From contig JAVYML010000003.1 of assembly GCA_038736355.1 (NCBI GenBank), positions 86,093 through 150,092 on the forward strand: a DNA stretch of 64,000 nucleotides. Direction: 5' to 3'. A program made the position numbers and the translations under genes. This document shows positions 1-64,000 of this stretch, in pieces. Positions within the stretch are counted from its first letter, which is position 1; the number at the start of each line of letters is the position of its first letter. This stretch comes from Candidatus Hadarchaeales archaeon (lineage in GTDB: Archaea > Hadarchaeota > Hadarchaeia > Hadarchaeales > WYZ-LMO6). A model generated the notes under the pieces. It saw nothing but the letters and a program-made list of their open reading frames with translations. It did not search any database and was not told the DNA's origin.

Positions 1-1
1 C

Positions 2-289
2 AAGCTCAGCGGGAGGGGAAGGGTCTATTCCTTCACCACGGTTTATGCTGGACCTAGGGATTTCAAGGACCAAATTCCCTACGTGTTGGCCATCATCGAA
101 CTGGAGGAGGGGCCCAGGGTAATGGCGCAAATAACGGACTGTAATGGAGAAGAAGTGAAGATAGGGGATGAAGTGGAAATGGTTTTCAGGAAGATAAAAG
201 AGGAAGGGGAGGAGGGAATCATCTACTATGGATTCAAAGCCAGGTTGGTGAGGAAAAAGGAAGCCTCAGATCCTTCTGGCAAGGGTTAG
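2..289 (+). CDS. DUF35 OB-fold protein (C-terminal fragment)
   Basis: The frame is open from base 2, so the gene begins before the window and only its last 95 residues are seen. They match the OB-fold half of DUF35 proteins, with the typical stretch YVLAIIELEEGPRVMAQI, then a DCNGEEVKIGDEVEM-like segment and the EEGIIYYGFKARL ending. In archaea this protein normally sits with acetyl-CoA acetyltransferase and HMG-CoA synthase and bridges the two enzymes in the mevalonate pathway; those partners would lie just upstream, outside the window (inference). The 3' end overlaps the convergent trmI gene by 24 bases. Confidence 0.85.
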   Translation, partial: KLSGRGRVYSFTTVYAGPRDFKDQIPYVLAIIELEEGPRVMAQITDCNGEEVKIGDEVEMVFRKIKEEGEEGIIYYGFKARLVRKKEASDPSGKG

Positions 290-1024
290 GTAGGAGGTGT
301 GGGCCAGCATCCTCGTACTGGGTCTGGTGCATCCTTCTCTCACTTCCCATTCCCTGACGAGACATTCCAGTGTCTTCAGTTCCGCGAATTTTCCCCTTCT
401 GAGCCTAGGGTAGAGACGCTGGACCTGTTCGATGGTGGGGGTGAAGACGGCCAAATAACCTCCGGGTTTGAGGGCTTCCTCTGCGTGAGGAAGAACCTCC
501 TCTGGATAGGGGAGGTCCAGGGTTATCAGGTCCACCTCCCTTTCCTCTATTCCCTCCCTCATGTCTTTTAGTTTCACCTCCACTATTCCCTCGAGACCGG
601 CCAGTTTGACATTTTCTTTAGCCACTTCGGCGAAGTCTTCCCTTATTTCATAGCTCACTACCTTTCCATGGGGTCTAACCAAGTTCCCCAAAAAGAGGGC
701 CAAGGCCCCCGAGCCCGTTCCTCCATCCACTACCAAGTCCCCCGGACCCACTCCTGTATGGGCCACTACTTGCGCGGCATCTTTCGGGAGTACCACCTGG
801 GGAAGGCGACGCATCTTTTGGAGGAAGTCACTCATCCTGGGTTTCAATACCACGAACTCCCTTCCCGTGTGACTTCTTATCCTCCCCCCGAAAGGTACCT
901 CCAACAGTTCGGCTAGGTTGAGGAGACCCAGATCCGTGTGGAGAAGTTTTCTCTCCGCTCTCACCAGGTACTTCTTTCCCCTCTCGTCGAGGAGGATTAC
1001 CCTCTCTCCCTCTTTCACTCCCAC
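266..1024 (-). CDS. trmI: tRNA (adenine-N1)-methyltransferase TrmI
   Basis: A 252-residue class I SAM-dependent methyltransferase that makes m1A in the T-loop region of tRNA (positions 57/58 in archaea). Residues 1-65 form the small N-terminal beta domain typical of TrmI. The SAM-binding loop is VVDGGTGSGAL around residues 98-108, an acidic residue follows at the end of strand 2 (SYEIRED), and LDLPYPEE matches the motif IV DxPxP of the family. Length agrees with archaeal TrmI. The gene is divergent from secF and convergent with the DUF35 gene. The assignment rests on motif order and is strong. Confidence 0.93.
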   Translation of the reverse strand: MGVKEGERVILLDERGKKYLVRAERKLLHTDLGLLNLAELLEVPFGGRIRSHTGREFVVLKPRMSDFLQKMRRLPQVVLPKDAAQVVAHTGVGPGDLVVDGGTGSGALALFLGNLVRPHGKVVSYEIREDFAEVAKENVKLAGLEGIVEVKLKDMREGIEEREVDLITLDLPYPEEVLPHAEEALKPGGYLAVFTPTIEQVQRLYPRLRRGKFAELKTLECLVREWEVREGCTRPSTRMLAHTSYLTLARRI

Positions 1025-1038
1025 TGAGTTAGATGTGA

Positions 1039-1986
1039 ATGGAATATTTTATCCTCGATGGAGTCTTTTTAAGGAAGCCGGAAGAAGGGAGCGGAGAGAC
1101 CTTGAGGTTGGATCCCACCTATCATCTGCATCACTGGAGTACGCGGAAGATGCTCCTTCCTCCCCTACTTTTGGCCCTTTTTTTCCTCTGCTGCCTTTTG
1201 GTGCGTGGAATACCCCTGAGCAGAGATTTCAGGGGAGGTACCCTCATTCAGGTGAGGGGAATGGAGGGCTATCCAGCATTGGCGGAAGTGAAGGGGACGG
1301 TGGAGGGATTGCTGGGGGGAAAGGTGGAGGTGAAGCTCACTTCCTACGGTGGTCTCTACGGGCTGGACATAGAAGCGGACAACATGGACTTACCGCAAGA
1401 GGTAAGGGAGAACCTCAGGAGGGCCCTGGCCGATGAGCTGGGGATAAGCGAGAACCAAGTCGTAGTTTACAATATGGGTTCCATCCTGACCAGTCTTTCC
1501 AAGAAACAGGCCAGGAATGCCCTCCTCGTGGCTCCCCTCTTCATGATCTTGATAGTTTTCCTGAACTTCAGGAGTCTCAGGGCGGGAGGAGGAATCGTGG
1601 GAACGGTTTGGCTGAATGTCTTCGATGCCCTGGGATGCATGTCCCTTTTGGGGGTGGAACTGAGCATAGGATCGATGGCAGGTCTCCTCATGCTCTTGGG
1701 ATACTCCGATGATACCAACGTTTTGCTGGTGACGGCGGTGGAGAAGGGAGTGGGGGGAAGTCCGAGGGAGAGGGCGGCCACCGCCATGAGGACGGGACTA
1801 CTGGTGAACGGGACCACCTTTTTGGTCCTCCTTTTTGTGAATCTCTTCACCACTTCCAAACTCGTGGATGAACTGACCTTCCCCCTCCTGACGGGCATGG
1901 TTTTTGATGCGGTGAACACCTGGTTCCTCAACGCCGCCTTAGTGTTGAGAAAAAGGGAGAGGAGGGAGGTGCCTGTCGCTTTTTAG
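1039..1986 (+). CDS. secF: Protein translocase subunit SecF
   Basis: A 315-residue membrane protein of the SecDF/RND family, which supports protein export through SecYEG. One N-terminal membrane segment is followed by the conserved FRGGTLIQVRG motif, an extracytoplasmic domain to about residue 155, and five C-terminal membrane segments that include the conserved LGYSDDTNVLL stretch. Archaeal SecDF lacks a SecA partner, so its energy coupling is unclear. The order secF then secD is usual for archaea. The last codons overlap the open frame of secD, which implies translational coupling. Confidence 0.95.
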   Translation: MEYFILDGVFLRKPEEGSGETLRLDPTYHLHHWSTRKMLLPPLLLALFFLCCLLVRGIPLSRDFRGGTLIQVRGMEGYPALAEVKGTVEGLLGGKVEVKLTSYGGLYGLDIEADNMDLPQEVRENLRRALADELGISENQVVVYNMGSILTSLSKKQARNALLVAPLFMILIVFLNFRSLRAGGGIVGTVWLNVFDALGCMSLLGVELSIGSMAGLLMLLGYSDDTNVLLVTAVEKGVGGSPRERAATAMRTGLLVNGTTFLVLLFVNLFTTSKLVDELTFPLLTGMVFDAVNTWFLNAALVLRKRERREVPVAF

Positions 1987-2008
1987 GGAAAGATACTTCC
2001 TGCTCGTA

Positions 2009-3832
2009 TTGGTGGTGGCCCTTCTCTCCGTGGCTTCCGTGTGGAGACCATGGGCGGAGGTGAACGAGAGGGCCAGGGAAACGCTCGGGTGGGTGAGCGA
2101 GTTTTCTAGGGGACTGAAGTTTGGTGTGGACATCGTGGGGGGCTCCAGGATCCTCCTCTCCCTACAGGGTTCCCAGCTGATGCTCCAGTTCGATCCCTCA
2201 GAGCTTCCGGGTGCCTACGAGGAGGTGGTGGGGAGGCTGGAGAACGGGCTCCAAACGAGGGTCCTTCCCTTGGATGAGAAATGGGAGGCCCTGAGAGAAG
2301 GTTTACCCTACGATTTACGTACGGGAATAGCTAGGATAGAGATAGGCCTGAGGGCCACGGAACCCCTCCTCAACCTGGTGGAGAACCTGATAGGGGGAAA
2401 GGCCGTCCTCCTCAGGGAAAACGTTAGGAATGAGGTATGCAGTCAAACGAGGAACGAGGTAATAGAAATTCTGAAGAACAGGGTGGATCCCCTCGGAACG
2501 AGGGGGGCGGTGCTGAAACCCCTGGGAGGGAACCTCCTCCTCTACGAGGTCCCAGGCCTCCAGCCCCAAGAAGCGGAGGTTTTGCTGGGGAAGCAGGGGA
2601 GGCTGGAAATATGGTTGGAGAATGAGGTCCTCCTCTACGGGGAACACATCCTCAGGGTGGATCCGCCGAGGGCGAGTTTGGAAGAGAAAAATGCTGCCGA
2701 ACTACCCTTCAGGCTCACGGATGAGGGGGCTAAGAGGTTCAGGGAAGGTGCAGCTGGAAAGGCCAACTATCCCACGGTGGTTTACATGGATCGTCCCGTG
2801 GACGCCGTGCTCTTGGTTCAGGAGGAGCTCCTGGCAGGTCTTCCCATGCTGGAGTACGATGGTTACTCCCACATGTTCAGGGCTAAGGGTTTTCCGGAGG
2901 AGGGAGGGGGCTACTACCTACAGGTACCGGCGGTCGTGACCCCTAAGGATACCCTTTCGTTGGAGGCCCTTTCCTTTCTCGAGGAAATGAGTTCCTTGAA
3001 GTTCAGGCTTTTGCTCGTGGGTGAGTTCTCAGAGGAGGTGCTGAGGGAACTTCCCCCCTCCTATTCCTTAGAGAATGTACCAAGGCCTGCAGAGGGGGGG
3101 GAGGCATGGATAAGGGAGGCCTGCGGATGCAAGAGCGTGATCACCATCAGCCCCACGCTGGCCCAAGAACTCCTGTTGGGGAGAACGGTGAAGGATCTGG
3201 TTATCACCGTGAGCAGGAGCACGGGGAAGGAGGCGATGAGGGAGGCGAGGACCCTCAGGACCATCCTCAGCCAGCGTCTTCCGGTGGGGGTTTCGGTTGA
3301 AGGTGAGACAATAGTGGAGGCGAGGTTAGGTAGGACCTTCCTGAGGCAACTTCTCTGGGCCGGTCTCTTCTCTTTCCTTGGGGTGGGTGTTCTGATCTTC
3401 CTGAGGTACCGGAGGTTAAAGCTTACCTTTACCGTGATGGGGACGATGGTCCTCGAGCTGGTGATCACGCTTGGAGTGGTTTCCCTCCTCCCCTACAGCT
3501 TGAACTTGGCAGAACTGGCCGGAATAGTGTTGGTGATAGGTACGGGAGTGGATGCTCAGATCATCATCACGGACGAAGTCCTGAGGGGGGAGGTAAAGGA
3601 GGTGAGGGCCCCAGGGGGGTTGAGGGATAGGATCAAGAGGGCTTTTAGGGTGATATGGGGGTCCTCCCTCACCACCCTCGTGGCCATGCTTTCCCTGGCT
3701 ACCTTGGGCTTTGGGGAGATGAAGGGCTTTGCCCTTATCACCATTTTGGGTATTCTCCTCTCCGTACTCCTCACTCGACCCCTTTATGCTAGGATGGTGA
3801 ATGCTATACTGACAGGAGGAAAGGAAGGATGA
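2009..3832 (+). CDS. secD: Protein translocase subunit SecD
   Basis: The large SecDF subunit, 607 residues from the TTG at 2009. It shows the FGVDIVGGSRILLSL motif of SecD near residue 40, a large extracytoplasmic part, and the C-terminal RND membrane bundle with GTGVDAQIIITDEV. The start is uncertain. The frame is open back to 1949, and the 12 codons before the TTG add SLFRERYFLLVL, which completes the first membrane helix. The only initiator-like codon there is a CTG at 1973, behind a GGAGGGAGGT purine run. The stop overlaps the dapB start (ATGA). Confidence 0.94.
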   Translation: MVVALLSVASVWRPWAEVNERARETLGWVSEFSRGLKFGVDIVGGSRILLSLQGSQLMLQFDPSELPGAYEEVVGRLENGLQTRVLPLDEKWEALREGLPYDLRTGIARIEIGLRATEPLLNLVENLIGGKAVLLRENVRNEVCSQTRNEVIEILKNRVDPLGTRGAVLKPLGGNLLLYEVPGLQPQEAEVLLGKQGRLEIWLENEVLLYGEHILRVDPPRASLEEKNAAELPFRLTDEGAKRFREGAAGKANYPTVVYMDRPVDAVLLVQEELLAGLPMLEYDGYSHMFRAKGFPEEGGGYYLQVPAVVTPKDTLSLEALSFLEEMSSLKFRLLLVGEFSEEVLRELPPSYSLENVPRPAEGGEAWIREACGCKSVITISPTLAQELLLGRTVKDLVITVSRSTGKEAMREARTLRTILSQRLPVGVSVEGETIVEARLGRTFLRQLLWAGLFSFLGVGVLIFLRYRRLKLTFTVMGTMVLELVITLGVVSLLPYSLNLAELAGIVLVIGTGVDAQIIITDEVLRGEVKEVRAPGGLRDRIKRAFRVIWGSSLTTLVAMLSLATLGFGEMKGFALITILGILLSVLLTRPLYARMVNAILTGGKEG

Positions 3833-4641
3833 TCGGGGTCTGCCTCTGTGGAGCATGTGGAAGGATGGGAAAGGTGCTGGTGAGGAAAATCGCGGAGCAG
3901 GAGGACCTGAAGCTCGTAGCGGCGGTGGAGGCCCCGAACACCCCCTTGGCCGGAAAGGATGTGGGGGAGATCGCGGGAGTAGGTAGGCTGGGAGTGGAGG
4001 TGGTTGGGGCGGAAAGGCTGGAGGAGGTACTGAAGAGGAGCGGGGCGAAAGTGATGGTGGATTTTACGGTGGCGGAGGCCGCAGTAGCGAACGTGGAAGT
4101 GGCGGCCAAGCTGGGGGTGCCGGTGGTGGTTGGGACTACGGGCTTTTCACCAGAACAAATGGAACGTCTGAGCTCGGCGGTGAGGAGGGGAAACATACCC
4201 GCCGTGGTCTCCCCGAACATGGCGGTGGGAGTGAACATCTTCTTCAGGATCGTTTCAGAACTGGCGAAGAGGTTGGGGAGGGAATACGATGTGGAAGTGG
4301 TGGAGGTCCACCACAGGGGAAAGCTCGATGCCCCCAGTGGAACTGCCCTCAAGGCAGCAAGGATAGTGGCGGAGAGTAGGGGAGTGGAGACGAAGGTTGG
4401 GAGGGAGGAGGGGAAAGGGAAGAGGGGAGGGGAAGTGGTGATCCATTCCCTCCGAATGGGTGATGTGGTGGGGGAACACACGGTGATCTTCGCAGGTCCC
4501 GGGGAGAGGATTGAGCTCACCCACAGGGCCCATGGCAGGGAAGCTTTCGCGGAGGGAGTATTGAAGGCCGTGAGGTTCGTGGTGGAGAAGGGCAGGCCTG
4601 GAGAAATAGTGGGGATGGAGGAAGTCCTTGGCCTCAGGTAA
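3829..4641 (+). CDS. dapB: 4-hydroxy-tetrahydrodipicolinate reductase
   Basis: Reduces hydroxytetrahydrodipicolinate with NAD(P)H in the lysine/diaminopimelate pathway. The 270-residue protein has the nucleotide loop GACGRMG at residues 8-14, the VVGTTGF segment near 100-106, and the DapB signature EVHHRGKLDAPSGTA with His161, His162 and Lys165. The ATG overlaps the secD stop by 4 bases, so it is read from the same transcript although its role is unrelated. Aspartate-semialdehyde dehydrogenase, an earlier enzyme of the same pathway, lies 1.3 kb downstream. Confidence 0.96.
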   Translation: MIGVCLCGACGRMGKVLVRKIAEQEDLKLVAAVEAPNTPLAGKDVGEIAGVGRLGVEVVGAERLEEVLKRSGAKVMVDFTVAEAAVANVEVAAKLGVPVVVGTTGFSPEQMERLSSAVRRGNIPAVVSPNMAVGVNIFFRIVSELAKRLGREYDVEVVEVHHRGKLDAPSGTALKAARIVAESRGVETKVGREEGKGKRGGEVVIHSLRMGDVVGEHTVIFAGPGERIELTHRAHGREAFAEGVLKAVRFVVEKGRPGEIVGMEEVLGLR

Positions 4642-4915
4642 ACGTAGTTGCTGGCTGTGTAGATGGTTGGTGAGGGGGAAGTATGAGTGCCAGCTGAAGG
4701 GGAGGTTTTCCGAACCCCTCCTGGAGAGACTTTCCCCTTGTTGTGGCTGGGGGAGGGTTTCTTCCCTAGACTATCTCCCCTTCTTGAAAATGGAAGAAAG
4801 GGCTAAGGAGTGCGAAAGTTTTGAGCCCTTCATGTTTGTCCATGGTAGGGACACTTCACCCCCATCCTGCAAAACCTGCACTTCTCAGGAGGAGGGGGAG
4901 AAGGAAGGGGTTTGA
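4628..4915 (+). CDS. Cysteine-rich protein of unknown function
   Basis: I do not recognise this 95-residue protein. It has about eight cysteines: CWLC near the N terminus, one at YEC, a CC pair, one at KEC, and CKTC near the C terminus. That pattern suggests metal binding, zinc or an iron-sulfur cluster. There is no membrane segment. The TTG start at 4628 lies inside the end of dapB (14-base overlap), which points to coupling. It sits between dapB and guaAb on the same strand. The start is a guess; the frame and coupling make a real gene likely but not certain. Confidence 0.5.
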   Translation: MASGKRSCWLCRWLVRGKYECQLKGRFSEPLLERLSPCCGWGRVSSLDYLPFLKMEERAKECESFEPFMFVHGRDTSPPSCKTCTSQEEGEKEGV

Positions 4916-5006
4916 TCATCCTCCCGTATTTCCTGCGGGGCATCTTGAGAATGGGAAGAGGGGGAATAAAAGTTCACAAACAAGGCTATAAAAGGAGTGA
5001 TAAAGG

Positions 5007-5951
5007 ATGGTGATGTTCGATCCAGCCGCCTTCGTGAACCGGACGCTCCCATGGCTCAGACGGGAAATAGGAGAAGAGAAGGTTTTGGCGGCAGTTTCTG
5101 GGGGTGTCGATAGCATGGTCACGGCCGTTTTGGGCCATAGGGCGGTGGGGGAGAGGCTGAAGGTGGTCTTCCTCAACACGGGCTTCATGAGGGAAGGGGA
5201 GGGGGAGAGAGTGGAGAGGGTCCTCGCCGGAATGGGCATAAGGATGGAGAGGAGGGAAGTGGAGGAGGAATTCTTTCTGGCCCTCAAGGGTAAGACGGAT
5301 CCCGAGGAAAAGAGGAAAGCCTTTAGAGAAGCCTTCTATTCCTGCTTTTCCAAAATCGCTAAGGAGCTGGGGATAAGGGTGATCCTTCAGGGAACCATTG
5401 CCGCGGATGTGGTGGAGACCAAAGGAGGAGTGAAGACCCAACACAACGTTTTGGAACAAATTGGGATCAACCCCCTCGAGAGGTACGGATATCGGGTGCT
5501 TGAACCCCTCAAGGATCTCTACAAACCCCAGGTCAGGGAAGTAGCCCGCTTTTTGGGTCTCCCCCCCGAGGTGAGCGAGCGTCGTCCCTTCCCCGGTCCA
5601 GGTCTTTCCGTGAGGGTTCTGGGGGAGGTCACCCGTGAAAGAATAGAGCTCGTCAGGAAAGCCACGAGGATCGTGGAGGAAGAAACGGAAGGTTATCCCT
5701 GCTTCCAAGCCTTCGCCGTCCTTCTCTCGGATAGGGCTACGGGAGTTTCCGAAAGCGGAGAGAGGAAGTATGGAAACATCGTAGTGGTGAGGGTGGTGAT
5801 CTCGGAAGATGCCATGAGGGCCGAACCCCTCGAGCTTCCTTGGGGAGTCCTGCACAGGCTCTCCAGCAGGATCACGAGGGAAGTTCCTGGAGTTTGTAGG
5901 GTCCTTTACGATTTAACCCCCAAACCTCCGGCTACCATCGAGTTCGAGTAA
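5007..5951 (+). CDS. guaAb: GMP synthase subunit B (ATP pyrophosphatase)
   Basis: The synthetase half of the split archaeal GMP synthase; it adenylates XMP and accepts ammonia from a separate glutaminase subunit, which is not in this window. The 314-residue protein has the PP-loop SGGVDS at residues 31-36, the segment DVVETKGGVKTQHN, and the C-terminal dimerisation domain with RPFPGPGL and the ending KPPATIEFE. AAAGGAG lies 7 bases before the ATG at 5007. A second ATG two codons on is possible. The gene has its own upstream gap of about 90 bases. Confidence 0.96.
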   Translation: MVMFDPAAFVNRTLPWLRREIGEEKVLAAVSGGVDSMVTAVLGHRAVGERLKVVFLNTGFMREGEGERVERVLAGMGIRMERREVEEEFFLALKGKTDPEEKRKAFREAFYSCFSKIAKELGIRVILQGTIAADVVETKGGVKTQHNVLEQIGINPLERYGYRVLEPLKDLYKPQVREVARFLGLPPEVSERRPFPGPGLSVRVLGEVTRERIELVRKATRIVEEETEGYPCFQAFAVLLSDRATGVSESGERKYGNIVVVRVVISEDAMRAEPLELPWGVLHRLSSRITREVPGVCRVLYDLTPKPPATIEFE

Positions 5952-5989
5952 TCGGAACGGTTTAATCTTTTCTCAAAGAAAGGAGAGGG

Positions 5990-7117
5990 ATGAGGTCCGT
6001 AGCCATTCTGGGTGCGACAGGTGAGGTGGGACAGAAGTTCATCTTAAGCCTGAAGGACCATCCCTGGTTCAGGATAGAGGAGCTCTACGCTTCAGCAAGA
6101 TCTGCGGGCAAGAGCTACGCCGAGGCCCTGAACTACGGAAAGGAGACCTCAAGATGGTTCTACAAGGAGCAGCCTGGGAGGGAGATTTTGGAAATGGAGG
6201 TAAGGAGTCTGGAGGAGATAGGAAATAGGGTCTCCTTTTTCTTTTCCGCCCTTCCCTCAGAAGTCGCGCTTGAGGTGGAGGGAAGGGTGGCAAGGGAAAA
6301 GCCCGTGATCAGCACGGCTTCGGCCTATCGTTATTTCGAGGACAGCTTCACCTACCTCCCCTCCGTGAACGAGTCCCATGCCCCCATGATAGAGGAACAA
6401 AGGCGCAGGAGGGGATGGAAGGGTTTTGTGGTGCCGCAGCCCAACTGCACCACCATAGGGCTGGCCCTCTCCCTCAAGCCCCTATACGATGCCTTTGGGC
6501 TGGAAGGTGTGATCATGGCTTCCATGCAGGCGGTTTCCGGTGCAGGTTATGAGGCAGTTTCCCGCTGGGCGGAACAGAGAAAGAAACAGGGGGGAAGTCT
6601 ACCGGAGCCCCTGGATGAATATTCCCCCCTCACCTTTGAGGGAAACGTGATTCCGTACATCAAGGGGGAAGAGGAAAAGGTCAGGAAAGAAACGGTTAGA
6701 CTTTTGGGAAGACTGGAAGGGGGAAGGATTCAGCCCGCCAGCTTCAAGATAGCCTGTAAGTGCAACAGGGTGCCCGTGCTGGAGGGACACACGGAATCGG
6801 TTTTCGTTACCCTTTCCAAGGAGGCCAAGGTAGAAGAGCTGAAGGAGTGCTGGAGGAACTTCGAAGGGGAACCGCAGAGGTTGAGGCTTCCCAGTGCCCC
6901 TCCCCGCCCTATCGTGGTAGTGGAGGAAGTGGATCGTCCCCAGCCAAGGTTCGATTGTCTGAGGGAAAGGGGAATGGTGGCCGTGGTGGGAGGGGTGGAG
7001 GCCACCGCCTTCGAGAGGTGCTTCCAGTATACCGTTCTTTCCCACAATACGGAGCTGGGTGCGGCCAGGGGGGCGGTGTTGGCAGCGGAGTACCTCTACA
7101 AAGTAGGGTACCTGTGA
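5990..7117 (+). CDS. asd: Aspartate-semialdehyde dehydrogenase (archaeal type)
   Basis: Reduces aspartyl phosphate to aspartate semialdehyde, the branch point to lysine, threonine and methionine. It is 375 residues, slightly longer than the usual 345-360. The N-terminal NADP loop is GATGEVGQ at residues 8-15, the catalytic cysteine is Cys153 in PQPNCTTIGL, and TELGAARGAVLAAEYL closes the protein. GAAAGGAGAGGG precedes the ATG, a clear ribosome binding site. It probably serves the same pathway as dapB, 1.3 kb upstream on the same strand. Confidence 0.95.
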   Translation: MRSVAILGATGEVGQKFILSLKDHPWFRIEELYASARSAGKSYAEALNYGKETSRWFYKEQPGREILEMEVRSLEEIGNRVSFFFSALPSEVALEVEGRVAREKPVISTASAYRYFEDSFTYLPSVNESHAPMIEEQRRRRGWKGFVVPQPNCTTIGLALSLKPLYDAFGLEGVIMASMQAVSGAGYEAVSRWAEQRKKQGGSLPEPLDEYSPLTFEGNVIPYIKGEEEKVRKETVRLLGRLEGGRIQPASFKIACKCNRVPVLEGHTESVFVTLSKEAKVEELKECWRNFEGEPQRLRLPSAPPRPIVVVEEVDRPQPRFDCLRERGMVAVVGGVEATAFERCFQYTVLSHNTELGAARGAVLAAEYLYKVGYL

Positions 7118-7121
7118 GCAG

Positions 7122-7212
7122 TAGCGGGGGGAGGACTTGAACCTCCGACCTCCGGGTTTCCCCGCAGAAAACTTATGAGCCCGGCGGGCACTCCACGCTG
7201 CCCTACCCCGCT
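7122..7212 (-). tRNA. Initiator tRNA-Met(CAT) with a 16-base intron
   Basis: Read on the minus strand, a full cloverleaf: acceptor AGCGGGG paired with CCCCGCT, D stem GGGC/GCCC, anticodon stem CCGGG/CCCGG with loop CTCATAA, T arm GGAGG-TTCAAGT-CCTCC, discriminator A. The A1-U72 pair and three G-C pairs in the anticodon stem mark it as the initiator. The 16 bases 7158-7173 interrupt the loop between positions 37 and 38, the canonical archaeal intron site. No CCA is encoded. A TATA-like CCTTTAT lies about 35 bases upstream, near 7246. Confidence 0.93.
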
Positions 7213-7285
7213 ACCTTTCTTTTTTGGTCGTTGAGGGATAAAGGTTTTTGCTCCTTTTTGTTTCCTCCCCCCTTCATTCCTTCCG

Positions 7286-7588
7286 ATGGGAGGAGTGGCA
7301 GTATCCGACCTCATAAGATCGATGATGAGGATGGGGTTTTCGAGGGAGGAAATTTATGAAGTACTGGCTGGTGCGGGTGTCTTTGGGGAGGAGATCCACC
7401 TCCTCATAGAGCACGTGGGTGCAGAATTCGGAGAGGCTGGATTGGAGACCCGTCCATCCCATTTGGCCCTTGAGCTCATCCGCTGGCTGAAACCTGAGCT
7501 CGAAGCTTTAAGCAGGGAGATGAATTTTCGTTTCGATCTTCTCCTTCGCGAACTGAGAAAAGGTTCAAGAAAAAACAGAAAAGGGTAG
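7286..7588 (+). CDS. Small helical protein of unknown function
   Basis: I do not recognise this 100-residue protein. It is predicted to be mostly helical, soluble and without a signal peptide. Residues 8-30 (MMRMGFSREEIYEVLAGAG) look like a helix-turn-helix or UBA-like bundle, and the C-terminal 30 residues are strongly basic. No ribosome binding site stands before the ATG at 7286. The 3' end overlaps the last gene of the opposing anchored-protein operon by 24 bases, so the two transcription units converge. Conservation is not tested; that it is a gene rests on frame and composition. Confidence 0.6.
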   Translation: MGGVAVSDLIRSMMRMGFSREEIYEVLAGAGVFGEEIHLLIEHVGAEFGEAGLETRPSHLALELIRWLKPELEALSREMNFRFDLLLRELRKGSRKNRKG

Positions 7589-9091
7589 GGGACTGAAGAC
7601 GATTACTCTTGCTTCGAACTTCCGCTTGGGTATCTCGAAGCGATAGGAAAGGGGTACCCTGGCATGGACTCCCGGAAGGAGGAGAGTGGGATAGGGATGA
7701 TCCACGATTTCCTCCACGGGTTCCCTTTCCAGGATTACCTCCGTTCTCCACTGGGCCCACCATATCCTCACTCCCAAGAAGGGTAAGGGGATGGGGGTAG
7801 CAGAGGAAAGTCCACAAAGACCCAGAGGATCCTCACGCTGGAATCTCACCCCTTTTATTTCCAACTCTCTGAAGACGGAGAGCTTTGGATCTTCCTTCGA
7901 AGGGAAGTTCAGGAGATCGCCCACAGGGAGGGGAGCGGCTATCCTTTCGAACTCCTCCACGGCCCCTCTTAGCAGCAAGAGAAGCGACCGATCTTCTCGG
8001 TTTTCTTCAAAACTTTCCCCAGCGAGGAGGGAAAGACATTCTTCGAGGGAAAGCGTGGAACAGTTCTCCCCCTCCTTTTCTTCCAGACGGAGGAGGGATT
8101 TCAATTCCGTGAGTTTCCAGTGAAGTTCCGGCAAGAAGGAATCTGAAAGCATCCTCACGAGGGGATCCTCCGATCCTTCTACCATTGATTGGAGTTCTTT
8201 CCACTTCCCTTCCAAATCCTCCAGTTTTTCCATCACTTTTTTCCCTTCCACAGGTATCGAATTCCCAAGATTTTTCTTCAGTTCTAGGTAGAGGTGTTCC
8301 ACACCGTCCCTCATCGTACGGAGGTGGAGTAGAACTTCCCTCCTCGAGGCCAGAGAGGGAAAAGAATGAAGGGGGAAATAACAAGAGCCAAAGGACTTCA
8401 GCTCATGGGCGGACCAGGCAGCCAAGAAGCTTTTTTCGACGAAGGAGGGGGAAAGCTCTATCCTTCCCGAAAGGACCTGCGGCCAGGCATACAGATATTG
8501 AGTAACCCCCCACAGCCCTTCCATTTCTCCCAGATGCTCCAAGAAAAAACAGGCCCTTTCCTGCAAGAGGAAGAACCTTGAGTCCACGAAAACTTCCAAT
8601 TCCTCGAGGGGGAGGAGGAGGGAGGAAGAACGGTCGGGGGAAGTGACGGAAAGGATGCTCGCTGGCATCCTCACCTTCAGAAGACAGAATCCGTTTTCTA
8701 GGGGTGAGAGGGTAAAGTCAACCTCCTTTCCTCCCAAAAAGAGAAGGCGTTCGTCGGTATGCGAGTAAAGGGGAGGAAGGGAGGGAAGGAAGGAAAGGAA
8801 GAGGGTTTCGGCGAGATTTTCCACGGCTTCCTTTCTCCTCTCTCCCGTCCCATAGGAAGTTTCCCTTCCCACCTCCCACAGGGCCTGATAGGTGGCATAC
8901 CTGCACAGGTCCTCTAGGTCCTTTCTCACATTGGTACCCGCCACCAAGAGTTCGAGGAGGGAAACCTCCTGTAGGGAGAAGGAGGACCTGAGGTGTTCCA
9001 GTCTCAAAACTTGGAGGGAAAGGGTGAGGGAGAGAAAGAGGAGCAGGAGGGCGGAAGCGGTGAGGGGAAAGAAGCCCTTCAGGGGGACCAC
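7565..9091 (-). CDS. Large N-terminally anchored extracytoplasmic protein
   Basis: A 508-residue protein with one hydrophobic segment at residues 10-27 and a long hydrophilic remainder, so it is probably anchored with its bulk outside. A central helical part (about 270-350) is rich in Glu, Lys and Leu; the C-terminal 100 residues look beta-rich. I find no enzyme motif. The GTG start at 9091 lies 13 bases inside the preceding gene, and it is the last and largest gene of the six-gene minus-strand run. Similar big anchored proteins end archaeal pilin-like gene sets, but the family is not identified here. Confidence 0.75.
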   Translation of the reverse strand: MVPLKGFFPLTASALLLLFLSLTLSLQVLRLEHLRSSFSLQEVSLLELLVAGTNVRKDLEDLCRYATYQALWEVGRETSYGTGERRKEAVENLAETLFLSFLPSLPPLYSHTDERLLFLGGKEVDFTLSPLENGFCLLKVRMPASILSVTSPDRSSSLLLPLEELEVFVDSRFFLLQERACFFLEHLGEMEGLWGVTQYLYAWPQVLSGRIELSPSFVEKSFLAAWSAHELKSFGSCYFPLHSFPSLASRREVLLHLRTMRDGVEHLYLELKKNLGNSIPVEGKKVMEKLEDLEGKWKELQSMVEGSEDPLVRMLSDSFLPELHWKLTELKSLLRLEEKEGENCSTLSLEECLSLLAGESFEENREDRSLLLLLRGAVEEFERIAAPLPVGDLLNFPSKEDPKLSVFRELEIKGVRFQREDPLGLCGLSSATPIPLPFLGVRIWWAQWRTEVILEREPVEEIVDHPYPTLLLPGVHARVPLSYRFEIPKRKFEARVIVFSPLPFSVFS

Positions 9092-9540
9092 AGCTCCAGT
9101 CTCATTTCCACCCTACCCACTTCTGGAGGGGGAAGGGTGCGGTGGAGGAGGGTTGAATAGACCCTTTTTCCCCTTCTCTTCGAGGTGGAAAGTTCCAACA
9201 AAACAGTCCGTTGGTGGGGTCTCAGGACTTCTACCCTCAAAACACAGGCCCATTTCCCTTCACACAGTTTCCTCAGGGAATTCTCGAGTCTTTTCCCCAC
9301 TTCTTCCTCTCCCACCACGGCTTCTTCCGTCAACATCCCCAACAGGGGTTTGTATCTCCATCCTCCCTTCACTTCCAGTGAGTCGAGGGTGATGGACTGA
9401 AGGGCGAGTGCTAGGTGGGAGCCAAAGGAGGAAGCCACCCTCTCCTCCCGGATGGGTGGAGAGGAGTGGAGGTAAAGACAGGCAGCGGAGACGAGGAGGG
9501 AGAAGAGCATAAGGTCCAAGATGGAGGTCATTCCCTTCAT
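9079..9540 (-). CDS. Anchored pilin-like protein of unknown function
   Basis: A 153-residue protein starting at the ATG at 9540, which overlaps the preceding stop (TGATG). It begins MKGMTSILDLMLFSLLVS, a short basic N terminus followed by one membrane segment (residues 7-23), then about 130 soluble residues with two cysteines (LCEGKWACVL). The open frame continues far upstream, but that part is antisense-like shadow of its neighbours. The layout (anchor plus small outer domain) repeats in the other members of the operon. No known domain recognised. Confidence 0.75.
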   Translation of the reverse strand: MKGMTSILDLMLFSLLVSAACLYLHSSPPIREERVASSFGSHLALALQSITLDSLEVKGGWRYKPLLGMLTEEAVVGEEEVGKRLENSLRKLCEGKWACVLRVEVLRPHQRTVLLELSTSKRRGKRVYSTLLHRTLPPPEVGRVEMRLELWSP

Positions 9541-9851
9541 CACCAAGCCCCCACTTCCACCAGGAAGGAAGAGAAACCCCTTTTCAGGGCCGTAGGGAGC
9601 ATCACGGTTTTGAACCTTGGCGGTTTTTCTTTCCCTCCTACTCTCCCTTCGTTCCCCCAGATTTCTATTCCTTCCAAGTTTTCTGGTAGTTCCAAGAGAC
9701 CGGGTTCTTTCCAGAGGAGGTGGAGGACCCTCTCGGTTTTCCTCACCTCTTCCTCCAAATCGTCCCCCTTGTTTTGCAGGAAGGAAAAAAGGGAATGGAG
9801 AAAGGAGGAGAGCAAAAGGAGCACCACCAACCAAGCACAGAGCTCTTCCAT
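9540..9851 (-). CDS. Small anchored protein of unknown function
   Basis: A 103-residue protein with an N-terminal hydrophobic segment (MEELCAWLVVLLLLSS) directly after the start, followed by a hydrophilic, partly helical body with several prolines and glycines. The stop overlaps the next start by one base and the previous gene ends 3 bases upstream, so translation is coupled. I recognise no family. The very short pre-membrane part resembles minor pilin-like proteins without an obvious prepilin cleavage site. Confidence 0.68.
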   Translation of the reverse strand: MEELCAWLVVLLLLSSFLHSLFSFLQNKGDDLEEEVRKTERVLHLLWKEPGLLELPENLEGIEIWGNEGRVGGKEKPPRFKTVMLPTALKRGFSSFLVEVGAW

Positions 9852-9854
9852 TTC

Positions 9855-10256
9855 CTACCTCCTTTCGAGGATGAGGGAGTTCTCCCGTTTGATCACCGCG
9901 AAGAGACAGGGATTCGAGAAGGCTTCTTCGAAGGATCCGTTCTCTATCGGTAGGGGGAGGAGGGAAGAAAGGAGAAGCTTTCCTCCAGACCAAATTTCCA
10001 ACAACTGTTTTCCATTGCTCATCCTGCCCTTGAGCTTCAGCTCCTCTTTTATGGGAAGGAGTATTTCCACCCTTCCCTCTCCCGGTAGAAGGGATACCAT
10101 CTCCAGGACCCCCATCATACCCTGGGCTATCCCAACCGCTTCCTCGGTTTTTTCCCTCTCTAGGACGGAGGAGAGGTTTAAGCAGAAGGTGAAGAGGAGC
10201 ATGGAAGCCAGAGCGGCTGCAGTTCTGGAGGAGAGGAAGAGGAATAATCCTCCCAT
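9855..10256 (-). CDS. Small anchored protein of unknown function
   Basis: A 133-residue protein with a membrane segment at about residues 12-28 (TAAALASMLLFTFCLNL), followed by a hydrophilic domain that begins with a charged helix. GGAGAAAGGAA lies about 15 bases before the ATG at 10256. It is the third gene of the minus-strand run, 24 bases after the previous stop. No motif allows a function; size and topology match its neighbours in the operon. Confidence 0.72.
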   Translation of the reverse strand: MGGLFLFLSSRTAAALASMLLFTFCLNLSSVLEREKTEEAVGIAQGMMGVLEMVSLLPGEGRVEILLPIKEELKLKGRMSNGKQLLEIWSGGKLLLSSLLPLPIENGSFEEAFSNPCLFAVIKRENSLILERR

Positions 10257-10280
10257 CCCTTTGCTTGGTTCCTTTCTCCT

Positions 10281-10658
10281 TTAAGAGCGGGAAAGGGGGA
10301 ACACGAAGATCTTGGGCCCTTCCCGCAATTTCAGCAAGTATCTTCCTTCCCTCAAAGAGCAGTGGGGGAAAAGGGGAAGGGCGGGTATTCCTTCCCCGAT
10401 CTTCTCTCCCCTCAGCCACAGCTCTATCTTTTCTCCCAAGAGGAGCTCACCCCTTCCAAGCTCGAGCTCTACTTCCCTCTCGCTACCGATGGAAGAGAGG
10501 GCTAGAGCCTTCACCTCTTGGAGAAAAAGTTCTAGGGCTAACCTTGCCCTTTCCCTTTCTTCCCTTTCTCCCATCCTTTCCATCCAGGCCAGTCCCAGGG
10601 AGAGGGTGGAGAGGGCGAGAAAGAGACTGAGGAGGATTACGACGGGAAAGGATTCCAT
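10281..10658 (-). CDS. Small anchored pilin-like protein
   Basis: A 125-residue protein beginning MESFPVVILLSLFLALSTLS at the ATG at 10658, four bases after the previous stop; a longer reading of the frame runs into the preceding gene and is less likely. One membrane segment, then an Arg/Glu-rich helix (MGEREERERARLALELF) and a beta-rich end. Membrane helix, charged helix and small beta domain together resemble type IV pilin-like subunits, though no prepilin cleavage motif is clear. Second gene of the run. Confidence 0.72.
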   Translation of the reverse strand: MESFPVVILLSLFLALSTLSLGLAWMERMGEREERERARLALELFLQEVKALALSSIGSEREVELELGRGELLLGEKIELWLRGEKIGEGIPALPLFPHCSLREGRYLLKLREGPKIFVFPLSRS

Positions 10659-10662
10659 TTTC

Positions 10663-11037
10663 CTACTCCACCGCCACCTGTCCTTCCCAAGGAAGGTAAC
10701 CATGATGAGTTACCTTTACCCTAGCCAAGTAAGGAGTTCCGCTGGTGGGTAGGCGGAAGGTGTAGGTGTTAGAGGAAGAACCGAGGGTATGGATCTTAGT
10801 ACCTCCCGGATACTTCACTTCCACAGTGGCACCGTTTAGCGGTTGTCCTGTTTCTGCATCGAAAATGCTCACTTGTAAGGATCCCCCACCCTTGTAGGAA
10901 AGTAATACCCTCATGTCTCTCCACATCATCCTTTCGGAGACGTTCACGAACTGGGTCAGGACCCCCATGGAGATAGCCCCTACTGCCAAGGCTATCACGA
11001 GCTTGATGGGTATGTCCATTGCCCCTCTCTCGTCCAT
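10663..11037 (-). CDS. Class III signal peptide protein with CarboxypepD_reg-like domain
   Basis: A 124-residue protein whose N terminus, MDERGAMDIPIKLVIALAVG, looks like an archaeal type IV prepilin signal: short charged part, Arg-Gly, then an acidic residue and Pro ahead of the hydrophobic helix. Cleavage after the Gly by a PibD/FlaK-type peptidase is the inference. Residues 50-124 form an Ig-like, carboxypeptidase-regulatory type domain (FDAETGQPLNGATVEVKYPG). It is first in the six-gene operon, with a TATA box 27 bases before the ATG, so the mRNA is probably leaderless. Confidence 0.75.
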   Translation of the reverse strand: MDERGAMDIPIKLVIALAVGAISMGVLTQFVNVSERMMWRDMRVLLSYKGGGSLQVSIFDAETGQPLNGATVEVKYPGGTKIHTLGSSSNTYTFRLPTSGTPYLARVKVTHHGYLPWEGQVAVE

Positions 11038-11058
11038 CGGAGGGGTTGGGAAGGAGCC

Positions 11059-11068
11059 CCTTTTTAGG
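11059..11068 (-). promoter_or_regulatory. TATA box of the anchored-protein operon
   Basis: On the minus strand the bases read CCTAAAAAGG, centred about 27 bases before the ATG at 11037. That distance puts the transcription start at the start codon itself, in agreement with the absence of a ribosome binding site there. Inferred from spacing and composition only. Confidence 0.5.
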
Positions 11069-11208
11069 GAAGAATTCTACGGTCCTTTCACGGGTTGCGG
11101 CGGCTTCACCTCTCACACCATGGTCTACTCGTGGAAAGACTGTGGGATGGACCTCAACCCAGCATCAGGATTTACGATGAACGTGGATACTGGGTAGCCC
11201 ACCATCCT

Positions 11209-11391
11209 CTATTCCCATTCCTCATAGTCCTCCTCCGCTTCGTAGGTTTCCTCGCAATCAGGGCAAACACCGAGTTCTCTTATCGTAGGGTCCCTGTTGG
11301 CGCATCCGGGACAGTAGGTCTTGCCACACTCCCAGCACCTTATGGCTTCCTCCTCCTCCACCTCCTTCCCACAGACCGAGCACCTTGGCAT
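11209..11391 (-). CDS. Small double zinc-ribbon/FYVE-like protein
   Basis: A 60-residue acidic protein with eight cysteines in four CxxC pairs: CSVC, CWEC, CPGC and CPDC. Four pairs would bind two zinc ions, in a cross-brace or a tandem ribbon. The segment CWECGKTYCPGCANRD resembles the treble-clef part of archaeal zinc-finger proteins of unknown role. The C terminus is a run of Glu, Tyr and Asp. It is divergent from the trp operon and shares its upstream region. About 170 bases between it and the anchored-protein operon hold only that operon's promoter. Confidence 0.8.
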   Translation of the reverse strand: MPRCSVCGKEVEEEEAIRCWECGKTYCPGCANRDPTIRELGVCPDCEETYEAEEDYEEWE

Positions 11392-11442
11392 ACCCCACCA
11401 CCTTTAGGGGGGATGATGGGAGAAGAGGCTTATTGAACAAAA

Positions 11443-11470
11443 TTGTACTATAAAGTATTAAAAAGCACAA
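11443..11470 (+). promoter_or_regulatory. trp operon TATA box flanked by an inverted repeat
   Basis: A TATA box ACTATAAAG (11447-11455) lies about 40 bases before the trpE ATG. It is enclosed by TTGTACT (11443-11449) and AGCACAA (11464-11470), inverted copies with one mismatch whose starts are 21 bases (two helix turns) apart. A regulator bound there would cover the promoter. TGTAC recalls the TGTACA TRP boxes of the Methanothermobacter repressor TrpY; no trpY-like gene is in this window, so the link is inference. Confidence 0.5.
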
Positions 11471-11490
11471 TAACCAAAAGGGTGAAGGCG

Positions 11491-12879
11491 ATGGAAACCT
11501 TCATCCTCCGGAGGAAGGGGTGCCTAGACCCTGCTAGGTTCTATCTGGGGATAAGGGGGAAGTCGGAGGCCTCCTTCCTGCTGGAGTCGGCGGAGGGGCC
11601 GGGTGAGCTTGCCAGGTACTCGGTGGTGGGATATGTCCCCCTCCTGCACTTGAGGGTGAAGGGGGAGGAATTTCGGCTGTGGAAGAGGGGAGAGTTGATA
11701 GAGGAAGGAAAGGTGGAAAGGGATCCCTTGGAGCTGGTGAGGGAGAAGATGTTCATAGGCGCCTCCGCGGACATCAGGTACCTGTGTCCGGTGGTGGGCT
11801 ACGTGGGCTACGATTACGTGCGCTCGCAGGTGGAGCTGGACGCCCGCACCGTGGACGACTTGGGCCATCCCGAGCTGGAATTCGTTCTTCCGGAGAGGGT
11901 GGTGGTGTTTGACGGCGTGAAGGATGAGAGGATCTACGCCGTGAACCTTCTGCCCGACGAAGGAAAGGAGGTGGCTGAAAGGGCTCTGAAGGAGTTGACG
12001 ATGGTAAGAGAAAGGGAGCCCGAGGGAGAGATGGGTGCGATAAGGGTAAGGAGCAACGTGAGCAGGAGGGAATTCGAGAGGATGGTAGAAGTGGCTCGCG
12101 ATTACATCCACGGGGGAGACGTCATACAGGTGGTCCTTTCAAGGAGGATGGAGCTGGTGCCCTCTCCCCCTCCCGAAGTTTTCTACTTTCGCCTAAGGGA
12201 GCTGAATCCTTCCCCCTACCTGTTCATGCTCGATTTTCCCGGTCGTACGGTCATAGGCTCGAGTCCGGAGCTCCAGGTGAAGGTGGAGGGAAGGGAAGTG
12301 AGCGTGAGACCGATTGCAGGCACTAGGAGGAGGGGAAAGGGGAAGGAGGATGAAAGGCTGGAGGAAGAGCTCAGGTCGGATGAAAAGGAGAGGGCCGAAC
12401 ATGTGATGCTCGTGGACCTGGCTAGGAACGATGTGGGAAAGGTTTCGGAGTTTGGATCGGTGAAGGTAAGGGAATTCATGAAGGTGGAAAAGTACAGCCA
12501 TGTACAGCATTTGGTCTCGCATGTGACCGGTTGTCTTCGTGAAGGAGTGGATGCCTTGGAAGCCTTTCGCGCCACCTTCCCGGCGGGTACGGTAACGGGG
12601 GCCCCCAAGGTGAGGGCCATGGAAATCATCGAAGAACTGGAACCCACCAGGAGAGGCATCTACGCTGGAGCGGTGGGGGTCTTCGGTCCACCCTCCCAGC
12701 CGGGTGATCCTGGAACGGCCGATTTCGCCATAGCCATACGTACGATGGTAGTGGAGAGGGGGAGGGGATACCTGCAAGTGGGTGCGGGGGTGGTGGCGGA
12801 TTCGAAGGGTTGGAAGGAATACTTGGAGACGAAGAACAAGGGGAGGGCGCTCTTGCTTGCGGCAGGGGTGGAAGCGTGA
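11491..12879 (+). CDS. trpE: Anthranilate synthase component I
   Basis: Converts chorismate to anthranilate using ammonia from TrpG. From the ATG at 11491 the protein is 462 residues; GGTGA lies 6 bases before it, and the extra codons upstream contain the promoter. The tryptophan-binding LLES motif at residues 30-33 suggests feedback inhibition. The chorismate-binding domain shows IAGTRRRG, the DLARNDVGKV segment and AGTVTGAPKVRAMEII. First gene of trpEGDCBAF; its TGA overlaps the GTG of trpG. Confidence 0.97.
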   Translation: METFILRRKGCLDPARFYLGIRGKSEASFLLESAEGPGELARYSVVGYVPLLHLRVKGEEFRLWKRGELIEEGKVERDPLELVREKMFIGASADIRYLCPVVGYVGYDYVRSQVELDARTVDDLGHPELEFVLPERVVVFDGVKDERIYAVNLLPDEGKEVAERALKELTMVREREPEGEMGAIRVRSNVSRREFERMVEVARDYIHGGDVIQVVLSRRMELVPSPPPEVFYFRLRELNPSPYLFMLDFPGRTVIGSSPELQVKVEGREVSVRPIAGTRRRGKGKEDERLEEELRSDEKERAEHVMLVDLARNDVGKVSEFGSVKVREFMKVEKYSHVQHLVSHVTGCLREGVDALEAFRATFPAGTVTGAPKVRAMEIIEELEPTRRGIYAGAVGVFGPPSQPGDPGTADFAIAIRTMVVERGRGYLQVGAGVVADSKGWKEYLETKNKGRALLLAAGVEA

Positions 12880-13451
12880 GGGTCCTCGTGATAGACAACA
12901 TAGATTCCTTCGTTTACAACTTGGTGCAATATCTGGGGGAGCTTGGGGCAGAGCCGGTGGTGCTCACCAATCGTTCCTCCCTGAAGGAAGTGGAGGAAAC
13001 GAAACCCGATGCCATAGTGATCTCTCCTGGACCAAAAACTCCCTCGGAGGCCGGAATTTCCGTAGAGGTTGTGAGGAGATTCAGCGGGAAGATTCCCATC
13101 CTGGGTGTTTGTCTAGGCCACCAAGTGATCGCTTACGCTTTCGGGGGGAGGATAGGAAAGGCCAAGAGAATAGTACATGGGAAGACTTCAAGGATAAGAC
13201 ACGATGGAAGCAGGTTGTTCAAGGGGGTGCCCAATCCCTTCGAAGCCACCCGCTATCATTCGTTGGTGGTTGAGAGGGAGGATTTGCCTGAGGAATTGCT
13301 GGTGTGTTGCGAAACCGAAGATGCGTACAGGGAAATCATGGGCATCAGACACAGGGAGCTTCCCATCTTCGGGTTACAGTTCCATCCCGAATCCATCCTC
13401 ACTCCAGAAGGGAAAAAAATCCTCCAGAATTTTTTGGAGGAAGCGGGATGA
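12876..13451 (+). CDS. trpG: Anthranilate synthase component II (glutaminase)
   Basis: A 191-residue class I glutamine amidotransferase that feeds ammonia to TrpE. It starts at the GTG at 12876 (VRVLVIDNIDSFVYNLV), which overlaps the trpE stop as GTGA; an upstream in-frame ATG lies inside trpE and would add unrelated residues. The catalytic nucleophile is Cys79 in GVCLGHQ, the oxyanion segment is SPGPKTP, and FHPES holds the catalytic His and Glu. The separate, unfused form is the usual one in archaea. Confidence 0.96.
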   Translation: MRVLVIDNIDSFVYNLVQYLGELGAEPVVLTNRSSLKEVEETKPDAIVISPGPKTPSEAGISVEVVRRFSGKIPILGVCLGHQVIAYAFGGRIGKAKRIVHGKTSRIRHDGSRLFKGVPNPFEATRYHSLVVEREDLPEELLVCCETEDAYREIMGIRHRELPIFGLQFHPESILTPEGKKILQNFLEEAG

Positions 13452-14494
13452 ACATCCTGCAGAGGTGTCTGGAGAAGATCCTCCGTTTTTCCCCACTTAC
13501 GGGTGAAGAGGCATCGGAGGTCATGCGATACATGATGTCCGGCGAGGCACCTCCCCTTCAAGTGGCAGCCTTTCTAACGGCCTTGCGCATGAAGGGGGAA
13601 ACGGTGGAGGAACTTACCGCCTTCGCTAAAACGATGAGGGAATTTTCGCTGAAGGTGGAGGTGGGGGGGAAGTTGGTGGACACATGCGGGACGGGAGGGG
13701 ATTCGATAAAGACCTTCAACATAAGTACCACTGCCATGTTCGTGGCGGCAGGAGCGGGGATAACTGTGGCCAAGCATGGCAATCGCTCTGTGACCAGCAA
13801 GGCTGGAAGTGCGGACGTGCTCGAGGCCCTGGGTGCTGTCATAGACCTTCCACCCAAAGAGGTGAAGAGGTGTTTGGAGCAGGTGGGGATAGGTTTCATG
13901 TTTGCACCCGTTTTCCATCCAGCCATGAGATATGTGGCCCCCATAAGGAAAGAGTTGGGTATAAGAACGGTGTTCAACCTTTTGGGACCCCTCACCAATC
14001 CCGCCGGTGCAAAGGCCCATCTCCTGGGAGTGTTCGAACCGGACCTAACGGAGAAAATGGCCTTGGTTTTGAGGGCACTGGGTTGCGAGAGGGCCATGGT
14101 GGTACATGGCATGGATGGGTTGGATGAGTTCTCCACTTTGGGGGAAACCAAGGTTTCGGAGTTGGTGGAGGGGGAAGTGAGGACCTTCAGGATGAGACCG
14201 GAGGACTTGGGTCTGGAGAGGGCGAGGGCAAAGGACTTGGAGGGAGGTGGACCCAAGGAGAATGCTAGGATCCTCCTCAGGGTTTTGGAGGGAGAGAGGG
14301 GTCCCAAGAGGGATATCGTCCTTCTAAACGCCTCGGCCATTCTGGTCGTGGGGGGGAAGGTGGAGAACTTGAAGGAGGGGCTTCAATTGGCTTCGGAGAC
14401 TTTGGATTCCGGTAGGGCGTTGAAGAAACTGGAGGAATTCGTGAAGGCAACGGGTGGGGAGTTGAAGAGGGAAGAGCTGGAGGGGAAGGGATGA
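13448..14494 (+). CDS. trpD: Anthranilate phosphoribosyltransferase
   Basis: Transfers the phosphoribosyl group from PRPP to anthranilate. The protein is 348 residues from the ATG at 13448 (overlap ATGA with trpG). The PRPP loop is DTCGTGGDS, followed by the KHGNRSVTSKAGSADVLEALG signature of the family, whose Lys, His and Asn contact the substrates. The domain order and length are normal. Its stop overlaps the trpC start by 4 bases, keeping the coupled arrangement of the operon. Confidence 0.97.
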   Translation: MNILQRCLEKILRFSPLTGEEASEVMRYMMSGEAPPLQVAAFLTALRMKGETVEELTAFAKTMREFSLKVEVGGKLVDTCGTGGDSIKTFNISTTAMFVAAGAGITVAKHGNRSVTSKAGSADVLEALGAVIDLPPKEVKRCLEQVGIGFMFAPVFHPAMRYVAPIRKELGIRTVFNLLGPLTNPAGAKAHLLGVFEPDLTEKMALVLRALGCERAMVVHGMDGLDEFSTLGETKVSELVEGEVRTFRMRPEDLGLERARAKDLEGGGPKENARILLRVLEGERGPKRDIVLLNASAILVVGGKVENLKEGLQLASETLDSGRALKKLEEFVKATGGELKREELEGKG

Positions 14495-15258
14495 GTTTCC
14501 TGCGAAAGGTGGTGGAGGAGGTAAGGGTGGAAGTGAAGAAGAGGAAGGAGGAAGGGGGAGTGGATGGTCTCTCTCCTCCCAGGAAGAAGCTCAGCTTGAA
14601 GAAAGCCATAAGGCGGACTAGACTGGTCCCCCTCATAGCGGAGTTGAAGAGGTCCTCCCCTTCCTCCGGGAAAATCCGTTCTTTTTCCGATCCCCTCTGG
14701 ATAGGGAGGGAAATGGTGGAGGGTGGGGCCATTGCCCTCTCGGTACTGACGGAAAGCAAATACTTCGAAGGGGATCCCCTTTTCCTGAGGGAACTGAGTG
14801 TTCTGCCCGTTCCCCTCCTCTGTAAGGATTTCGTGGTCGATCCCTATCAGGTGGAGGAGGCCTCCAGACTGGGAGCGGATGCCATTCTCCTCATCGTTAG
14901 GGTATTGGGGAAGGAACTACCTTCCTTCCTCTCCCTGGCGAGGGAAGAAGGGATGGAGGCCTTGGTGGAAGTCACGAACGAGAAGGAACTGGAGGAGGCC
15001 CTCTCGGCAGGTGCTGACCTCATAGGAATCAACAACAGGGACTTGGACACGCTGGAAGTGGATCTCTCGAGAACGGAAAGGTTGGCTCCCCTGATCCCCT
15101 CCAACATCACGGTGGTGAGTGAAAGTGGAATAGGAACTCCGGAGGAGGTGAGGAGGATGCTACGGGCAGGGGCCCATGCGGTGCTGGTGGGAACCTCCCT
15201 CATGAAGGCGGAGAACATCAGGGAGAAGGTGAGGGAACTGGTGGAGGCGATGGGTTGA
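14491..15258 (+). CDS. trpC: Indole-3-glycerol phosphate synthase
   Basis: Closes the indole ring on CdRP. A 255-residue TIM barrel, with AELKRSSPSSGKI at strand 1 (catalytic Glu and Lys), LCKDFVVDPYQV at strand 3 to 4, IGINNRDLDTLEVD near strand 7, and VSESGI plus GTSLMKA at the phosphate site. TrpF is a separate gene at the end of the operon, so this is not the fused form of some bacteria. The start overlaps trpD (ATGA) and the stop overlaps trpB (TTGA). Confidence 0.97.
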   Translation: MSFLRKVVEEVRVEVKKRKEEGGVDGLSPPRKKLSLKKAIRRTRLVPLIAELKRSSPSSGKIRSFSDPLWIGREMVEGGAIALSVLTESKYFEGDPLFLRELSVLPVPLLCKDFVVDPYQVEEASRLGADAILLIVRVLGKELPSFLSLAREEGMEALVEVTNEKELEEALSAGADLIGINNRDLDTLEVDLSRTERLAPLIPSNITVVSESGIGTPEEVRRMLRAGAHAVLVGTSLMKAENIREKVRELVEAMG

Positions 15259-16424
15259 AGGGAAGGTTCGGTAGATTCGGGGGGAGGTACGTGAGCGAGG
15301 TCCTCGTGCAGGCATTGGAGGAGTTGGAGGAGGCCTTCGAAAGGATTTATCCTACCCAAGAGTTTCAGAGGGAACTCAACCTTCTCCTCAGAGACTATGC
15401 CGGTCGTCCGACCCCCCTTTATCATGCAAGGGGGTTGAGCGAGCTCACGGGATGCAAGATCTACCTGAAGAGGGAGGATCTGGTCACGGGAGGTTCGCAC
15501 AAACTCAACAACTGTTTGGGGCAGGCCCTCTTGGCCAAAAGGATGGGAAAAACCAGGCTCATCACGGAAACGGCGGCTGGGCAGCACGGTCTGGCAACGG
15601 CCATGGCGGGAAACGTGGTAGGGATGGAAGTCGAAGTCTTCATGGGAGTAAAGGACATGGAAAGACAGGCGAGTAATGTAAAGCGTATGCGTTTGTTGGG
15701 CGCTAAGGTAACTCCCGTGAGCACGGGTTCTGGAGTACTCAAGGATGCTGTTTCCGATACCCTGAGGGAGTGGGCAAGGTGTACCAGAACCACCCATTAC
15801 CTCATGGGTTCCACGGTTGGACCCCATCCCTTTCCGGAAATTGTGGCAACCTTCCAAAGCGTGATAGGGAAGGAGCTGAGGGAACAGATCCTGGAAAGGG
15901 AGGGAAGACTACCCGATGCCATCGTAGCTTGTGGGAGTGGAGGTAGCAATGCCCTGGGAGCCTTTAGGGCTTTCCTCCAAGACGAGGGGGTGAGGCTCTA
16001 CTTCGTGGAGGGTGGAGGAGAGAGTCTTGAAGCCGAAAACAGTGCTGCCGCCTTCCAATTGGGCAGGCCTGGAGTGCTTCATGGGGCCCTCATGCAACTC
16101 CTCCAAGACGAGTATGGACAGGTCAAACCTTCCAAGACGAGGGCCGCCGGCCTTAACTATCCTGGGAGGGGACCGGAGATTTCCCATCTCTGTGAAATAG
16201 GCCGAGTGAAAGCATGTTATGCCTTCGACAGGGAGGTCTTTGAGGCCGTGAGGATTACCTGTAAAGCCGAGGGGCTTCTCCCCGCCCTCGAGACCGCCCA
16301 CGCCTTGGCGTACGTTTTGAACCATCCGGAAGAATTCTCGAGGGGGGAAGTGGTGGTGATAAACTTCTCTGGGAGAGGGGATAAGGACCTAGAAGTAATC
16401 ATGAGGTATTTCTATGGAGATTGA
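15255..16424 (+). CDS. trpB: Tryptophan synthase beta chain (TrpB1 type)
   Basis: Joins indole and serine with PLP. The 389-residue protein starts with a TTG at 15255 that overlaps the trpC stop. The PLP lysine is in GGSHKLNN, the ammonium-loop segment is ETAAGQHG, the phosphate-binding glycine loop is CGSGGSNALG, and SGRGDKD near the C terminus is the family end motif. It lies next to trpA and lacks the extra N-terminal region of TrpB2, so it is the TrpB1 partner of the alpha subunit. Confidence 0.97.
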   Translation: MKGRFGRFGGRYVSEVLVQALEELEEAFERIYPTQEFQRELNLLLRDYAGRPTPLYHARGLSELTGCKIYLKREDLVTGGSHKLNNCLGQALLAKRMGKTRLITETAAGQHGLATAMAGNVVGMEVEVFMGVKDMERQASNVKRMRLLGAKVTPVSTGSGVLKDAVSDTLREWARCTRTTHYLMGSTVGPHPFPEIVATFQSVIGKELREQILEREGRLPDAIVACGSGGSNALGAFRAFLQDEGVRLYFVEGGGESLEAENSAAAFQLGRPGVLHGALMQLLQDEYGQVKPSKTRAAGLNYPGRGPEISHLCEIGRVKACYAFDREVFEAVRITCKAEGLLPALETAHALAYVLNHPEEFSRGEVVVINFSGRGDKDLEVIMRYFYGD

Positions 16425-17217
16425 GGAGAAGTTCGAGGAACTCAGGAAGAGGGGAGAGGGGGCCCTCATGCCCCATGTTTACTTCGGGGATCCCTCTCCC
16501 GAATTCTCCTTCAAGCTCATTCATACTTTGGTGGAAAGCGGAGCGGACTTGCTAGAGTTGGGTATACCTTTTTCCGATCCCATTGCCGACGGTCCAACCT
16601 TCATAGCTGCTTGCGAGAGGGCTCTTTCCTCCGGAGTCACCCCTCCGAAGTGTCTCGAAGCCATTAGGGAATTGAGGGAAGAGGGTTTGCATCTTCCTAT
16701 CTTACTCACCACCTATTACAACCTCATCTTTTCGAAGGGGCTGGAAGAGTTTTGCGAAGAGGCAAAAAAGGCAGGGGTTCAGGGGCTCATCGTTCCAGAC
16801 CTTCCCGTGGAGGAAGCTGGGGAGTTGCTGCGCGTGACGAGGAAAAAGGGTCTCCACCTCATCCTTCAGGTGGCGCCCACTACCAGTCAGAAGAGGTTGG
16901 AAAGGATAGTGGTGGAGGCCTCGGGTTTCCTCTACCTCATAGGGGTGGAAGGAGTAACGGGTGCTAGGGAGGAGCTGGCATCTTCCACGCTAGAGCTGGT
17001 GGGAAGGGTGAGAGGACTCACCTCCCTTCCCCTCCTAGTGGGTTTTGGGATTTCCCACCCGGATCATGTGAGGGTCCTCAGGAGGAGCGGAGCCGATGGA
17101 TGTGTGGTGGGAAGTGCCATAGCCAGGCTCTATTCGGAAAGGCTGGAGGAACCGGAAAAGACCCTTCCCGCCATTTCCCGGTTCGTGAGATCCCTGAAAG
17201 AGGCCACGAAGGAATAA
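16414..17217 (+). CDS. trpA: Tryptophan synthase alpha chain
   Basis: Cleaves indole glycerol phosphate and passes indole to TrpB. A 267-residue TIM barrel with LLELGIPFSDPIADGP, which holds the catalytic Glu and the second catalytic Asp, a GLIVPDLPVEEA segment at strand 4, and GFGISHPDHV plus VVGSAIARL at the phosphate site. The start lies 11 bases inside trpB. Twenty-four bases separate its stop from trpF, the only real gap in the operon. Confidence 0.97.
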   Translation: MEIEEKFEELRKRGEGALMPHVYFGDPSPEFSFKLIHTLVESGADLLELGIPFSDPIADGPTFIAACERALSSGVTPPKCLEAIRELREEGLHLPILLTTYYNLIFSKGLEEFCEEAKKAGVQGLIVPDLPVEEAGELLRVTRKKGLHLILQVAPTTSQKRLERIVVEASGFLYLIGVEGVTGAREELASSTLELVGRVRGLTSLPLLVGFGISHPDHVRVLRRSGADGCVVGSAIARLYSERLEEPEKTLPAISRFVRSLKEATKE

Positions 17218-17241
17218 ACCTTCAGCCGTGGAAGAAAGGAG

Positions 17242-17874
17242 ATGGCCGTGCTGATAAAGATGTGTGGGTTTACCAGGGAGGAGGATGTGGAAAAGGCATG
17301 CGAGTTGGGGGTGGAGCTGGTAGGGGTAATCCTAGTCCCTGGTTCTCCTAGGAGGGTTTCCCTGGAAAGGGCGAAGGAGCTCTTCGAGAGGGTAAGGGGG
17401 AGGGCTAAGACGGTGGCGGTGCTGAGACCCAAGAGACCCGAAGAGATTTGGGAGGTCCATCGAAAATTGGGTCCGGAAATTATGCAGGTGAACCCCCTCT
17501 TTCCCCTGCACGAGTTGGAGAGGAAGGGAGGGGGGGAACTCATGATCACCGTTTCCGTTCCCCCCCATCCTGGGGAGGAACTCTGGAAGAAGGCGAGGGA
17601 AGCGGAGGAAAGGGGGGACTATGTCCTCCTCGATACCGAGGGACCCCTTGGAGGAGGAACGGGAGAAACCCACGATTGGTCGGTGAGTAGGAGGATAAGG
17701 GAAGTTCTCAGAAAGCCCGTATTTTTGGCGGGAGGTCTCCATGCCCGTAACGTGAGAAGGGCTATAGAAGAGGTGAGACCGGACGGTGTGGACGTTTCCA
17801 GCGGAATAGAGGTCTCTCCAGGAATAAAGGACGCAAGGCTCATGAGGGAGTTCGTGGAAGCCGTGAGGGCTTAG
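17242..17874 (+). CDS. trpF: Phosphoribosylanthranilate isomerase
   Basis: Amadori rearrangement of PRA to CdRP. A 210-residue barrel with KMCGFTREEDVEKA (catalytic Cys, with Gly-Phe in place of the more common Gly-Ile/Leu), LLDTEGPLGGGTGETHDW (catalytic Asp and the loop), LAGGLHARNV and GVDVSSGIE at the phosphate site. AGAAAGGAG precedes the ATG at 17242. Last gene of the trp operon. With it every step from chorismate to tryptophan is covered here. Confidence 0.96.
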   Translation: MAVLIKMCGFTREEDVEKACELGVELVGVILVPGSPRRVSLERAKELFERVRGRAKTVAVLRPKRPEEIWEVHRKLGPEIMQVNPLFPLHELERKGGGELMITVSVPPHPGEELWKKAREAEERGDYVLLDTEGPLGGGTGETHDWSVSRRIREVLRKPVFLAGGLHARNVRRAIEEVRPDGVDVSSGIEVSPGIKDARLMREFVEAVRA

Positions 17875-17906
17875 TCCTTTTTTATAGCCTTCTGAGGAGT
17901 TTATTG

Positions 17907-19256
17907 ATGCCAAAGCTCTTCGGAACCTTCGGGGTGAGGGGAATAGCCAACTTGGAGCTCACTCCGGAGCTCGCTTATAAGTTGGCTTTGGCCCTGGCCA
18001 CCCACTTGGGAAATCAGGGTGAAGTGGTGGTGGGGAGGGATAACCGTACCTCCTCGGAGATGTTGGAGCAAGCGGTGATTGCAGGGCTAACGGCTGGAGG
18101 ATGCAAGGTTTTGGACCTCGGTCTGGTCCCGACTCCCGTGCTTTCCTTTGGAGTGAAATACTTCGGAGGCTCTGCAGGGGTGATGATCACGGCCTCCCAC
18201 AATCCACCCGAGTACAATGGGGTGAAGTTCTGGGAAGCGGATGGAAGCGGTTTCTCGAGGGAAAGGGAGGAAGAAATAGAAAAGTTGCTGGAGGGGGGAG
18301 AACTCAAGAAGGTGGGGTGGAAGGAGATAGGGAGGGTGGAAAGAGTCGATGCCCTGGAGCCCTATAGGGAGGAGGTACTGAAGAGGGTGAAGGTTCGGGA
18401 AAGACTGAAAGTGGTGGTGGACTGTGGGAATGCGGTGGGATCTTTGGTGGTTCCGCAACTCCTTTCCGACTTGGGTATGCAGGTGGTCTCGTTGAACGAT
18501 TATCTGGATGGTACCTATCCCTCCAGAAAACTCGAGCCCCTCCCCGAAAATCTCACCCTTCTTTCCCGCACGGTCTCTTCCTGCGGGGCGGATCTGGGCA
18601 TAGCTTTGGATGGGGATGCCGATCGCTCGGTGGTGGCCGATGAAACGGGAAGAGTATTGATGGGTGACAGGGTCTTCGCCCTTGTGGCCAGACACTATCT
18701 CAGGGGAAGGAAGAGGCCGAGGATCATCACCCCGGTGGCTACGAGCTCCGTGATAGACGATGTGGCGAGGGAGCTGGGGGGAGAGGTGATACGTACAAGG
18801 GTGGGGGAACCGGAAATCGTGGGAGAGTTCAAGAGAAGGGGGGGAGATCTGGGTGGCGAGGAGAATGGAGGGGTAATGTTTTTCGACTGGTCCATGTGCA
18901 GGGAAGGCATCTTCACTTCCCTCAAGTTCTTGGAAGCCTTGGCGGAAAGTGGAAAGAAGACCTCGGAATTCGATGCCACCCTCCCCCTCTATTTCCAAGT
19001 GAAGGAGAGGGTTCCATGCCCGAACGAATTGAAAGCTAAGGTAATGGAAGAATTGGAAAGGGAATTTTCCTCCTATCCCCTTGACCGAACGGATGGGGTG
19101 AAGGTCTTAATGGAAGATGGATGGTTGCTCCTCAGGCCTTCGGGCACGGAACCCATCTTCAGGTGTTTCGCGGAGGCTAGGACGGAAAGAAGGGCCAAAC
19201 AATTGGCGGAGCTGGGTCTCAGGAAGTTAAAAGAAGTGATGGGAAGGATGGGATGA
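17907..19256 (+). CDS. Phosphohexomutase (phosphoglucosamine/phosphomannomutase)
   Basis: An alpha-D-phosphohexomutase of 449 residues. It has the phosphoserine loop TASHNP with Ser97, the metal loop DGDADRS around 235, a sugar-binding GEENGGV-type segment and RPSGTEPIFRCFAEA at the phosphate site. Archaeal members act as phosphoglucosamine mutase or phosphomannomutase/phosphoglucomutase; the sequence alone does not decide. The ATG at 17907, 7 bases after GAGGAG, is preferred to the TTG one codon earlier. Its 3' end overlaps the convergent MetE-like gene by 30 bases. Confidence 0.9.
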   Translation: MPKLFGTFGVRGIANLELTPELAYKLALALATHLGNQGEVVVGRDNRTSSEMLEQAVIAGLTAGGCKVLDLGLVPTPVLSFGVKYFGGSAGVMITASHNPPEYNGVKFWEADGSGFSREREEEIEKLLEGGELKKVGWKEIGRVERVDALEPYREEVLKRVKVRERLKVVVDCGNAVGSLVVPQLLSDLGMQVVSLNDYLDGTYPSRKLEPLPENLTLLSRTVSSCGADLGIALDGDADRSVVADETGRVLMGDRVFALVARHYLRGRKRPRIITPVATSSVIDDVARELGGEVIRTRVGEPEIVGEFKRRGGDLGGEENGGVMFFDWSMCREGIFTSLKFLEALAESGKKTSEFDATLPLYFQVKERVPCPNELKAKVMEELEREFSSYPLDRTDGVKVLMEDGWLLLRPSGTEPIFRCFAEARTERRAKQLAELGLRKLKEVMGRMG

Positions 19257-20312
19257 TACTTCCCTTACCGCCTTTCCCGTTCTTCTCAGACATTCCAGTG
19301 CGCTTTCGTAGGTGGGAAAGCCCCTGAGCCCGCACTCCGGTCCAGCGTAGGCTATTCTTTCCTTCCCGAACCTCTCCAATACTTTCTCGAGCCTGAGTTT
19401 CATCTCCTCCACTCCTTCCAAGTATTCTTCGGCCCTTTCCTTCCCCTCTTTGATCCTTTTCCAGATTTCTCCCACCCTTTCCCCAGTTCCCACCTTCTGG
19501 ATCAGAAGCCCATCGAAGTCCGTTTTGGCGATGCTCACCTTCAGCACCTTATCCCTTTCCTCCAAGAGGCGCAAGGTCTCTGGGGAGGAATAGAGGGGAT
19601 CCCCCACATGGGATTCCACGGCGTTGAGGTTCTCCAGTTCCCAGAAGAGTCCATCGGAAGTGTTGTGGAGGTGGAGGAGGGTCTTCACGCCCTTTCTTCT
19701 AGCTGCTCCCAAAACCTCTTCCCAAGCTTTAAGCAGGACCTCCCTCCCTTCCGCTCCCTTGTCCAGTCTCGGGTCATCCACCCCAAAGATGGGTTCATCC
19801 AGCGAAAGGAGTTCCACCCTTAACCCTTTTGTCTTCGGGAGGTTGTTGGAAACGAGTTTGGATAGGGGTTTGGAGAGAAGGGTGAAGAGACTTTCGTCCC
19901 ATCCTGGGAAGAGGGAGGCCAGGGTATAGGGACCCGTCACGCAAACCTTCATCTTCACCCCTCCCCTTTCCTCCATCCTATCCGAATGCTCTAGGAGCAC
20001 CCTGATCTCAGGAAGAACCTCTTCACCCTGTTTCACCGAAGGTTCTTCTTCCAGAAGGTATCCCTCCCCCTTTCTCCTCACCCCTTTCATGCTTTCGAGG
20101 AAGCTCGTGATCATGTCGGAGAACTGGGGATAGTTGGGGAGGGTGAGCCCACACTCGAGTTTGTCCAAAAAGGAGGAGAGTACTATTTTTTCAAAATATT
20201 CTGCCTCGGGCCCCTTTTTCCCCTTTAGGTATTCCCTCCTTCCCCTTTCCAGTCTTTCCTCATCCCCGGGAGGAGGTAGACTCCCCACATCGCAGATTTC
20301 TATAGGATCCAC
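19227..20312 (-). CDS. MetE-like methyltransferase (UROD/MetE superfamily)
   Basis: A 361-residue protein resembling the catalytic half of cobalamin-independent methionine synthase (archaeal core-MetE). It begins near DVGSLPPP, has a barrel with LLSLDEPIFG, and ends with GPECGLRGFPTYESA, the region of the C-terminal zinc cysteine. The expected H-x-C zinc pair reads LLHLHN, with His in place of Cys if aligned correctly. The GTG at 20312, after GGGGGGAGAAG, is chosen as start; it overlaps the radical SAM gene by 13 bases. An ATG at 20372 is an alternative. Substrate unknown. Confidence 0.7.
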   Translation of the reverse strand: MDPIEICDVGSLPPPGDEERLERGRREYLKGKKGPEAEYFEKIVLSSFLDKLECGLTLPNYPQFSDMITSFLESMKGVRRKGEGYLLEEEPSVKQGEEVLPEIRVLLEHSDRMEERGGVKMKVCVTGPYTLASLFPGWDESLFTLLSKPLSKLVSNNLPKTKGLRVELLSLDEPIFGVDDPRLDKGAEGREVLLKAWEEVLGAARRKGVKTLLHLHNTSDGLFWELENLNAVESHVGDPLYSSPETLRLLEERDKVLKVSIAKTDFDGLLIQKVGTGERVGEIWKRIKEGKERAEEYLEGVEEMKLRLEKVLERFGKERIAYAGPECGLRGFPTYESALECLRRTGKAVREVSSHPSHHFF

Positions 20313-21340
20313 CAGCTTCTCCCCCCCTCGAACTTTCCAACCATCCTTATCCTTCTCCCGCACTTCGGACATTTCCCGTTCTTTAGTTTGTAATCCAAAA
20401 CGGAGAAACCCTCCCTTTTCACCAGAAGTTCCCCGCATGAAGGACAGAGGGTATCTTCTGCCCCTTCCAAAGCCACATTCCCAAGGTATACGAACTCTAT
20501 TCCCTCTTCCTTGGCTATTCTCTTGGCCCTCTCGAGGGTGGAGAGCGGGGTGGAGGGTTTTCCCTTCAACTTGTAGTGAGGAAAGAACCTGCTGAAGTGC
20601 ACGGGGATGTCGGGGGAAAGTTTTTCCCTCACCCACCTGCAGAACTCCCTTATTTCCTCCGGATCATCGTTCTCTCCCGGGATGAGAAGGTAGGTCACCT
20701 CCAAATGTTTCCCCTTCCTCACCAGCCACTCACAGCTTTCTAAGACAGGCTTTAAGCTGGGAACACCCGGAAACTTGCGGTAAAACCTGTCCGTAAAGGC
20801 TTTCACGTCTACATTGGCGGCATCCAAGTAGGGGGAGAGTTTTTCCCAAGCTGGGAGGTTCAAATAACCATTGGTCACCATCACCGTGTAAAGGCCCTCC
20901 TTCTTCGCCAATTTGGAGACATCGTAGCAGTATTCCCACCAAATCGAGGGTTCGTTATAGGTGAAAGCTATGCCGGAACACTCGGTTTCTTTGGCTCCTT
21001 CCACCGCTTCCTCGGGTGCAAGTTCTCTGGTGTAGACCTCTCCCAGTCTAGATTGGGAAAGCTCCCAGTTCTGGCAGAAGTCACATTTAAAGTTACATCC
21101 CACACTGGAAAGGGAAAAAACGAGGGATCCCGGCCAGAAGTGGTGTAAGGGTTTCTTTTCGATGGGATCTGGATTGGCTGCGGTCACGGTACCATAGATG
21201 AGGGTATAAAGTTTTCCTCCCTCGTTCTTCCTCGCCCCGCAGAAACCCGTTTTCCCTTCCGGGATGGAGCAGAGTCGGGGGCAGAGGAGGCACCTTATCC
21301 CCTCTTCCGTAGATTCCCAGAATTCAGCCTGTTTTTTCAT
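20300..21340 (-). CDS. amrS: AmmeMemoRadiSam system radical SAM enzyme
   Basis: A 346-residue radical SAM protein of the AmrS family. The cluster motif is C82-x3-C86-x2-C89 (GCNFKCDFCQNW). Four more cysteines lie at 17-34 (CLLCPRLC, FCGARKN), and a C-terminal zinc ribbon has CPSC and CPKC. The family is defined by co-occurrence with Memo and AMMECR1 proteins; neither is in this window. It is co-transcribed with the overlapping MetE-like gene. Its reaction is not established. Confidence 0.88.
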   Translation of the reverse strand: MKKQAEFWESTEEGIRCLLCPRLCSIPEGKTGFCGARKNEGGKLYTLIYGTVTAANPDPIEKKPLHHFWPGSLVFSLSSVGCNFKCDFCQNWELSQSRLGEVYTRELAPEEAVEGAKETECSGIAFTYNEPSIWWEYCYDVSKLAKKEGLYTVMVTNGYLNLPAWEKLSPYLDAANVDVKAFTDRFYRKFPGVPSLKPVLESCEWLVRKGKHLEVTYLLIPGENDDPEEIREFCRWVREKLSPDIPVHFSRFFPHYKLKGKPSTPLSTLERAKRIAKEEGIEFVYLGNVALEGAEDTLCPSCGELLVKREGFSVLDYKLKNGKCPKCGRRIRMVGKFEGGRSWWIL

Positions 21341-21420
21341 CTTTCTATTATGGAGGGCAAACTTTTAGACCTGACCAAGAGTCGCAAACTATTATTAGAA
21401 GAAAAGGAGGAAGAAAAAGG

Positions 21421-21927
21421 ATGGAAGAAGCCAAGAAAGAAATGGAAAAATATCTGGAAAAGAATTGGAGAAAAGCCTTTGAAATGTGGTTTTGTTGTAT
21501 GCTCCAAATGGGTAAGAAGGTGGAAGAGGTAATACCGAGGGACATAAGAACGGGTCTCCCCTATTCCCTCCTCTACGAAATAGGTGTGGGTTGTGGAAAG
21601 AAAGCGGGAAGATGGATGATGGAGGAATTCAAGCTTGAGGGAAAGGACATAAGGGAGAAGGTGAAGTATTCGAACGCTTTTTTCGAGTGCAGCGGGGTTG
21701 GGGAGATCGAGTTCTTCAAGGAAGGGGAGAAAAGAATTTTCAGGTTCAAGGGGGGCTCCTTCATTGCCAAAAGGCTGAAGACGGGAATGAAGACTTGCCA
21801 CTATTTGGCAGGTTTCATAGCAGGAGTGACGGAGGTTTTTGTGGGAAGAAAGTTCAAGGTAGAGGAAATAAGGTGTGTTTCCCAGGGAGACAAGCACTGC
21901 GACTTCTGGGTCTTTCCTAAACCTTAA
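21421..21927 (+). CDS. V4R-domain protein
   Basis: A 168-residue protein with a V4R (4-vinyl reductase) ligand-binding domain. The diagnostic C-terminal half reads CHYLAGFIAGVTEVF, then VEEIRCVSQGDKHCDFWV, with the conserved Cys residues thought to bind metal. The N-terminal 40 residues are a charged amphipathic helix with two adjacent cysteines. V4R domains act as small-molecule sensors or in tetrapyrrole and hydrocarbon metabolism; nothing here tells the ligand. It stands alone, divergent from amrS and just upstream of gatC. Confidence 0.8.
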   Translation: MEEAKKEMEKYLEKNWRKAFEMWFCCMLQMGKKVEEVIPRDIRTGLPYSLLYEIGVGCGKKAGRWMMEEFKLEGKDIREKVKYSNAFFECSGVGEIEFFKEGEKRIFRFKGGSFIAKRLKTGMKTCHYLAGFIAGVTEVFVGRKFKVEEIRCVSQGDKHCDFWVFPKP

Positions 21928-21947
21928 GTCATTACTAGGTGTTAGTT

Positions 21948-22214
21948 TTGCACGTGGTGAAGGGAGAAGACTGGAGAAAAGAAGTGGAGAAAAGTGCCGA
22001 AGAGATTTTGGAGGCCCTCTCGAAGAGCCTTGAGGCTCTCCCCGCGGAAGAGGAGACATACTACTTGAAGGAACTTTCCAGACCACTCAGGGAGGATGGT
22101 GTTCCTTCCCCGGAGGGGGAAAGAAAGGCCTTCAGGAAGAGATTCCTTTCCCTAGCACCTTCCGTGGACGAGGAGGGAAACCTGAGGACAGAGGCCGCAG
22201 GATGGACACGCTGA
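21948..22214 (+). CDS. gatC: Asp-tRNA(Asn)/Glu-tRNA(Gln) amidotransferase subunit C
   Basis: An 88-residue archaeal GatC-like protein that clamps GatA to GatB. It has a helical N-terminal half (EKSAEEILEALSKSLEALP), then ETYYLKEL, a proline-glycine loop with REDG, and the ending RFLSLAPSVDEEGNLRTEA seen in archaeal GatC. The TTG at 21948, 6 bases after AGGTG, is chosen; GTG codons at 21939, 21954 and 21957 are alternatives. It overlaps gatA by 13 bases and is the first gene of gatCAB. Confidence 0.82.
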   Translation: MHVVKGEDWRKEVEKSAEEILEALSKSLEALPAEEETYYLKELSRPLREDGVPSPEGERKAFRKRFLSLAPSVDEEGNLRTEAAGWTR

Positions 22215-23572
22215 AGAAACTGGAAGCTCTGAAAAGGGGGGAACTCTCTGCGGTGGAAAACTTGGAGTACTTTTTGGAGCGTATAGAGAGGCTGAATCCA
22301 AAGCTTAACGCCTTTCTCCAACTGAACCCCAAGGCCAGGGAAGAGGCGGAGGAAGTGGATAGGAGGATCAGAAAGGGGGAGGGGGGGAGGCTTTCGGGGC
22401 TGGTGGTGGCCGTCAAATCCAACATCAACGTGTTGGGCTTGAAAGCCACCTGTGCTTCGAGAACGCTGGAGGATTATGTTTCTACCTACGATGCCGAGGT
22501 CATCACGAGGATAAGGAGGGAGGGGGGCATAGTGGTGGGAATGACCAACATGGACGAGTTTGCATGCGGTTCCAGCGGGGAAAACAGTGCCTTCGGTCCT
22601 ACAGAAAATCCGGCTGCTCCGGGATATATTCCGGGAGGATCCAGTAGCGGGAGTGCAGCGGCGGTGGCAGCAGGGCTCTGCGATTTGGCCCTAGGGACGG
22701 ATACGGGCGGGTCCATCAGGAATCCCGCCAGCCATTGTGGGGTGGCAGGATTGAAGCCCACCTATGGGTTGGTTCCGAGGCATGGTCTCATAGATTTGGG
22801 GATGAGCCTAGACCAGATAGGTCCCCTCGCTCCCGATGTTCACGGTCTTTCCCTCCTCATGGAATGCATAGCCGGTTTGAACCCCAAAGAAGGAGTGATG
22901 TTGGAGGTGGAGAGGGTCTCCTATGGGGATCTTGAAAGGGGTGTGGAGGGGATGCGCGTGGGCATATGCCCTCAGTTTTTCGCCCTCACCGATCCACGCA
23001 TCAACGAAGTGATCGAGAGGAGGATAGAAGAACTCCGAGACTTGGGGGCGAAGGTGGAGGAGGTCTCCATACCACATCTGGAGCACGCTCTTTCCGCCTA
23101 CTACCTCATCGTCTCCGTGGAGTTTTTCTCGGCCACCCGTAGGTTCGATGGAAGGAAGTACGGCAAGCGTATCGAAGAGGTTTGCGGGGAGGAAGTGCTC
23201 AGGAGGATAGCTATAGGAAGTTACATAAGTAGGAAAGAATATCGGGGGAAATATTATCAAAGGGCCCTGCAGCTCAGGACCCTCATAAGGAAGGAGTTCT
23301 CCTCGGCCTTTGAAAAAGTAGAAGTGCTGGTGGGACCTACCGTGCCCAAACTTCCCCACAGGTTGGGACAGAAGCTTTCTCCTCTAGAGATGTATGCCTA
23401 TGACTACCTCACCGTTCCAGCCAACTTGGCAGGCATTTGCGCAGGAGTGGTGAGGGGAGGAGAAGTGGATGGGATTCCGGTGGGAATCCAAGTTCAGGGT
23501 CCACCCTTAGGCGAGGAGAAGGTCCTGAGGGTGATGAGGGCCCTGGAAGTGATGGGATGCAGACAAAGATAG
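22202..23572 (+). CDS. gatA: Asp-tRNA(Asn)/Glu-tRNA(Gln) amidotransferase subunit A
   Basis: The amidase that frees ammonia from glutamine or asparagine for GatB. At 456 residues, it shows the amidase triad: Lys72 in AVKSNI, a serine of GGSSSGS (147-149), and Ser171 in TGGSIRNPAS. The C-terminal part ends near a PVGIQVQGPPLGE segment. The start overlaps gatC and the stop overlaps gatB by 16 bases. In archaea GatCAB usually makes Asn-tRNA(Asn), while GatDE handles Gln-tRNA(Gln). Confidence 0.96.
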   Translation: MDTLKKLEALKRGELSAVENLEYFLERIERLNPKLNAFLQLNPKAREEAEEVDRRIRKGEGGRLSGLVVAVKSNINVLGLKATCASRTLEDYVSTYDAEVITRIRREGGIVVGMTNMDEFACGSSGENSAFGPTENPAAPGYIPGGSSSGSAAAVAAGLCDLALGTDTGGSIRNPASHCGVAGLKPTYGLVPRHGLIDLGMSLDQIGPLAPDVHGLSLLMECIAGLNPKEGVMLEVERVSYGDLERGVEGMRVGICPQFFALTDPRINEVIERRIEELRDLGAKVEEVSIPHLEHALSAYYLIVSVEFFSATRRFDGRKYGKRIEEVCGEEVLRRIAIGSYISRKEYRGKYYQRALQLRTLIRKEFSSAFEKVEVLVGPTVPKLPHRLGQKLSPLEMYAYDYLTVPANLAGICAGVVRGGEVDGIPVGIQVQGPPLGEEKVLRVMRALEVMGCRQR

Positions 23573-24939
23573 GTTTTGAGGTCCACCTACAACTGAAAAC
23601 GGAGAGGAAGCTCTATTGCGATTGTCCCACCAACTATGCCGAAGTACCTCCGAACACGAATGTGTGCCCTATCTGTACGGGCATGCCAGGAGCCAAGCCC
23701 ATGATGCCCAACCGTGCCGCCGTGGAGGCGGCCGTGGAAATCTCCCTCATGCTTGGTTGTTGCATTCAGACGGGTAAACCCCTCTATATCCAAAGGAAGC
23801 ACTACGATTATCCCGATCTGCCGAGTGGCTATCAGCGTACCAGCGTACCGCTGGCCGTGGAGGGTAGCTTGGAAGGAGTTAGGATAAGGGAGGTTCATTT
23901 GGAGGAAGATCCAGGGCAGTACGATCCCGTTTCGGGTTCCGTGGATTTCAACAGGTCCGGCATACCCTTGGTGGAAATCGTGACTGAACCCGACCTTCGT
24001 TCTCCTGAGGAAGCCAGACGTTTCCTCCGTCTCCTCACAAGGGTACTCGAATACACGGGCAAGGTGAGGCCAGAAGCGGGTGGTGCGATGAGGGTGGATG
24101 TAAACGTTTCGCTAGAAGGAGGGGGAAGGGTGGAAGTTAAAAACATCAATTCGGTAAAAGGGGTTTATAAAGCCTTGAAGTTCGAACTTCAGCGTCAAGC
24201 TGAGAGGCTCAGGAGAGGGGAAAAGGTAAAGAGGGAAACAAGAGCCTACCTGGAGAGCCAGATGATCACCGTGCCCATGCGCATGAAGGAGTTCGAGGAA
24301 GACTATCGATACATTCCGGATCCCGATCTCCCACCCCTTTTCTTGGAAGAGGAATGGGTGGAGGAGATCAGGAAGAGGATGGTTGAACCTCCCCATCTGA
24401 GAGAGAAGAGGCTGGTGGAGGAATATGGGATTTCTCCTTCCGCTGCCAAGGTAATCACCAGCGAGAGGGAATTGGCAGACCTCTTTGAAAGGGTGGCGAA
24501 GGAGGTGAATCCTTCCTTCGCGGCTGATTGGTTTAGGACCAAGTTGAAGAAGGTCCTAAATTACCTTGGACTCAGGGCGGGAGAAGTCAAGTTTTCGGTG
24601 GAGCAGTTTCTTTCCCTCTTGAAGATGGTTGAAGGGGGGAAGATTTCGAGGGAACAGGGAGAACTCGTACTAAGGGAACTGGTTAGGAAACCCAGGGAAC
24701 CCGAGGAAATCCTGATCGAGCTTGGATTACTACCGTTGGAGGAGGAGGAGCTGGAGGAACTGATGGAAAGAGTTCTGGAAGAGAATAAAGGAGCAGTGGA
24801 AGATTATCTTCGTGGGAGAGAGGAGGCCCTCAACTTCCTCACGGGTAAGGTTCTCAAAGCCAGTAAGGGCAGGGCAGATCCTAGGGAAGTGGTCAGGAGA
24901 TTAAAGGAAAAGCTGGAGGAGAGGCGTGGGAAGGACTAG
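23557..24939 (+). CDS. gatB: Asp-tRNA(Asn)/Glu-tRNA(Gln) amidotransferase subunit B
   Basis: Phosphorylates and amidates the misacylated tRNA. From the ATG at 23557 it is 460 residues and begins MQTKIGFEVHLQLKT, the normal GatB start; the longer frame into gatA is spurious. Zinc ligands are seen in YCDCPT and CPICTGMPG. PDLPSGYQRT is the family signature, EVKNINSV lies in the cradle domain, and the YqeY-like tail covers the last 150 residues. The downstream protease gene starts inside its end. Confidence 0.96.
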   Translation: MQTKIGFEVHLQLKTERKLYCDCPTNYAEVPPNTNVCPICTGMPGAKPMMPNRAAVEAAVEISLMLGCCIQTGKPLYIQRKHYDYPDLPSGYQRTSVPLAVEGSLEGVRIREVHLEEDPGQYDPVSGSVDFNRSGIPLVEIVTEPDLRSPEEARRFLRLLTRVLEYTGKVRPEAGGAMRVDVNVSLEGGGRVEVKNINSVKGVYKALKFELQRQAERLRRGEKVKRETRAYLESQMITVPMRMKEFEEDYRYIPDPDLPPLFLEEEWVEEIRKRMVEPPHLREKRLVEEYGISPSAAKVITSERELADLFERVAKEVNPSFAADWFRTKLKKVLNYLGLRAGEVKFSVEQFLSLLKMVEGGKISREQGELVLRELVRKPREPEEILIELGLLPLEEEELEELMERVLEENKGAVEDYLRGREEALNFLTGKVLKASKGRADPREVVRRLKEKLEERRGKD

Positions 24940-25858
24940 GAATGGGTTGATCCTGACGGTGTGGGCTTCATGTTTCATGGGAATGGCCCTTTCGAGGGCA
25001 GTGGGGAGAATAAGCCTTTCCCTTACCCCCCTGGGTGATGGACTGGGATATTCCCTCCCCCTCTTCCTGGTCTTTCGTTTCACCAAGAGGGGAGGGTTCT
25101 GGAAGTCGGTTGGGATCAGGAAGGAGGGTCTTTCTTCAAGTTTTCTTTGGCTCTTCACCCTTTTCCTCCTCTTCTCTTTTCTCATAGCCTTCTACGGGAA
25201 AGCGGTTGCTTTGGTTTTGGGGGAGGATCCGGCCGAGGAGATGTTCAGGAGGATGAAAGAAGAATTGCCCACTTGGTACTTCGTCTATTTCGCCTTCGCT
25301 TCCTTCCTACCCGTTGCCCTGGTGGAGGAAGTTACCTTCAGGGGTTTCATCCTGAGGGAGCTTTTGCCCATGGGTCCGATGAGGGCCATCTTCCTCAGTT
25401 CGCTCATGCACTCCCTTTCCCACCTTTGGTATGCGGAGTTGGGTGTACCGGGTCTCACCATGTTTGGCTCGGCCTTTCTTTTTTTCCTCTGGATGGGAAT
25501 GGTTTATGCCAAGACGGGGAACCTCATAGCACCTATCTTCATGCATGGTTTGAACAACTTCTCCCTCTCCCTAAGATTTTTCTTGGGTGAGGGAGCGGTG
25601 GAGGTCCTTTCCCTCTTCCTCCTCTTCCTCAGTTGGCTTTCCCTGCTCTATCTGCTCCTTTTCCGAGGGAAAGGTCTGAGGGAGGAGAGAAGAAAGGAGG
25701 AAAGACTCAGGGCGAGGGAGGAAGGATTGAAGAGGATGATGGAAAGACTGGATTCCTTCAGGAAGGAAGGAAAGATCTCGGAGGAAGAATGGAAGAGATT
25801 GAAGGGGGTCTACAAGGCTAGGCTGGAGGAATTGGAAAGGGAAAAGTCGGAGAAATAA
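24926..25858 (+). CDS. CPBP-family membrane protease with a C-terminal SHOCT-like tail
   Basis: A 310-residue membrane protein with about seven membrane segments. It has the CPBP/Abi motifs: EEVTFRGF with Glu134, Glu135 and Arg139; a second motif with His162 (LMHSLSHL); and FMHGLNN with His207 and Asn211. After the last helix, residues 250-310 are soluble and charged and contain SFRKEGKISEEEWKRLKG, like a SHOCT oligomerisation motif. The GTG start follows GGAGGAGAGG and overlaps gatB. Archaeal homologues are prenyl-protease relatives; the target is unknown. Confidence 0.85.
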   Translation: MGRTRNGLILTVWASCFMGMALSRAVGRISLSLTPLGDGLGYSLPLFLVFRFTKRGGFWKSVGIRKEGLSSSFLWLFTLFLLFSFLIAFYGKAVALVLGEDPAEEMFRRMKEELPTWYFVYFAFASFLPVALVEEVTFRGFILRELLPMGPMRAIFLSSLMHSLSHLWYAELGVPGLTMFGSAFLFFLWMGMVYAKTGNLIAPIFMHGLNNFSLSLRFFLGEGAVEVLSLFLLFLSWLSLLYLLLFRGKGLREERRKEERLRAREEGLKRMMERLDSFRKEGKISEEEWKRLKGVYKARLEELEREKSEK

Positions 25859-25886
25859 ATATAGGGAAAGGAGGAGAGGGAGTAGG

Positions 25887-26324
25887 ATGCCAGAACTGAC
25901 GGAAAAGGAAAGGGAGGAATTGGAGAAGTCCCTTTTGGAGCTGAACAGGGGAAGGGTCTTGATGGAGGCCATGAGGGAGCAAATAGCCCTCCTGAGCACC
26001 ACCCTTTCCGAGCTTTCCTCGACCATAGAGACCATCAAAAAGCTCAAAGAGTTGCCGGAAGGGACGGAGATCCTGACCCCCATAGGTTCGGGTTCCTTCG
26101 TGAGGGCCAAGCTCATGCCCCTTGAGAAGATTTTGACTGGGGTGGGTGCGGAAGTCGTGATAGAAAGAACGCCCGAGGAGGCTTTGAAGTTCCTGGAGGA
26201 AAAATCCGCTGAGGTGGGGAGGGCAGTTCAGAGGCTCCAGTCGGAGATGGCAAACCTACAACAGAAAATGGAAGACCTCCGACCCCAAATAGAGAAGCTC
26301 CTTTCGAAGGTTAAAGAGAAGTGA
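25887..26324 (+). CDS. pfdA: Prefoldin alpha subunit
   Basis: A 145-residue chaperone subunit that binds unfolded proteins and passes them to the thermosome. Two long coiled-coil helices (residues 1-50 and 100-145) flank the beta hairpins with [17 protein letters not shown] and [17 protein letters not shown], as expected for the alpha class. GGAGAGGGAGTAGG precedes the ATG. It is followed one base later by ftsY, a pairing conserved in many archaea. The ribosomal protein LX gene that often precedes it is absent here. Confidence 0.95.
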
Positions 26325-26325
26325 G

Positions 26326-27339
26326 ATGCTCGAGAAACTCAAGGAAAAACTGCGCAAGGTAAAGGCGAAGCTCACGAAGAAACTGGAAGAGAAAGCCACC
26401 CAGAAAGAAGAGGAACCAAAAAAACCCTCCAAGACCGCTCCAAAGCTTAAGGTGAAGAGGGCACTGAAGAGGGCCATAGGAATTGAGCTCTCTCCTCAGG
26501 ATCTGGAGGACATTCTTTGGGACTTGCAGGTTTCCCTCTTGGAGAGTGATGTGGCGGTACCTGTAGCGGATGAGGTCCTACGGAGGGTGAAGGAAAGGCT
26601 CACGGGAAGAAAGTTGGGACTAAGGGAAAATCCAAGGAAGGTGGCAGAAGAGGTGCTGGAAGAGGCCCTCAGGGAAATCCTAGAACCGAAGGAGAAGGTG
26701 GATCTGATGGAAGTGATAAAGGCCAAGAACGAGAAGAACGAGCCTGCGGTGTTGGTTTTCTTCGGCATCAACGGAACGGGAAAGACCACCACCATAGCCA
26801 AGTTAGCCAAGTACCTCAGGGACAAGGGGTTCAGGGTGGTCCTGGCGGCTTCGGATACTTTCAGGGCCGGAGGGATAGAACAACTGGAAATACACGCCAA
26901 GAGATTGGGAGTGGAACTGGTGAAACAGAAACAGGGGGCGGACGCAGCCGCAGTGGCCTATGATGCCATTTCCCATGCCAAGGCCAGAGGTTTTCAGGTG
27001 GTTTTGGTGGATACCGCGGGCAGAATGCAAACCGATAGGGACTTGATGGATGAGATGAAAAAGATCGTGAGAGTCATCAAACCGGATCTCAAGATTTTCG
27101 TGGGGGATGCCCTAACGGGAAACGATGCGGTGGAACAGGCTAAGACCTTCAACCAGGAGGTGGGAATAGACGGTTCCATCCTTTGTAAGATGGATGCCGA
27201 TGCGAGGGGGGGAGCAGCCCTTTCCATTACTTACGTGACGGGTAAACCAATCCTCTTCTTGGGTGTGGGGCAGGGATATGAAGATCTGGTGGAGTTCAAG
27301 CCGGAGCTAATCCTGAAGCCCCTCTTGGAGGAGGGCTGA
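26326..27339 (+). CDS. ftsY: Signal recognition particle receptor FtsY
   Basis: The SRP receptor GTPase at the membrane. It is 337 residues: a basic, Lys/Glu-rich region (1-50), the N domain helices, then the G domain with [15 protein letters not shown] (P-loop), [21 protein letters not shown] and [10 protein letters not shown]. The Lys-Met-Asp is the G4 element, with Cys where Thr is usual. The ending [12 protein letters not shown] is typical of the family. It starts directly after pfdA. Confidence 0.97.
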
Positions 27340-27345
27340 AAGGCA

Positions 27346-28014
27346 CTATCCTTCGGTTGGGTAAAGGGCTTTTTCAATCAACCCCAGTTCTGCTCCCGTC
27401 GTGGGTTTTCCTGTCAGGAAGCCTTTGGAGTTTGCGGCCACGCACATGCCCACATATTTTTCTCCATCGCATGCCGTCCCGGTGAAGACGGGTACTCCCA
27501 GTGTTTCCCTTATCCTCTCGATTTCCTCCTCCGTGGCGTCTGGATGGAGGAGGGCTCCCCTGTTGGTGACCACACCTGCGCTCCCCACCGTCTTGAGACC
27601 CGAAATGGTCCCCCTCTCTATGGGAACTCCTAGGGCTGAGCTGAGCTCCTCCACCATTTTCTCCGGGAGGGCTGAGCTGGCCAGCCCCCCCTTATCGTTC
27701 ACCAGTAGGAGGTTCCCCAACGCCGTGAACTTTCCCTCGATCCTCTCCACTTCCACACCTCCTTCCTTCAGGTTTTTTTCCTCCTCCTCCGCGAGCAGGT
27801 GGGGGGCCACCACACAACGCGAATTCCCGGCCAAGAACACACCCAGCAGGGAGGAACCCATTACTTCTCCCCTGATTATCGGTACCCCCAGTTTTTCCTC
27901 CACTTCTCGCTCATCCAACTTCAAATGGCGGGGAAAGATGGCCACCTTGTCCGTGACGAGACAGAAAAGCCCTAGGTAGGGAGTCCTTCCAAAGTTGAGA
28001 CGTAGGAAAGGCAT
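27346..28014 (-). CDS. eif6: Translation initiation factor aIF6
   Basis: Binds the large ribosomal subunit and blocks joining with the small one. The 222-residue protein shows the pentein repeats of eIF6, with GVFLAGNSRCVVAPHL, ALGNLLLVNDKGGLAS and GMCVAANSKGFLTG as matching repeat segments. It follows rpl31e by 6 bases in the minus-strand cluster S19e-PDCD5-L39e-L31e-aIF6, a common archaeal order, and converges with ftsY at a 6-base gap. Confidence 0.97.
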   Translation of the reverse strand: MPFLRLNFGRTPYLGLFCLVTDKVAIFPRHLKLDEREVEEKLGVPIIRGEVMGSSLLGVFLAGNSRCVVAPHLLAEEEEKNLKEGGVEVERIEGKFTALGNLLLVNDKGGLASSALPEKMVEELSSALGVPIERGTISGLKTVGSAGVVTNRGALLHPDATEEEIERIRETLGVPVFTGTACDGEKYVGMCVAANSKGFLTGKPTTGAELGLIEKALYPTEG

Positions 28015-28020
28015 ACACCT

Positions 28021-28272
28021 TTACTCCGCGAGGAAAACCTCCACTGAGCCATCCTCCTTCTTCACCGCTTTAACCCTTATCTTGGAGGGAGGTTTTTTGG
28101 CCCCCCTGCTCCAAATCCTACGGTTGAGTTCCTGGTCTATCTTCACTTTCTCCGTCTTCAAATGTTTCATCAAGAACTTCCTGATGAGGTCTATAGCCTT
28201 GTTCGCCCTCTTGTATCGAGGCTTTTCCTTGGTTTCCCTCAGGGGGATGACATAAATTCTCTCTTCAGGCAT
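28021..28272 (-). CDS. rpl31e: Ribosomal protein L31e
   Basis: An 83-residue basic protein of the large subunit near the exit tunnel. It begins MPEERIYVIPLRETKEKPR and continues with KRANKAIDLIRKFLMKHLK and LNRRIWSRG, all diagnostic of L31e. It lies 9 bases after rpl39e and 6 before the aIF6 gene. Confidence 0.97.
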   Translation of the reverse strand: MPEERIYVIPLRETKEKPRYKRANKAIDLIRKFLMKHLKTEKVKIDQELNRRIWSRGAKKPPSKIRVKAVKKEDGSVEVFLAE

Positions 28273-28281
28273 GGGGCTCCC

Positions 28282-28437
28282 TCACGGTTTTAGTTTGGAT
28301 CTGTACCAGCGCCTGCGCTTTATACTGTCCCTCACCCTTCCCCTCGTTTTTACCACAGCCCAGATGGGGGCTCTCCTCGTTCTCCTCCCAGCCTTGATGA
28401 GCCTCTTCTTCACCGAAAGCAGCTTGTTCCTGCTCAT
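28282..28437 (-). CDS. rpl39e: Ribosomal protein L39e
   Basis: A 51-residue, strongly basic protein that lines the exit tunnel. The minus strand reads MSRNKLLSVKKRLIKAGRR, continues RRAPIWAVVKTRGRVRD, and ends RRRWYRSKLKP, matching L39e along its full length. The stop of the PDCD5-like gene abuts its ATG at 28437. Confidence 0.96.
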   Translation of the reverse strand: MSRNKLLSVKKRLIKAGRRTRRAPIWAVVKTRGRVRDSIKRRRWYRSKLKP

Positions 28438-28725
28438 TTAAACCCTCCTTATCCTTATTTCCCTCCTCCTTTCCTGTAGCCTCCTCAGGAGCTCTTTTAG
28501 CTGGGCATCGGTGATGGGGGCCCTCAGCCTTCCCGCCTGGGCTAGGGCGATTAACTCCAGCTCTAGGCTTTCGGCGAATTCTGGTTTTACCATTTTCAGG
28601 TTGGTGAGCCTGCTCCTAGCCTCCGGGGTGAGGATCTGCTGAAGGATGAGTTTCTTCTGGAGTTCCAGTTCCCTCCTCATTTCCTCCCTCCTCTGTTGTT
28701 CTTGGAGTTGGGCCTGTAGTTCCAA
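28438..28725 (-). CDS. PDCD5-like DNA-binding protein
   Basis: The archaeal PDCD5/TFAR19 homologue, a helical protein with a disordered basic tail. The conserved core [20 protein letters not shown] and the ending [17 protein letters not shown] are present. The only canonical start in the homologous region is the TTG at 28725 (95 residues), with AGGAGGAGG before it. Homologues usually include [14 protein letters not shown], which here lies upstream of the TTG; it can be read from a CTG at 28770 after GGGAGGGAT (110 residues, the usual length). The start is unsettled; the gene is not in doubt. Confidence 0.9.
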
Positions 28726-28753
28726 AAGTTTCCTCCTCCTTATCTCCTCGAGT

Positions 28754-29191
28754 TCAGCTTCCTCCTCCAGAGCCCATCCCTCCCTTGATTTCCCTTGCCA
28801 ATCTTTCCAAAAGTTCGGCCCCCTTTTTCGTAAGTTTTCTCCCTTCCCTTTCCTTCTTTTCCGCCAGTCCAGCCCTCTCCAATTGCTGGAGAAGGGTCCT
28901 GATGATTTTTCCCCCTCCCTTCCTGAAATGCTCGGGGGCGCTTCCCCTGTTCTTCCTTCCTCCGTAGTAAACGCGAAGCCTGGAAACCCCCACTGGACCA
29001 TCCAAGTAAAGTCTCCGGAGGAGGGAGGCTCCCCTGATGTACCACCAATCCAGTTGCTCGGGGGGCCTTTCCTTATGTACCCCCGTCTTTACATACTTGC
29101 TCCACTCCGGAGGCTTCACCTCCTTTAGTTTTTTTAGTTCCTCGGCTGTCTTGGCAATGAGGAGTTGGGGTGGAACTTCTCTGACGGACAT
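28754..29191 (-). CDS. rps19e: Ribosomal protein S19e
   Basis: A 145-residue small-subunit protein. From the ATG at 29191 it reads [19 protein letters not shown], then [19 protein letters not shown] and [19 protein letters not shown], followed by [10 protein letters not shown] and the winged-helix end [15 protein letters not shown], all S19e hallmarks. The frame is open further upstream, but the shorter start fits the family. Its end overlaps the region upstream of the PDCD5 TTG. Confidence 0.97.
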
Positions 29192-29222
29192 CTTCTTCGT
29201 CTTCCCCCCCTGCTTAATAATC

Positions 29223-29528
29223 CTATCGTCCTTTTCTTCCTCCCAGAGGTATGCGTACGGCATGTCCGCAGGTTAGGCAAACCTTCACCACCCTTCCCGA
29301 TCTCACCCTTACCCTGCATGAAACACCCGGTTTCAAGAGGGTTCTGCATTTCCTACAAAACTTTTCACGCAGGTGGGGAGGAAGTTTGACCCTATATTTG
29401 AGTTTTAGTTTCCATGCCAGTTCTACATATCTCTTGGAAAGGGTCCTATCGGCGGACCAAACCTCCTCAGCCAATTGGAGGAGTCTCTCTATCCTCTCTA
29501 AGGCTATGGTCCTGTTGTCTTCCCTCAC
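29223..29528 (-). CDS. rnp4: Ribonuclease P protein component 4 (Rpp21)
   Basis: A 101-residue subunit of archaeal RNase P, which matures the 5' ends of tRNAs. Two N-terminal helices ([31 protein letters not shown]) are followed by a zinc ribbon with cysteines in [15 protein letters not shown] and VCLTCG. The GTG start overlaps the nep1 stop by 4 bases. The linkage nep1-rnp4-rps19e is kept in several archaea (family knowledge). Confidence 0.95.
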
Positions 29529-30217
29529 TTCCTCCCCAGCCTCCTTTCCTGTATCCCCCTCTTTTCTTCATAGGAAAAAATCAACCTAGCCACGATGGTG
29601 CTGGAGGGAAGGGGCTCGGGATCTACACAGACCCTTTCTAGAGAAAGTTCGCTCAGGTCGGAGAGGTATCCCCCTTCGGGAAAGCCACCCACTACCGCAC
29701 AGACCTCTTCCTCCCCTCCGTAGAGTTCCTTCCAGAGTTTGGGTTCTCCCTTGGGGTCCAAAAGAAGGGTTCTAGCACCTATTCTTTGTATGAGCTCCCT
29801 CAGGCTTCCCCTCTCTAACTTCATCAAACCTCCTTCCGTCTCGCCCCGTAGAAAGAGCTCTTCCATCAGCCCCACGAAGCGGTGGAAGGATCTGGGAAGC
29901 CTAGTGGTTGGGTCTACGTGGATTATCTCGTTGTTTCTAGTGTGGACATAGATTTTCAATAGACCCTCCCTGTTCAGGGGAGAGTCCAAGCTGAGGAGTA
30001 GGCATCGATGCACGATATCTGGCCTTCCCCTCCGGAATCCATCCTTCAGTTTCTTCATGGCCGGATAGAAGAGGCTGGAATCCAACAGGAGCTCCGTAGG
30101 CTTTCTCCCCCTCCTCCTGGCCCACCACCTCACCACTTTATGATCCGCTATTTCCAAAGGTACCCTCTCGAGCTCGCAGTCCGCCAACACCAGATGAAGC
30201 ATCAGTAGGCTTTTCAT
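29525..30217 (-). CDS. nep1: 16S rRNA pseudouridine-N1-methyltransferase Nep1
   Basis: A 230-residue SPOUT-class methyltransferase (Emg1/Nep1) that methylates a pseudouridine in helix 35 of 16S rRNA. The N-terminal part shows LLLDSSLFYPAMKKL and GRPDIVHRCLLLSLDSPLN; the middle has IYVHTRNNEIIHVDPTTRLP and RFVGLMEELF. The knotted C-terminal SAM site includes AVVGGFPEGGYLS. It is the first gene of the minus-strand translation cluster and overlaps rnp4 by 4 bases. Confidence 0.96.
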   Translation of the reverse strand: MKSLLMLHLVLADCELERVPLEIADHKVVRWWARRRGRKPTELLLDSSLFYPAMKKLKDGFRRGRPDIVHRCLLLSLDSPLNREGLLKIYVHTRNNEIIHVDPTTRLPRSFHRFVGLMEELFLRGETEGGLMKLERGSLRELIQRIGARTLLLDPKGEPKLWKELYGGEEEVCAVVGGFPEGGYLSDLSELSLERVCVDPEPLPSSTIVARLIFSYEEKRGIQERRLGRK

Positions 30218-30265
30218 CCCGAGAGAAAAAACTTTTAAAGGTCTCCGTTAAAGGAAGGGGATAAG

Positions 30266-30451
30266 ATGGATTTGAAAGGGATATTGCTGCTGGTGAGTGG
30301 ATTGTACCTGTTGGTGATCTTTGCGGTGCTGGGGAGATTGGGACTAAAGGGGGACCTTCCAAAGTTCGTAGCGGTGATGAGGGCTGCCGTGCCCATTGGG
30401 ATGCTCTTGGGTCTCATCGATCTACTTTTCCTTGCCTTGAGCCAACTTTAG
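30266..30451 (+). CDS. Small two-helix membrane protein
   Basis: A 61-residue protein with two membrane segments (about residues 4-24 and 36-57) joined by a short basic loop. GGAAGGGGATAAG precedes the ATG at 30266, and a TATA-like ACTTTTAAAG lies about 35 bases upstream. I recognise no family. It is divergent from nep1 and just upstream of the abfD promoter, with a 41-base gap that argues against one shared start. Confidence 0.65.
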   Translation: MDLKGILLLVSGLYLLVIFAVLGRLGLKGDLPKFVAVMRAAVPIGMLLGLIDLLFLALSQL

Positions 30452-30462
30452 ACATTCGACAG

Positions 30463-30472
30463 TTTTATTAAG
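30463..30472 (+). promoter_or_regulatory. TATA box of the AbfD gene
   Basis: TTTTATTAAG is centred about 26 bases before the GTG at 30493, which would place transcription at or just before the start codon. A purine-rich AAGGAGAG also lies 2-10 bases before the GTG. Based on spacing only. Confidence 0.4.
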
Positions 30473-30492
30473 AGTAAAGGAAAAGGAGAGTC

Positions 30493-31923
30493 GTGAGGAC
30501 TTCCGAAGAATATAGAGAAGCGCTCCGACGAATGAAGAAAAATGTTTACATAGATGGCAAACTCGTGGAAAGGGATGATCCCCTTCTCCAACCATCTCTC
30601 AACGTTCTTTCCAAGAGTTTTGATCTGGTGGAGGATCCCAACTTCAAAGACCTCATCGTTGTCAGATCCCACTTGGATGGGAGACCCATTAACCGTTTCA
30701 CCCACATCAATCAAAGCGCAGAGGACCTCTTGAAGAAGCAAGAGCTGATAAGAAAGGCCTGTCATTTGACGGGCGGGTGCATTCAGAGGTGTATGGGATG
30801 TGACGCCATCAATGCCCTTTCCGTAATCACTTATGAAGTGGACAAGGCCCACGGTACAGAATACCATAGAAGGTTCACGGAGTACCTCAAGTATTTCCAA
30901 AAGGAGGACCTCACAGCGGCAATGGCTCAAACGGATGTGAAGGGTGATAGGAGTCTGAGGCCCCATCAACAGAAAGATCCCGATCTTTACGTGAGGGTGG
31001 TGGAAAGGAGGTCAGATGGGATAGTGGTGAGGGGAGCTAAAAATCACATCACCATGGCCGCTAATGCAGATGAGATCATCTGTGTGCCAACAAGGGCCAT
31101 GGTTGAGGAGGACAAGGATTGGGCGGTAGCCTTTGCCATACCCGCCGATACGGAAGGGGTGAAGCTCATTACTCATGTGGCCAATGCGAGGCCCAGACAA
31201 TACCTTAAAGCACCCATGGGCGAACTGGGAGCTGCCGATTCTTTCGTCATTTTCGACGATGTTTTCGTGCCCGAGGATAGGGTTTTCATGTGTGGGGAGT
31301 GGGAGTTCGCAGGTTTGCTGGCCCATGCGGCCGGCGGTCTTTTCCACAGGCATAGCTATTGCGGATGCAAACCAGCCCTGACCGATTTAGTGATGGGATC
31401 CGTGGCCCTTACCGCCGACTATTTGGGCATCGCCAACAAACCACATGTGCGTTCAAAGCTGGCCGAGCTGGCTTGTGTGGCGGAGTTGGTTTATGCGGCA
31501 GGGATAGCGGCCGCCGTCACGGGAGAAAAGCATGCTTCCGGTACCTTCCTCCCGAACATGGTTTACGTTAACGTGGGAAGGAGGCATGCGGGGGTTAACG
31601 TATACAAGGAGCTGGAAATCCTCACGGAGATTGCCGGGGGGCTCCCCGCTACCCTTCCCTTTGAAGGGGATTTCCTCAATCCCGAGACAGGGAAATATTT
31701 GGAGAAGTACATTAAAAGGAGGGAGGGTGTTTCCTCTGAGAACGTCCACCGCTGCTTCCGTATGCTTTCTGACATGCTGGCATCCTCTTTGGGTGGAGTA
31801 ATGGCTATAGCCGGAGTCCATGGGGGCGGATCTCCCATTATGGAAGAAATCCTAATCCTCCTTACCTACGACTTTGATTCCAAAAAGGAATTAGTTAAAT
31901 ACTTGGCAGGCATAAAAGAGTGA
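30493..31923 (+). CDS. abfD: 4-hydroxybutyryl-CoA dehydratase / vinylacetyl-CoA isomerase
   Basis: A 476-residue flavin and [4Fe-4S] enzyme that dehydrates 4-hydroxybutyryl-CoA to crotonyl-CoA. The four cluster ligands of the Clostridium enzyme (C99, C103, H292, C299) match Cys96 and Cys100 in GGCIQRCMGC and His285 and Cys292 in HRHSYCGCK. Its catalytic Tyr and Lys match Tyr289 and Lys293, so the protein should be active. A GTG start is used. It is coupled to a DUF4389 membrane protein (GTGA). It may serve fermentation of C4 acids or a carbon-fixation cycle; no other cycle gene is here. Confidence 0.95.
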   Translation: MRTSEEYREALRRMKKNVYIDGKLVERDDPLLQPSLNVLSKSFDLVEDPNFKDLIVVRSHLDGRPINRFTHINQSAEDLLKKQELIRKACHLTGGCIQRCMGCDAINALSVITYEVDKAHGTEYHRRFTEYLKYFQKEDLTAAMAQTDVKGDRSLRPHQQKDPDLYVRVVERRSDGIVVRGAKNHITMAANADEIICVPTRAMVEEDKDWAVAFAIPADTEGVKLITHVANARPRQYLKAPMGELGAADSFVIFDDVFVPEDRVFMCGEWEFAGLLAHAAGGLFHRHSYCGCKPALTDLVMGSVALTADYLGIANKPHVRSKLAELACVAELVYAAGIAAAVTGEKHASGTFLPNMVYVNVGRRHAGVNVYKELEILTEIAGGLPATLPFEGDFLNPETGKYLEKYIKRREGVSSENVHRCFRMLSDMLASSLGGVMAIAGVHGGGSPIMEEILILLTYDFDSKKELVKYLAGIKE

Positions 31924-32207
31924 GCGAAATGGGAGATAGGTTAGAAGCACTCTTGAGGATCCCTTTGGCTTTCGTCTACGGAATCATCATAGGTATCTGG
32001 GGACTGATCACGATTCTGGCCGTGATAATACACTGGCTCTACGCCATTATCTTGGGAAAACGACACAGGGGAATAGCCGAATTTACGAATCGCTTTGTAT
32101 TCTATGTCTACGAGGTCTATCGTTACCTCTATCTGGTGACGAACGAGAGACCCTGGCCTATCGGAAAGACCAAAAGGACTCCTTCCCTACCGGCGGAAGT
32201 GGACTAG
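31920..32207 (+). CDS. DUF4389-like membrane protein
   Basis: A 95-residue protein with one long or two short membrane segments (about 15-50), followed by the FTNRFVFYVYEVYRYLYL region and a proline-rich end with WPIG, the pattern of DUF4389 proteins. The function of the family is unknown. The GTG start overlaps the abfD stop (GTGA); an ATG three codons later is an alternative. The coupling to abfD is tight and may reflect shared regulation only. Confidence 0.7.
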   Translation: MSEMGDRLEALLRIPLAFVYGIIIGIWGLITILAVIIHWLYAIILGKRHRGIAEFTNRFVFYVYEVYRYLYLVTNERPWPIGKTKRTPSLPAEVD

Positions 32208-32960
32208 CTACCTTTCCCTCCATCTGGAGCCATACCTAGCAATGGCCCAGAGGAGGAAAGTTTGTAAAACTAGGGAAATCCAAGCCAGTCTCACGAAGCT
32301 CCTCGGGAAATGAAGGAGTCCGGTCTCTTGTTGGAGGATGATAGCACCACTTCCCGTGGGGATGAGTAGGGAGAGGGGTCTAATCTCTGGAGGAATGAGG
32401 GCAGCGGGATAATAGAGAGGTGGTAGGACGCTGAAGAGGATGGAAAGAATTCCCACCAGAGGCCAGGCATGTCTCGGTTCCCTAATGAAGGTGGAGAGGG
32501 TGAAGCCTAGGGAGGTGAAGGAAATCCAAACCAGCAGTAGGACGAGAAGGAGCTTCGGGAAATGTTGGGGGAGGAGGGGACCGTAAAAGTAGGAAATGAG
32601 GATGAGTAGAAGGAATCCAGGTAAAGAGTAGAAGAGGCTGGAAAGGGCCAGCCCAAAGAGGTAGGCAGAGGGAGAAACGGGGGAGGCTACAAACATATCC
32701 TGAATCTTACAAACGGTTTTGAAGTAAACCACGTCTCCTAATACCTCGATCCCAGTGTAAGCAAAAATGCTCAGGAAACCGCCTAGGACAGCGAAAGCCA
32801 CCAGTTCTTCGGAGTAAAGTCTGAGGAGAAAAAGGAGGGAAAGGGGGAACATCAAGTAGGAAATGACCCAAAAGGGAGTACGCTTGATGGGGATGATACC
32901 ATTTAGCCAGCCCAAAACGAGTGAGGCCTTAAGCTGTTTGAACAAGTTCATTTTCCCCAC
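32208..32960 (-). CDS. ABC-2 type transporter permease
   Basis: A 250-residue integral membrane protein with about six membrane segments and the ABC-2 exporter layout. The LLIPTGSGAIILQQETG loop lies before the last helix and IREPRHAWPLVG before helix 5. It is paired with the ATPase gene upstream, whose end it overlaps by 32 bases. The substrate cannot be read from sequence; candidates are lipids, polysaccharides, ions or drugs. The C terminus meets the end of the DUF4389 gene with no gap. Confidence 0.88.
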   Translation of the reverse strand: MGKMNLFKQLKASLVLGWLNGIIPIKRTPFWVISYLMFPLSLLFLLRLYSEELVAFAVLGGFLSIFAYTGIEVLGDVVYFKTVCKIQDMFVASPVSPSAYLFGLALSSLFYSLPGFLLLILISYFYGPLLPQHFPKLLLVLLLVWISFTSLGFTLSTFIREPRHAWPLVGILSILFSVLPPLYYPAALIPPEIRPLSLLIPTGSGAIILQQETGLLHFPRSFVRLAWISLVLQTFLLWAIARYGSRWRER

Positions 32961-33840
32961 CCACCAGCAAGAAGAAGTCTTCTAAGTTGACTGGTCTGGA
33001 TCTGGCCCTAATTCCTCTCCTTACAGCCCTCTTTACTATCTTTTCGGCCCCTTCTTTGCTGGTGTAAAGGAGAAGGGAGCCTGCATGGGGAAAGCACTTT
33101 CCGTACCTCTCCAGTTCTTCCCGTTTCCATCCACCTTCCACTTCCACCCTCACTTCCCATCCTATTCTGCGGACCAGGTCCTCCGCCTTCCCTCTTGCCA
33201 AGATCCTACCCCTTTCGATGAGGAAGACCTCATCGCTCAAGACTTCAGCCTCTTCCATGTTCTGGGTAGTAAGGAAAATGGTTCTACCTTCTTTTCTGAG
33301 TTCCCTGAGGAGCCTCCACACCTCCCCTCTACTCGGAAGATCCAAGCCGGCGGTGGGTTCATCCAAGAAAAGGACCTCCGCGTTCGTGGCTAGGGCCATG
33401 CCCAACAGGAGTTTTCTCTGCATACCTCCCGAAAGTTCAGAGGCCAGAGCTTTCCTCTTTCCCTCTAGACCTATCACTTTCAATACTTCCTCCGTTTTCA
33501 TGCGGGCTTCCGAGGATCCTATACCCCTCATGAGGAGATAACCGTAAAGGTGTTCCCATACGGTGAGAAAACCTATCGGTTCCGCTTCTTGGGGGATACA
33601 AGCGATTTTTTTCCTAATCTTGTCTGGTTCCTTAACCACATCGTATCCCAATACTTTCGCCTTGCCAGAGGTAGGCATAAGCTGGGTGGCCAAAATGCGT
33701 ATGAGGGTGGTCTTTCCCGCCCCATTCCTACCGAGGAGGCTGACTATTTTGCCCTTCTTAACCCTTAGAGTGATGTCCTGAAGGGCAAGGACACCACTTT
33801 TGTATCTCTTGGAGAGGTTCTGGCTTTCCACGGCGTTCAT
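32929..33840 (-). CDS. ABC transporter ATP-binding protein
   Basis: The nucleotide-binding subunit, 303 residues from the ATG at 33840 (GTG and TTG codons just before it are alternatives). Motifs in order: Walker A GRNGAGKTT, Q-loop IPQEAEP, signature LSGGMQRK, Walker B VLFLDEPTAGLD, and a switch region TTQNMEEAE in which Gln stands where His is usual. The last 80 residues form an extra domain common in ABC-2 exporters. It drives the downstream permease. The H-loop change may slow hydrolysis (inference). Confidence 0.93.
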   Translation of the reverse strand: MNAVESQNLSKRYKSGVLALQDITLRVKKGKIVSLLGRNGAGKTTLIRILATQLMPTSGKAKVLGYDVVKEPDKIRKKIACIPQEAEPIGFLTVWEHLYGYLLMRGIGSSEARMKTEEVLKVIGLEGKRKALASELSGGMQRKLLLGMALATNAEVLFLDEPTAGLDLPSRGEVWRLLRELRKEGRTIFLTTQNMEEAEVLSDEVFLIERGRILARGKAEDLVRRIGWEVRVEVEGGWKREELERYGKCFPHAGSLLLYTSKEGAEKIVKRAVRRGIRARSRPVNLEDFFLLVGGENELVQTA

Positions 33841-33937
33841 CACCAACTACCAAAGGAGGGTGGTTAAAGCCTTTGTACAGAGCGGGGTTCTGCGGGACCT
33901 TGTAATCAAGAGGGCCTGAAAAAGATTTCCAAAAGAG

Positions 33938-34011
33938 TGCGGCAGGCGGGATTTGAACCCGCGCTACAGGCTCGGCAAGCCTGTGTCCTGACCAGGCTAG
34001 ACTACTGCCGC
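33938..34011 (-). tRNA. tRNA-Gly(GCC)
   Basis: Minus strand. Acceptor GCGGCAG pairs with CTGCCGC, anticodon stem CAGGC/GCCTG with loop TTGCCGA gives anticodon GCC, T arm GCGGG-TTCAAAT-CCCGC, discriminator A. 74 bases, no intron, no CCA. A TATA box CTTAAATATC lies at about 34036-34045, roughly 30 bases upstream. The 90 bases between it and the ABC gene hold nothing I can identify. Confidence 0.95.
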
Positions 34012-34081
34012 ACCATAGGAATTCTCAGGAAGAGAGATATTTAAGTCGAAGGGGAGATTTAAGCGAAGGAGGGAGAGGGAC

Positions 34082-34657
34082 TTGACCCTGCTGGAAGGTT
34101 TACTAGCCCTGGCCTTGGTCCTTTTGATAGGTTGGGTTTTCCTACCTGGCTGGAGGGTGCTGGAGGGAAGAAGGCTGGCAGTCAAGGTTAACAGGTTGGA
34201 AGGAGAAGTGAGAAGACTTACCCAAGAGAACATGAAACTCAAGGAGGAACTGATGAAAAGACCGGAACAAGAGAAGATAGAAGCCGATAAGATTTCTGCT
34301 TTGGTGAGGGATCTCGAGGCCCTTAGGAGTGCCATAGCGGGAGCTAAAGTAAGCACGGAGAGGCTCCAGAAGAAATATGGAGTGGGTCCTGGACCGGAGC
34401 TCCTCAGGAAGATCCTCCAATCTCAGCCTGACTTGACTTGGAGCCTGAAGGAGAAGCTGGCCCAAGACATCCTAGTGGGAGAAGTGGGAAGGGCAGTGCT
34501 TCGGTCCTTGGCTTCTTCCCCCTCGCTGGACCAAGCTTCTGCCAATACTGGTATTCCCCTGGCAGTAGTGAAGAGCGAGGTGAAGAGACTTCAAATTCTC
34601 GGATACCTGGACGAAAGGTTGGGTCTCACCCAGTTGGGAAAGATGAGTCTCAGCTGA
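34082..34657 (+). CDS. Membrane-anchored coiled-coil protein with C-terminal winged-helix-like domain
   Basis: A 191-residue protein: one membrane helix (residues 3-24), a coiled coil (about 30-60, VNRLEGEVRRLTQENMKLK), a second helical part, and a C-terminal domain (about 130-190) that looks like a winged helix. In that domain SPSLDQASANTGIPLAVVKS is helix-turn-helix-like and the end is LQILGYLDERLGLTQLG. The TTG start follows AGGAGGGAGAGG. An anchored DNA-binding protein would tie chromatin or a promoter to the membrane; target unknown. It converges with the HD gene with a 1-base gap. Confidence 0.75.
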   Translation: MTLLEGLLALALVLLIGWVFLPGWRVLEGRRLAVKVNRLEGEVRRLTQENMKLKEELMKRPEQEKIEADKISALVRDLEALRSAIAGAKVSTERLQKKYGVGPGPELLRKILQSQPDLTWSLKEKLAQDILVGEVGRAVLRSLASSPSLDQASANTGIPLAVVKSEVKRLQILGYLDERLGLTQLGKMSLS

Positions 34658-34658
34658 T

Positions 34659-35912
34659 TCAGAGGATCTTCAGGGCGGCTTTCCTTACTTTCTCCACTAG
34701 CTCGGGAAGGGTGAGCACTCTCAGGATGTATCTTGAGGCCAAGGTTCTCCTCAACGCTTCAGCGATCGGCGAAATTTCTGAGAGTTTGGTCTTTCCCCTC
34801 TCTAGGAGGACGGGTATTTCTACCTCTTCCATTCTTGGTTCGGACAAGAAGAGATCCACTAGGGGTATGTCCAGTAGCACGTAGCCTCTAGGCACCTTCG
34901 CCTTATCTGCTATTTCCTCCTGTAGATTCAGAAGAGAACTCCATCCCCTGAACCTCTTCAAAAAGCTTTCCCTCTCCCTTCCCTCCAGCCTCCTCCTCCT
35001 TTCCTCGTAGGCGGATTTGAAGAGCCTACGGTATTTCAGTCTCAGTACCATTTCCTTTCCATATCCCTCCATCCTCTTCAGCTCCTCCAACAATTCTCCG
35101 TCGGTTTTGGCATAGAGCTCCATGGGCGATTTACCTTCTTTGATGGACCATTCAACGGCATTGGCGAGCATGAGCTCCGCAGCCCTAACGGTGGGATGGA
35201 AGTAAACGGAAGAGTACATGAGGGCCCTCGCCGTGAGCATGCCTTCCACAGCTTCTATCCCTTTGCTCAGTATCATGAGGTGATTGTCTTGGACGACCAG
35301 TGTGCTCAGCAATCTCTCCACATCTATCATCCCCAAAGCTACACCCGTGAAATGGGCATCCCTGAGAAGGAAGTCCATTTGATCGAGATCCACCTCGCTC
35401 GAAAGTAATTCGACTAGGTATCTCTTCTTGTGCTTTTTTTCCAAAAGGGAAGCCACTTCCCTTGGTTTTATTCCCCATTTTTCGAGTTTTTCAGGAAGAT
35501 TTTCGGTTTGTATTTCTTCCCCTTCCTCTCTTAGGAAAGAGGTTTTTCCTTCCACTAACTCACAGCTCATCTCCACGTGGTCTTTACCCAATTTTTCCAG
35601 CATCAGGGCTTCCAGAGTATGAGAAAAGGGAGGATGTCCTATGTCATGGAGGAGGGCCGCAGCACCTAAGAGGAGGAGCTCCTCTTCCTCCAGTCCTTGC
35701 AGTTCTCCGAATTTCTTCACCAAGTGAAGAACTCCAAGGGAATGCTCGAATCTGGAATGGTTGCCTCCAGGAAAAACCAAGTAAGCCATTCCCAGCTGTC
35801 GGATGCCCCTCAGTCTTTGCATCTCGGGGGTATCTAGGAGGTCCAGATAGGGACCTCCCACGCGTAGGCTTCCATGAATGGGATCATGAATGGTTTTTTC
35901 TTCCTTACCCAC
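34659..35912 (-). CDS. HD-domain phosphohydrolase (dNTPase-like)
   Basis: A 417-residue protein of the archaeal HD/dGTPase-like family. The metal site is visible: His in SRFEHSLGV, HDIGHPPFSHTLE (His-Asp), and SSEVDLDQMDFLLRD with the last Asp. Family members hydrolyse deoxynucleotide triphosphates or nucleotide phosphates; the substrate is not decided by sequence. The GTG at 35912, after GGAGGAGGAAAC, is chosen because it gives VGKEEKTIHDPIHG, the normal family start, and overlaps the Lrp gene by 8 bases. Confidence 0.9.
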   Translation of the reverse strand: MGKEEKTIHDPIHGSLRVGGPYLDLLDTPEMQRLRGIRQLGMAYLVFPGGNHSRFEHSLGVLHLVKKFGELQGLEEEELLLLGAAALLHDIGHPPFSHTLEALMLEKLGKDHVEMSCELVEGKTSFLREEGEEIQTENLPEKLEKWGIKPREVASLLEKKHKKRYLVELLSSEVDLDQMDFLLRDAHFTGVALGMIDVERLLSTLVVQDNHLMILSKGIEAVEGMLTARALMYSSVYFHPTVRAAELMLANAVEWSIKEGKSPMELYAKTDGELLEELKRMEGYGKEMVLRLKYRRLFKSAYEERRRRLEGRERESFLKRFRGWSSLLNLQEEIADKAKVPRGYVLLDIPLVDLFLSEPRMEEVEIPVLLERGKTKLSEISPIAEALRRTLASRYILRVLTLPELVEKVRKAALKIL

Positions 35913-36375
35913 CTGTTTCCTCCTCCAAGAAATGAAGGAGGGGTGCGTAGGGGTCATCTTTGATGGTGCTGTGTACGATGAAGGTTTCCGTTTCCCTAAC
36001 CCCCTCCAGGTCATGGATTTTCTTTACCACCTCTTTCAGCTCCTCGGGGCTCTTCACCATTACCACCATAACGGCGCTGTATCTTCCGAAGATGCGGTGA
36101 AATTCGCTCACATGTGGAATCCCCAAAATGACGCGTTCATTTTTTCTCCTTACCTCTTCGTGCGGATCTTCACTGATAAACACATAGGCTCTGGTTTCCA
36201 AGCCCAATTCGGAAGGATTCACTTTAACGGTGAAGGATAGCCCCCTTTTTTTCATTTCTTTGATCTTCTTGGATGCAGTTTGGCGGGAAATTCCCACTCT
36301 TCTCGCCAATTCGCTTACGGGTAAGGAACTGTCTTTGAGGAGCTCCAGAAGTAAACGTTTTTCGATTTCTTTCAT
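35905..36375 (-). CDS. Lrp/AsnC-family transcriptional regulator
   Basis: A 156-residue regulator from the ATG at 36375 (TTG and GTG codons just before it are alternatives). The helix-turn-helix is at SSLPVSELARRVGISRQTASKKI (about residues 18-40), followed by the RAM ligand-binding domain from about residue 65, with EFHRIFGRYSAVMVVMV. Amino acids or related metabolites are the usual ligands. It is coupled to the HD phosphohydrolase and divergent from rnfC, so it could control the rnf promoter, or itself, from the 140-base shared region (inference). Confidence 0.9.
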   Translation of the reverse strand: MKEIEKRLLLELLKDSSLPVSELARRVGISRQTASKKIKEMKKRGLSFTVKVNPSELGLETRAYVFISEDPHEEVRRKNERVILGIPHVSEFHRIFGRYSAVMVVMVKSPEELKEVVKKIHDLEGVRETETFIVHSTIKDDPYAPLLHFLEEETGG

Positions 36376-36482
36376 CACCAAAAGTTTGTGTCTCTCTCTT
36401 TTAACATTTTGTTAATTTCATACCATTGGGGTTATCCAAAGGTAGGATTTAAGGAATCCTTAATGGAGTACATACAAAAAAT

Positions 36483-36490
36483 TTTTTATA
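36483..36490 (+). promoter_or_regulatory. TATA box of the rnf operon
   Basis: An A/T-rich run with TTTTTATA, centred about 29 bases before the rnfC ATG at 36516. No ribosome binding site stands before that ATG, so the transcript is probably leaderless. The whole divergent region 36382-36515 is A/T-rich and could hold an operator for the Lrp-type regulator; I see no clear palindrome in it. Confidence 0.5.
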
Positions 36491-36515
36491 AGGATTTCCA
36501 AATTTTGCAGTTCAT

Positions 36516-37793
36516 ATGTCGGGATTCAAAGGGGGAGTCCATCCTAAGATTCAAAAGCTTACGGGTTACAAAAAAACCGAGGTTCTTCCGCTACCCCCTA
36601 GGGTAGTGATACCTTTGAGACAACACCTGGGTGCCCCCTGCGATCCTTTGGTAGAAAAGGGGGCCCAAGTAAAAACTGGGCAGAAGATAGGAGATTCCAC
36701 AGCACCCGTTTCCGCACCCGTTCACGCTTCGATTTCGGGTACCGTGGTGGAGCTTTCCCCTAAGAGACTCCCGACGGGTGAGAAAGTGCTCTCCGTGATA
36801 ATAGACTCGGATGGGAAGGATGAGTGGATCAAGATGCCCGCCTTGGACCCTGAGAAGTCTTCAAGGGAGGAGCTTCTTCAAAGGGTGAGGGAGGCAGGAA
36901 TAGTGGGAATGGGTGGGGCAGGTTTTCCCACCCATATCAAGCTCAATCCTCCCAAGAAAGTGGATACACTCTTGATTAATGGGGTGGAATGTGAACCTTA
37001 CATTACCGCCGATCATCGTCTGATGCTTGAGGAAGGTGAAAAGGTAGTGGAAGGGGCCAAGATCATGGCCAAGATCTTGGGTGTGGAGAGGATCCTCATA
37101 GCTATTGAGGACAACAAACCCGATGCCATAGAACACATGCAGAAGTTGAGCGAAGGGGTAGGTCGGGTGGTCAAGCTCAAGACCAAATATCCACAGGGGG
37201 ATGAGAGACATCTTTTGAAAGCCGTTTTGGGCAGAGAGGTACCGGCAGGAGGCTTACCTTTCGATGTGGGTGCAGTGGTTCAGAACGTTGGCACAGCTAA
37301 GGCCGTCTACGATGCCGTGAAACTGGGGATCCCATTGGTGGAAAGGATAGTTACGGTGACGGGAGAAGTGGCGGAGCCCAAGAACTTGAGGGTTAGAGTG
37401 GGGACTCCCTTCACCTATCTTTTGCAGCAATGCGGTGGGACGGTGGGAAAGGTGAGAAAAGTGGTGGCGGGCGGACCCATGATGGGATTTGCCGTTCATG
37501 AAGATGTTCCGGTGATCAAGACTACGGGCTGTGTGCTGGTGATGGGAGAAGTAAAAGAGGAAGAAGAAGGACCATGCATCCGGTGCGGGAGATGTATTGA
37601 AGCTTGTCCCATGAGCCTGATGCCCACCCATCTTGTAAAACTGGTAAGGGCGAAGGACTTCGAAGCCTGTTTACAATATAACCTCTTGAGTTGTGATGAG
37701 TGTGGATGTTGTGCTTATGTTTGTCCCTCCAAGATTCCCATCGTTCATGTGATAAGGGAGGGGAAGAAAGGAGTGAGGAGGTTGAGGAAGTGA
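36516..37793 (+). CDS. rnfC: Rnf complex subunit C
   Basis: The soluble electron-input subunit of the Rnf complex. The 425-residue protein has the biotinyl-like N-terminal domain (PVSAPVHASISGTVV), the NuoF-like nucleotide/FMN part with GMGGAGFPTHIKL and GVECEPYITADHRL, and two [4Fe-4S] motifs, CIRCGRCIEACP and CDECGCCAYVCP. In bacteria RnfC carries the NADH site; in Methanosarcina the partner differs, so the acceptor here is open. First gene of rnfCDGEAB. Confidence 0.96.
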   Translation: MSGFKGGVHPKIQKLTGYKKTEVLPLPPRVVIPLRQHLGAPCDPLVEKGAQVKTGQKIGDSTAPVSAPVHASISGTVVELSPKRLPTGEKVLSVIIDSDGKDEWIKMPALDPEKSSREELLQRVREAGIVGMGGAGFPTHIKLNPPKKVDTLLINGVECEPYITADHRLMLEEGEKVVEGAKIMAKILGVERILIAIEDNKPDAIEHMQKLSEGVGRVVKLKTKYPQGDERHLLKAVLGREVPAGGLPFDVGAVVQNVGTAKAVYDAVKLGIPLVERIVTVTGEVAEPKNLRVRVGTPFTYLLQQCGGTVGKVRKVVAGGPMMGFAVHEDVPVIKTTGCVLVMGEVKEEEEGPCIRCGRCIEACPMSLMPTHLVKLVRAKDFEACLQYNLLSCDECGCCAYVCPSKIPIVHVIREGKKGVRRLRK

Positions 37794-38731
37794 TACCTGA
37801 AACCAAACTGCAGGTCTCCCCGAGTCCCCACATTAAGGACAGGGTTTCTGTTAGAAGGATCATGTTCACGGTCGTGTTGGCCCTCATGCCTGCCACGCTT
37901 TGCGGAATCTATCTCTTTGGTTTGCATGCCCTGTTCGTGATCGTGGTTTCCGTGAGCTCGGCCGTGGTTTCCGAATTCTTGGGATACAGGGTGATGGGCA
38001 AGAAGTTCACGATGGACGGTAGTGCGGTGATCACGGGTCTGCTCCTCGCCCTCTGTCTTCCCCCCTCCGTTCCCCTCTGGATACCCGCCGTGGGTTCTTC
38101 CTTTGCCATCTTGGTGGGGAAGTGTGCCTTTGGTGGTTTGGGTCAGAACATCTTCAATCCAGCCCTCGTGGGAAGGGCCTTCCTCTCCCTCAGCTGGCCC
38201 GCCCTCATGACCACTTGGGTTTCCCCCTTCGAGGGCGTGAGCACGGCCACTCCGCTGGGAACTTGGAAGACGGGAGGAGGGTATGCCTCCTATTCCGATC
38301 TCTTCTTAGGGAGAGTGGCTGGATGCATAGGGGAGACTTCTGCCCTGGCCATCCTGATCGGAGGACTCCTTTTGATAGCCCTCAAGTACATAGATTGGAA
38401 AACTCCCGTATCCTACATAGGCACCGTTGGTTTGCTCATGTTCTTGCTCGGTCAGGATCCCCTCTTCCACATCTTGGCCGGGGGGCTTTTCTTGGGAGCC
38501 TTTTTCATGGCCACCGACTACGTTACCACCCCCCTGACGGGAAAGGGCAGAGTAATCTTTGGCTTTGGGGCTGGGCTCCTCGTGGTGGTGATAAGGATGT
38601 ACGGAGGCATGCCCGAGGGTGTCACCTATTCCATCCTCATCATGAACGCCTTCACTCCCCTGATAGATAGGTATACTAAACCCAGGGTTTACGGGACGGT
38701 GAGGAAAAGATGGTGGGAAAGGAAGAAGTGA
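37790..38731 (+). CDS. rnfD: Rnf complex subunit D (flavinylated membrane subunit)
   Basis: A 313-residue membrane subunit with about nine helices. The GTG at 37790 overlaps the rnfC stop as GTGA, and the protein then begins VIPETKLQVSPSPHI, the usual RnfD/NqrB start; the longer frame into rnfC is spurious. The FMN attachment segment reads GVSTATPLG; the second Thr is the likely acceptor, although the common form is S/T-G-A-T, so Ala replaces Gly. GLGQNIFNPALVGRAF is a strong family signature. Confidence 0.94.
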   Translation: MIPETKLQVSPSPHIKDRVSVRRIMFTVVLALMPATLCGIYLFGLHALFVIVVSVSSAVVSEFLGYRVMGKKFTMDGSAVITGLLLALCLPPSVPLWIPAVGSSFAILVGKCAFGGLGQNIFNPALVGRAFLSLSWPALMTTWVSPFEGVSTATPLGTWKTGGGYASYSDLFLGRVAGCIGETSALAILIGGLLLIALKYIDWKTPVSYIGTVGLLMFLLGQDPLFHILAGGLFLGAFFMATDYVTTPLTGKGRVIFGFGAGLLVVVIRMYGGMPEGVTYSILIMNAFTPLIDRYTKPRVYGTVRKRWWERKK

Positions 38732-39228
38732 AGCCGGTAGCGGTGTTGGTAATAACTTGCGTGGTATGGGGAGCCCTCTTGGGTCTCATTCACAGTGCCA
38801 CAGAAAAGAAGATAGAGGAAGCGGAGAGGTCAGAACTTTATCGTACCCTTTCAGAAATCTTTCCCAACGCTCAGTTCGAAGAAGAGGAGGGCCACTATCT
38901 CTGTTTGGAAAACGGAAAAGTGGTAGGATATGCCATCGTGGTGGAGGAAAGGGGATTCGGTGGAAAGATGGAGGTGCTCGTGGGGATTTCCGAGGAGGGA
39001 ACGGTGGCTGGGGTGAGAATACTTACCCACGGTGAAACTCCAGGTTTGGGATCCAGGGTGGCTGAGGAAGAATTTCTAGTTCAGTTCATAGGTAAGGATT
39101 TGGAAAAAATAGCCCTTAAGAGGGATGGGGGAGAAATAGAGGGAGTGACGGGAGCCACCATAAGCTCCAGGGCGGTGGTTAGGGCCGTGAGGAGCGGGTT
39201 GGAGAACCTCTTGGGAGTGGTGAGATGA
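38710..39228 (+). CDS. rnfG: Rnf complex subunit G (covalent FMN subunit)
   Basis: A 172-residue protein with one N-terminal membrane helix (residues 9-27) and an outer FMN-binding domain. The flavinylation motif is EGVTGATISSRAVV; FMN is joined to the Thr of GAT by ApbE, and an ApbE-containing protein is encoded at the end of this operon on the other strand. THGETPGLGSRV is the second conserved segment. The start overlaps rnfD by 22 bases and the stop overlaps rnfE (ATGA). Confidence 0.95.
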   Translation: MVGKEEVKPVAVLVITCVVWGALLGLIHSATEKKIEEAERSELYRTLSEIFPNAQFEEEEGHYLCLENGKVVGYAIVVEERGFGGKMEVLVGISEEGTVAGVRILTHGETPGLGSRVAEEEFLVQFIGKDLEKIALKRDGGEIEGVTGATISSRAVVRAVRSGLENLLGVVR

Positions 39229-39818
39229 AGGTCCAAGAATTCACGAAAGGGATCCTGAAGCGAAATCCCGTGCTGGGATTGGTCCTGGGTCTTTGTCCCG
39301 TTCTTGCCATTACTACGAAGGTGGAGAATGCCCTTGGCATGTCCTTGGCCTTCACCTTCGTGATAGTTCTTTCCAACCTTCTCATCTCTTCCCTCAAGAA
39401 GTTCATTCCCAGGGATGTGAGGATCCCTACCTTCATCGTGATCATAGCGAGTTTTGTAACCATCGTGGAAATGCTCATACACGGTTATTCCCCTCCTCTT
39501 TACGAACAACTGGGAATCTTTCTACCTCTCATCACCGTGAATTGTATTGTGCTCGGGAGGGCTGAGGCCTTTGCTTCCAAGCGCCCCGTTTCCGAAACCT
39601 TGCTGGACACCCTCGGTATGAGCGTGGGGTTCGCCCTTTCCATCATCGTCATTTCCTTTCTAAGGGAGTTCTTCGGAACGGGAAAGATAGTGGTTTTCGG
39701 TCATCAAATAATCCCTGGCCTCCTCTCCTCTCCTGCCGTGGGCATGATTTTGCCCCCAGGAGCTTTCTTGGTAATGGGTATCCTGTTGGCCGTCATGAAG
39801 AAGGCGAAGGTGATGTGA
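39225..39818 (+). CDS. rnfE: Rnf complex subunit E
   Basis: A 197-residue membrane subunit with six helices, paralogous to RnfA and oriented the opposite way in the membrane. It has NPVLGLVLGLCPVLA near the N terminus, RIPTFIVIIASFVTIVEM, and PLITVNCIVLGRAEAFASK in the loop that holds one of the cysteines of the intramembrane iron centre. Start coupled to rnfG, one base before rnfA. Confidence 0.95.
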   Translation: MKVQEFTKGILKRNPVLGLVLGLCPVLAITTKVENALGMSLAFTFVIVLSNLLISSLKKFIPRDVRIPTFIVIIASFVTIVEMLIHGYSPPLYEQLGIFLPLITVNCIVLGRAEAFASKRPVSETLLDTLGMSVGFALSIIVISFLREFFGTGKIVVFGHQIIPGLLSSPAVGMILPPGAFLVMGILLAVMKKAKVM

Positions 39819-39819
39819 A

Positions 39820-40401
39820 ATGGAAAACCTCTTGGGAATAGTCATAGCGGCCATCTTCATCAACAACATCGTTCTGACGAAGTTCCTCGGTCTCTGCTCT
39901 TTCTTCGGTATCTCCACTAGGATCAGGACTTCGGTAATGATGGGTATAGCCGTGACCTTCGTGGCCACATGTTCCTCCCTCATCACCTGGTTAATCCACA
40001 GGTACTTCCTCATGCCCTTCCACATAGAGTACATGAGGATCGTGGCTTTCATTCTGGTGATAGCTTCCTTTGTCCAGTTGGTGGAGATTACCATCAGAAG
40101 GTTCTCTCCTCCTCTCTACAGAGCTTTCGGGATCTATTTACCCCTCATCACGGTGAATTGTGCCATCCTCGGCGTGACCTTGATCAACGTGGATGTGGAA
40201 AGGTATTCCTTCGTGGCTTCGGTGGTTAACGGTTTCGCCACCGGTCTCGGCTATACCTTGGCCATCCTCATGATGTCGGGAATAAGGGAGAGATTGGAGA
40301 TTTCCGAAGTTCCCTCTTCCTTCCGCGGTCTTCCCATAGCTTTCATTACAGCTGCCCTTTTGGCCCTGGCTTTCCAGGGCTTCAGTGGGATGGTGGAGTG
40401 A
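39820..40401 (+). CDS. rnfA: Rnf complex subunit A
   Basis: A 193-residue membrane subunit with six helices. It shows NNIVLTKFLGLCSFFGIST, with the conserved cysteine, and a second half with PLITVNCAILGVTLINVD, the matching cysteine. RnfA and RnfE together form the ion path and share a [2Fe-2S] centre in structures of the complex. The stop abuts the rnfB start. Confidence 0.96.
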   Translation: MENLLGIVIAAIFINNIVLTKFLGLCSFFGISTRIRTSVMMGIAVTFVATCSSLITWLIHRYFLMPFHIEYMRIVAFILVIASFVQLVEITIRRFSPPLYRAFGIYLPLITVNCAILGVTLINVDVERYSFVASVVNGFATGLGYTLAILMMSGIRERLEISEVPSSFRGLPIAFITAALLALAFQGFSGMVE

Positions 40402-41214
40402 ATGATAGAGGAGATGGGAATCATGGGGATCGTGGGCGCCTCCTTCGCCATCATGCTGGTGGTAGCCGCTAGGAAGATGGCCGTGAAGATAGACGAAAGG
40501 ATTGAGAAGATCAGGGAAAAACTTCCGGGAGCATCCTGTGGGGCCTGTGGACTCAAGGGAGGTTGTGATGCCCTAGCAGAGGAACTGGTGAAGGATCCCT
40601 CCCTTCTCGGCAAGTGCAGGTTGGTTGGCCCTGAAGAGAAGAGGGAAATAGGGAAGATTTTGGGAATAGAGGTGAAGGAGGAGGAAGAAAAGAAGCTGCC
40701 ACGGGTAAGGTGTACGGGAGAATCCAAGATCCTCTTTGAGGCCGCAGGTGAGAGGACTTGTTCAGCCTTTTCGGACCTGGCTGGGGGTCCCCTGGCCTGT
40801 CCTTACGGATGTTTAGGGATGGGTGATTGTGTGAGGGCCTGTCCCTTCGATGCTTTGAGGATAGAAAATGGGCTTCCCGTGGTGGACGAAGAGAGATGTA
40901 GGGGGTGCGGGCTCTGTGAACAAGCCTGTCCGAGGGGGGTGATAAAACTTCTACCCAAAGAAACCAAGGTCCTCCTCCTCTGTAATTCTCCAGCTTCAGG
41001 GAAAGAGGTGAATGCTTCATGTGCCAGCGGTTGTATCAAATGCAGGATATGCGAAAAGTCCTGTCCCGTTCAGGCCATAAAACTCGATCCTCTTCCCATC
41101 ATCGATTCTTCCCTATGTAACGTCTGTGGAACCTGTGTGGAGAAATGCCCGCGAAAGGTGCTGAAACTTGGCGTGGCTCCACTCGCTTCGACCCCACCCA
41201 TGCCTTCAGGTTAG
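40402..41214 (+). CDS. rnfB: Rnf complex subunit B (polyferredoxin)
   Basis: A 270-residue ferredoxin-accepting subunit: N-terminal membrane helix, then the CGACGLKGGCDALAEEL cluster motif, then four ferredoxin-type motifs (GDCVRACP with cysteines upstream, CRGCGLCEQACP, CIKCRICEKSCP, CNVCGTCVEKCP). More clusters than the shortest bacterial forms, as in other anaerobes. Last gene of the operon; its 3' end overlaps the convergent flippase-ApbE gene by 9 bases. Confidence 0.95.
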   Translation: MIEEMGIMGIVGASFAIMLVVAARKMAVKIDERIEKIREKLPGASCGACGLKGGCDALAEELVKDPSLLGKCRLVGPEEKREIGKILGIEVKEEEEKKLPRVRCTGESKILFEAAGERTCSAFSDLAGGPLACPYGCLGMGDCVRACPFDALRIENGLPVVDEERCRGCGLCEQACPRGVIKLLPKETKVLLLCNSPASGKEVNASCASGCIKCRICEKSCPVQAIKLDPLPIIDSSLCNVCGTCVEKCPRKVLKLGVAPLASTPPMPSG

Positions 41215-43326
41215 TTCCCATATCTTGGGAAGATCCCAAGAAGCAGAGTAGGTGATTTTGCCATTTGAACCCACCAGCATGGCTTTCACCGTTCTTCCGG
41301 TGGAGGAAAGGTAATCTGCCAGGGCTCTTCCTTTCTCGGGTCCCAGCACGAAGAGGGTTGTGCTCAGGGCGTCGGCTTCCATGCAATTCTCCGCTATCAC
41401 CGTGACGCTCATGCATTCCGTTGCCGGCTCCCCCGTCTTTGGATCCAAGATATGGTGGATCCTTCTGGAGCCGAGGAAGAAGAATCTCCTGTAATCTCCG
41501 GAAGTAGCGATGGAGAAGTTCTCCAATTCCAGTGCCAGCATGATTTCCTCCTTTCTCGGGTGCTGTATTCCTATTTTCCAAACCTTTCCGAATCCCCTCA
41601 TCTCCCCCCCTACATTCACCAGGCCTGCCTTCACTCCCGCATCCTTTAGGATCTGATAGGCCCTATCCACGGCATATCCCTTTGCTATTCCACCCAGCGT
41701 TACTTCCATTCCCTCTTTTAGGAACCTAGCCCTACCATTTTCCACTTCCAAGCTCTCCCATCCCACTCTTTCCAGGACTTTTGAAAGGAGGTAGGAAGAA
41801 GGAAGTTTCCCCTTTTCTTTCACCTCTTTCATCCAAAAGTCCACGAGTGGTTTTACCGTGATGTCGAAGGCCCCTCCTGAGAGTTCGGAATACTGGAGGG
41901 AAGAGCGCAAGAGGAAAAGGGTCTCCTCCGAGAGCTCCACCCAGGAGGTCCCGCTTCGGTTCAGGGAGTAGATCTCGGTTCCATCTTTTTCCGCCGACAT
42001 CAGGCTTTCCACCCTTTTTATTTCCCTGTAGGCCTTTTCCACAGCTTCCTTTGCCCTGTTTCGGTTTTCGTCCACCACCTGGATTTCCACGAAGGTATCC
42101 ATAGCCAGACCCCTTCCTATCACCTTCTCTCCCCTGACTTCGATGGTTAGGGGATGTGCCGCCATGGAGCTGAGGAGGAGGGCGGTGAGGGCGATCATTC
42201 CCAGAAAGGCACCAGCCAGTTTTCTGTCTTCTTCTTCCAGTCTGGGAAGGAAGAAAAGAGAGGAGGAGAGGACGAGCTGGGAGAGGAGAAAGCCATACGC
42301 CATTCCTCCCACTCCGAACTTTTTTCCCAACACCACAATCCCCGCTAAGCCAACGGCTAAGGAAGAAAAATAGGAAAGGAGAACGGATGAGGTTTCTTGT
42401 CTGGAGTAAAGGCGGGAAAGTTCGATTTGGGTAAACGTAACTAGGGGAAGGGAAAAACTCATCACGCGCAGGACTATCGCACCCTTTTCAAAGGAAGGGA
42501 AAAGGGAGGAAAGGAACAAGGAAAGGGAAAGGGCGGAGAGGAGCAGGAGAGGAGAGGCTAGGAGGGCCTTCTTTTCGGTTTCCCCCACTTTTCTTCCAGA
42601 TGCCCTTTCCGGGAGGAGATAGAAGAAAAAGATCTGGGGGAAGGAAGCGAAGAGGAGGAAGAACCTGTTTCCAAACTGGTACATGGCTAGTTCCTCTTTC
42701 CCGAAGAGTGGTCCTATGACCACCTTGTCTAGGAGGTTGAAGGAGGCCATCCCGATATCCACCAACCAGAGACCGAGCAGGAAGGTGGGAGGGGGGAAGG
42801 AAAACTTGCCTTCCTTCAGCTTGAGGAGAGGGAGAGAGAAGGGTAGGTAGGAGAGGGAAAGTCCCAACAGGAGCCCCTTCACTTCCCCCAACCTTAAGTA
42901 GAGGAGAAAGGGTAGGAGGAGGGTAAGGCTCCTGGCCCCTATCCAGAGCAGGAGATAACGGGAATAGGAGCGTTTGGAAAGCTCGAAATGAAAGCTCAGA
43001 GAAAAAAGGGAGAAGGAAAGGAGGAGAAGACCCGTCCATGGGTCCAGCAGGAGGGAGAGAAGAACGGCGATGGAAAGGCTGGGGAGGAGCCCCAGCAGTA
43101 GGCAACCCTTCAGGACCCCTTCCCCCCCTTTGGAATAAAGGGCTAGGGATGCCTTGCCAACCCCGAGGAGAGAGATTCCAGAAAGGAGCATGGCTAAAGA
43201 AACTCTCCAAGCTACTTCCCCGTATGCGAGGGGATGGAGGAGGAAGGCCAAAAGGACCCAGAAAAAAAAGCCTGAGAGGGTAGCGAAAACCTGTGCCATC
43301 GCCACTTGGAACACGCCGGTTTCCAT
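41206..43326 (-). CDS. MATE/Wzx-like flippase fused to ApbE flavin transferase
   Basis: One uninterrupted 706-residue frame from the ATG at 43326 (a TTG six codons earlier is possible). Residues 1-360 form about 12 membrane helices of the polysaccharide-flippase type, with DKVVIGPLFGKEELAMYQFG near 200-219. A 13th helix at about 370-389 leads into a complete ApbE domain (about 395-706): TLGGIAKGYAVDRAY, NVGGEMRGFG, RRIHHILDPKTGEPA, ADALSTTLFVLGPEKG. Twelve plus one helices would put ApbE outside, where RnfG and RnfD carry FMN. It faces the rnf operon tail to tail. No stop or frameshift separates the two parts. Confidence 0.85.
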   Translation of the reverse strand: METGVFQVAMAQVFATLSGFFFWVLLAFLLHPLAYGEVAWRVSLAMLLSGISLLGVGKASLALYSKGGEGVLKGCLLLGLLPSLSIAVLLSLLLDPWTGLLLLSFSLFSLSFHFELSKRSYSRYLLLWIGARSLTLLLPFLLYLRLGEVKGLLLGLSLSYLPFSLPLLKLKEGKFSFPPPTFLLGLWLVDIGMASFNLLDKVVIGPLFGKEELAMYQFGNRFFLLFASFPQIFFFYLLPERASGRKVGETEKKALLASPLLLLSALSLSLFLSSLFPSFEKGAIVLRVMSFSLPLVTFTQIELSRLYSRQETSSVLLSYFSSLAVGLAGIVVLGKKFGVGGMAYGFLLSQLVLSSSLFFLPRLEEEDRKLAGAFLGMIALTALLLSSMAAHPLTIEVRGEKVIGRGLAMDTFVEIQVVDENRNRAKEAVEKAYREIKRVESLMSAEKDGTEIYSLNRSGTSWVELSEETLFLLRSSLQYSELSGGAFDITVKPLVDFWMKEVKEKGKLPSSYLLSKVLERVGWESLEVENGRARFLKEGMEVTLGGIAKGYAVDRAYQILKDAGVKAGLVNVGGEMRGFGKVWKIGIQHPRKEEIMLALELENFSIATSGDYRRFFFLGSRRIHHILDPKTGEPATECMSVTVIAENCMEADALSTTLFVLGPEKGRALADYLSSTGRTVKAMLVGSNGKITYSASWDLPKIWELT

Positions 43327-43347
43327 CTCAGTCCCTTTTTCCAACCG

Positions 43348-43357
43348 CTTATATACT
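43348..43357 (+). promoter_or_regulatory. TATA box of the MBL-fold gene
   Basis: CTTATATACT, centred at about 43352, lies 24-27 bases before the in-frame GTG at 43376 and TTG at 43379. The position supports a leaderless transcript and decides the start codon among several candidates. It lies just 22 bases from the divergent flippase-ApbE start. Confidence 0.45.
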
Positions 43358-43375
43358 ATCCTGCAGAGTCTCTTT

Positions 43376-44164
43376 GTGTTGGTTCCTTCTTCCCATGGGG
43401 ATGTGAAGGTGGTGAAGAGTGGGGTGGAGTTCTCGGGTAGGGTGCCCTATTGGACGCACTTTTACCTCTACAAAGACCTGATCGTGGATACCGGGTGTTC
43501 GCATACGGCAGTGGAGGTGAGGGAGTTCTTGGGTGAAAGGAAGGGGGTGGTTTTGCTCACCCACCATCATGAGGACCATGTAGGGGGAGCGATAGCCCTT
43601 CAGGGAAGGCTCAAAATCTTTGCCCCCCTTAAATCCCTCCCGCTACTCGAGCACCCACCGGAGCTCCCAGATTACAGGAAGCTGGTGTGGGGCCAACCCC
43701 AACCTCTCAAAGCCCATCCCCTTCCTTCTTCCCTTTGCTTCGGTGGTTTGGAGGTGGAGGTTTTCGAGACTCCGGGGCATACCTTTGATCACGTTTCCTT
43801 CTTGGTGGATGGTAAGCTTTTTGCAGGTGACCTCGTGGTGGCGCCTGGACAGATGGTATGTATGAGACAAGAGGAGCTAAGGGATACGATGATTTCACTA
43901 CGAAAAATCTTGAAGCTCGATTTCGAGTACGCCTATACGGGTGTGGGTGTTTTTTCCAAGGAAGAAGTGAGGGCCTATCTAGAGTATCTGGGAGGGTTGA
44001 GGAAGAAGGTGGAAGAGCTCCACCGAAAGGGGAAAAGTCCGAGAGATATAGTGGAAGAAGTCTTTCCCCATCCACCCGAAATAGTTCAGTTAATGGAAGT
44101 AGTGAGCGACGGGGAGTGGAGCAGGGAAAACATGGTGAGATCTCTGCTCGGCCTTCCGCGCTGA
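43376..44164 (+). CDS. MBL-fold metallohydrolase
   Basis: A beta-lactamase-fold metal hydrolase of about 262 residues. The metal ligands are in THHHEDHVGG, ETPGHTFDHVSF and LFAGDLVV. The last 70 residues form a helical tail (YLGGLRKKVEELHRKGKS) like that of the LACTB2/glyoxalase-II-like archaeal group. Substrate unknown. The GTG at 43376 fits the TATA box; a GTG at 43403 would give a protein starting VKVVKSGVEFSG and is almost as good. The frame further upstream lies in the neighbour gene and is rejected. Confidence 0.87.
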   Translation: MLVPSSHGDVKVVKSGVEFSGRVPYWTHFYLYKDLIVDTGCSHTAVEVREFLGERKGVVLLTHHHEDHVGGAIALQGRLKIFAPLKSLPLLEHPPELPDYRKLVWGQPQPLKAHPLPSSLCFGGLEVEVFETPGHTFDHVSFLVDGKLFAGDLVVAPGQMVCMRQEELRDTMISLRKILKLDFEYAYTGVGVFSKEEVRAYLEYLGGLRKKVEELHRKGKSPRDIVEEVFPHPPEIVQLMEVVSDGEWSRENMVRSLLGLPR

Positions 44165-44201
44165 ACATGCGGTGGAGATAAAAAGGGCCAGAACAAGGGG
44201 A

Positions 44202-44780
44202 ATGATGCTCGGAGAAGTGGGGAAGATCCTCATGGCCCTTTTTGTCATCATGGATCCTTTCGGCAGCATCCCGATCTTTCTTCTTGTGACAGAAGGAATG
44301 GATGGAAGGAAGGTGAGTCGTGCGGCGGGTTACGCGGTAGGGGTAGCGGGTTTGGTGCTCTTCTTCTTCCTCTTCTTGGGTGACCCCCTCTTCAGGGTCC
44401 TGAGGGTGGAATTTTCCTCCCTCAGGATTGGAGGGGGTTTGGTGCTGGGCGTGCTCGGAATGGAGCTCGTGCTCGGCAGGAGTCTCCTCAAAAAGGAAGT
44501 GAAGGGATCACCTGCTCTTTCCCTGATAGGTACCCCCATGCTCACTGGACCTGGTGTTATCGTTTCCACCATGATTTTTGTCAAGACGTATGGGTACCTT
44601 CCCGTCCTCTTTGCCTCTTTCCCCCTCCTGTTTTTGAGTTGGATGGTACTGAGACTCTCCTCTTTTTTCCACCGGGTGCTGGGGAAGGATGGGATAGAAA
44701 TCCTCTCCAGGTTGATGGGGCTCTTGTTAGTGACCATAGCCGTGGATTTGGTCATGGGTGGAGTAAAGGAAGCTCTGTGA
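44202..44780 (+). CDS. MarC-family integral membrane protein
   Basis: A 192-residue membrane protein with six helices. The family stretches are visible: FVIMDPFGSIPIFLLVTEG in helix 1, GTPMLTGPGVIVSTMIF in the middle repeat, and EILSRLMGLLLVTIAVDLVM at the end. MarC (UPF0056) proteins have no settled function. The ATG at 44202 follows AAGGGGAATG; an ATG follows immediately. A longer frame from 44172 adds a basic stretch and is less likely. Confidence 0.88.
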   Translation: MMLGEVGKILMALFVIMDPFGSIPIFLLVTEGMDGRKVSRAAGYAVGVAGLVLFFFLFLGDPLFRVLRVEFSSLRIGGGLVLGVLGMELVLGRSLLKKEVKGSPALSLIGTPMLTGPGVIVSTMIFVKTYGYLPVLFASFPLLFLSWMVLRLSSFFHRVLGKDGIEILSRLMGLLLVTIAVDLVMGGVKEAL

Positions 44781-44822
44781 AAGGAAAAACCGTTTTATTG
44801 GAGGAAGTTCCATCGGCTTCGG

Positions 44823-45530
44823 ATGAAAAGGAGAATGGCCTTTGAAATGCTGTTGGTCATCCTAGCTTTCGTAAGCGTAGGCCTTCTCCTCTACGAACTG
44901 GACCATCCCGAGGTCGCTTGGTTTACCACTTCCTGTGATTTCTTCATAGCCATTCTCTTCTTGGGTGAGTACCTCTTCTCCACCTTTAAGGCTGAACGTA
45001 GGTTGCGTTACGCCCTCACCCATTGGTATGATCTGTTGGCTTCCATCCCCATTCCCTTTTCCGCCGTGAGGATGTTCAGGACCATAAGGATAGTGAGGAT
45101 GGTCAGGATCATCCGAACCCTCAGGGTACTGAGGCTAAGCAGGACCCTAGGCTTCCTTTCGCAAAGCAGGATCGGTACCGTTTCCGTGGTCTTTTTGATG
45201 GCCGTTCTCCTTGGGGGTACTTCCTTTTATCTGTTGGAGTATGGACAGAATCCTTCTTTGGGGAAATCCTTAGATGGCCTTTACTGGGCGATCGCCACTG
45301 TTACCACGGTAGGTTATGGGGACATCGTAGCGGTCACCACGGTTGGAAAGGTACTCACGATCTGTCTCATGGTTTTCGGCATAGCCGTATACGCCACCCT
45401 CGCTGGATTGCTGGCAGGATATTTGGTGAGGAATAAAGAGGAGGGACTGGAGGAAAGGATAGGGAAGATAGAAAGGAAACTGGAGGAGCTTTCCAAGGCC
45501 CTCCGTTCCAAAGATTCAAAACTCCGTTAA
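44823..45530 (+). CDS. Voltage-gated potassium channel
   Basis: A 235-residue Kv-like channel: S1 to S3 (about residues 8-75), an S4 with nine arginines at every third position (83 to 107), S5, pore helix, and selectivity filter TTVGYGD at 161-167, then S6 and a C-terminal coiled coil (about 208-228, EERIGKIERKLEELSKAL). Archaeal relatives such as KvAP have fewer S4 charges. A TATA-like TTTTATTGG lies 30 bases upstream. The 3' end overlaps the DUF434 gene by 15 bases. Confidence 0.93.
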   Translation: MKRRMAFEMLLVILAFVSVGLLLYELDHPEVAWFTTSCDFFIAILFLGEYLFSTFKAERRLRYALTHWYDLLASIPIPFSAVRMFRTIRIVRMVRIIRTLRVLRLSRTLGFLSQSRIGTVSVVFLMAVLLGGTSFYLLEYGQNPSLGKSLDGLYWAIATVTTVGYGDIVAVTTVGKVLTICLMVFGIAVYATLAGLLAGYLVRNKEEGLEERIGKIERKLEELSKALRSKDSKLR

Positions 45531-46169
45531 ATCCAGCACCTTTCCACCCTTCCTTTTCAGTAACTCAGCAGGTAAGTCCCAGATCGCTTTCGCCCTTTCC
45601 ACGATTACCCTGTCACTCGAGGCCGAGATCTCACAGGAACTCACTTCCCTGTCGACTCCCTTCACCGCCCTGCATCTCGCTCTTATTCCTTCCCTTTGCA
45701 GGAGTTCTTCCATTTCCCTAGCTAGCTTCCCACTCCCGCTCGCTGGACTGTCGAAAAAGACCTTTACTTCGCCTGGTTCGACTTCTTTCAAGAGGAGGGC
45801 TATCTCCTCCATGACTTTCCAAGTTTCTTCACTCATTTTGTACTTTCCGAAAACCGTTCTCAGATCCCTTAGGAGACCATCATCACACCTTATCACGGTA
45901 TCGCCGCGGAGGAGGCTTTCACAGGTGATGAGGACGTTGTATCCATCCACTCCTAGAAGCCTTCCCTTAACTTCCTGCATGTTCACGAGCTTTTTCCGGT
46001 TTTCCTCCGCTTCCTTCCGTGAAAAGACGCAACGGGCGAGGAGATGGCGCTGGTGGGAGGGGAGACAGTAGTGATCGGAAACCACCCTCACCGCAAGTTC
46101 CCTCGGGTATCCCCTATCCAGGAGATATCTGAGGTCCTTAACCGCTTCCCCTGTCCTTTCACTCCACAT
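45516..46169 (-). CDS. DUF434 protein (NYN/PIN-like)
   Basis: A 217-residue protein matching the archaeal DUF434 family. The N-terminal helical part (EAVKDLRYLLDRGYPRELA) carries the SDHYCLPSHQRHLLARC segment. The second half looks like a NYN/PIN nuclease-type Rossmann fold with LLGVDGYNVLITCESLL, VFFDSPASGSGKLA and SASSDRVIVERA, which offer acidic residues for a metal site. Function not known; RNA cleavage is a guess. The ATG at 46169 overlaps the leuS stop by 11 bases. Confidence 0.82.
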   Translation of the reverse strand: MWSERTGEAVKDLRYLLDRGYPRELAVRVVSDHYCLPSHQRHLLARCVFSRKEAEENRKKLVNMQEVKGRLLGVDGYNVLITCESLLRGDTVIRCDDGLLRDLRTVFGKYKMSEETWKVMEEIALLLKEVEPGEVKVFFDSPASGSGKLAREMEELLQREGIRARCRAVKGVDREVSSCEISASSDRVIVERAKAIWDLPAELLKRKGGKVLDLTEF

Positions 46170-49014
46170 AAATGGCAGGTCTGAAGGGGAGGGCACCCTT
46201 ACTCCTTCCCTTGGGGTCGTAAATTTCGGGATCGTCCTCCCTGAAGACCTTTACCTCTGCTCCCAGTAACCTCTGCAAATAGGCCGAGTTCTCTTTGAGG
46301 ATTTGGTATTCATCCACTTTCGAGAGGAGGGTAAGCTTCTCGATGGGGGAGTCCTTGGTTTCTTCCAATACCTTCGCTAGGAAGGAAGCCAGTTCGGCTT
46401 TGGGCTTTCCCATCTTTTCCTCCAGATGTCGGAGGAGCTCACCTCTATCGGTCTTTCCCTCCAAAAGCTTCTCCACGATCATCTTCCCGGCTTCCCTCTT
46501 CCATCCGGAGGGGGTATAGAGACATACGAGCTTGGGCTTCACCTTCACCACCCTCACGATTTTCCCCACATCCTCCACCACGGAGGAAAGGAATTCCTCC
46601 ACGAACTCCGCTTCGGGATCCTTCAACCCTTCCTCCACTTGGGGCCAAGGAGCAAGGGAGACAAAGCCCTTTTCTCCCATCTTGTTCCAGATTTCCTCGC
46701 AGAGATGGGGGATGAAGGGGGCAAGAAGGCGAATCCATGTGTGTAATACCTTTCTAAGGACCTCCCCCCTAGCTTCTTCACCCCTCCAGGAGAGATATTT
46801 TCTCACCTCCTGCATGAGGGAGAAGAAGGAGTGTTGTAGGGCCCTCCTAGTCTCGAATCTTTCCAAGGCTTGGGTGGCTTCTTCAACCCTTCTCTGAAGC
46901 CTACTGAGGAGCCATCTCTCGGGTGTTCCATGGGGGAGGGAGGAGAGGGGGAGGGAGAGGATTTCCTCGCAGAGGGAATGGAACCTTTCGAGCATCCTCA
47001 GCATGCTTTCGGCCTCCGTTTTTCTCCAGTTGAAATCCTGCCAGGGCTCGGAAGAGGAGGTCAAGTAAAGCCTCACGGCATCCGCCCCATATTCTTGAAC
47101 GGCCTTGTTCACCTCTACCAAGTTCCCTTTGGAGGAAGACATCTTTTGCCCCTCCAAGATAGCCATTCCAAAACAGACTATCCCCTTGGGCAGACGGTGG
47201 GGGAAGAGGAGGGCGTGATGGAAGATGAAGAAGGTTAAGTGGTTGGGGATGAGTTCGCTGGCGGACATGCGATAATCCAGCGGATACCAGTACTCGAATT
47301 CCCTTTTCATACGTTCGAGTAATTCGACGGGAAGGCCGGAAGAGCGGGAGAGTTCCTGTGGATTGCCCTTCCCGTAGAAAACGAAGTCAAAGATTTCATC
47401 TCCCAGTTTCTCCGGATCCACCTGCTTGAGGAGGTGGGAGAAGGTATAGTATGCCATGTAGACGGTAGAGTCGCTGAGGGATTCTATGATCCAAGCTGGA
47501 TCCCAGGGAGCCCTGGTCCCCATCCCCACCTTCCTCGTGCAGGGCCACTCCCTGAGCCATCCTATGGTATGCTCGTACTGGGCCCTGCTTTCTGGGGGGA
47601 TGAGCTCCATCTTGGCCAAGACCTCCCTGGCTTTTTCCTTCCATTCCTCGTCTGCGTAATTTAGGAACCATTGATCTTCCACCACCTTTATTACCACCGG
47701 AGAACCACACCTGCACCTCACGGGTTTTAGGGAAAACTCGTACATGAGGGCGGCCTCCCCTCTTGAGAGGAGGTCCTGTTTTACCAGGTTCTTGGCTTCT
47801 GAAACCATCTTCCCCCCGTAAACGGGTATCCAATTCCTCATCCTCCCCTTCGCGAATTCCGTCCTGTAAACTCTGGAAGTGGCTTCCTCCAACTTGGGAT
47901 CCAGTTGTCCCTTTATTCCCAGCCTCTCCACCTCCTCGGCGGCGGGGAATTCCCCATATCCTTCTACTTCGATGAGGGAGATGGGTTGGAGACTTTCCAC
48001 TTTTACCCCCCATTCCTTCAACTCCTCTTCCCTGCTCTTGAGTTCCTCCAGGGCCACGTAGTCGTAGGGGGCATGGGAAGGAACGGAACCCACCACCCCC
48101 GTGGCATTTTCAGGATCCACAAAGGTGGCAGGGAGGATGGGAACTTTCCTACCTATGAGAGGGACCTCAACCTCGGATCCGAACTTCACTTGAAAAGGTC
48201 TCGCTTCTCCCACTCTGTATCCCTGTTCCGCTAGCTTGGGTACGGCCTGCTCGCTCACCACCCATTTCTCTCCGTTGACCTCTACTTCCACGTACCTGAC
48301 GTTGGGGTTGAGCCAGAGGTTGGTTACACCGAAGACGGTCTCGGGTCGGAGGGTGGCGGCTGGAAAAATCCTTCCTTCCTGTTTGTACTTCAAGAGGGTG
48401 AACTCCAAGACTTCCGCCTCTTCTCCTTCCAACAAATCGTGGTCTGTGACGGGGTTGCCGTCCCTGGGACACCATCTCACCGGATGCTTCCCCTTCACGA
48501 TTAGACCGGCTTCCATGAGTTTGTGGTATTGCCAAGTGATGAACTTGCTGTAGGGTGGATCTACCGTGGTGAAGTCCCTCCTCCAGTCTATGGAGAGACC
48601 GAGCCACTTCATCCCCTTTTTATAGCTCAGATCGCTGATTTCGGCGAAGTAAGTTCCAAAATATTTGGGATCTTCCAGTTGGGGAAGGAGCTCCTGAGGT
48701 ACGCCATAGCGCTTGGTTAGGAGCTCTATGTAGCCTGGCTCCCTCCTCGCTACCCTCTTGGAAGCCCCCACGATCGGTGTGCCGGTGAAATGGAAGGCCA
48801 TGGGGAAAAGAACGTTGTATCCCCTCATGCGTTTGTACCTCGCGATCACATCTGGAATGGTATAGGTGCGGGCATGCCCTATGTGCATGGGGCCTGAGAC
48901 ATAGGGATAGGCCACGGTGAGATAGAACTTGGGCCTCCCATCGGGTTCGGCCTGGAAAATCCCCGCCTTTTCCCACTCTTCCTGCCACTTCCTTTCCCTC
49001 TCCCTAAAATCCAT
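46159..49014 (-). CDS. leuS: Leucyl-tRNA synthetase (archaeal type)
   Basis: A class I synthetase of 951 residues. PYVSGPMHIGHART holds the HIGH motif near residue 40, followed by the large CP1 editing domain (about 200-420), and GQKMSSSKGN is the KMSKS loop near 655. The long C-terminal part and the size match the archaeal/eukaryal class rather than the bacterial one. It follows alaS by one base in the same direction, an unusual but plausible pairing of housekeeping genes. Confidence 0.97.
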   Translation of the reverse strand: MDFRERERKWQEEWEKAGIFQAEPDGRPKFYLTVAYPYVSGPMHIGHARTYTIPDVIARYKRMRGYNVLFPMAFHFTGTPIVGASKRVARREPGYIELLTKRYGVPQELLPQLEDPKYFGTYFAEISDLSYKKGMKWLGLSIDWRRDFTTVDPPYSKFITWQYHKLMEAGLIVKGKHPVRWCPRDGNPVTDHDLLEGEEAEVLEFTLLKYKQEGRIFPAATLRPETVFGVTNLWLNPNVRYVEVEVNGEKWVVSEQAVPKLAEQGYRVGEARPFQVKFGSEVEVPLIGRKVPILPATFVDPENATGVVGSVPSHAPYDYVALEELKSREEELKEWGVKVESLQPISLIEVEGYGEFPAAEEVERLGIKGQLDPKLEEATSRVYRTEFAKGRMRNWIPVYGGKMVSEAKNLVKQDLLSRGEAALMYEFSLKPVRCRCGSPVVIKVVEDQWFLNYADEEWKEKAREVLAKMELIPPESRAQYEHTIGWLREWPCTRKVGMGTRAPWDPAWIIESLSDSTVYMAYYTFSHLLKQVDPEKLGDEIFDFVFYGKGNPQELSRSSGLPVELLERMKREFEYWYPLDYRMSASELIPNHLTFFIFHHALLFPHRLPKGIVCFGMAILEGQKMSSSKGNLVEVNKAVQEYGADAVRLYLTSSSEPWQDFNWRKTEAESMLRMLERFHSLCEEILSLPLSSLPHGTPERWLLSRLQRRVEEATQALERFETRRALQHSFFSLMQEVRKYLSWRGEEARGEVLRKVLHTWIRLLAPFIPHLCEEIWNKMGEKGFVSLAPWPQVEEGLKDPEAEFVEEFLSSVVEDVGKIVRVVKVKPKLVCLYTPSGWKREAGKMIVEKLLEGKTDRGELLRHLEEKMGKPKAELASFLAKVLEETKDSPIEKLTLLSKVDEYQILKENSAYLQRLLGAEVKVFREDDPEIYDPKGRSKGALPFRPAIYVE

Positions 49015-49015
49015 T

Positions 49016-51739
49016 CTATCCCTCCAGTATCCTCTTCAGGTTTTGGAAGGCCGTTTCCAGGGCCTCCCCCAATCCCTCAACCCTTGGACCTCCCCCTTGT
49101 CCGAAGTTCTTCCTCCCCCCACCTCCCCCTCCCAGGGCCTTTGCCGCCGCTGAGGCTATCTCCCCACAGTTCACTCCTTTTTCCACCGCCTTTTGACCTG
49201 CCGCCACCACTAAGCTGGCTACCCTGTTGGAGCTCCCCAAAACAATCACCGTATACGGATCCTTACTCATTTCCTCCGCCAATTTTATCATTTCGTCCAC
49301 CCCCATTCCGGGCATTTCTTCCCTTATCACCAGGAACCCTCCTATCTTGGTTCCCCTTTCCCTCAGAAGGGGGGAGGTCAGGCTGGCGAGCTTCTTCCTC
49401 AGAGCTTCCACCTCCTTATACAGCAACTTCCTCTCCTCCACCAACTTCACCACCGCTTTTTCCAGTCCTTCTTCCTGTACCTCAAGCAGGGAGGCCAATC
49501 TTGTCCTTTCCTCCTCCCTCTTCCTGATCTCCTCCAAAGCCGCCTTTCCGACCGCAAACTCCAGCCTTTCCACCCCATCCTGGATGCGTTCCGTACGCAG
49601 GATCTTCAGCATTCCTATCTCTCCCGTGCTGCTGCAGTGGGTACCCGCACAGGCTTGGGTGTTCCATCCCACCACTTCCACCACCCTGAGTTTCTTTCCC
49701 GGTACCACCCCTCCCTGATAGAGCACGAAACCATACCTCTTTTCCGCTTCGTTCCTGTCCATGAAGCGGGCACGGATGGGTAGATTGGCTAGGATCACTT
49801 CGTTGGCCTTTCTTTCTATCTCTACCACTTCCTCGGGTTCCAGTCTCTTGAAGTGGGTGATGTCCAGTCTGGACTTGTCTGGAGATTTCTGGGCGCCATG
49901 CTGCCATACATGGTCTCCCAGTACCCTCTTCGCCGCTTCCAGCAACACATGGGTAGCGGAATGATGGCGCATGAGGGAACTCCTCCTTTCCCAATCCACC
50001 CTGCCCAGAACCCTATCCCCCTTTTTGAAGGGGTTGGAGGTCAGATGGTGAACAACCGCTTCCCCCACCTTTTCAACCTTTACCACCTCAACCTTCTCTC
50101 CCTTCCCCTCCAAAAAGCCCGAATCTCCCTCCTGTCCTCCCCCTTCGGGATAAAAGGCCGTGCGGTCCAGGACTACCTCTTTCCCCTCGCTCCAAACCAC
50201 CTTTGCCTTGAATTCCTTCAGGTAGGGATCTTCGTAAAAGAGAAGCCTGGTACGCGGAAGCCTTTTCTCCTCCCTTCTCTCCCCCCCTTCTTTTTTCCCG
50301 GAGGCATGCCTTTCGGCCACTTTGATGTAAAAGTCCTCAGGTACCTCCACCTTCACCCCCATTTCCTCTCCCACCTCTTTGACCACCTCCGGTGGAAGAC
50401 CGTGGCTGTCGTAGAACTCGAAGAGCTTCTCTTGGGGTAGGGAGGGGGTTTCGAGGGAGGAGAGGGTCCTTTCCACCAGCCTCCTCCCCCTGGTTATGGC
50501 ATCCAGATACCTCTTTTCCTCCAACTCCACCACCCTGAGGATGTATTCCCTTTTTTCCTCCAATTCCGGCTGGGAGAGGAACTCAAGTTCCATGACCATC
50601 AGCTCCGAGAGTGGAAGCTTGAGTCCAGCTTCCCTCAGGAGCCTGAGGGTTCTCCTCAACACCAATCTGGCCAGATACCCTTCCCTCACATTACTCGGGG
50701 TGATCCCATCTCCCAGCATAAAGGCCAGACATCTGAGGTGGTCCGCTATAGCGTAAAGGGCTTCGAGGGGGGTCATCCAACGGTCGAGCTTTTCCTTGTT
50801 CACTCCAGAGCGCTCCGCCACCTTTTCCCTGAGCAGTGCCAAATCCCTCCCGCTTTCAACGTCGATCAACCCCGCTATCTTCGAGTGCAGCTCTAGGAGT
50901 TCCTCGGGGGGCCTTTCGATGCCGGCCTCCCTTTCCAGTCTGCGGAGGAGGGGACCAAAAATGGCTTCGTAAACCGAAGTACTACCCTGTGAAACCCAGG
51001 CAATCCTCTCCAGCCCATATCCCGTGTCCACTATCTGGAGGGGGAGCTTCCTGTACTCTCCGTTCACCACCCCATATCTCATGAAAACGAGAGTGGCCAG
51101 CTCCAGTCCTCCGGCGTTAACTTCGAAGTCTTCCCCCGCATTCCCTCCTCCCTCCCAGAAATCCTCTACGTAGTTGAGGTCTTCTTCCCTTATCCCCAAT
51201 TCTCTCGTGAAGAATTCGTGGCAGAGTTCCACCGTTCTGTCATTCCAGTAGATCCTCTCCCTCTTGGAGTTGAAGGCGTGATGCCCCCCCATGTGGAAGA
51301 GGGTTAGGTGTCTTCCCGATCTCCCCACGTTGTCTATGTCGTTTAGGCGTATGCTCGGTTGGCTGACCACCAGGGGATTGGCCGGTGGGGGGACCTGTCC
51401 GCTCGTTACCCAAGGCTGGAAGTTGGCTATGGAGGCTATGGTGAGGAAGATGTCTTCCCTCCACCTCGCCACAACCGGATACCTCTTGATGATCTTGTGT
51501 CCTCTCCTCTCGAAGAACTTGAGGAAGATCCTTTCGGCTTCCTTGAGCGAGAGCCTCCTTTTGGTGAGGGGTTTTCCTATAAAGGAATACTCGTCGCAGG
51601 GGGTGTCGCCACACGTTTTCCTCTCGGGATGAAGGGTCCAAAACCACCTCCCGCACCCCTCGCACTTCCTCCTCTCGAACCCTTTCTCCCTGAAGAGTTC
51701 TACACGGTAGAGCTTTCCCGCCTTTTTCATGTTCTGCAT
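49016..51739 (-). CDS. alaS: Alanyl-tRNA synthetase (archaeal type)
   Basis: A class II synthetase of 907 residues from the ATG at 51739, which follows GGGGGAGGAT. An archaeal N-terminal zinc segment (KCEGCGRWFWTL, CGDTPCDEY) precedes the catalytic domain with FLTIASIANFQPWVTSG. The editing domain carries HHSATHVLLEAA and CAGTHCSSTGEIG (zinc and hydrolytic residues), and the end is the glycine-rich C-Ala part GGGGGGRKNFGQGG. The frame upstream of this ATG has no conserved sequence. Confidence 0.96.
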   Translation of the reverse strand: MQNMKKAGKLYRVELFREKGFERRKCEGCGRWFWTLHPERKTCGDTPCDEYSFIGKPLTKRRLSLKEAERIFLKFFERRGHKIIKRYPVVARWREDIFLTIASIANFQPWVTSGQVPPPANPLVVSQPSIRLNDIDNVGRSGRHLTLFHMGGHHAFNSKRERIYWNDRTVELCHEFFTRELGIREEDLNYVEDFWEGGGNAGEDFEVNAGGLELATLVFMRYGVVNGEYRKLPLQIVDTGYGLERIAWVSQGSTSVYEAIFGPLLRRLEREAGIERPPEELLELHSKIAGLIDVESGRDLALLREKVAERSGVNKEKLDRWMTPLEALYAIADHLRCLAFMLGDGITPSNVREGYLARLVLRRTLRLLREAGLKLPLSELMVMELEFLSQPELEEKREYILRVVELEEKRYLDAITRGRRLVERTLSSLETPSLPQEKLFEFYDSHGLPPEVVKEVGEEMGVKVEVPEDFYIKVAERHASGKKEGGERREEKRLPRTRLLFYEDPYLKEFKAKVVWSEGKEVVLDRTAFYPEGGGQEGDSGFLEGKGEKVEVVKVEKVGEAVVHHLTSNPFKKGDRVLGRVDWERRSSLMRHHSATHVLLEAAKRVLGDHVWQHGAQKSPDKSRLDITHFKRLEPEEVVEIERKANEVILANLPIRARFMDRNEAEKRYGFVLYQGGVVPGKKLRVVEVVGWNTQACAGTHCSSTGEIGMLKILRTERIQDGVERLEFAVGKAALEEIRKREEERTRLASLLEVQEEGLEKAVVKLVEERKLLYKEVEALRKKLASLTSPLLRERGTKIGGFLVIREEMPGMGVDEMIKLAEEMSKDPYTVIVLGSSNRVASLVVAAGQKAVEKGVNCGEIASAAAKALGGGGGGRKNFGQGGGPRVEGLGEALETAFQNLKRILEG

Positions 51740-51768
51740 CCAGAATCCTCCCCCTTTGAAAGTTAAAA

Positions 51769-52695
51769 CTACCCTCCCTTGAGGGCCCCTAAGATGAGCG
51801 GAAGACAGATAGTGGCATCTCCCTCTACCGTGATGTGTTTGGCCTTCCTTCCTATTTTCCCCCAAGAAATGGCTTCATGGGTTCTAGCCCCCGAAAGACT
51901 CCCATCGTATTCGTGGGCCGTAGTGAGGTAGACCGCATAGCTCAATCCCCCCTTGAACTGCGCCCACCAGATCAGGTGATGCTTGCTTATCCCTCCCCCC
52001 ACGATGAGTCCCCCAGTCCTCTTGGAAGACCAAATCCTTTCGGAGAGGAGATCTTCATCCTTCATGGTGTTGATCCTGAAATCATGATCTTGGCAAAAGG
52101 CCCAGAGCTGGTAACCCACGGCACCATCGATTATCCCGGGTACGATGACGGGAACTTTTCTCTTGTAACACCAGTAGAGGAAGGATTCTTCCTTCCCTAT
52201 CCATCTCCCCAACTCCCAGCAGAGCTCGTAAGTGGAAAATTCCCTCTTCCCCGATAGGTAAACCTTTTCCAAGAATTCCCTCATTTTTTCTTCTATGAGT
52301 ATCCCATAGGAGGAATCGGGTATGAAAACATTTCCTAACCTGTTTATCCCCTTCTTCCTCAACTCCCCATCGTCCACGTGGAAGCTTCCATGATAATACT
52401 CCCCGTAGCTCCTCGCTAGGTCATGGTCAAGGGTTCCGCAGGTGGTGAGGACCAGATCGAAGAATCCCTCCTTCACGAAATCCCTTATCACGCCTCTGGT
52501 TCCCGTGGCCATCAGACAGGCTGGGAAGGAGAGCATCTTCAGACATTCCTTGTCGGAAAGCATCTCCTTCAGGATCTCCACACCTTGGGCTAGGAGCTGG
52601 GCGTTGAAGCCACCACAGGAGCTAAACTGTTCTATGAGTTCCTTTATCCCTGTGCGCGAGGAAATCCTGAGATCCTTCACGGCTCGCCCTTTCAT
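51769..52695 (-). CDS. dys: Deoxyhypusine synthase
   Basis: Makes the first step of hypusine on aIF5A, using NAD and a polyamine. The 308-residue protein shows LTTCGTLDHDLAR, HVDDGELRKKGINRLGN, and GGLIVGGGISKHH with the catalytic Lys, then TTAHEYDGSLSGA. In the archaeal family this length is normal. It lies between alaS and rpl12 on the minus strand; the aIF5A gene itself is not in the window. Confidence 0.96.
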   Translation of the reverse strand: MKGRAVKDLRISSRTGIKELIEQFSSCGGFNAQLLAQGVEILKEMLSDKECLKMLSFPACLMATGTRGVIRDFVKEGFFDLVLTTCGTLDHDLARSYGEYYHGSFHVDDGELRKKGINRLGNVFIPDSSYGILIEEKMREFLEKVYLSGKREFSTYELCWELGRWIGKEESFLYWCYKRKVPVIVPGIIDGAVGYQLWAFCQDHDFRINTMKDEDLLSERIWSSKRTGGLIVGGGISKHHLIWWAQFKGGLSYAVYLTTAHEYDGSLSGARTHEAISWGKIGRKAKHITVEGDATICLPLILGALKGG

Positions 52696-52711
52696 GAACC
52701 CAGAAAGGAGG

Positions 52712-53017
52712 TCAGCCGAAGAGGGCAGCCAGCCCAGCCATGGCTTCTTCTTCCTTCTTCTCTTCCTCTTTCTTCTCTTCCTTCTTCTCCTCTACTTTGG
52801 GGGGAGCAGGAGCCGTTTGGGCCACAGGAGCAACGGCCACTGTGGAGGCACTTTTCAGGACCTCATCGATGTTTATCCCTTCCAAAGCGGAGAGGAGCGC
52901 CTTCACCCTAGCTTCGTTTACTTCTATGCCCGCAGCCTTGAGCACGTTCGTTAGACTCTCCTCATCTGGCTTCTTACCGGCCGCATGCAGGAGCATCACG
53001 GCATGTACGTATTCCAT
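52712..53017 (-). CDS. rpl12: Ribosomal protein L12 (P1-type stalk protein)
   Basis: A 101-residue stalk protein. It begins [16 protein letters not shown], the archaeal L12 dimerisation domain, runs through [17 protein letters not shown], an Ala/Pro hinge and a Glu/Lys-rich stretch, and ends MAGLAALFG, the factor-binding tail. GGAGGTG precedes the ATG. Last gene of the L11-L1-L10-L12 series. Confidence 0.97.
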
Positions 53018-53057
53018 TTTTACACCTCCAGAGGATCATTTTTTTACTCCTACCCCT

Positions 53058-53927
53058 TTATGAACCTTTCCCCTCTACTTGAGAGGAAAGGTAGAGGGCT
53101 TGCAGATGGGCCTGAATCAGGAGCTCGGAAACGGTTTCCTTGGTGAGGAAGATTGGGGAAAGGGAACGGGCTAGGGCTAGGGCCTTCGTGTGGGATTTCA
53201 GGAGTAGATGAGGCATGGTGAACTTGGTTGGATAATCCAAGGCAAGGGCGAGGGTGAGGGCCTCCTCATGGGCCTTCCTGAGCTCGCTGGAAACCACTTC
53301 TTCATCCAATTCCAACAATTCCCCGGAAAAGATCAGACCCCCTTCATATGCCGCTCTGAGCTTGAGGATGAGTTCCACCGGTTCTATCCCTATCTTGGAG
53401 AGAAGGTCTGCGATTTCCCTCGTTATCACTTCTCCCCTTTTCACCACCGTGAAGTCCTCGGAAACCACCACCTTTCCTGCTTGCACTTTGGCCTTCACTC
53501 CCACCCTTTGAAGTTCGCTGACGATGGGTCCGGGAGGAAAGTCCGTTTCTCCGGCTTTGATGATGACGTCGGTGGAAGCGACCCTCCCAGGCTTGGGTGG
53601 AGCCCTTTCCCTTTCCTCTTTGATGAGGCGGTTGAGCTTAAGGGGTGGAAGGTCTGTGAAGACAAGGGCGCTCTGACCTTTTACGTGCTCTGAAAGTTTC
53701 TCCAGTCCTTTCCTCTCCTTTGAGGCCTCGGAAAGGGCCAACTTGATGAGGGTATTCCTAGCCACCAAGATTTCGGCCTTTCCCCTCAACTTTTCCCTGA
53801 TCCTTTGGAAGAGGGGGGCAGGAAAGCCCTCGAAGTCTAGGACCCCCACCACCTTCGAGGAGAGAATTTTCTCCTTCAATTTCTTCAGGGTCTCCACTTT
53901 CCAAGAAGGATAGGTGGTTCTTTTCAT
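53058..53927 (-). CDS. rpl10: Ribosomal protein L10 (P0), without the usual acidic tail
   Basis: The stalk base protein. N-terminal RNA-binding part with VLDFEGFPAPLFQRIREKL and ILVARNTLIKLAL, then the inserted domain with FPPGPIVSELQRVG, and helical spine segments (ALALDYPTKFTMPHLL) that bind L12 dimers. At 289 residues it is shorter than the usual 310-340: it stops at YLSSQVEGKGS, with no Glu/Lys run and no GLxxLFG end, which archaeal P0 normally shares with L12. No matching sequence follows the stop in any frame before rpl12. Confidence 0.95.
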   Translation of the reverse strand: MKRTTYPSWKVETLKKLKEKILSSKVVGVLDFEGFPAPLFQRIREKLRGKAEILVARNTLIKLALSEASKERKGLEKLSEHVKGQSALVFTDLPPLKLNRLIKEERERAPPKPGRVASTDVIIKAGETDFPPGPIVSELQRVGVKAKVQAGKVVVSEDFTVVKRGEVITREIADLLSKIGIEPVELILKLRAAYEGGLIFSGELLELDEEVVSSELRKAHEEALTLALALDYPTKFTMPHLLLKSHTKALALARSLSPIFLTKETVSELLIQAHLQALYLSSQVEGKGS

Positions 53928-54577
53928 CTCCTCACCTCCAGCTTTACGGGTTTGCCCATGGTGGTCTTCAGATAGACGGCTTTGATGCGACCTTTTCCCT
54001 TTTGGAGGGCGGTCTCCAAAGCCTCCAGTACACTGAGGGCGTTTTCAGCCACTTGTTCATCGGGCATTCCTTCATCCCCTATTCTGGCCCTAATGGCGAG
54101 CTGGTCCCTGGTCCTGAGAAAGAGGAGCTTTCGATATCTCTGTAGGACTTGCTGGAGGTTTACGTTAGGGGGTAGAGGTCTCGGAATCTTATCCCTTGGA
54201 CCGAGGATACGTCCCAGCAACCTTCCGACCAGAGGCATGAGGTCGGGTTGGGCTAAAAAGAGATCGTATTCCTTTGCCAGTTTTTTGACCTTTTTGGGAT
54301 TTTTGCCCAATTCTTCCAGTTCTTCCCTGGAGAGTACAAGGTCTGCCCCTGCTTCCTTGGCCTTCAGGGCCATCTCACCTTCCGCAAAAACGACAATCCT
54401 TCTGGTCTTTCCGGTGCCATGGGGGAGAAAAGCCTCGAAGGAAATCCTTTCTTCGGTCTTCTTCAAGTCCAGATTTTCTAAGCTTATTTGGATTTCTATT
54501 CCCTGCTTGAACTTTCTCCCCTTTCCGTTTTCCTTTGCCTGCTTTATGGCTTCTTTAAGTGCCTCTTTGGAAATCAT
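53924..54577 (-). CDS. rpl1: Ribosomal protein L1
   Basis: A 217-residue protein of the L1 stalk, which also represses its own operon in archaea by binding mRNA. It shows [57 protein letters not shown] and [14 protein letters not shown] at the end. It overlaps rpl11 and rpl10 by 4 bases each. I did not find a clear L1-binding stem in the short leader. Confidence 0.97.
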
Positions 54578-55035
54578 TTCAGCTCCTCCTCGTATTTGCC
54601 TTCGTCGATCTCCCTTTGGACTTCCCTCGGATCTTTACCTTCAACGGTCACCCCCATGCTCTTGCAAGTTCCCAGTACCTCCTTCACCTTCTTCTTAAGG
54701 TCTCCACCTTTCTCCTTGGCTATCTTGATGACTTGGGAAAGGGTAAGGTTGCCAACCACTTCCTTACCCGCAGTTTTAGCTCCCTTTTCTATCCCCAGCT
54801 CCTTTTTTATTAGGACCGAGACGGGAGGAGAGCCCACTTCTATCTGGAATTCCTTCGTTTTTCTGTCCACGGTAAGGATGACGGGTACTTTCATGCCACT
54901 GAACTTTGCGGTAGCTTGGTTTATTTTCTGAACTACCTGCCCCACGTTGACCCCTAGGGGTCCCAGGGCTGGGCCAAGGGGGGGTCCTGGATTGGCCTTT
55001 CCTCCTTCTACCAGTAGCTTTATCCTAGCCTTCAT
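54574..55035 (-). CDS. rpl11: Ribosomal protein L11
   Basis: A 153-residue protein of the GTPase-associated centre. It begins [19 protein letters not shown] and continues [20 protein letters not shown], the L11 signature, and ends with [19 protein letters not shown], the rRNA-binding domain. The ATG lies 35 bases after the spt5 stop, and the stop overlaps rpl1. Confidence 0.97.
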
Positions 55036-55070
55036 CGAAACACCACCCCCTCATCCACTAAAAAGCTTCT

Positions 55071-55565
55071 CTATGGGGATTGTTCTCCTTCGGCACCCTT
55101 TTTCTGTATCACCTTTACAGCTTCTGACTTGACGGTCACGGGTATGGGTACGGTGGCTTCGAAGAACTCAACCGTCACTTCCTCTTTCTCCCTATCCACC
55201 TGTACAATCCTCGCCCTCTCCCCCTTAAAGGGTCCTGAACAGATTTCTACCAAGTCTCCCACCTCCATCCTCGTTACGGGAGGTTTGGGAAAGAGATATT
55301 GCTCCAGTTCTTCTATGGAAAGCTCTCCAGAGACCATCCCCCTGGCATGCTTTACCCCTGCCCTGGCTTTTTCCACGGAGCTCCTTCCGTATGCTTCGAC
55401 GAAGAGATAACCTGAGAGGTTGGCAGGAGCCATCACGGCTAGGATGGGAAGGTTCTGTTTTTTGGCGTGAGCGATGATCACATCAGCAGTATTCTTTTCT
55501 TGACCTACCGTGACCCTTATGGCATAGATGGATGACCGCTGGGCCTCTTCCTTTTCTTCTTCCAA
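55071..55565 (-). CDS. spt5: Transcription elongation factor Spt5 (NusG homologue)
   Basis: A 164-residue elongation factor with the NGN domain (about residues 12-95: SIYAIRVTVGQEKNTADVI, then LSGYLFVEAYGRSSVEKA) that binds the RNA polymerase clamp, and a KOW domain (about 98-150: VGDLVEICSGPFKGERARI). TTG at 55565 is the start; no ATG lies before the NGN domain. It follows secE by 2 bases, the archaeal form of the secE-nusG pair. Confidence 0.95.
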   Translation of the reverse strand: MEEEKEEAQRSSIYAIRVTVGQEKNTADVIIAHAKKQNLPILAVMAPANLSGYLFVEAYGRSSVEKARAGVKHARGMVSGELSIEELEQYLFPKPPVTRMEVGDLVEICSGPFKGERARIVQVDREKEEVTVEFFEATVPIPVTVKSEAVKVIQKKGAEGEQSP

Positions 55566-55567
55566 AC

Positions 55568-55735
55568 TTAGGCACCCCCCAACAGAAGCCTGCTGATGGC
55601 CATGATGAGAAAGCCCACCATTCCGATAAGCAAAATCCCCACTCCAGTAACTTTCGAGGCTTCAGTGAATTCCTCTTGGTTCGGTTTCCTAGCTACCAGG
55701 AGAACACGCCTTATTTCGCTCAGTTTGGTGCTCAT
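55568..55735 (-). CDS. secE: Protein translocase subunit SecE (Sec61 gamma)
   Basis: A 55-residue single-helix protein that clamps SecY. The minus strand reads [20 protein letters not shown], then EEFTEASKVTGVGILLIGMV, ending with the helix and RLLLGGA. The conserved RKP-x-EEF part is the amphipathic helix on the membrane surface. Its ATG overlaps the ftsZ stop (ATGA). Confidence 0.95.
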   Translation of the reverse strand: MSTKLSEIRRVLLVARKPNQEEFTEASKVTGVGILLIGMVGFLIMAISRLLLGGA

Positions 55736-56841
55736 ATCCTCTTCAACCCTAGATCTATTTGCTCTGGTTTTAGTTTGGGGGTGGGTGGCTTGGGCTGGGA
55801 ATGGGGAGAATAGACTCCCGTCACTACCAACAACACCCTCAAGTTATTCTTCATTTCTTCGGAAATTTGGGCGCCGCATATCACCAGGGCATCGGGGTCC
55901 AGCACCTCAGAAACCTTGCCGAAGACTATCCCGGCTTCGCTGAGGGTAAGGCTGGGTCCACCTACCACGTTGATCAGGGCCCTTTTGCCCCCCGAAATGT
56001 CGACTTCCAGCAAGGGACTGTGGATGGCCTCTTCCACGGCTTCTTCAGCCCTGTTTTCGGTATCGGATTCTCCTATTCCTATAAGCGCGGTACCGCTATC
56101 CTTTAAAACGGTTTTCAAGTCGGCGAAGTCCAAGTTGATAAGACCTGGCTTGGTTATAGTTTCCGTTATTCCCTTTACGGCATTCATGATGATTTCATCG
56201 GCTACTTTGAAGGCAGCCCCCATGGGTAGGGCCGGAGCCAATTCCAAGAGCTTGTCGTTGGGGATGACGATCATGGCATCCACGTTCTGCTTCAGCCTTT
56301 CCAAACCCTGCCTCGCGTTGAGCATTCTTCTGTTTCCCTCCACCCTGAAAGGCAAGGTTACCACGGCAACCGTTAGGGCGTTGAGTTTTCTAGCTATTTC
56401 CGCCACGACCGGCGCGGCACCCGTTCCCGTACCTCCACCCAACCCGCAAGTGATGAAAACCATGTCGGCTCCGTACAGGTGATCTTTTATCAAATCTTCG
56501 TCCTCCCTGGCAGCCTGCTCCCCCTTTGCAGGGTCCGCTCCTGCCCCCATTCCACCGGTAGTTTGTTTACCTATGAGGATCTTGCGATCGGCTAAAGTGT
56601 AGAGGAGGTCTTGGGCGTCCGTGTTGATCGCAATGGTTTCGGCCCCATAAATTCCTACTTCCATCATTCTGGAGAGGGTATTTCCTCCACTTCCTCCACA
56701 TCCCACCACAAGGATTTTTACCGCAGCCTTTTCGTGGATTTCCTTGAGTTCCTGGTCTGTGTACCCTCTCTTGGCAGGTTTTTTCTCCCTTCCTATTTCT
56801 ATGCCTGGTTTGACAGAGTCTACAAAGGATGGAGCACTCAT
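55732..56841 (-). CDS. ftsZ: Cell division protein FtsZ
   Basis: The tubulin-like division GTPase, 369 residues. [13 protein letters not shown] is the N-terminal nucleotide loop, [16 protein letters not shown] the tubulin signature, and NFADLK holds the Asp of the synergy loop region. The N-terminal 35 residues form a short linker and the C-terminal tail ([20 protein letters not shown]-like) can bind SepF, encoded 7 kb away. It is first in ftsZ-secE-spt5-L11-L1-L10-L12. Confidence 0.97.
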
Positions 56842-56870
56842 TTCATCAGTGAAAGGAGTTTTCTTTGGTT

Positions 56871-57668
56871 TTAAAGCTTTTGAGAAAGAGAGCGTTTTAC
56901 CGTGAGCTTCGTCACTCCCAATTTCCTACACGTTTCGCTTACTATTTTTTTCTGTTCCGAGTTTAGACCGTCTTCGTCCGAGAGGACTAAATCGGCTCCT
57001 CCTTGAGTTCTAGAGAGGGCTTGTTTCAAGAGCCCTTCCGTGAAGGTCACATATTTTGGAAGGAGATGACCTATCCAGTACTTGGTTTTGAGGACGGTTT
57101 CGGTGTGTCTAGGTGCGTAATGTGGTCCTCCCACTCCTATTGCCCTCAAGCATTCTCCAGGAGGGGAAAGAACGGCTTTCGCCACGGCTTTTCCAGCCTC
57201 TTCTTTGGTCCACTCTTCTCTGGTGCTGCCTATCTCCACGAAAGTTACTGGGACGCTCAGATCGGTGGGACCGTGATGGGTGGCCTCTAAACAGACTTGG
57301 TGGGGAAGGTTCATTTCTTCCTTTGCCTCCTGGAGAGAGCGCAGAATCGATCCCACCGTTTCAGGTTTAGCAAACGCCAGCTTTTCCCTTTGGGGTTCTC
57401 CTGGAACATGTACCGAAAGGGTAGGTACTCCTGAGATGCTGACATGTCTTGAGAGGATTATCACCTCCTCGACGGGAAAGGGGAGGAACCTCATCTCCAG
57501 CGGGTTTTCCTCCGAGAAAAGGAGAGCGAGTTTCCCATAATAATATACTTCTCCCCGTTTTTGGAAGGGGTAAGATTTGAGGAGATGGCGGCAGATGTTT
57601 TGGGCAGCTGGATCTTCCAGCGGGGCTAGAAGGAGCCTGGAGACCCAAGTCCTTTCTCGTGAAGTCAT
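56871..57668 (-). CDS. dtdA: D-aminoacyl-tRNA deacylase (DtdA)
   Basis: Removes D-amino acids from mischarged tRNA; the archaeal/plant GEK1 class, zinc dependent. The 265-residue protein shows SRHVSISGVPTLSVHVPG, EATHHGPTDLSVPVTFVEIG and IGVGGPHYAPRHTE, with several conserved His residues for zinc, and DEDGLNSEQKK near the end. The start overlaps the acyl-CoA synthetase stop (4 bases). Confidence 0.95.
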   Translation of the reverse strand: MTSRERTWVSRLLLAPLEDPAAQNICRHLLKSYPFQKRGEVYYYGKLALLFSEENPLEMRFLPFPVEEVIILSRHVSISGVPTLSVHVPGEPQREKLAFAKPETVGSILRSLQEAKEEMNLPHQVCLEATHHGPTDLSVPVTFVEIGSTREEWTKEEAGKAVAKAVLSPPGECLRAIGVGGPHYAPRHTETVLKTKYWIGHLLPKYVTFTEGLLKQALSRTQGGADLVLSDEDGLNSEQKKIVSETCRKLGVTKLTVKRSLSQKL

Positions 57669-59560
57669 CTTCCCTGTTGCAGGAGGTTCCTGAGTTCATC
57701 CACCACGGCTGGATCCTCAATAGTAGAGTAATCTCCTAGGGGTTGGTTGGAGAGAAGGGCTTTTAGTAGCCTTCTCATGATCTTGCCGCTCCTGGTTTTG
57801 GGCAACCTGTTCACGAAGAAGAAACCACCGAAAACCACAAGCGGACCCATCAAGTTCCTCACCTTCTCCCTTATCTCCTCCTTGAGGGCATCCGAGGGAG
57901 AAAAACCGCTTTTGAGCACCACAAAGGCACAGGCCACTTCCTTTCTGATGGGGTCTGGCATTCCCACCACGGCAGCTTCCGCCACCGCGGGATGGGTGAG
58001 GAGAGCACTTTCCACTTCTATGGCCCCTATTCTATGCCCTGAAATCTTTATTACCTCGTCCGTTCTGGCAATGAACCAAATGTATCCGTCTTCGTCCTTC
58101 TTGGCAGCATCCCCCGTGTAGTAATAGGGAGGGATCCTATTCCAATATTCTTCCACGTATCTTCCTTCCGCCCTCCAAAGGGTTTGGATGAGACCCGGAA
58201 AGGGTTTTTTCACCACAAAGATTCCTTCCACTCCGGGGGGTACGGGATTTCCCTTCTCGTCCACCACTTCCCCTTCCACTCCGGGTAGGGGGATGGTCGC
58301 TGATCCGGGTTTGATGGGGAGGAGGGAGATACCGTAGGGATTGCCCACAATCGGTCCACCGGTTTCGGTTTGCCACATGTGGTCTACCACCGGTGCCCTA
58401 TCTTTCAGCACTTTCTTCTGTAACCATTCCCAGGCTGCAGGATTGAGAGGTTCGCCCGCCGAGGCCACGAACTTGAGGGAACTTAGGTCATACTTGGAGG
58501 GGAGTTCCTCCCCATACTTCATGAGGGTTCTGATGAGTGTGGGTGAAACCCACATTTTCGTTACCCTGTGTTTTTCTACCAATTTCCAAAGGATGTCGGG
58601 GGAAGGATAATCGGGGGTGCCCTCGTACATCAGAGTGGTGGCACCTACCAGCAACGGTCCAAAAAGCACGTAGCTAGATCCAACGATCCATCCAATGTCT
58701 GAAAGGCAGAACCAGATGTCCTTTTCCTCCAGACCATACACCCATTTCCCCATGGCGTACACGTAAACTTGATACCCTCCATGGTTGTGCAAAGCTCCCT
58801 TAGGTTTTGCGGTGGTTCCGGAGGTATATAGGATGAAAGCAGGTTCATTGGCTTCCATGGGAACGAGTTCCGCATTTTCCCTTTTCCCAAGCTTGAGGGC
58901 TTCTTCCCAGTACAGATCCCTTTCTGGTTTGGTAATGGCTCCCCCCTCACCCCTTTTCAGGATTATTACCTTCTCCACATGGTTGGGAAACTCCAAAGCC
59001 CTGTCCAAAATTTCCTTCAGGCGTATGGTGGTTCCCCTCCGATAGGCTAAATCGGCGGTTAATACTACCTTGGGATCGGCATCAGCTATTCTCTCTGCAA
59101 GCGCATGATAACCGAAGCCCGCAAAAACGGGCGAATAAATGGCGCCTATCCTGAGACAAGCAAAGATGCCCACTGCGGCTTCGGGTACCATGGGCATGTA
59201 AAGGGTTACCCTATCCCCTTTCTTTACCCCTAAGGCCCTCAAAGCGGAGGCGAACCTCTTTACCTCTTCCAGAAGCTTCCTATAGGTGAAGGTCCGATTT
59301 TCTCCCGTTTCGGCAGACTCCCAAATCAGTGAGGGTTTATCACCCTTTCCCCTTTCCACATGGCGGTCCAAACAGTTGTAAGAAATGTTGGTGGTTCCAC
59401 CTACGAACCACTTGAAGAAAGGATATTTTTCCTTCTCGAAGACTTTTTTGTACTTCTCGAACCAGTGAAGCTCTTCGGCGACCTCTCCCCAAAGCTTCTC
59501 TGGGTTTTTTCTGCCTAGATCTATCATTCTTTGGAGTTCGGGTGGAAGTGCCAGAGCCAT
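57665..59560 (-). CDS. AMP-forming acyl-CoA synthetase (acetyl/propionyl-CoA synthetase type)
   Basis: A 631-residue ANL-superfamily ligase. Motifs: YTSGTTAKPKGALHNHGGY (P-loop), WQTETGGPIVGNP (A5, with the Trp that limits the acyl pocket in Acs), YYYTGDAAKKDEDGYIWF (A7), RTDEVIKISGHRIG (A8 hinge) and KTRSGKIMRR (A10 Lys). The N terminus follows the Acs/PrpE type. The pocket favours short acids: acetate, propionate, or hydroxyacids such as 4-hydroxybutyrate, a choice made attractive but not proved by abfD in this window. Confidence 0.92.
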   Translation of the reverse strand: MALALPPELQRMIDLGRKNPEKLWGEVAEELHWFEKYKKVFEKEKYPFFKWFVGGTTNISYNCLDRHVERGKGDKPSLIWESAETGENRTFTYRKLLEEVKRFASALRALGVKKGDRVTLYMPMVPEAAVGIFACLRIGAIYSPVFAGFGYHALAERIADADPKVVLTADLAYRRGTTIRLKEILDRALEFPNHVEKVIILKRGEGGAITKPERDLYWEEALKLGKRENAELVPMEANEPAFILYTSGTTAKPKGALHNHGGYQVYVYAMGKWVYGLEEKDIWFCLSDIGWIVGSSYVLFGPLLVGATTLMYEGTPDYPSPDILWKLVEKHRVTKMWVSPTLIRTLMKYGEELPSKYDLSSLKFVASAGEPLNPAAWEWLQKKVLKDRAPVVDHMWQTETGGPIVGNPYGISLLPIKPGSATIPLPGVEGEVVDEKGNPVPPGVEGIFVVKKPFPGLIQTLWRAEGRYVEEYWNRIPPYYYTGDAAKKDEDGYIWFIARTDEVIKISGHRIGAIEVESALLTHPAVAEAAVVGMPDPIRKEVACAFVVLKSGFSPSDALKEEIREKVRNLMGPLVVFGGFFFVNRLPKTRSGKIMRRLLKALLSNQPLGDYSTIEDPAVVDELRNLLQQGR

Positions 59561-59598
59561 TCCTTCTTCTTGATCCCTTACTTAAAAAAGGAATAGGT

Positions 59599-60654
59599 TC
59601 AGACCTTTATGATCCTATATCCCGAGGCCTTCCTCAGCCTATTTGCCAGCGCCACTCCCAGCCCCTTCAGGGGCATTCCTTCTGCCAAAATGATTTCCAC
59701 GCCTTGGGTATCCAACTCCCTTAGGGCTCCGAAAAGCCTTCTGGCAGCCTCTTCCAAATCACCCCTTTTTCCCAGCGAAGAGGTTGCATCCGCGCTACAC
59801 CCAGAAAGGGTCTCTTTCGTGGCTAAAATCCCCACTTTCTTACCCTTTTTTCTGAGTTCCTCAGAAAGTCTTCTCAGCTCTTTCTCCACGGCTTGAGGTT
59901 CGCCTTCTACCACCCACATCTCTGCTTTGGGAGCATAGTGTCTATACTTCATGCCCGGAGACTTGGCCTCTTTTATTTCCGGTTCTTTTTCCAATAGCAC
60001 GGAAGGATGGAAAGCCACTTCTCCCAACACTTCTTCTAGGGCCTCCTTGGGGATTCCTCCTGGTCGGAGGATTTGGGGCGGTTGGACCGTTAGGTCAAGT
60101 ACCGTCGACTCCACGCCTATGGGAGTGGGTCCTGCATCTAGAATTAGGTCTATTCTACCCCCTAGATCCTCTAATACATGTTCGGCTCTGGTGGGACTGG
60201 GTCTTCCCGCTAAGTTGGCGCTTGGTGCTGCTATGGGTGTTCCGCTCCTGCGGATGAGGGCTAGGGCTACTTCATGTTTGGGCATGCGTATGGCTATGGT
60301 TTCCAGCCCACAGGTGGTGATGGAGGGGACGGAAAGGGAGCGTTTCAGAACAAGGGTGAGAGGCCCTGGCCAGAACTTCTCAGCCAGTTTCTTGGCTTCG
60401 GAAGGAACTTCCCTCGCCAACAGATAAAGTTCCCCTTGGTCCCCAATGTGCACGATTGGTGGGTTGTCGGGGGGTCTTTTTTTGGCTTCGAAAAGGTGGA
60501 GTATGGCTTTGGGGTTCAGGGCATCTGCCCCCAGTCCGTACACTGTTTCGGTGGGAAAGGCCACTAGCCCACCTTCCCTAAGCTTCTTGGCGGCTAGGGC
60601 TATCTTCTCCGGCTCAGGGTTTACCGGATCCACCTTCAGGACTATCGTTTTCAT
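59599..60654 (-). CDS. sua5: Threonylcarbamoyl-AMP synthase (Sua5)
   Basis: Makes threonylcarbamoyl-AMP for the t6A base of tRNAs. The 351-residue two-domain Sua5 has the YrdC part with FPTETVYGLGADALNP, KRPPDNPPIVHI, AIRMPKHEVALALI and SANLAGRPSPT. A linker with SPGMKYRHYAPKAEM leads to the C-terminal Rossmann-like Sua5 domain that single-domain TsaC lacks. It stands alone, followed by the acyl-CoA synthetase after 38 bases. Confidence 0.96.
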   Translation of the reverse strand: MKTIVLKVDPVNPEPEKIALAAKKLREGGLVAFPTETVYGLGADALNPKAILHLFEAKKRPPDNPPIVHIGDQGELYLLAREVPSEAKKLAEKFWPGPLTLVLKRSLSVPSITTCGLETIAIRMPKHEVALALIRRSGTPIAAPSANLAGRPSPTRAEHVLEDLGGRIDLILDAGPTPIGVESTVLDLTVQPPQILRPGGIPKEALEEVLGEVAFHPSVLLEKEPEIKEAKSPGMKYRHYAPKAEMWVVEGEPQAVEKELRRLSEELRKKGKKVGILATKETLSGCSADATSSLGKRGDLEEAARRLFGALRELDTQGVEIILAEGMPLKGLGVALANRLRKASGYRIIKV

Positions 60655-60696
60655 CTTCGTCCTTTCGTCCTAGAATAAAAGAAGTCAGCGAGATAG

Positions 60697-60770
60697 TGGG
60701 CCCGGAGGGATTCGAACCCTCGATCTTCGCCTCGTCAAGGCGACGTCATTGGCCACTAGACCACGGGCCC
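60697..60770 (-). tRNA. tRNA-Val(GAC)
   Basis: Minus strand. Acceptor GGGCCCG pairs with CGGGCCC, anticodon stem TCGCC/GGCGA with loop TTGACGA gives GAC, T arm GAGGG-TTCGAAT-CCCTC, discriminator A. 74 bases, no intron, no CCA. A TATA box GTTAAAAAC at 60792-60800 lies about 25 bases upstream and overlaps the end of the rhomboid gene. Confidence 0.95.
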
Positions 60771-60795
60771 CAATTTTTCTCCTCTTCTCCCGTTT

Positions 60796-61440
60796 TTAAC
60801 CCCGCCGGGAACCCCTCTTGGGGAGTGCCATCACCGCACCGGCTAGGAATCCCCCTATGTGGGCCCAATATGCCACTTCGGAAGGAGCCCCCGCCACCAG
60901 AAAAAGGGAGGCGCTGAGGGCTTGGAGTATGAACCAAAAGCCCAAAAAGAAAAAGGCCGGAATCTTGATCACCCTGATGAAGTAGAAGTACATGACGGCG
61001 GTGAGCACCTTAGCCCTGGGATAAAGGACAAGATAGGCACCCAAAACTCCTGAAATGGCTCCTGAGGCTCCTATGGCTGGAATGGTTGAGGAGGGATTGG
61101 AAAGGAGGTGTGAGAGGGAAGCCGCAAGCCCGCAGAGGAAATAAAAGATCAAGAACTTCTTTCTGCCGAAGGCGTCCTCTATATTGTCCCCGAAAATCCA
61201 GAGGTAGAGCATGTTCCCTCCTATATGGAGGAAGCCACCATGGAGGAACATGGAGGTGAAAAGAGTATAAAGTTCCTTGCCTTGGGATACCAAAAAGGGT
61301 TTCATTCCGTATTCGTTCACGATTTCTTCGAAGGATCCCGAAAAGTAAGACCAAAGGAAGATCCCGAAGTTCAGGATTATGAGGAGGGTGGTAAGGATGG
61401 GTCTACGGCGGGTAGGGTTTTCATCCTTAAGGGGAAACAT
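60796..61440 (-). CDS. Rhomboid-family intramembrane serine protease
   Basis: A 214-residue membrane protein with six helices. The catalytic Ser is in GASGAISGVLGAY and the His in YWAHIGGFLAGAV; FTSMFLHGGFLHIGGNMLYLW holds the conserved His and Asn. The first helix (ILTTLLIILNFGIFLWSYF) and the WxF loop fit the compact rhomboid class. Substrate unknown. The gene lies next to tRNA-Val and 5' of an unassigned stretch. Confidence 0.94.
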   Translation of the reverse strand: MFPLKDENPTRRRPILTTLLIILNFGIFLWSYFSGSFEEIVNEYGMKPFLVSQGKELYTLFTSMFLHGGFLHIGGNMLYLWIFGDNIEDAFGRKKFLIFYFLCGLAASLSHLLSNPSSTIPAIGASGAISGVLGAYLVLYPRAKVLTAVMYFYFIRVIKIPAFFFLGFWFILQALSASLFLVAGAPSEVAYWAHIGGFLAGAVMALPKRGSRRG

Positions 61441-61867
61441 TCTTTCAGGAAACTTGTTCTCCGAGTTTTTCTTTCCATCGGAATCGAGAATTTTTATTGA
61501 GCTAGGTTAGTATTCTCAGGCGGGAAGAGCGTCTTGCTATTCATGGAGTCCAAGGGTTTCACCCTTATCATCTGGAATTCCAGAAGCTCAGACCCTTTCC
61601 TTTCCCCATCTTAAAGCTCCCCGGATGGGACAGATGAGGTTTTTTGGACGAGAGCGAAGGCCAGTTCTTGCCCACACCCTGCACCTTTGTGGACATTCCC
61701 GTCGTAGTATACCCCCGACAGGAATTCCATTATCCAATCCTTTCCGGTAAAGGCTTGGTCTTTCCAGAAGGGTGAAGGGTTTCATCCCCTCAGGAAGAAA
61801 TATGGGCCCATCTCGATTTGAGTTATAGGCAAACAAATTTTTTTTTCTCGGTTTTCAGAAAATAAAA
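61441..61867 (+). other. 427 bases without a supported gene; possible structured RNA or gene remnant
   Basis: No convincing protein is coded here. Seen directly: a perfect palindrome TCTGGAATTCCAGA, a hairpin AAGGGT-TTC-ACCCTT near 61553, a second copy of AAGGGTTTCA near 61777, a TATA-like TTTTTATTGA near 61490, and a nine-T run at 61838-61846 that could end a plus-strand transcript. The minus strand has an Arg-rich 82-codon frame (61588-61836) and a shorter protein-like frame between 61610 and 61780. I could not match RNase P RNA or SRP RNA motifs on either strand. Confidence 0.3.
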
Positions 61868-62329
61868 GTGAGGTTGTGGTCACTTAGTCCCAAGTATTTG
61901 GATGCGAGGGGATTGGTTGCCCTTTGGAGGGAGGGCCTTTTGGCCAAGGGAATTTTGGAGGGCCGCTTAAAGGGCTACAGCAAACATCCGCAATTGCTGA
62001 GGTTCAGAAGGTATAAAGATCCCCCCGTTTTGATCAATGCCTATCTCTACCAGGTGTATTTGGAAGCCGAGAGAAGGGGCTACGAGTTCGATGTTTCCAA
62101 GATAAAGCCTCTGGTTTTGGAAAAGGAAGTGCCGGTAACTAGGGGGCAACTGGGGTTTGAGTTTTTGCATCTGTTGGAGAAGATTCGGAAAAGGGACAGG
62201 AAAAAATTCGAGGAGGTAAAGAAAGTACCCTTGGACAAGGTGGAACCACATCCCGTTTTCAAGGTGGTAGAGGGAGGAATAGAGGAGTGGGAAAAATCCA
62301 TTCAAAAAGGTGGACCGGGCGGGATTTGA
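61868..62329 (+). CDS. Pyrimidine dimer DNA glycosylase (T4 endonuclease V-like)
   Basis: A 153-residue protein of the Pyr_excise family. It begins MRLWSLSPKYLDARGLVALW and continues LLAKGILEGRLKGYSKHPQL and INAYLYQVYLEAERRGYEFD, all matching archaeal and bacterial homologues of T4 endonuclease V. The family cuts out UV-induced pyrimidine dimers; some members may act on other lesions. The GTG at 61868 has no ribosome binding site. The last 19 bases overlap tRNA-Ala on the other strand. Confidence 0.88.
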   Translation: MRLWSLSPKYLDARGLVALWREGLLAKGILEGRLKGYSKHPQLLRFRRYKDPPVLINAYLYQVYLEAERRGYEFDVSKIKPLVLEKEVPVTRGQLGFEFLHLLEKIRKRDRKKFEEVKKVPLDKVEPHPVFKVVEGGIEEWEKSIQKGGPGGI

Positions 62330-62385
62330 ACCCGCGACCTCCCGCATGCCAAGCGGGCGATCATACCAGGCTGATCTACCGGCCC
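62311..62385 (-). tRNA. tRNA-Ala(GGC)
   Basis: Minus strand. Acceptor GGGCCGG pairs with CCGGTCC and contains the G3-U70 wobble pair, the identity mark for alanine. Anticodon stem CCCGC/GCGGG with loop TTGGCAT gives GGC; T arm GCGGG-TTCAAAT-CCCGC; discriminator A. 75 bases, no intron, no CCA. A TATA box ATCTATATC at 62409-62417 lies about 28 bases upstream. Its 3' end overlaps the convergent glycosylase gene. Confidence 0.96.
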
Positions 62386-62428
62386 ACCATCCTCCTTTGG
62401 TAAGGGAGGATATAGATTTTTGACCGGT

Positions 62429-62614
62429 TTATCTCAGCCTTAGTCTCTGTACGGATTTAGTCTTCCAGCTGTACTTATACATCCTTCTGGTCCTGCCGAA
62501 CCCGCAAGCCGCACACTTGCCTTTTTGAAGGTGGAAAGACCTCCTTCCGCACCTGCGACACCTGACGTGTACCGGTTTGTGCTTTTTACCCATCGAGGGA
62601 GTACCCTTTGTCAT
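62429..62614 (-). CDS. rpl37e: Ribosomal protein L37e
   Basis: A 61-residue zinc-binding large-subunit protein. It reads [20 protein letters not shown], then [17 protein letters not shown], with two CxxC pairs, and a basic end. Four bases separate it from the Lsm gene, the usual archaeal pair. Confidence 0.97.
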
Positions 62615-62618
62615 GGTT

Positions 62619-62924
<306 letters not shown>

Positions 62925-62935
62925 TCATCAACTGG

Positions 62936-63403
62936 ATGGTAAGGAGGTACTGTCTGAGGAAGTCGGAAATCAGGGAACTAAAAGAAAGGGTGGAGAAAGA
63001 ATTGGGTCTGGAAGTGGAGGGAAAAAGGTTTGAAGTTATGGAGGAGAAAGGGAGGAGGCTGATCTTGGTAGACAGTTCCCTTTCTTTACTGGAGGAAGGT
63101 GGGAAAATCTTCCCCTTTCTCGGCTGGGCGGACAGGCTGAAAAGGAAGGTGGTGGTAGACATGGGTGCAGTACCCCATTTGGCCAGGGGGGCGGATGTGA
63201 TGTCTCCTGGAGTGGTTAGGGTAGAAGGCGAGATAAAGCCTGGGGAAATCGTGGCCGTGGTGGACGAAAGGCACGGAAAGGCACTTGCAGTTGGGGAGGC
63301 TTTGGTGGCTGGAGGTGAAATGATGGGGAGAAAAGGTAAGGTGGTCAGAAATCTACATCATGTGGGAGATGCGATTTGGAAATTGGCGGGAGGAGGAACT
63401 TAA
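62936..63403 (+). CDS. PUA-domain RNA-binding protein (MCT-1/Tma20-like)
   Basis: A 155-residue protein: residues 1-75 form a helical/beta pre-PUA part (LRKSEIRELKERVEKELG), and residues 75-150 a PUA domain with VVDMGAVPHLARGADVMSPG and EIKPGEIVAVVDERHGKALAVGEAL. The family is related to MCT-1/Tma20, which bind ribosomes in eukaryotes; in archaea the role is not settled. ATG chosen from the TATA spacing. Confidence 0.9.
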   Translation: MVRRYCLRKSEIRELKERVEKELGLEVEGKRFEVMEEKGRRLILVDSSLSLLEEGGKIFPFLGWADRLKRKVVVDMGAVPHLARGADVMSPGVVRVEGEIKPGEIVAVVDERHGKALAVGEALVAGGEMMGRKGKVVRNLHHVGDAIWKLAGGGT

Positions 63404-63451
63404 GTTTAATAAATCCTTAAATAATGGGGAAGATGAGGAAAATTGAGTCCT

Positions 63452-63820
63452 ATGAAAGTCTTTAAAAAACTCTTCCCAAAGCGGGGGGAAGTGGAAGGAG
63501 TACAAGTGGTGGAAACCGAGATAAGCAAGGAAGAAAGGTTGGGGATTGAACCCATTCAGATAAAAAGCATGTCTTTGGAATCTTCAGAAGACCTCAAAAA
63601 GGTGGGTGATGAGCTGAGAGCCGGTAATATCGTTATCCTCAACATCGCTTCTTTCATGAGCAGGGACATAGAGGGCCTTAAACAAGCCATAGCCCAGCTC
63701 AAGGGCATGTGTTATGCCATAGGAGGAGACATAGGAAGACTGGGAGACTCTTGGATAGTGGCTACTCCCAAATACGTGACCATCCAATTCAGGGAACAGG
63801 AGACGGGACCCGTTACCTGA
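63452..63820 (+). CDS. sepF: Cell division protein SepF
   Basis: A 122-residue archaeal SepF, the membrane anchor of FtsZ. The N-terminal MKVFKKLFPKRG is a short amphipathic membrane-binding helix; the globular core has DELRAGNIVILNIASFMSR and IEGLKQAIAQLKGMCYAIGG, then DIGRLGDSWIVATPKYV. A TTG three codons earlier is an alternative start. A TATA-like TTAAATAAT lies about 30 bases upstream. Its partner FtsZ is encoded at 55.7-56.8 kb. Confidence 0.93.
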   Translation: MKVFKKLFPKRGEVEGVQVVETEISKEERLGIEPIQIKSMSLESSEDLKKVGDELRAGNIVILNIASFMSRDIEGLKQAIAQLKGMCYAIGGDIGRLGDSWIVATPKYVTIQFREQETGPVT

Positions 63821-63914
63821 GTCTTATAGCTTCAAGGTTGGGGGGAGCCCTCGTTTCCACCCGAAGGATTTTGTGGAGGGTGCTGGCTAAGTTTAAGCAC
63901 CTGCTTTCTTCCCC

Positions 63915-64000
63915 ATGGCAGCATACGATTCTGGAGGGTTTGGGGGAAAGTCTCTTCACGTAATTGATGAGTTGGTTCCTATCCGAATGGCCGCTGAAAC
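63915..64000 (+). CDS. Start of an unidentified gene (cut by the window end)
   Basis: An ATG at 63915 opens a frame that stays open to the last base and reads MAAYDSGGFGGKSLHVIDEL before running into VPIRMAAE. Twenty-eight residues are too few to name a family. The 94 bases before it, after sepF, hold no other feature I can support. Another frame overlapping this stretch ends at 63963 and is less protein-like. Confidence 0.4.
   Translation, partial: MAAYDSGGFGGKSLHVIDELVPIRMAAE

Follow-up and report, generated by a model that had tools for sequence, protein, structure and literature searches.

A flippase-like protein fused to ApbE beside an archaeal rnf operon: a candidate FAD exporter joined to its own flavin transferase

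The locus and the fusion gene

The window, the whole stretch of 64,000 nucleotides analysed here, contains an rnf operon with the gene order rnfC-D-G-E-A-B on the plus strand (positions 36516-41214). The genes rnfC (36516..37793), rnfE (39225..39818) and rnfA (39820..40401) were named from their sequences and from the conserved order in relatives. rnfD (37700..38731; PF03116, 7.1e-121), whose true start is probably at about 37790, encodes the motif STATP (38240-38254), and rnfG (38710..39228) encodes the motif TGAT (39148-39159); both appear to be of the type usually recognized by ApbE. The operon ends with rnfB (40402..41214).

On the minus strand, an open reading frame of 706 codons (41206..43326, counted from the ATG at 43326) runs towards the operon. 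An alternative in-frame TTG start at 43344 would extend the protein to 712 residues. The two transcription units are arranged tail-to-tail, with the 3’ ends of rnfB and of the 706-codon gene overlapping by 9 bases, so the first-pass annotation was right to describe the gene as facing the rnf operon. It had also described a single frame joining about 12 membrane helices to a full ApbE domain via a 13th helix, and the frame itself, the PF02424 match, the hydropathy and the structural models all bear this out.

ApbE attaches FMN to RnfG and RnfD. The enzyme acts outside the cell, FAD is made inside, and RnfG works on the outer face of the membrane. The ApbE FAD:protein FMN transferase domain of the fusion (residues 409-672; 41311..42102, minus strand) covers positions 1-257 of the 266 in the PF02424 profile (E=1.9e-84; 283.8 bits against a cut-off of 25.6). 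It aligns with solved FMN transferases, among them TM1553 (1vrm, 2.8e-46), 7esa (1.4e-36) and 4xgw, and comparison with these three structures and with the orthologues shows that the motif blocks GGIAKGYAVDR, HHILDPKTGEP and ADALST are intact. A genome search found the fusion to be the sole ApbE of the source genome, and RnfG and RnfD would be its targets. The fusion thus shares with known ApbE proteins (PF02424; TM1553, FmnB) the full domain with its motif blocks, the adjoining rnf genes and the (S/T)xAT-type motifs in the substrates. In contrast to these lipoproteins or single-helix anchored enzymes, it carries a predicted 12-helix transporter and a further helix in front of the catalytic domain.

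Residues 1-388 (42163..43326, minus strand) are hydrophobic and make up the membrane half, a predicted 12-helix flippase of the polysaccharide transport (PST)/Wzx type within the MOP superfamily, followed by helix 13 (residues about 369-388; 42163..42222, minus strand), which is predicted to lead out to the external side of the membrane. Two AlphaFold models and the hydropathy averaged over seven orthologues both give twelve helices plus the thirteenth preceding ApbE, the helix limits being taken from low-confidence models. A full-length AlphaFold model built with three sequences was poor (pLDDT 52, pTM 0.37). The loops predicted to lie inside, with their flanking residues, consist of lysine and arginine to 18.2% in the seven sequences, against 4.4% outside, which predicts that the N-terminus is located inside and the ApbE domain outside the cell.

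Divergent from the fusion gene lies a metallo-beta-lactamase-like gene (43154-44164; named by eye), and beyond it come MarC-like and ion-channel-like genes. No such metallo-beta-lactamase-like gene was seen beside the fusion in other genera.

Distribution of the fusion and its link to Rnf

The fused architecture recurs in other genomes, as a wider search showed: it is present in 6 of the 28 genomes of the archaeal phylum and in 2 of 188 Synergistota (G061, LVBO01; and G103). Within the same archaeal order, G003, G005, G012 and G023 have further copies, as does G001, where a contig end splits the gene; identities are 41-80% over these and the Synergistota copies. At E<=1e-70, the 394 archaea and 392 G103 relatives searched yielded no further fusion, the other matches being stand-alone ApbEs, and a search of viral contigs returned no relative. 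Across the junction (residues 356-416), the reading frame is open and almost without gaps in six homologues from other assemblies, with no stop between residues 360 and 400. Within the fusion clade, the two halves never occur as separate genes. A single in-frame TGA interrupts the membrane half of the G012 orthologue (L018:3594-5747, minus strand); the gene may be broken, or the assembly wrong at this point.

RnfD is encoded in 8 of the 28 genomes of the phylum, and the fusion occurs in six of these and in none of the remaining 20 (P = 7e-5, with relatedness ignored). The two RnfD-containing genomes without the full fusion are G002, which is in 310 contigs, and G004, where all that is left of the fusion is a remnant covering its first 40-odd residues, away from rnf (L012:1458-1662). 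With RnfD but no ApbE, G004 may have an unflavinylated Rnf after decay of the gene, or its genome may be incomplete. None of the 28 genomes contains a stand-alone ApbE above the Pfam cut-off; the sub-threshold matches in other genomes are weak and cover only part of the profile.

The tail-to-tail arrangement of the fusion and rnf is found in the window, G003, G012 and G005, and also in G023, whose contig carries a portion of the operon. The G001 assembly has rnf at the end of one contig and the fusion at the end of another. The fusion of G103 lies downstream of the rnf operon on the same strand, and the Synergistales contig carrying the fusion of G061 is too short to show rnf, with an RnfD present on another contig.

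In a tree of ApbE sequences, all seven fusions form one clade (support 100/100), in which the Synergistota pair is nested among the archaeal copies (98/86). This topology indicates that the fusion arose once and was probably transferred once, from archaea into bacteria. The RnfD of G103 is about equally distant from the archaeal copies (44-49% identity) and from that of G061 (45%), which is a different version, encoded on contig L142. In G061 (L074), the fusion directly follows a C_GCAxxG-type gene, and in G103 (L120) the rnf operon lies between the two.

Identity and conservation of the membrane half

The window protein alone has no Pfam match in its membrane half, and three orthologues (L015, L019 and L120) pass the threshold of PF13440 (Polysacc_synt_3; 26.8-31.1 against 23). 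A fusion-derived profile aligned over 364 columns with three stand-alone archaeal flippases (E 3.7e-48), and a profile combining fusions and stand-alone proteins matched RfbX of E. coli along 353 columns (P 1.4e-4, probability 52%). The same profile gave nothing with the MATE exporter YeeO or with two control membrane proteins (hhalign to YeeO, 0.1-0.2%). Neither the window protein nor its orthologues match a MATE family in Pfam, and a search of the membrane-half profile against PDB chains yielded no sequence match. For a membrane-only model of low confidence (pTM 0.61, mean pLDDT 61), the top 33 Foldseek matches all belong to the MOP superfamily (TM 0.34-0.47), the best being MurJ, NorM/MATE and WzxE. 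The profile evidence places the membrane half in the Wzx/PST branch of the superfamily. Of the first-pass designation ‘MATE/Wzx-type’, the Wzx/PST part holds, given the PF13440 matches of the orthologues, and MATE membership is rejected on the Pfam and YeeO results.

To our knowledge, the known substrates of the Wzx/PST branch are lipid-linked glycans. With members of this branch (PF13440, PF01943; RfbX, WzxE), the fusion shares a full-length profile match and core residues, and its twelve predicted helices may adopt the same MOP fold. It differs from them in the addition of helix 13 and ApbE, in being linked to rnf rather than to glycan genes, and in the fusion-specific residues R221, W40, W128 and H31-P32. 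No other flippase of this subfamily was found in the source genome or in its Rnf-lacking relatives.

The first-pass annotation proposed that the membrane half either exports a flavin or FAD, or is a reused anchor. As an anchor, it would no longer transport but keep ApbE on the membrane and perhaps dock it to Rnf, with FAD coming from another exporter. We regard this as rather unlikely. It is favoured by the fact that ApbE ordinarily requires just a membrane or extracytosolic location (PMC12052999), and by the faster change of the membrane half over long distances (35-47% identity, versus 53-61% for ApbE). However, twelve helices are well beyond the need of an anchor, and the other ApbEs that we inspected, all stand-alone, have a lipobox-like N-terminal segment or a single N-terminal helix. 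A comparison of two congeneric genomes, moreover, gave a dN/dS of 0.156 over the whole membrane half (0.145 in the helices) and of 0.141 over the sequenced portion of ApbE, at dS of about 0.8-1.1; the membrane half is under the same strong purifying selection as the ApbE half. The lengths of the orthologues also show no decay, apart from the in-frame stop in G012 and the remnant in G004.

Comparison of eight fusions with 11 stand-alone flippases revealed two sets of invariant residues. G36, G55, L116, Y121, D200, K201, Y216, G244, P277 and G341 are common to the fusions and to all or nearly all of the stand-alone proteins, with D200-K201, Y216 and the glycines kept in 11 of 11. Q12, H31-P32, W40, W128, R221, L225, F235 and P361 are invariant in the fusions only; position 221 is arginine in the fusions and glutamine in all 11 stand-alone proteins. 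Because the sequences are few and related, these fusion-specific invariants partly reflect shared descent. By homology, the conserved positions appear to fall in helices 1, 2, 5, 7 and 8. In MurJ, helices 1, 2, 7 and 8 line the cavity; the models of the fusion are too weak to place the conserved residues in a cavity. Retention of the family core together with a change in a small set of polar and aromatic residues is expected of a change in substrate, whereas an anchor would predict decay. The matched selection, the kept core and the fusion-specific invariants therefore favour a re-specialized transporter over a passive anchor.

A candidate FAD supply for Rnf flavinylation

We propose that a Wzx/PST-type MOP flippase that once acted on lipid-linked glycans was re-specialized for a flavin nucleotide, FAD being the most likely one. 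The membrane half would carry cytosolic FAD to the outer face, helix 13 would tether the ApbE domain at the exit side of the same chain, and this domain would use the delivered FAD to attach FMN to RnfG and RnfD. That the protein is a FAD or flavin exporter feeding its own ApbE, a self-supplying transferase dedicated to Rnf, seems to us slightly more probable than the contrary. For the full scenario, in which a polysaccharide-type flippase became a FAD exporter, so that export, cleavage and protein modification are combined in one Rnf-dedicated polypeptide that passed from archaea to bacteria, we put the chances at even. Of the two first-pass options, export is favoured by the matched selection, the kept flippase core, the new invariants, the absence of separate genes and the restriction of the fusion, within the phylum, to genomes with Rnf. 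Its status as sole ApbE of the genome, its place beside rnf, its single origin, the absence of a second flippase of the subfamily and the precedents of Bfe, YeeO and EetB also speak for the proposal. The membrane half presumably still transports; FAD as the substrate is suggested by analogy with known FAD exporters, and its release may be directed to the tethered ApbE domain. The word ‘channel’, used in the first-pass annotation, is probably wrong, since the relatives are alternating-access flippases.

Several points speak against export: the closest characterized relatives move lipid-linked glycans and not nucleotides, the known flavin exporters of the MOP superfamily belong to the MATE branch (YeeO having no detectable relation), the membrane half diverges faster than ApbE at long range, and the fusion-specific invariants come from few, related sequences. 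In a further reading, a lipid-linked glycan or some other substrate is still flipped by the membrane half, whose location or expression is simply tied to ApbE and Rnf by the fusion. The nearest stand-alone relatives are of the glycan type, two of them in glycan gene clusters (neighbours read by eye), and MurJ and WzxE are among the fold neighbours of the low-confidence model. Nevertheless, rnf rather than glycan genes lies beside the fusion in all readable loci but one short Synergistales contig, the fusion is absent from Rnf-lacking relatives, and the candidate substrate-site residues differ from those of the glycan-type group; we consider this reading improbable. An artefact, in which assembly or gene calling joined two neighbouring genes, is hardly credible and was rejected: the window rests on a single assembly, but the same almost gap-free junction is conserved across other archaeal and bacterial assemblies at 41-80% identity.

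The proposed export of FAD to a tethered ApbE bears on a known problem. How Vibrio ApbE is supplied with FAD has been described as an open issue, for which the MATE exporters Bfe and YeeO are candidates (PMC5655446). The Listeria enzyme receives its FAD from an ECF exporter with EetB, eetB genes are found near apbE and in many cases near rnf, and targeted delivery of FAD to ApbE was named as a question for the future (PMC9973259). Bfe and YeeO belong to the same MOP superfamily and would do the same job as the fusion, FAD export, but they represent another branch (YeeO without detectable sequence relation) and are encoded by separate genes. EetB-FmnA likewise exports FAD for an outside ApbE, but it is an unrelated, ATP-driven multi-subunit transporter with partners encoded by separate genes. 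The first-pass suggestion of a new type of system therefore stands in part: the covalent fusion is new, as would be the use of a flippase of this branch, whereas FAD export for ApbE is already known.

We found no report of an ApbE-flippase/Wzx architecture in the open-licence papers searched, and the surveys and reviews consulted report no fusion of ApbE to a transporter (PMC8238504; PMC11334425; PMC12052999). The known ApbE fusion is that to fumarate reductase in trypanosomatids (PMC12052999). There, ApbE is likewise joined to a functional partner, but that partner is the intracellular target flavoprotein, and here it is a putative supplier. If our proposal is correct, a third kind of transporter solves the supply of FAD and is bound to the enzyme that it serves, which would show how ApbE-type enzymes obtain their substrate. 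The Wzx/PST branch would also gain a new class of substrate, and stand-alone FAD exporters of this kind could be sought by their sequence signature. With the exporter candidate and the transferase in one protein, the question of FAD supply can be put to a direct test, using a single gene and RnfG as the single target.

In the same operon as the fusion of G103, RnfD and RnfG share one frame of 579 residues (L120:4333-6072; PF03116 and PF04205). This frame could be a real fusion of both expected flavin-bearing subunits, or the product of a frameshift.
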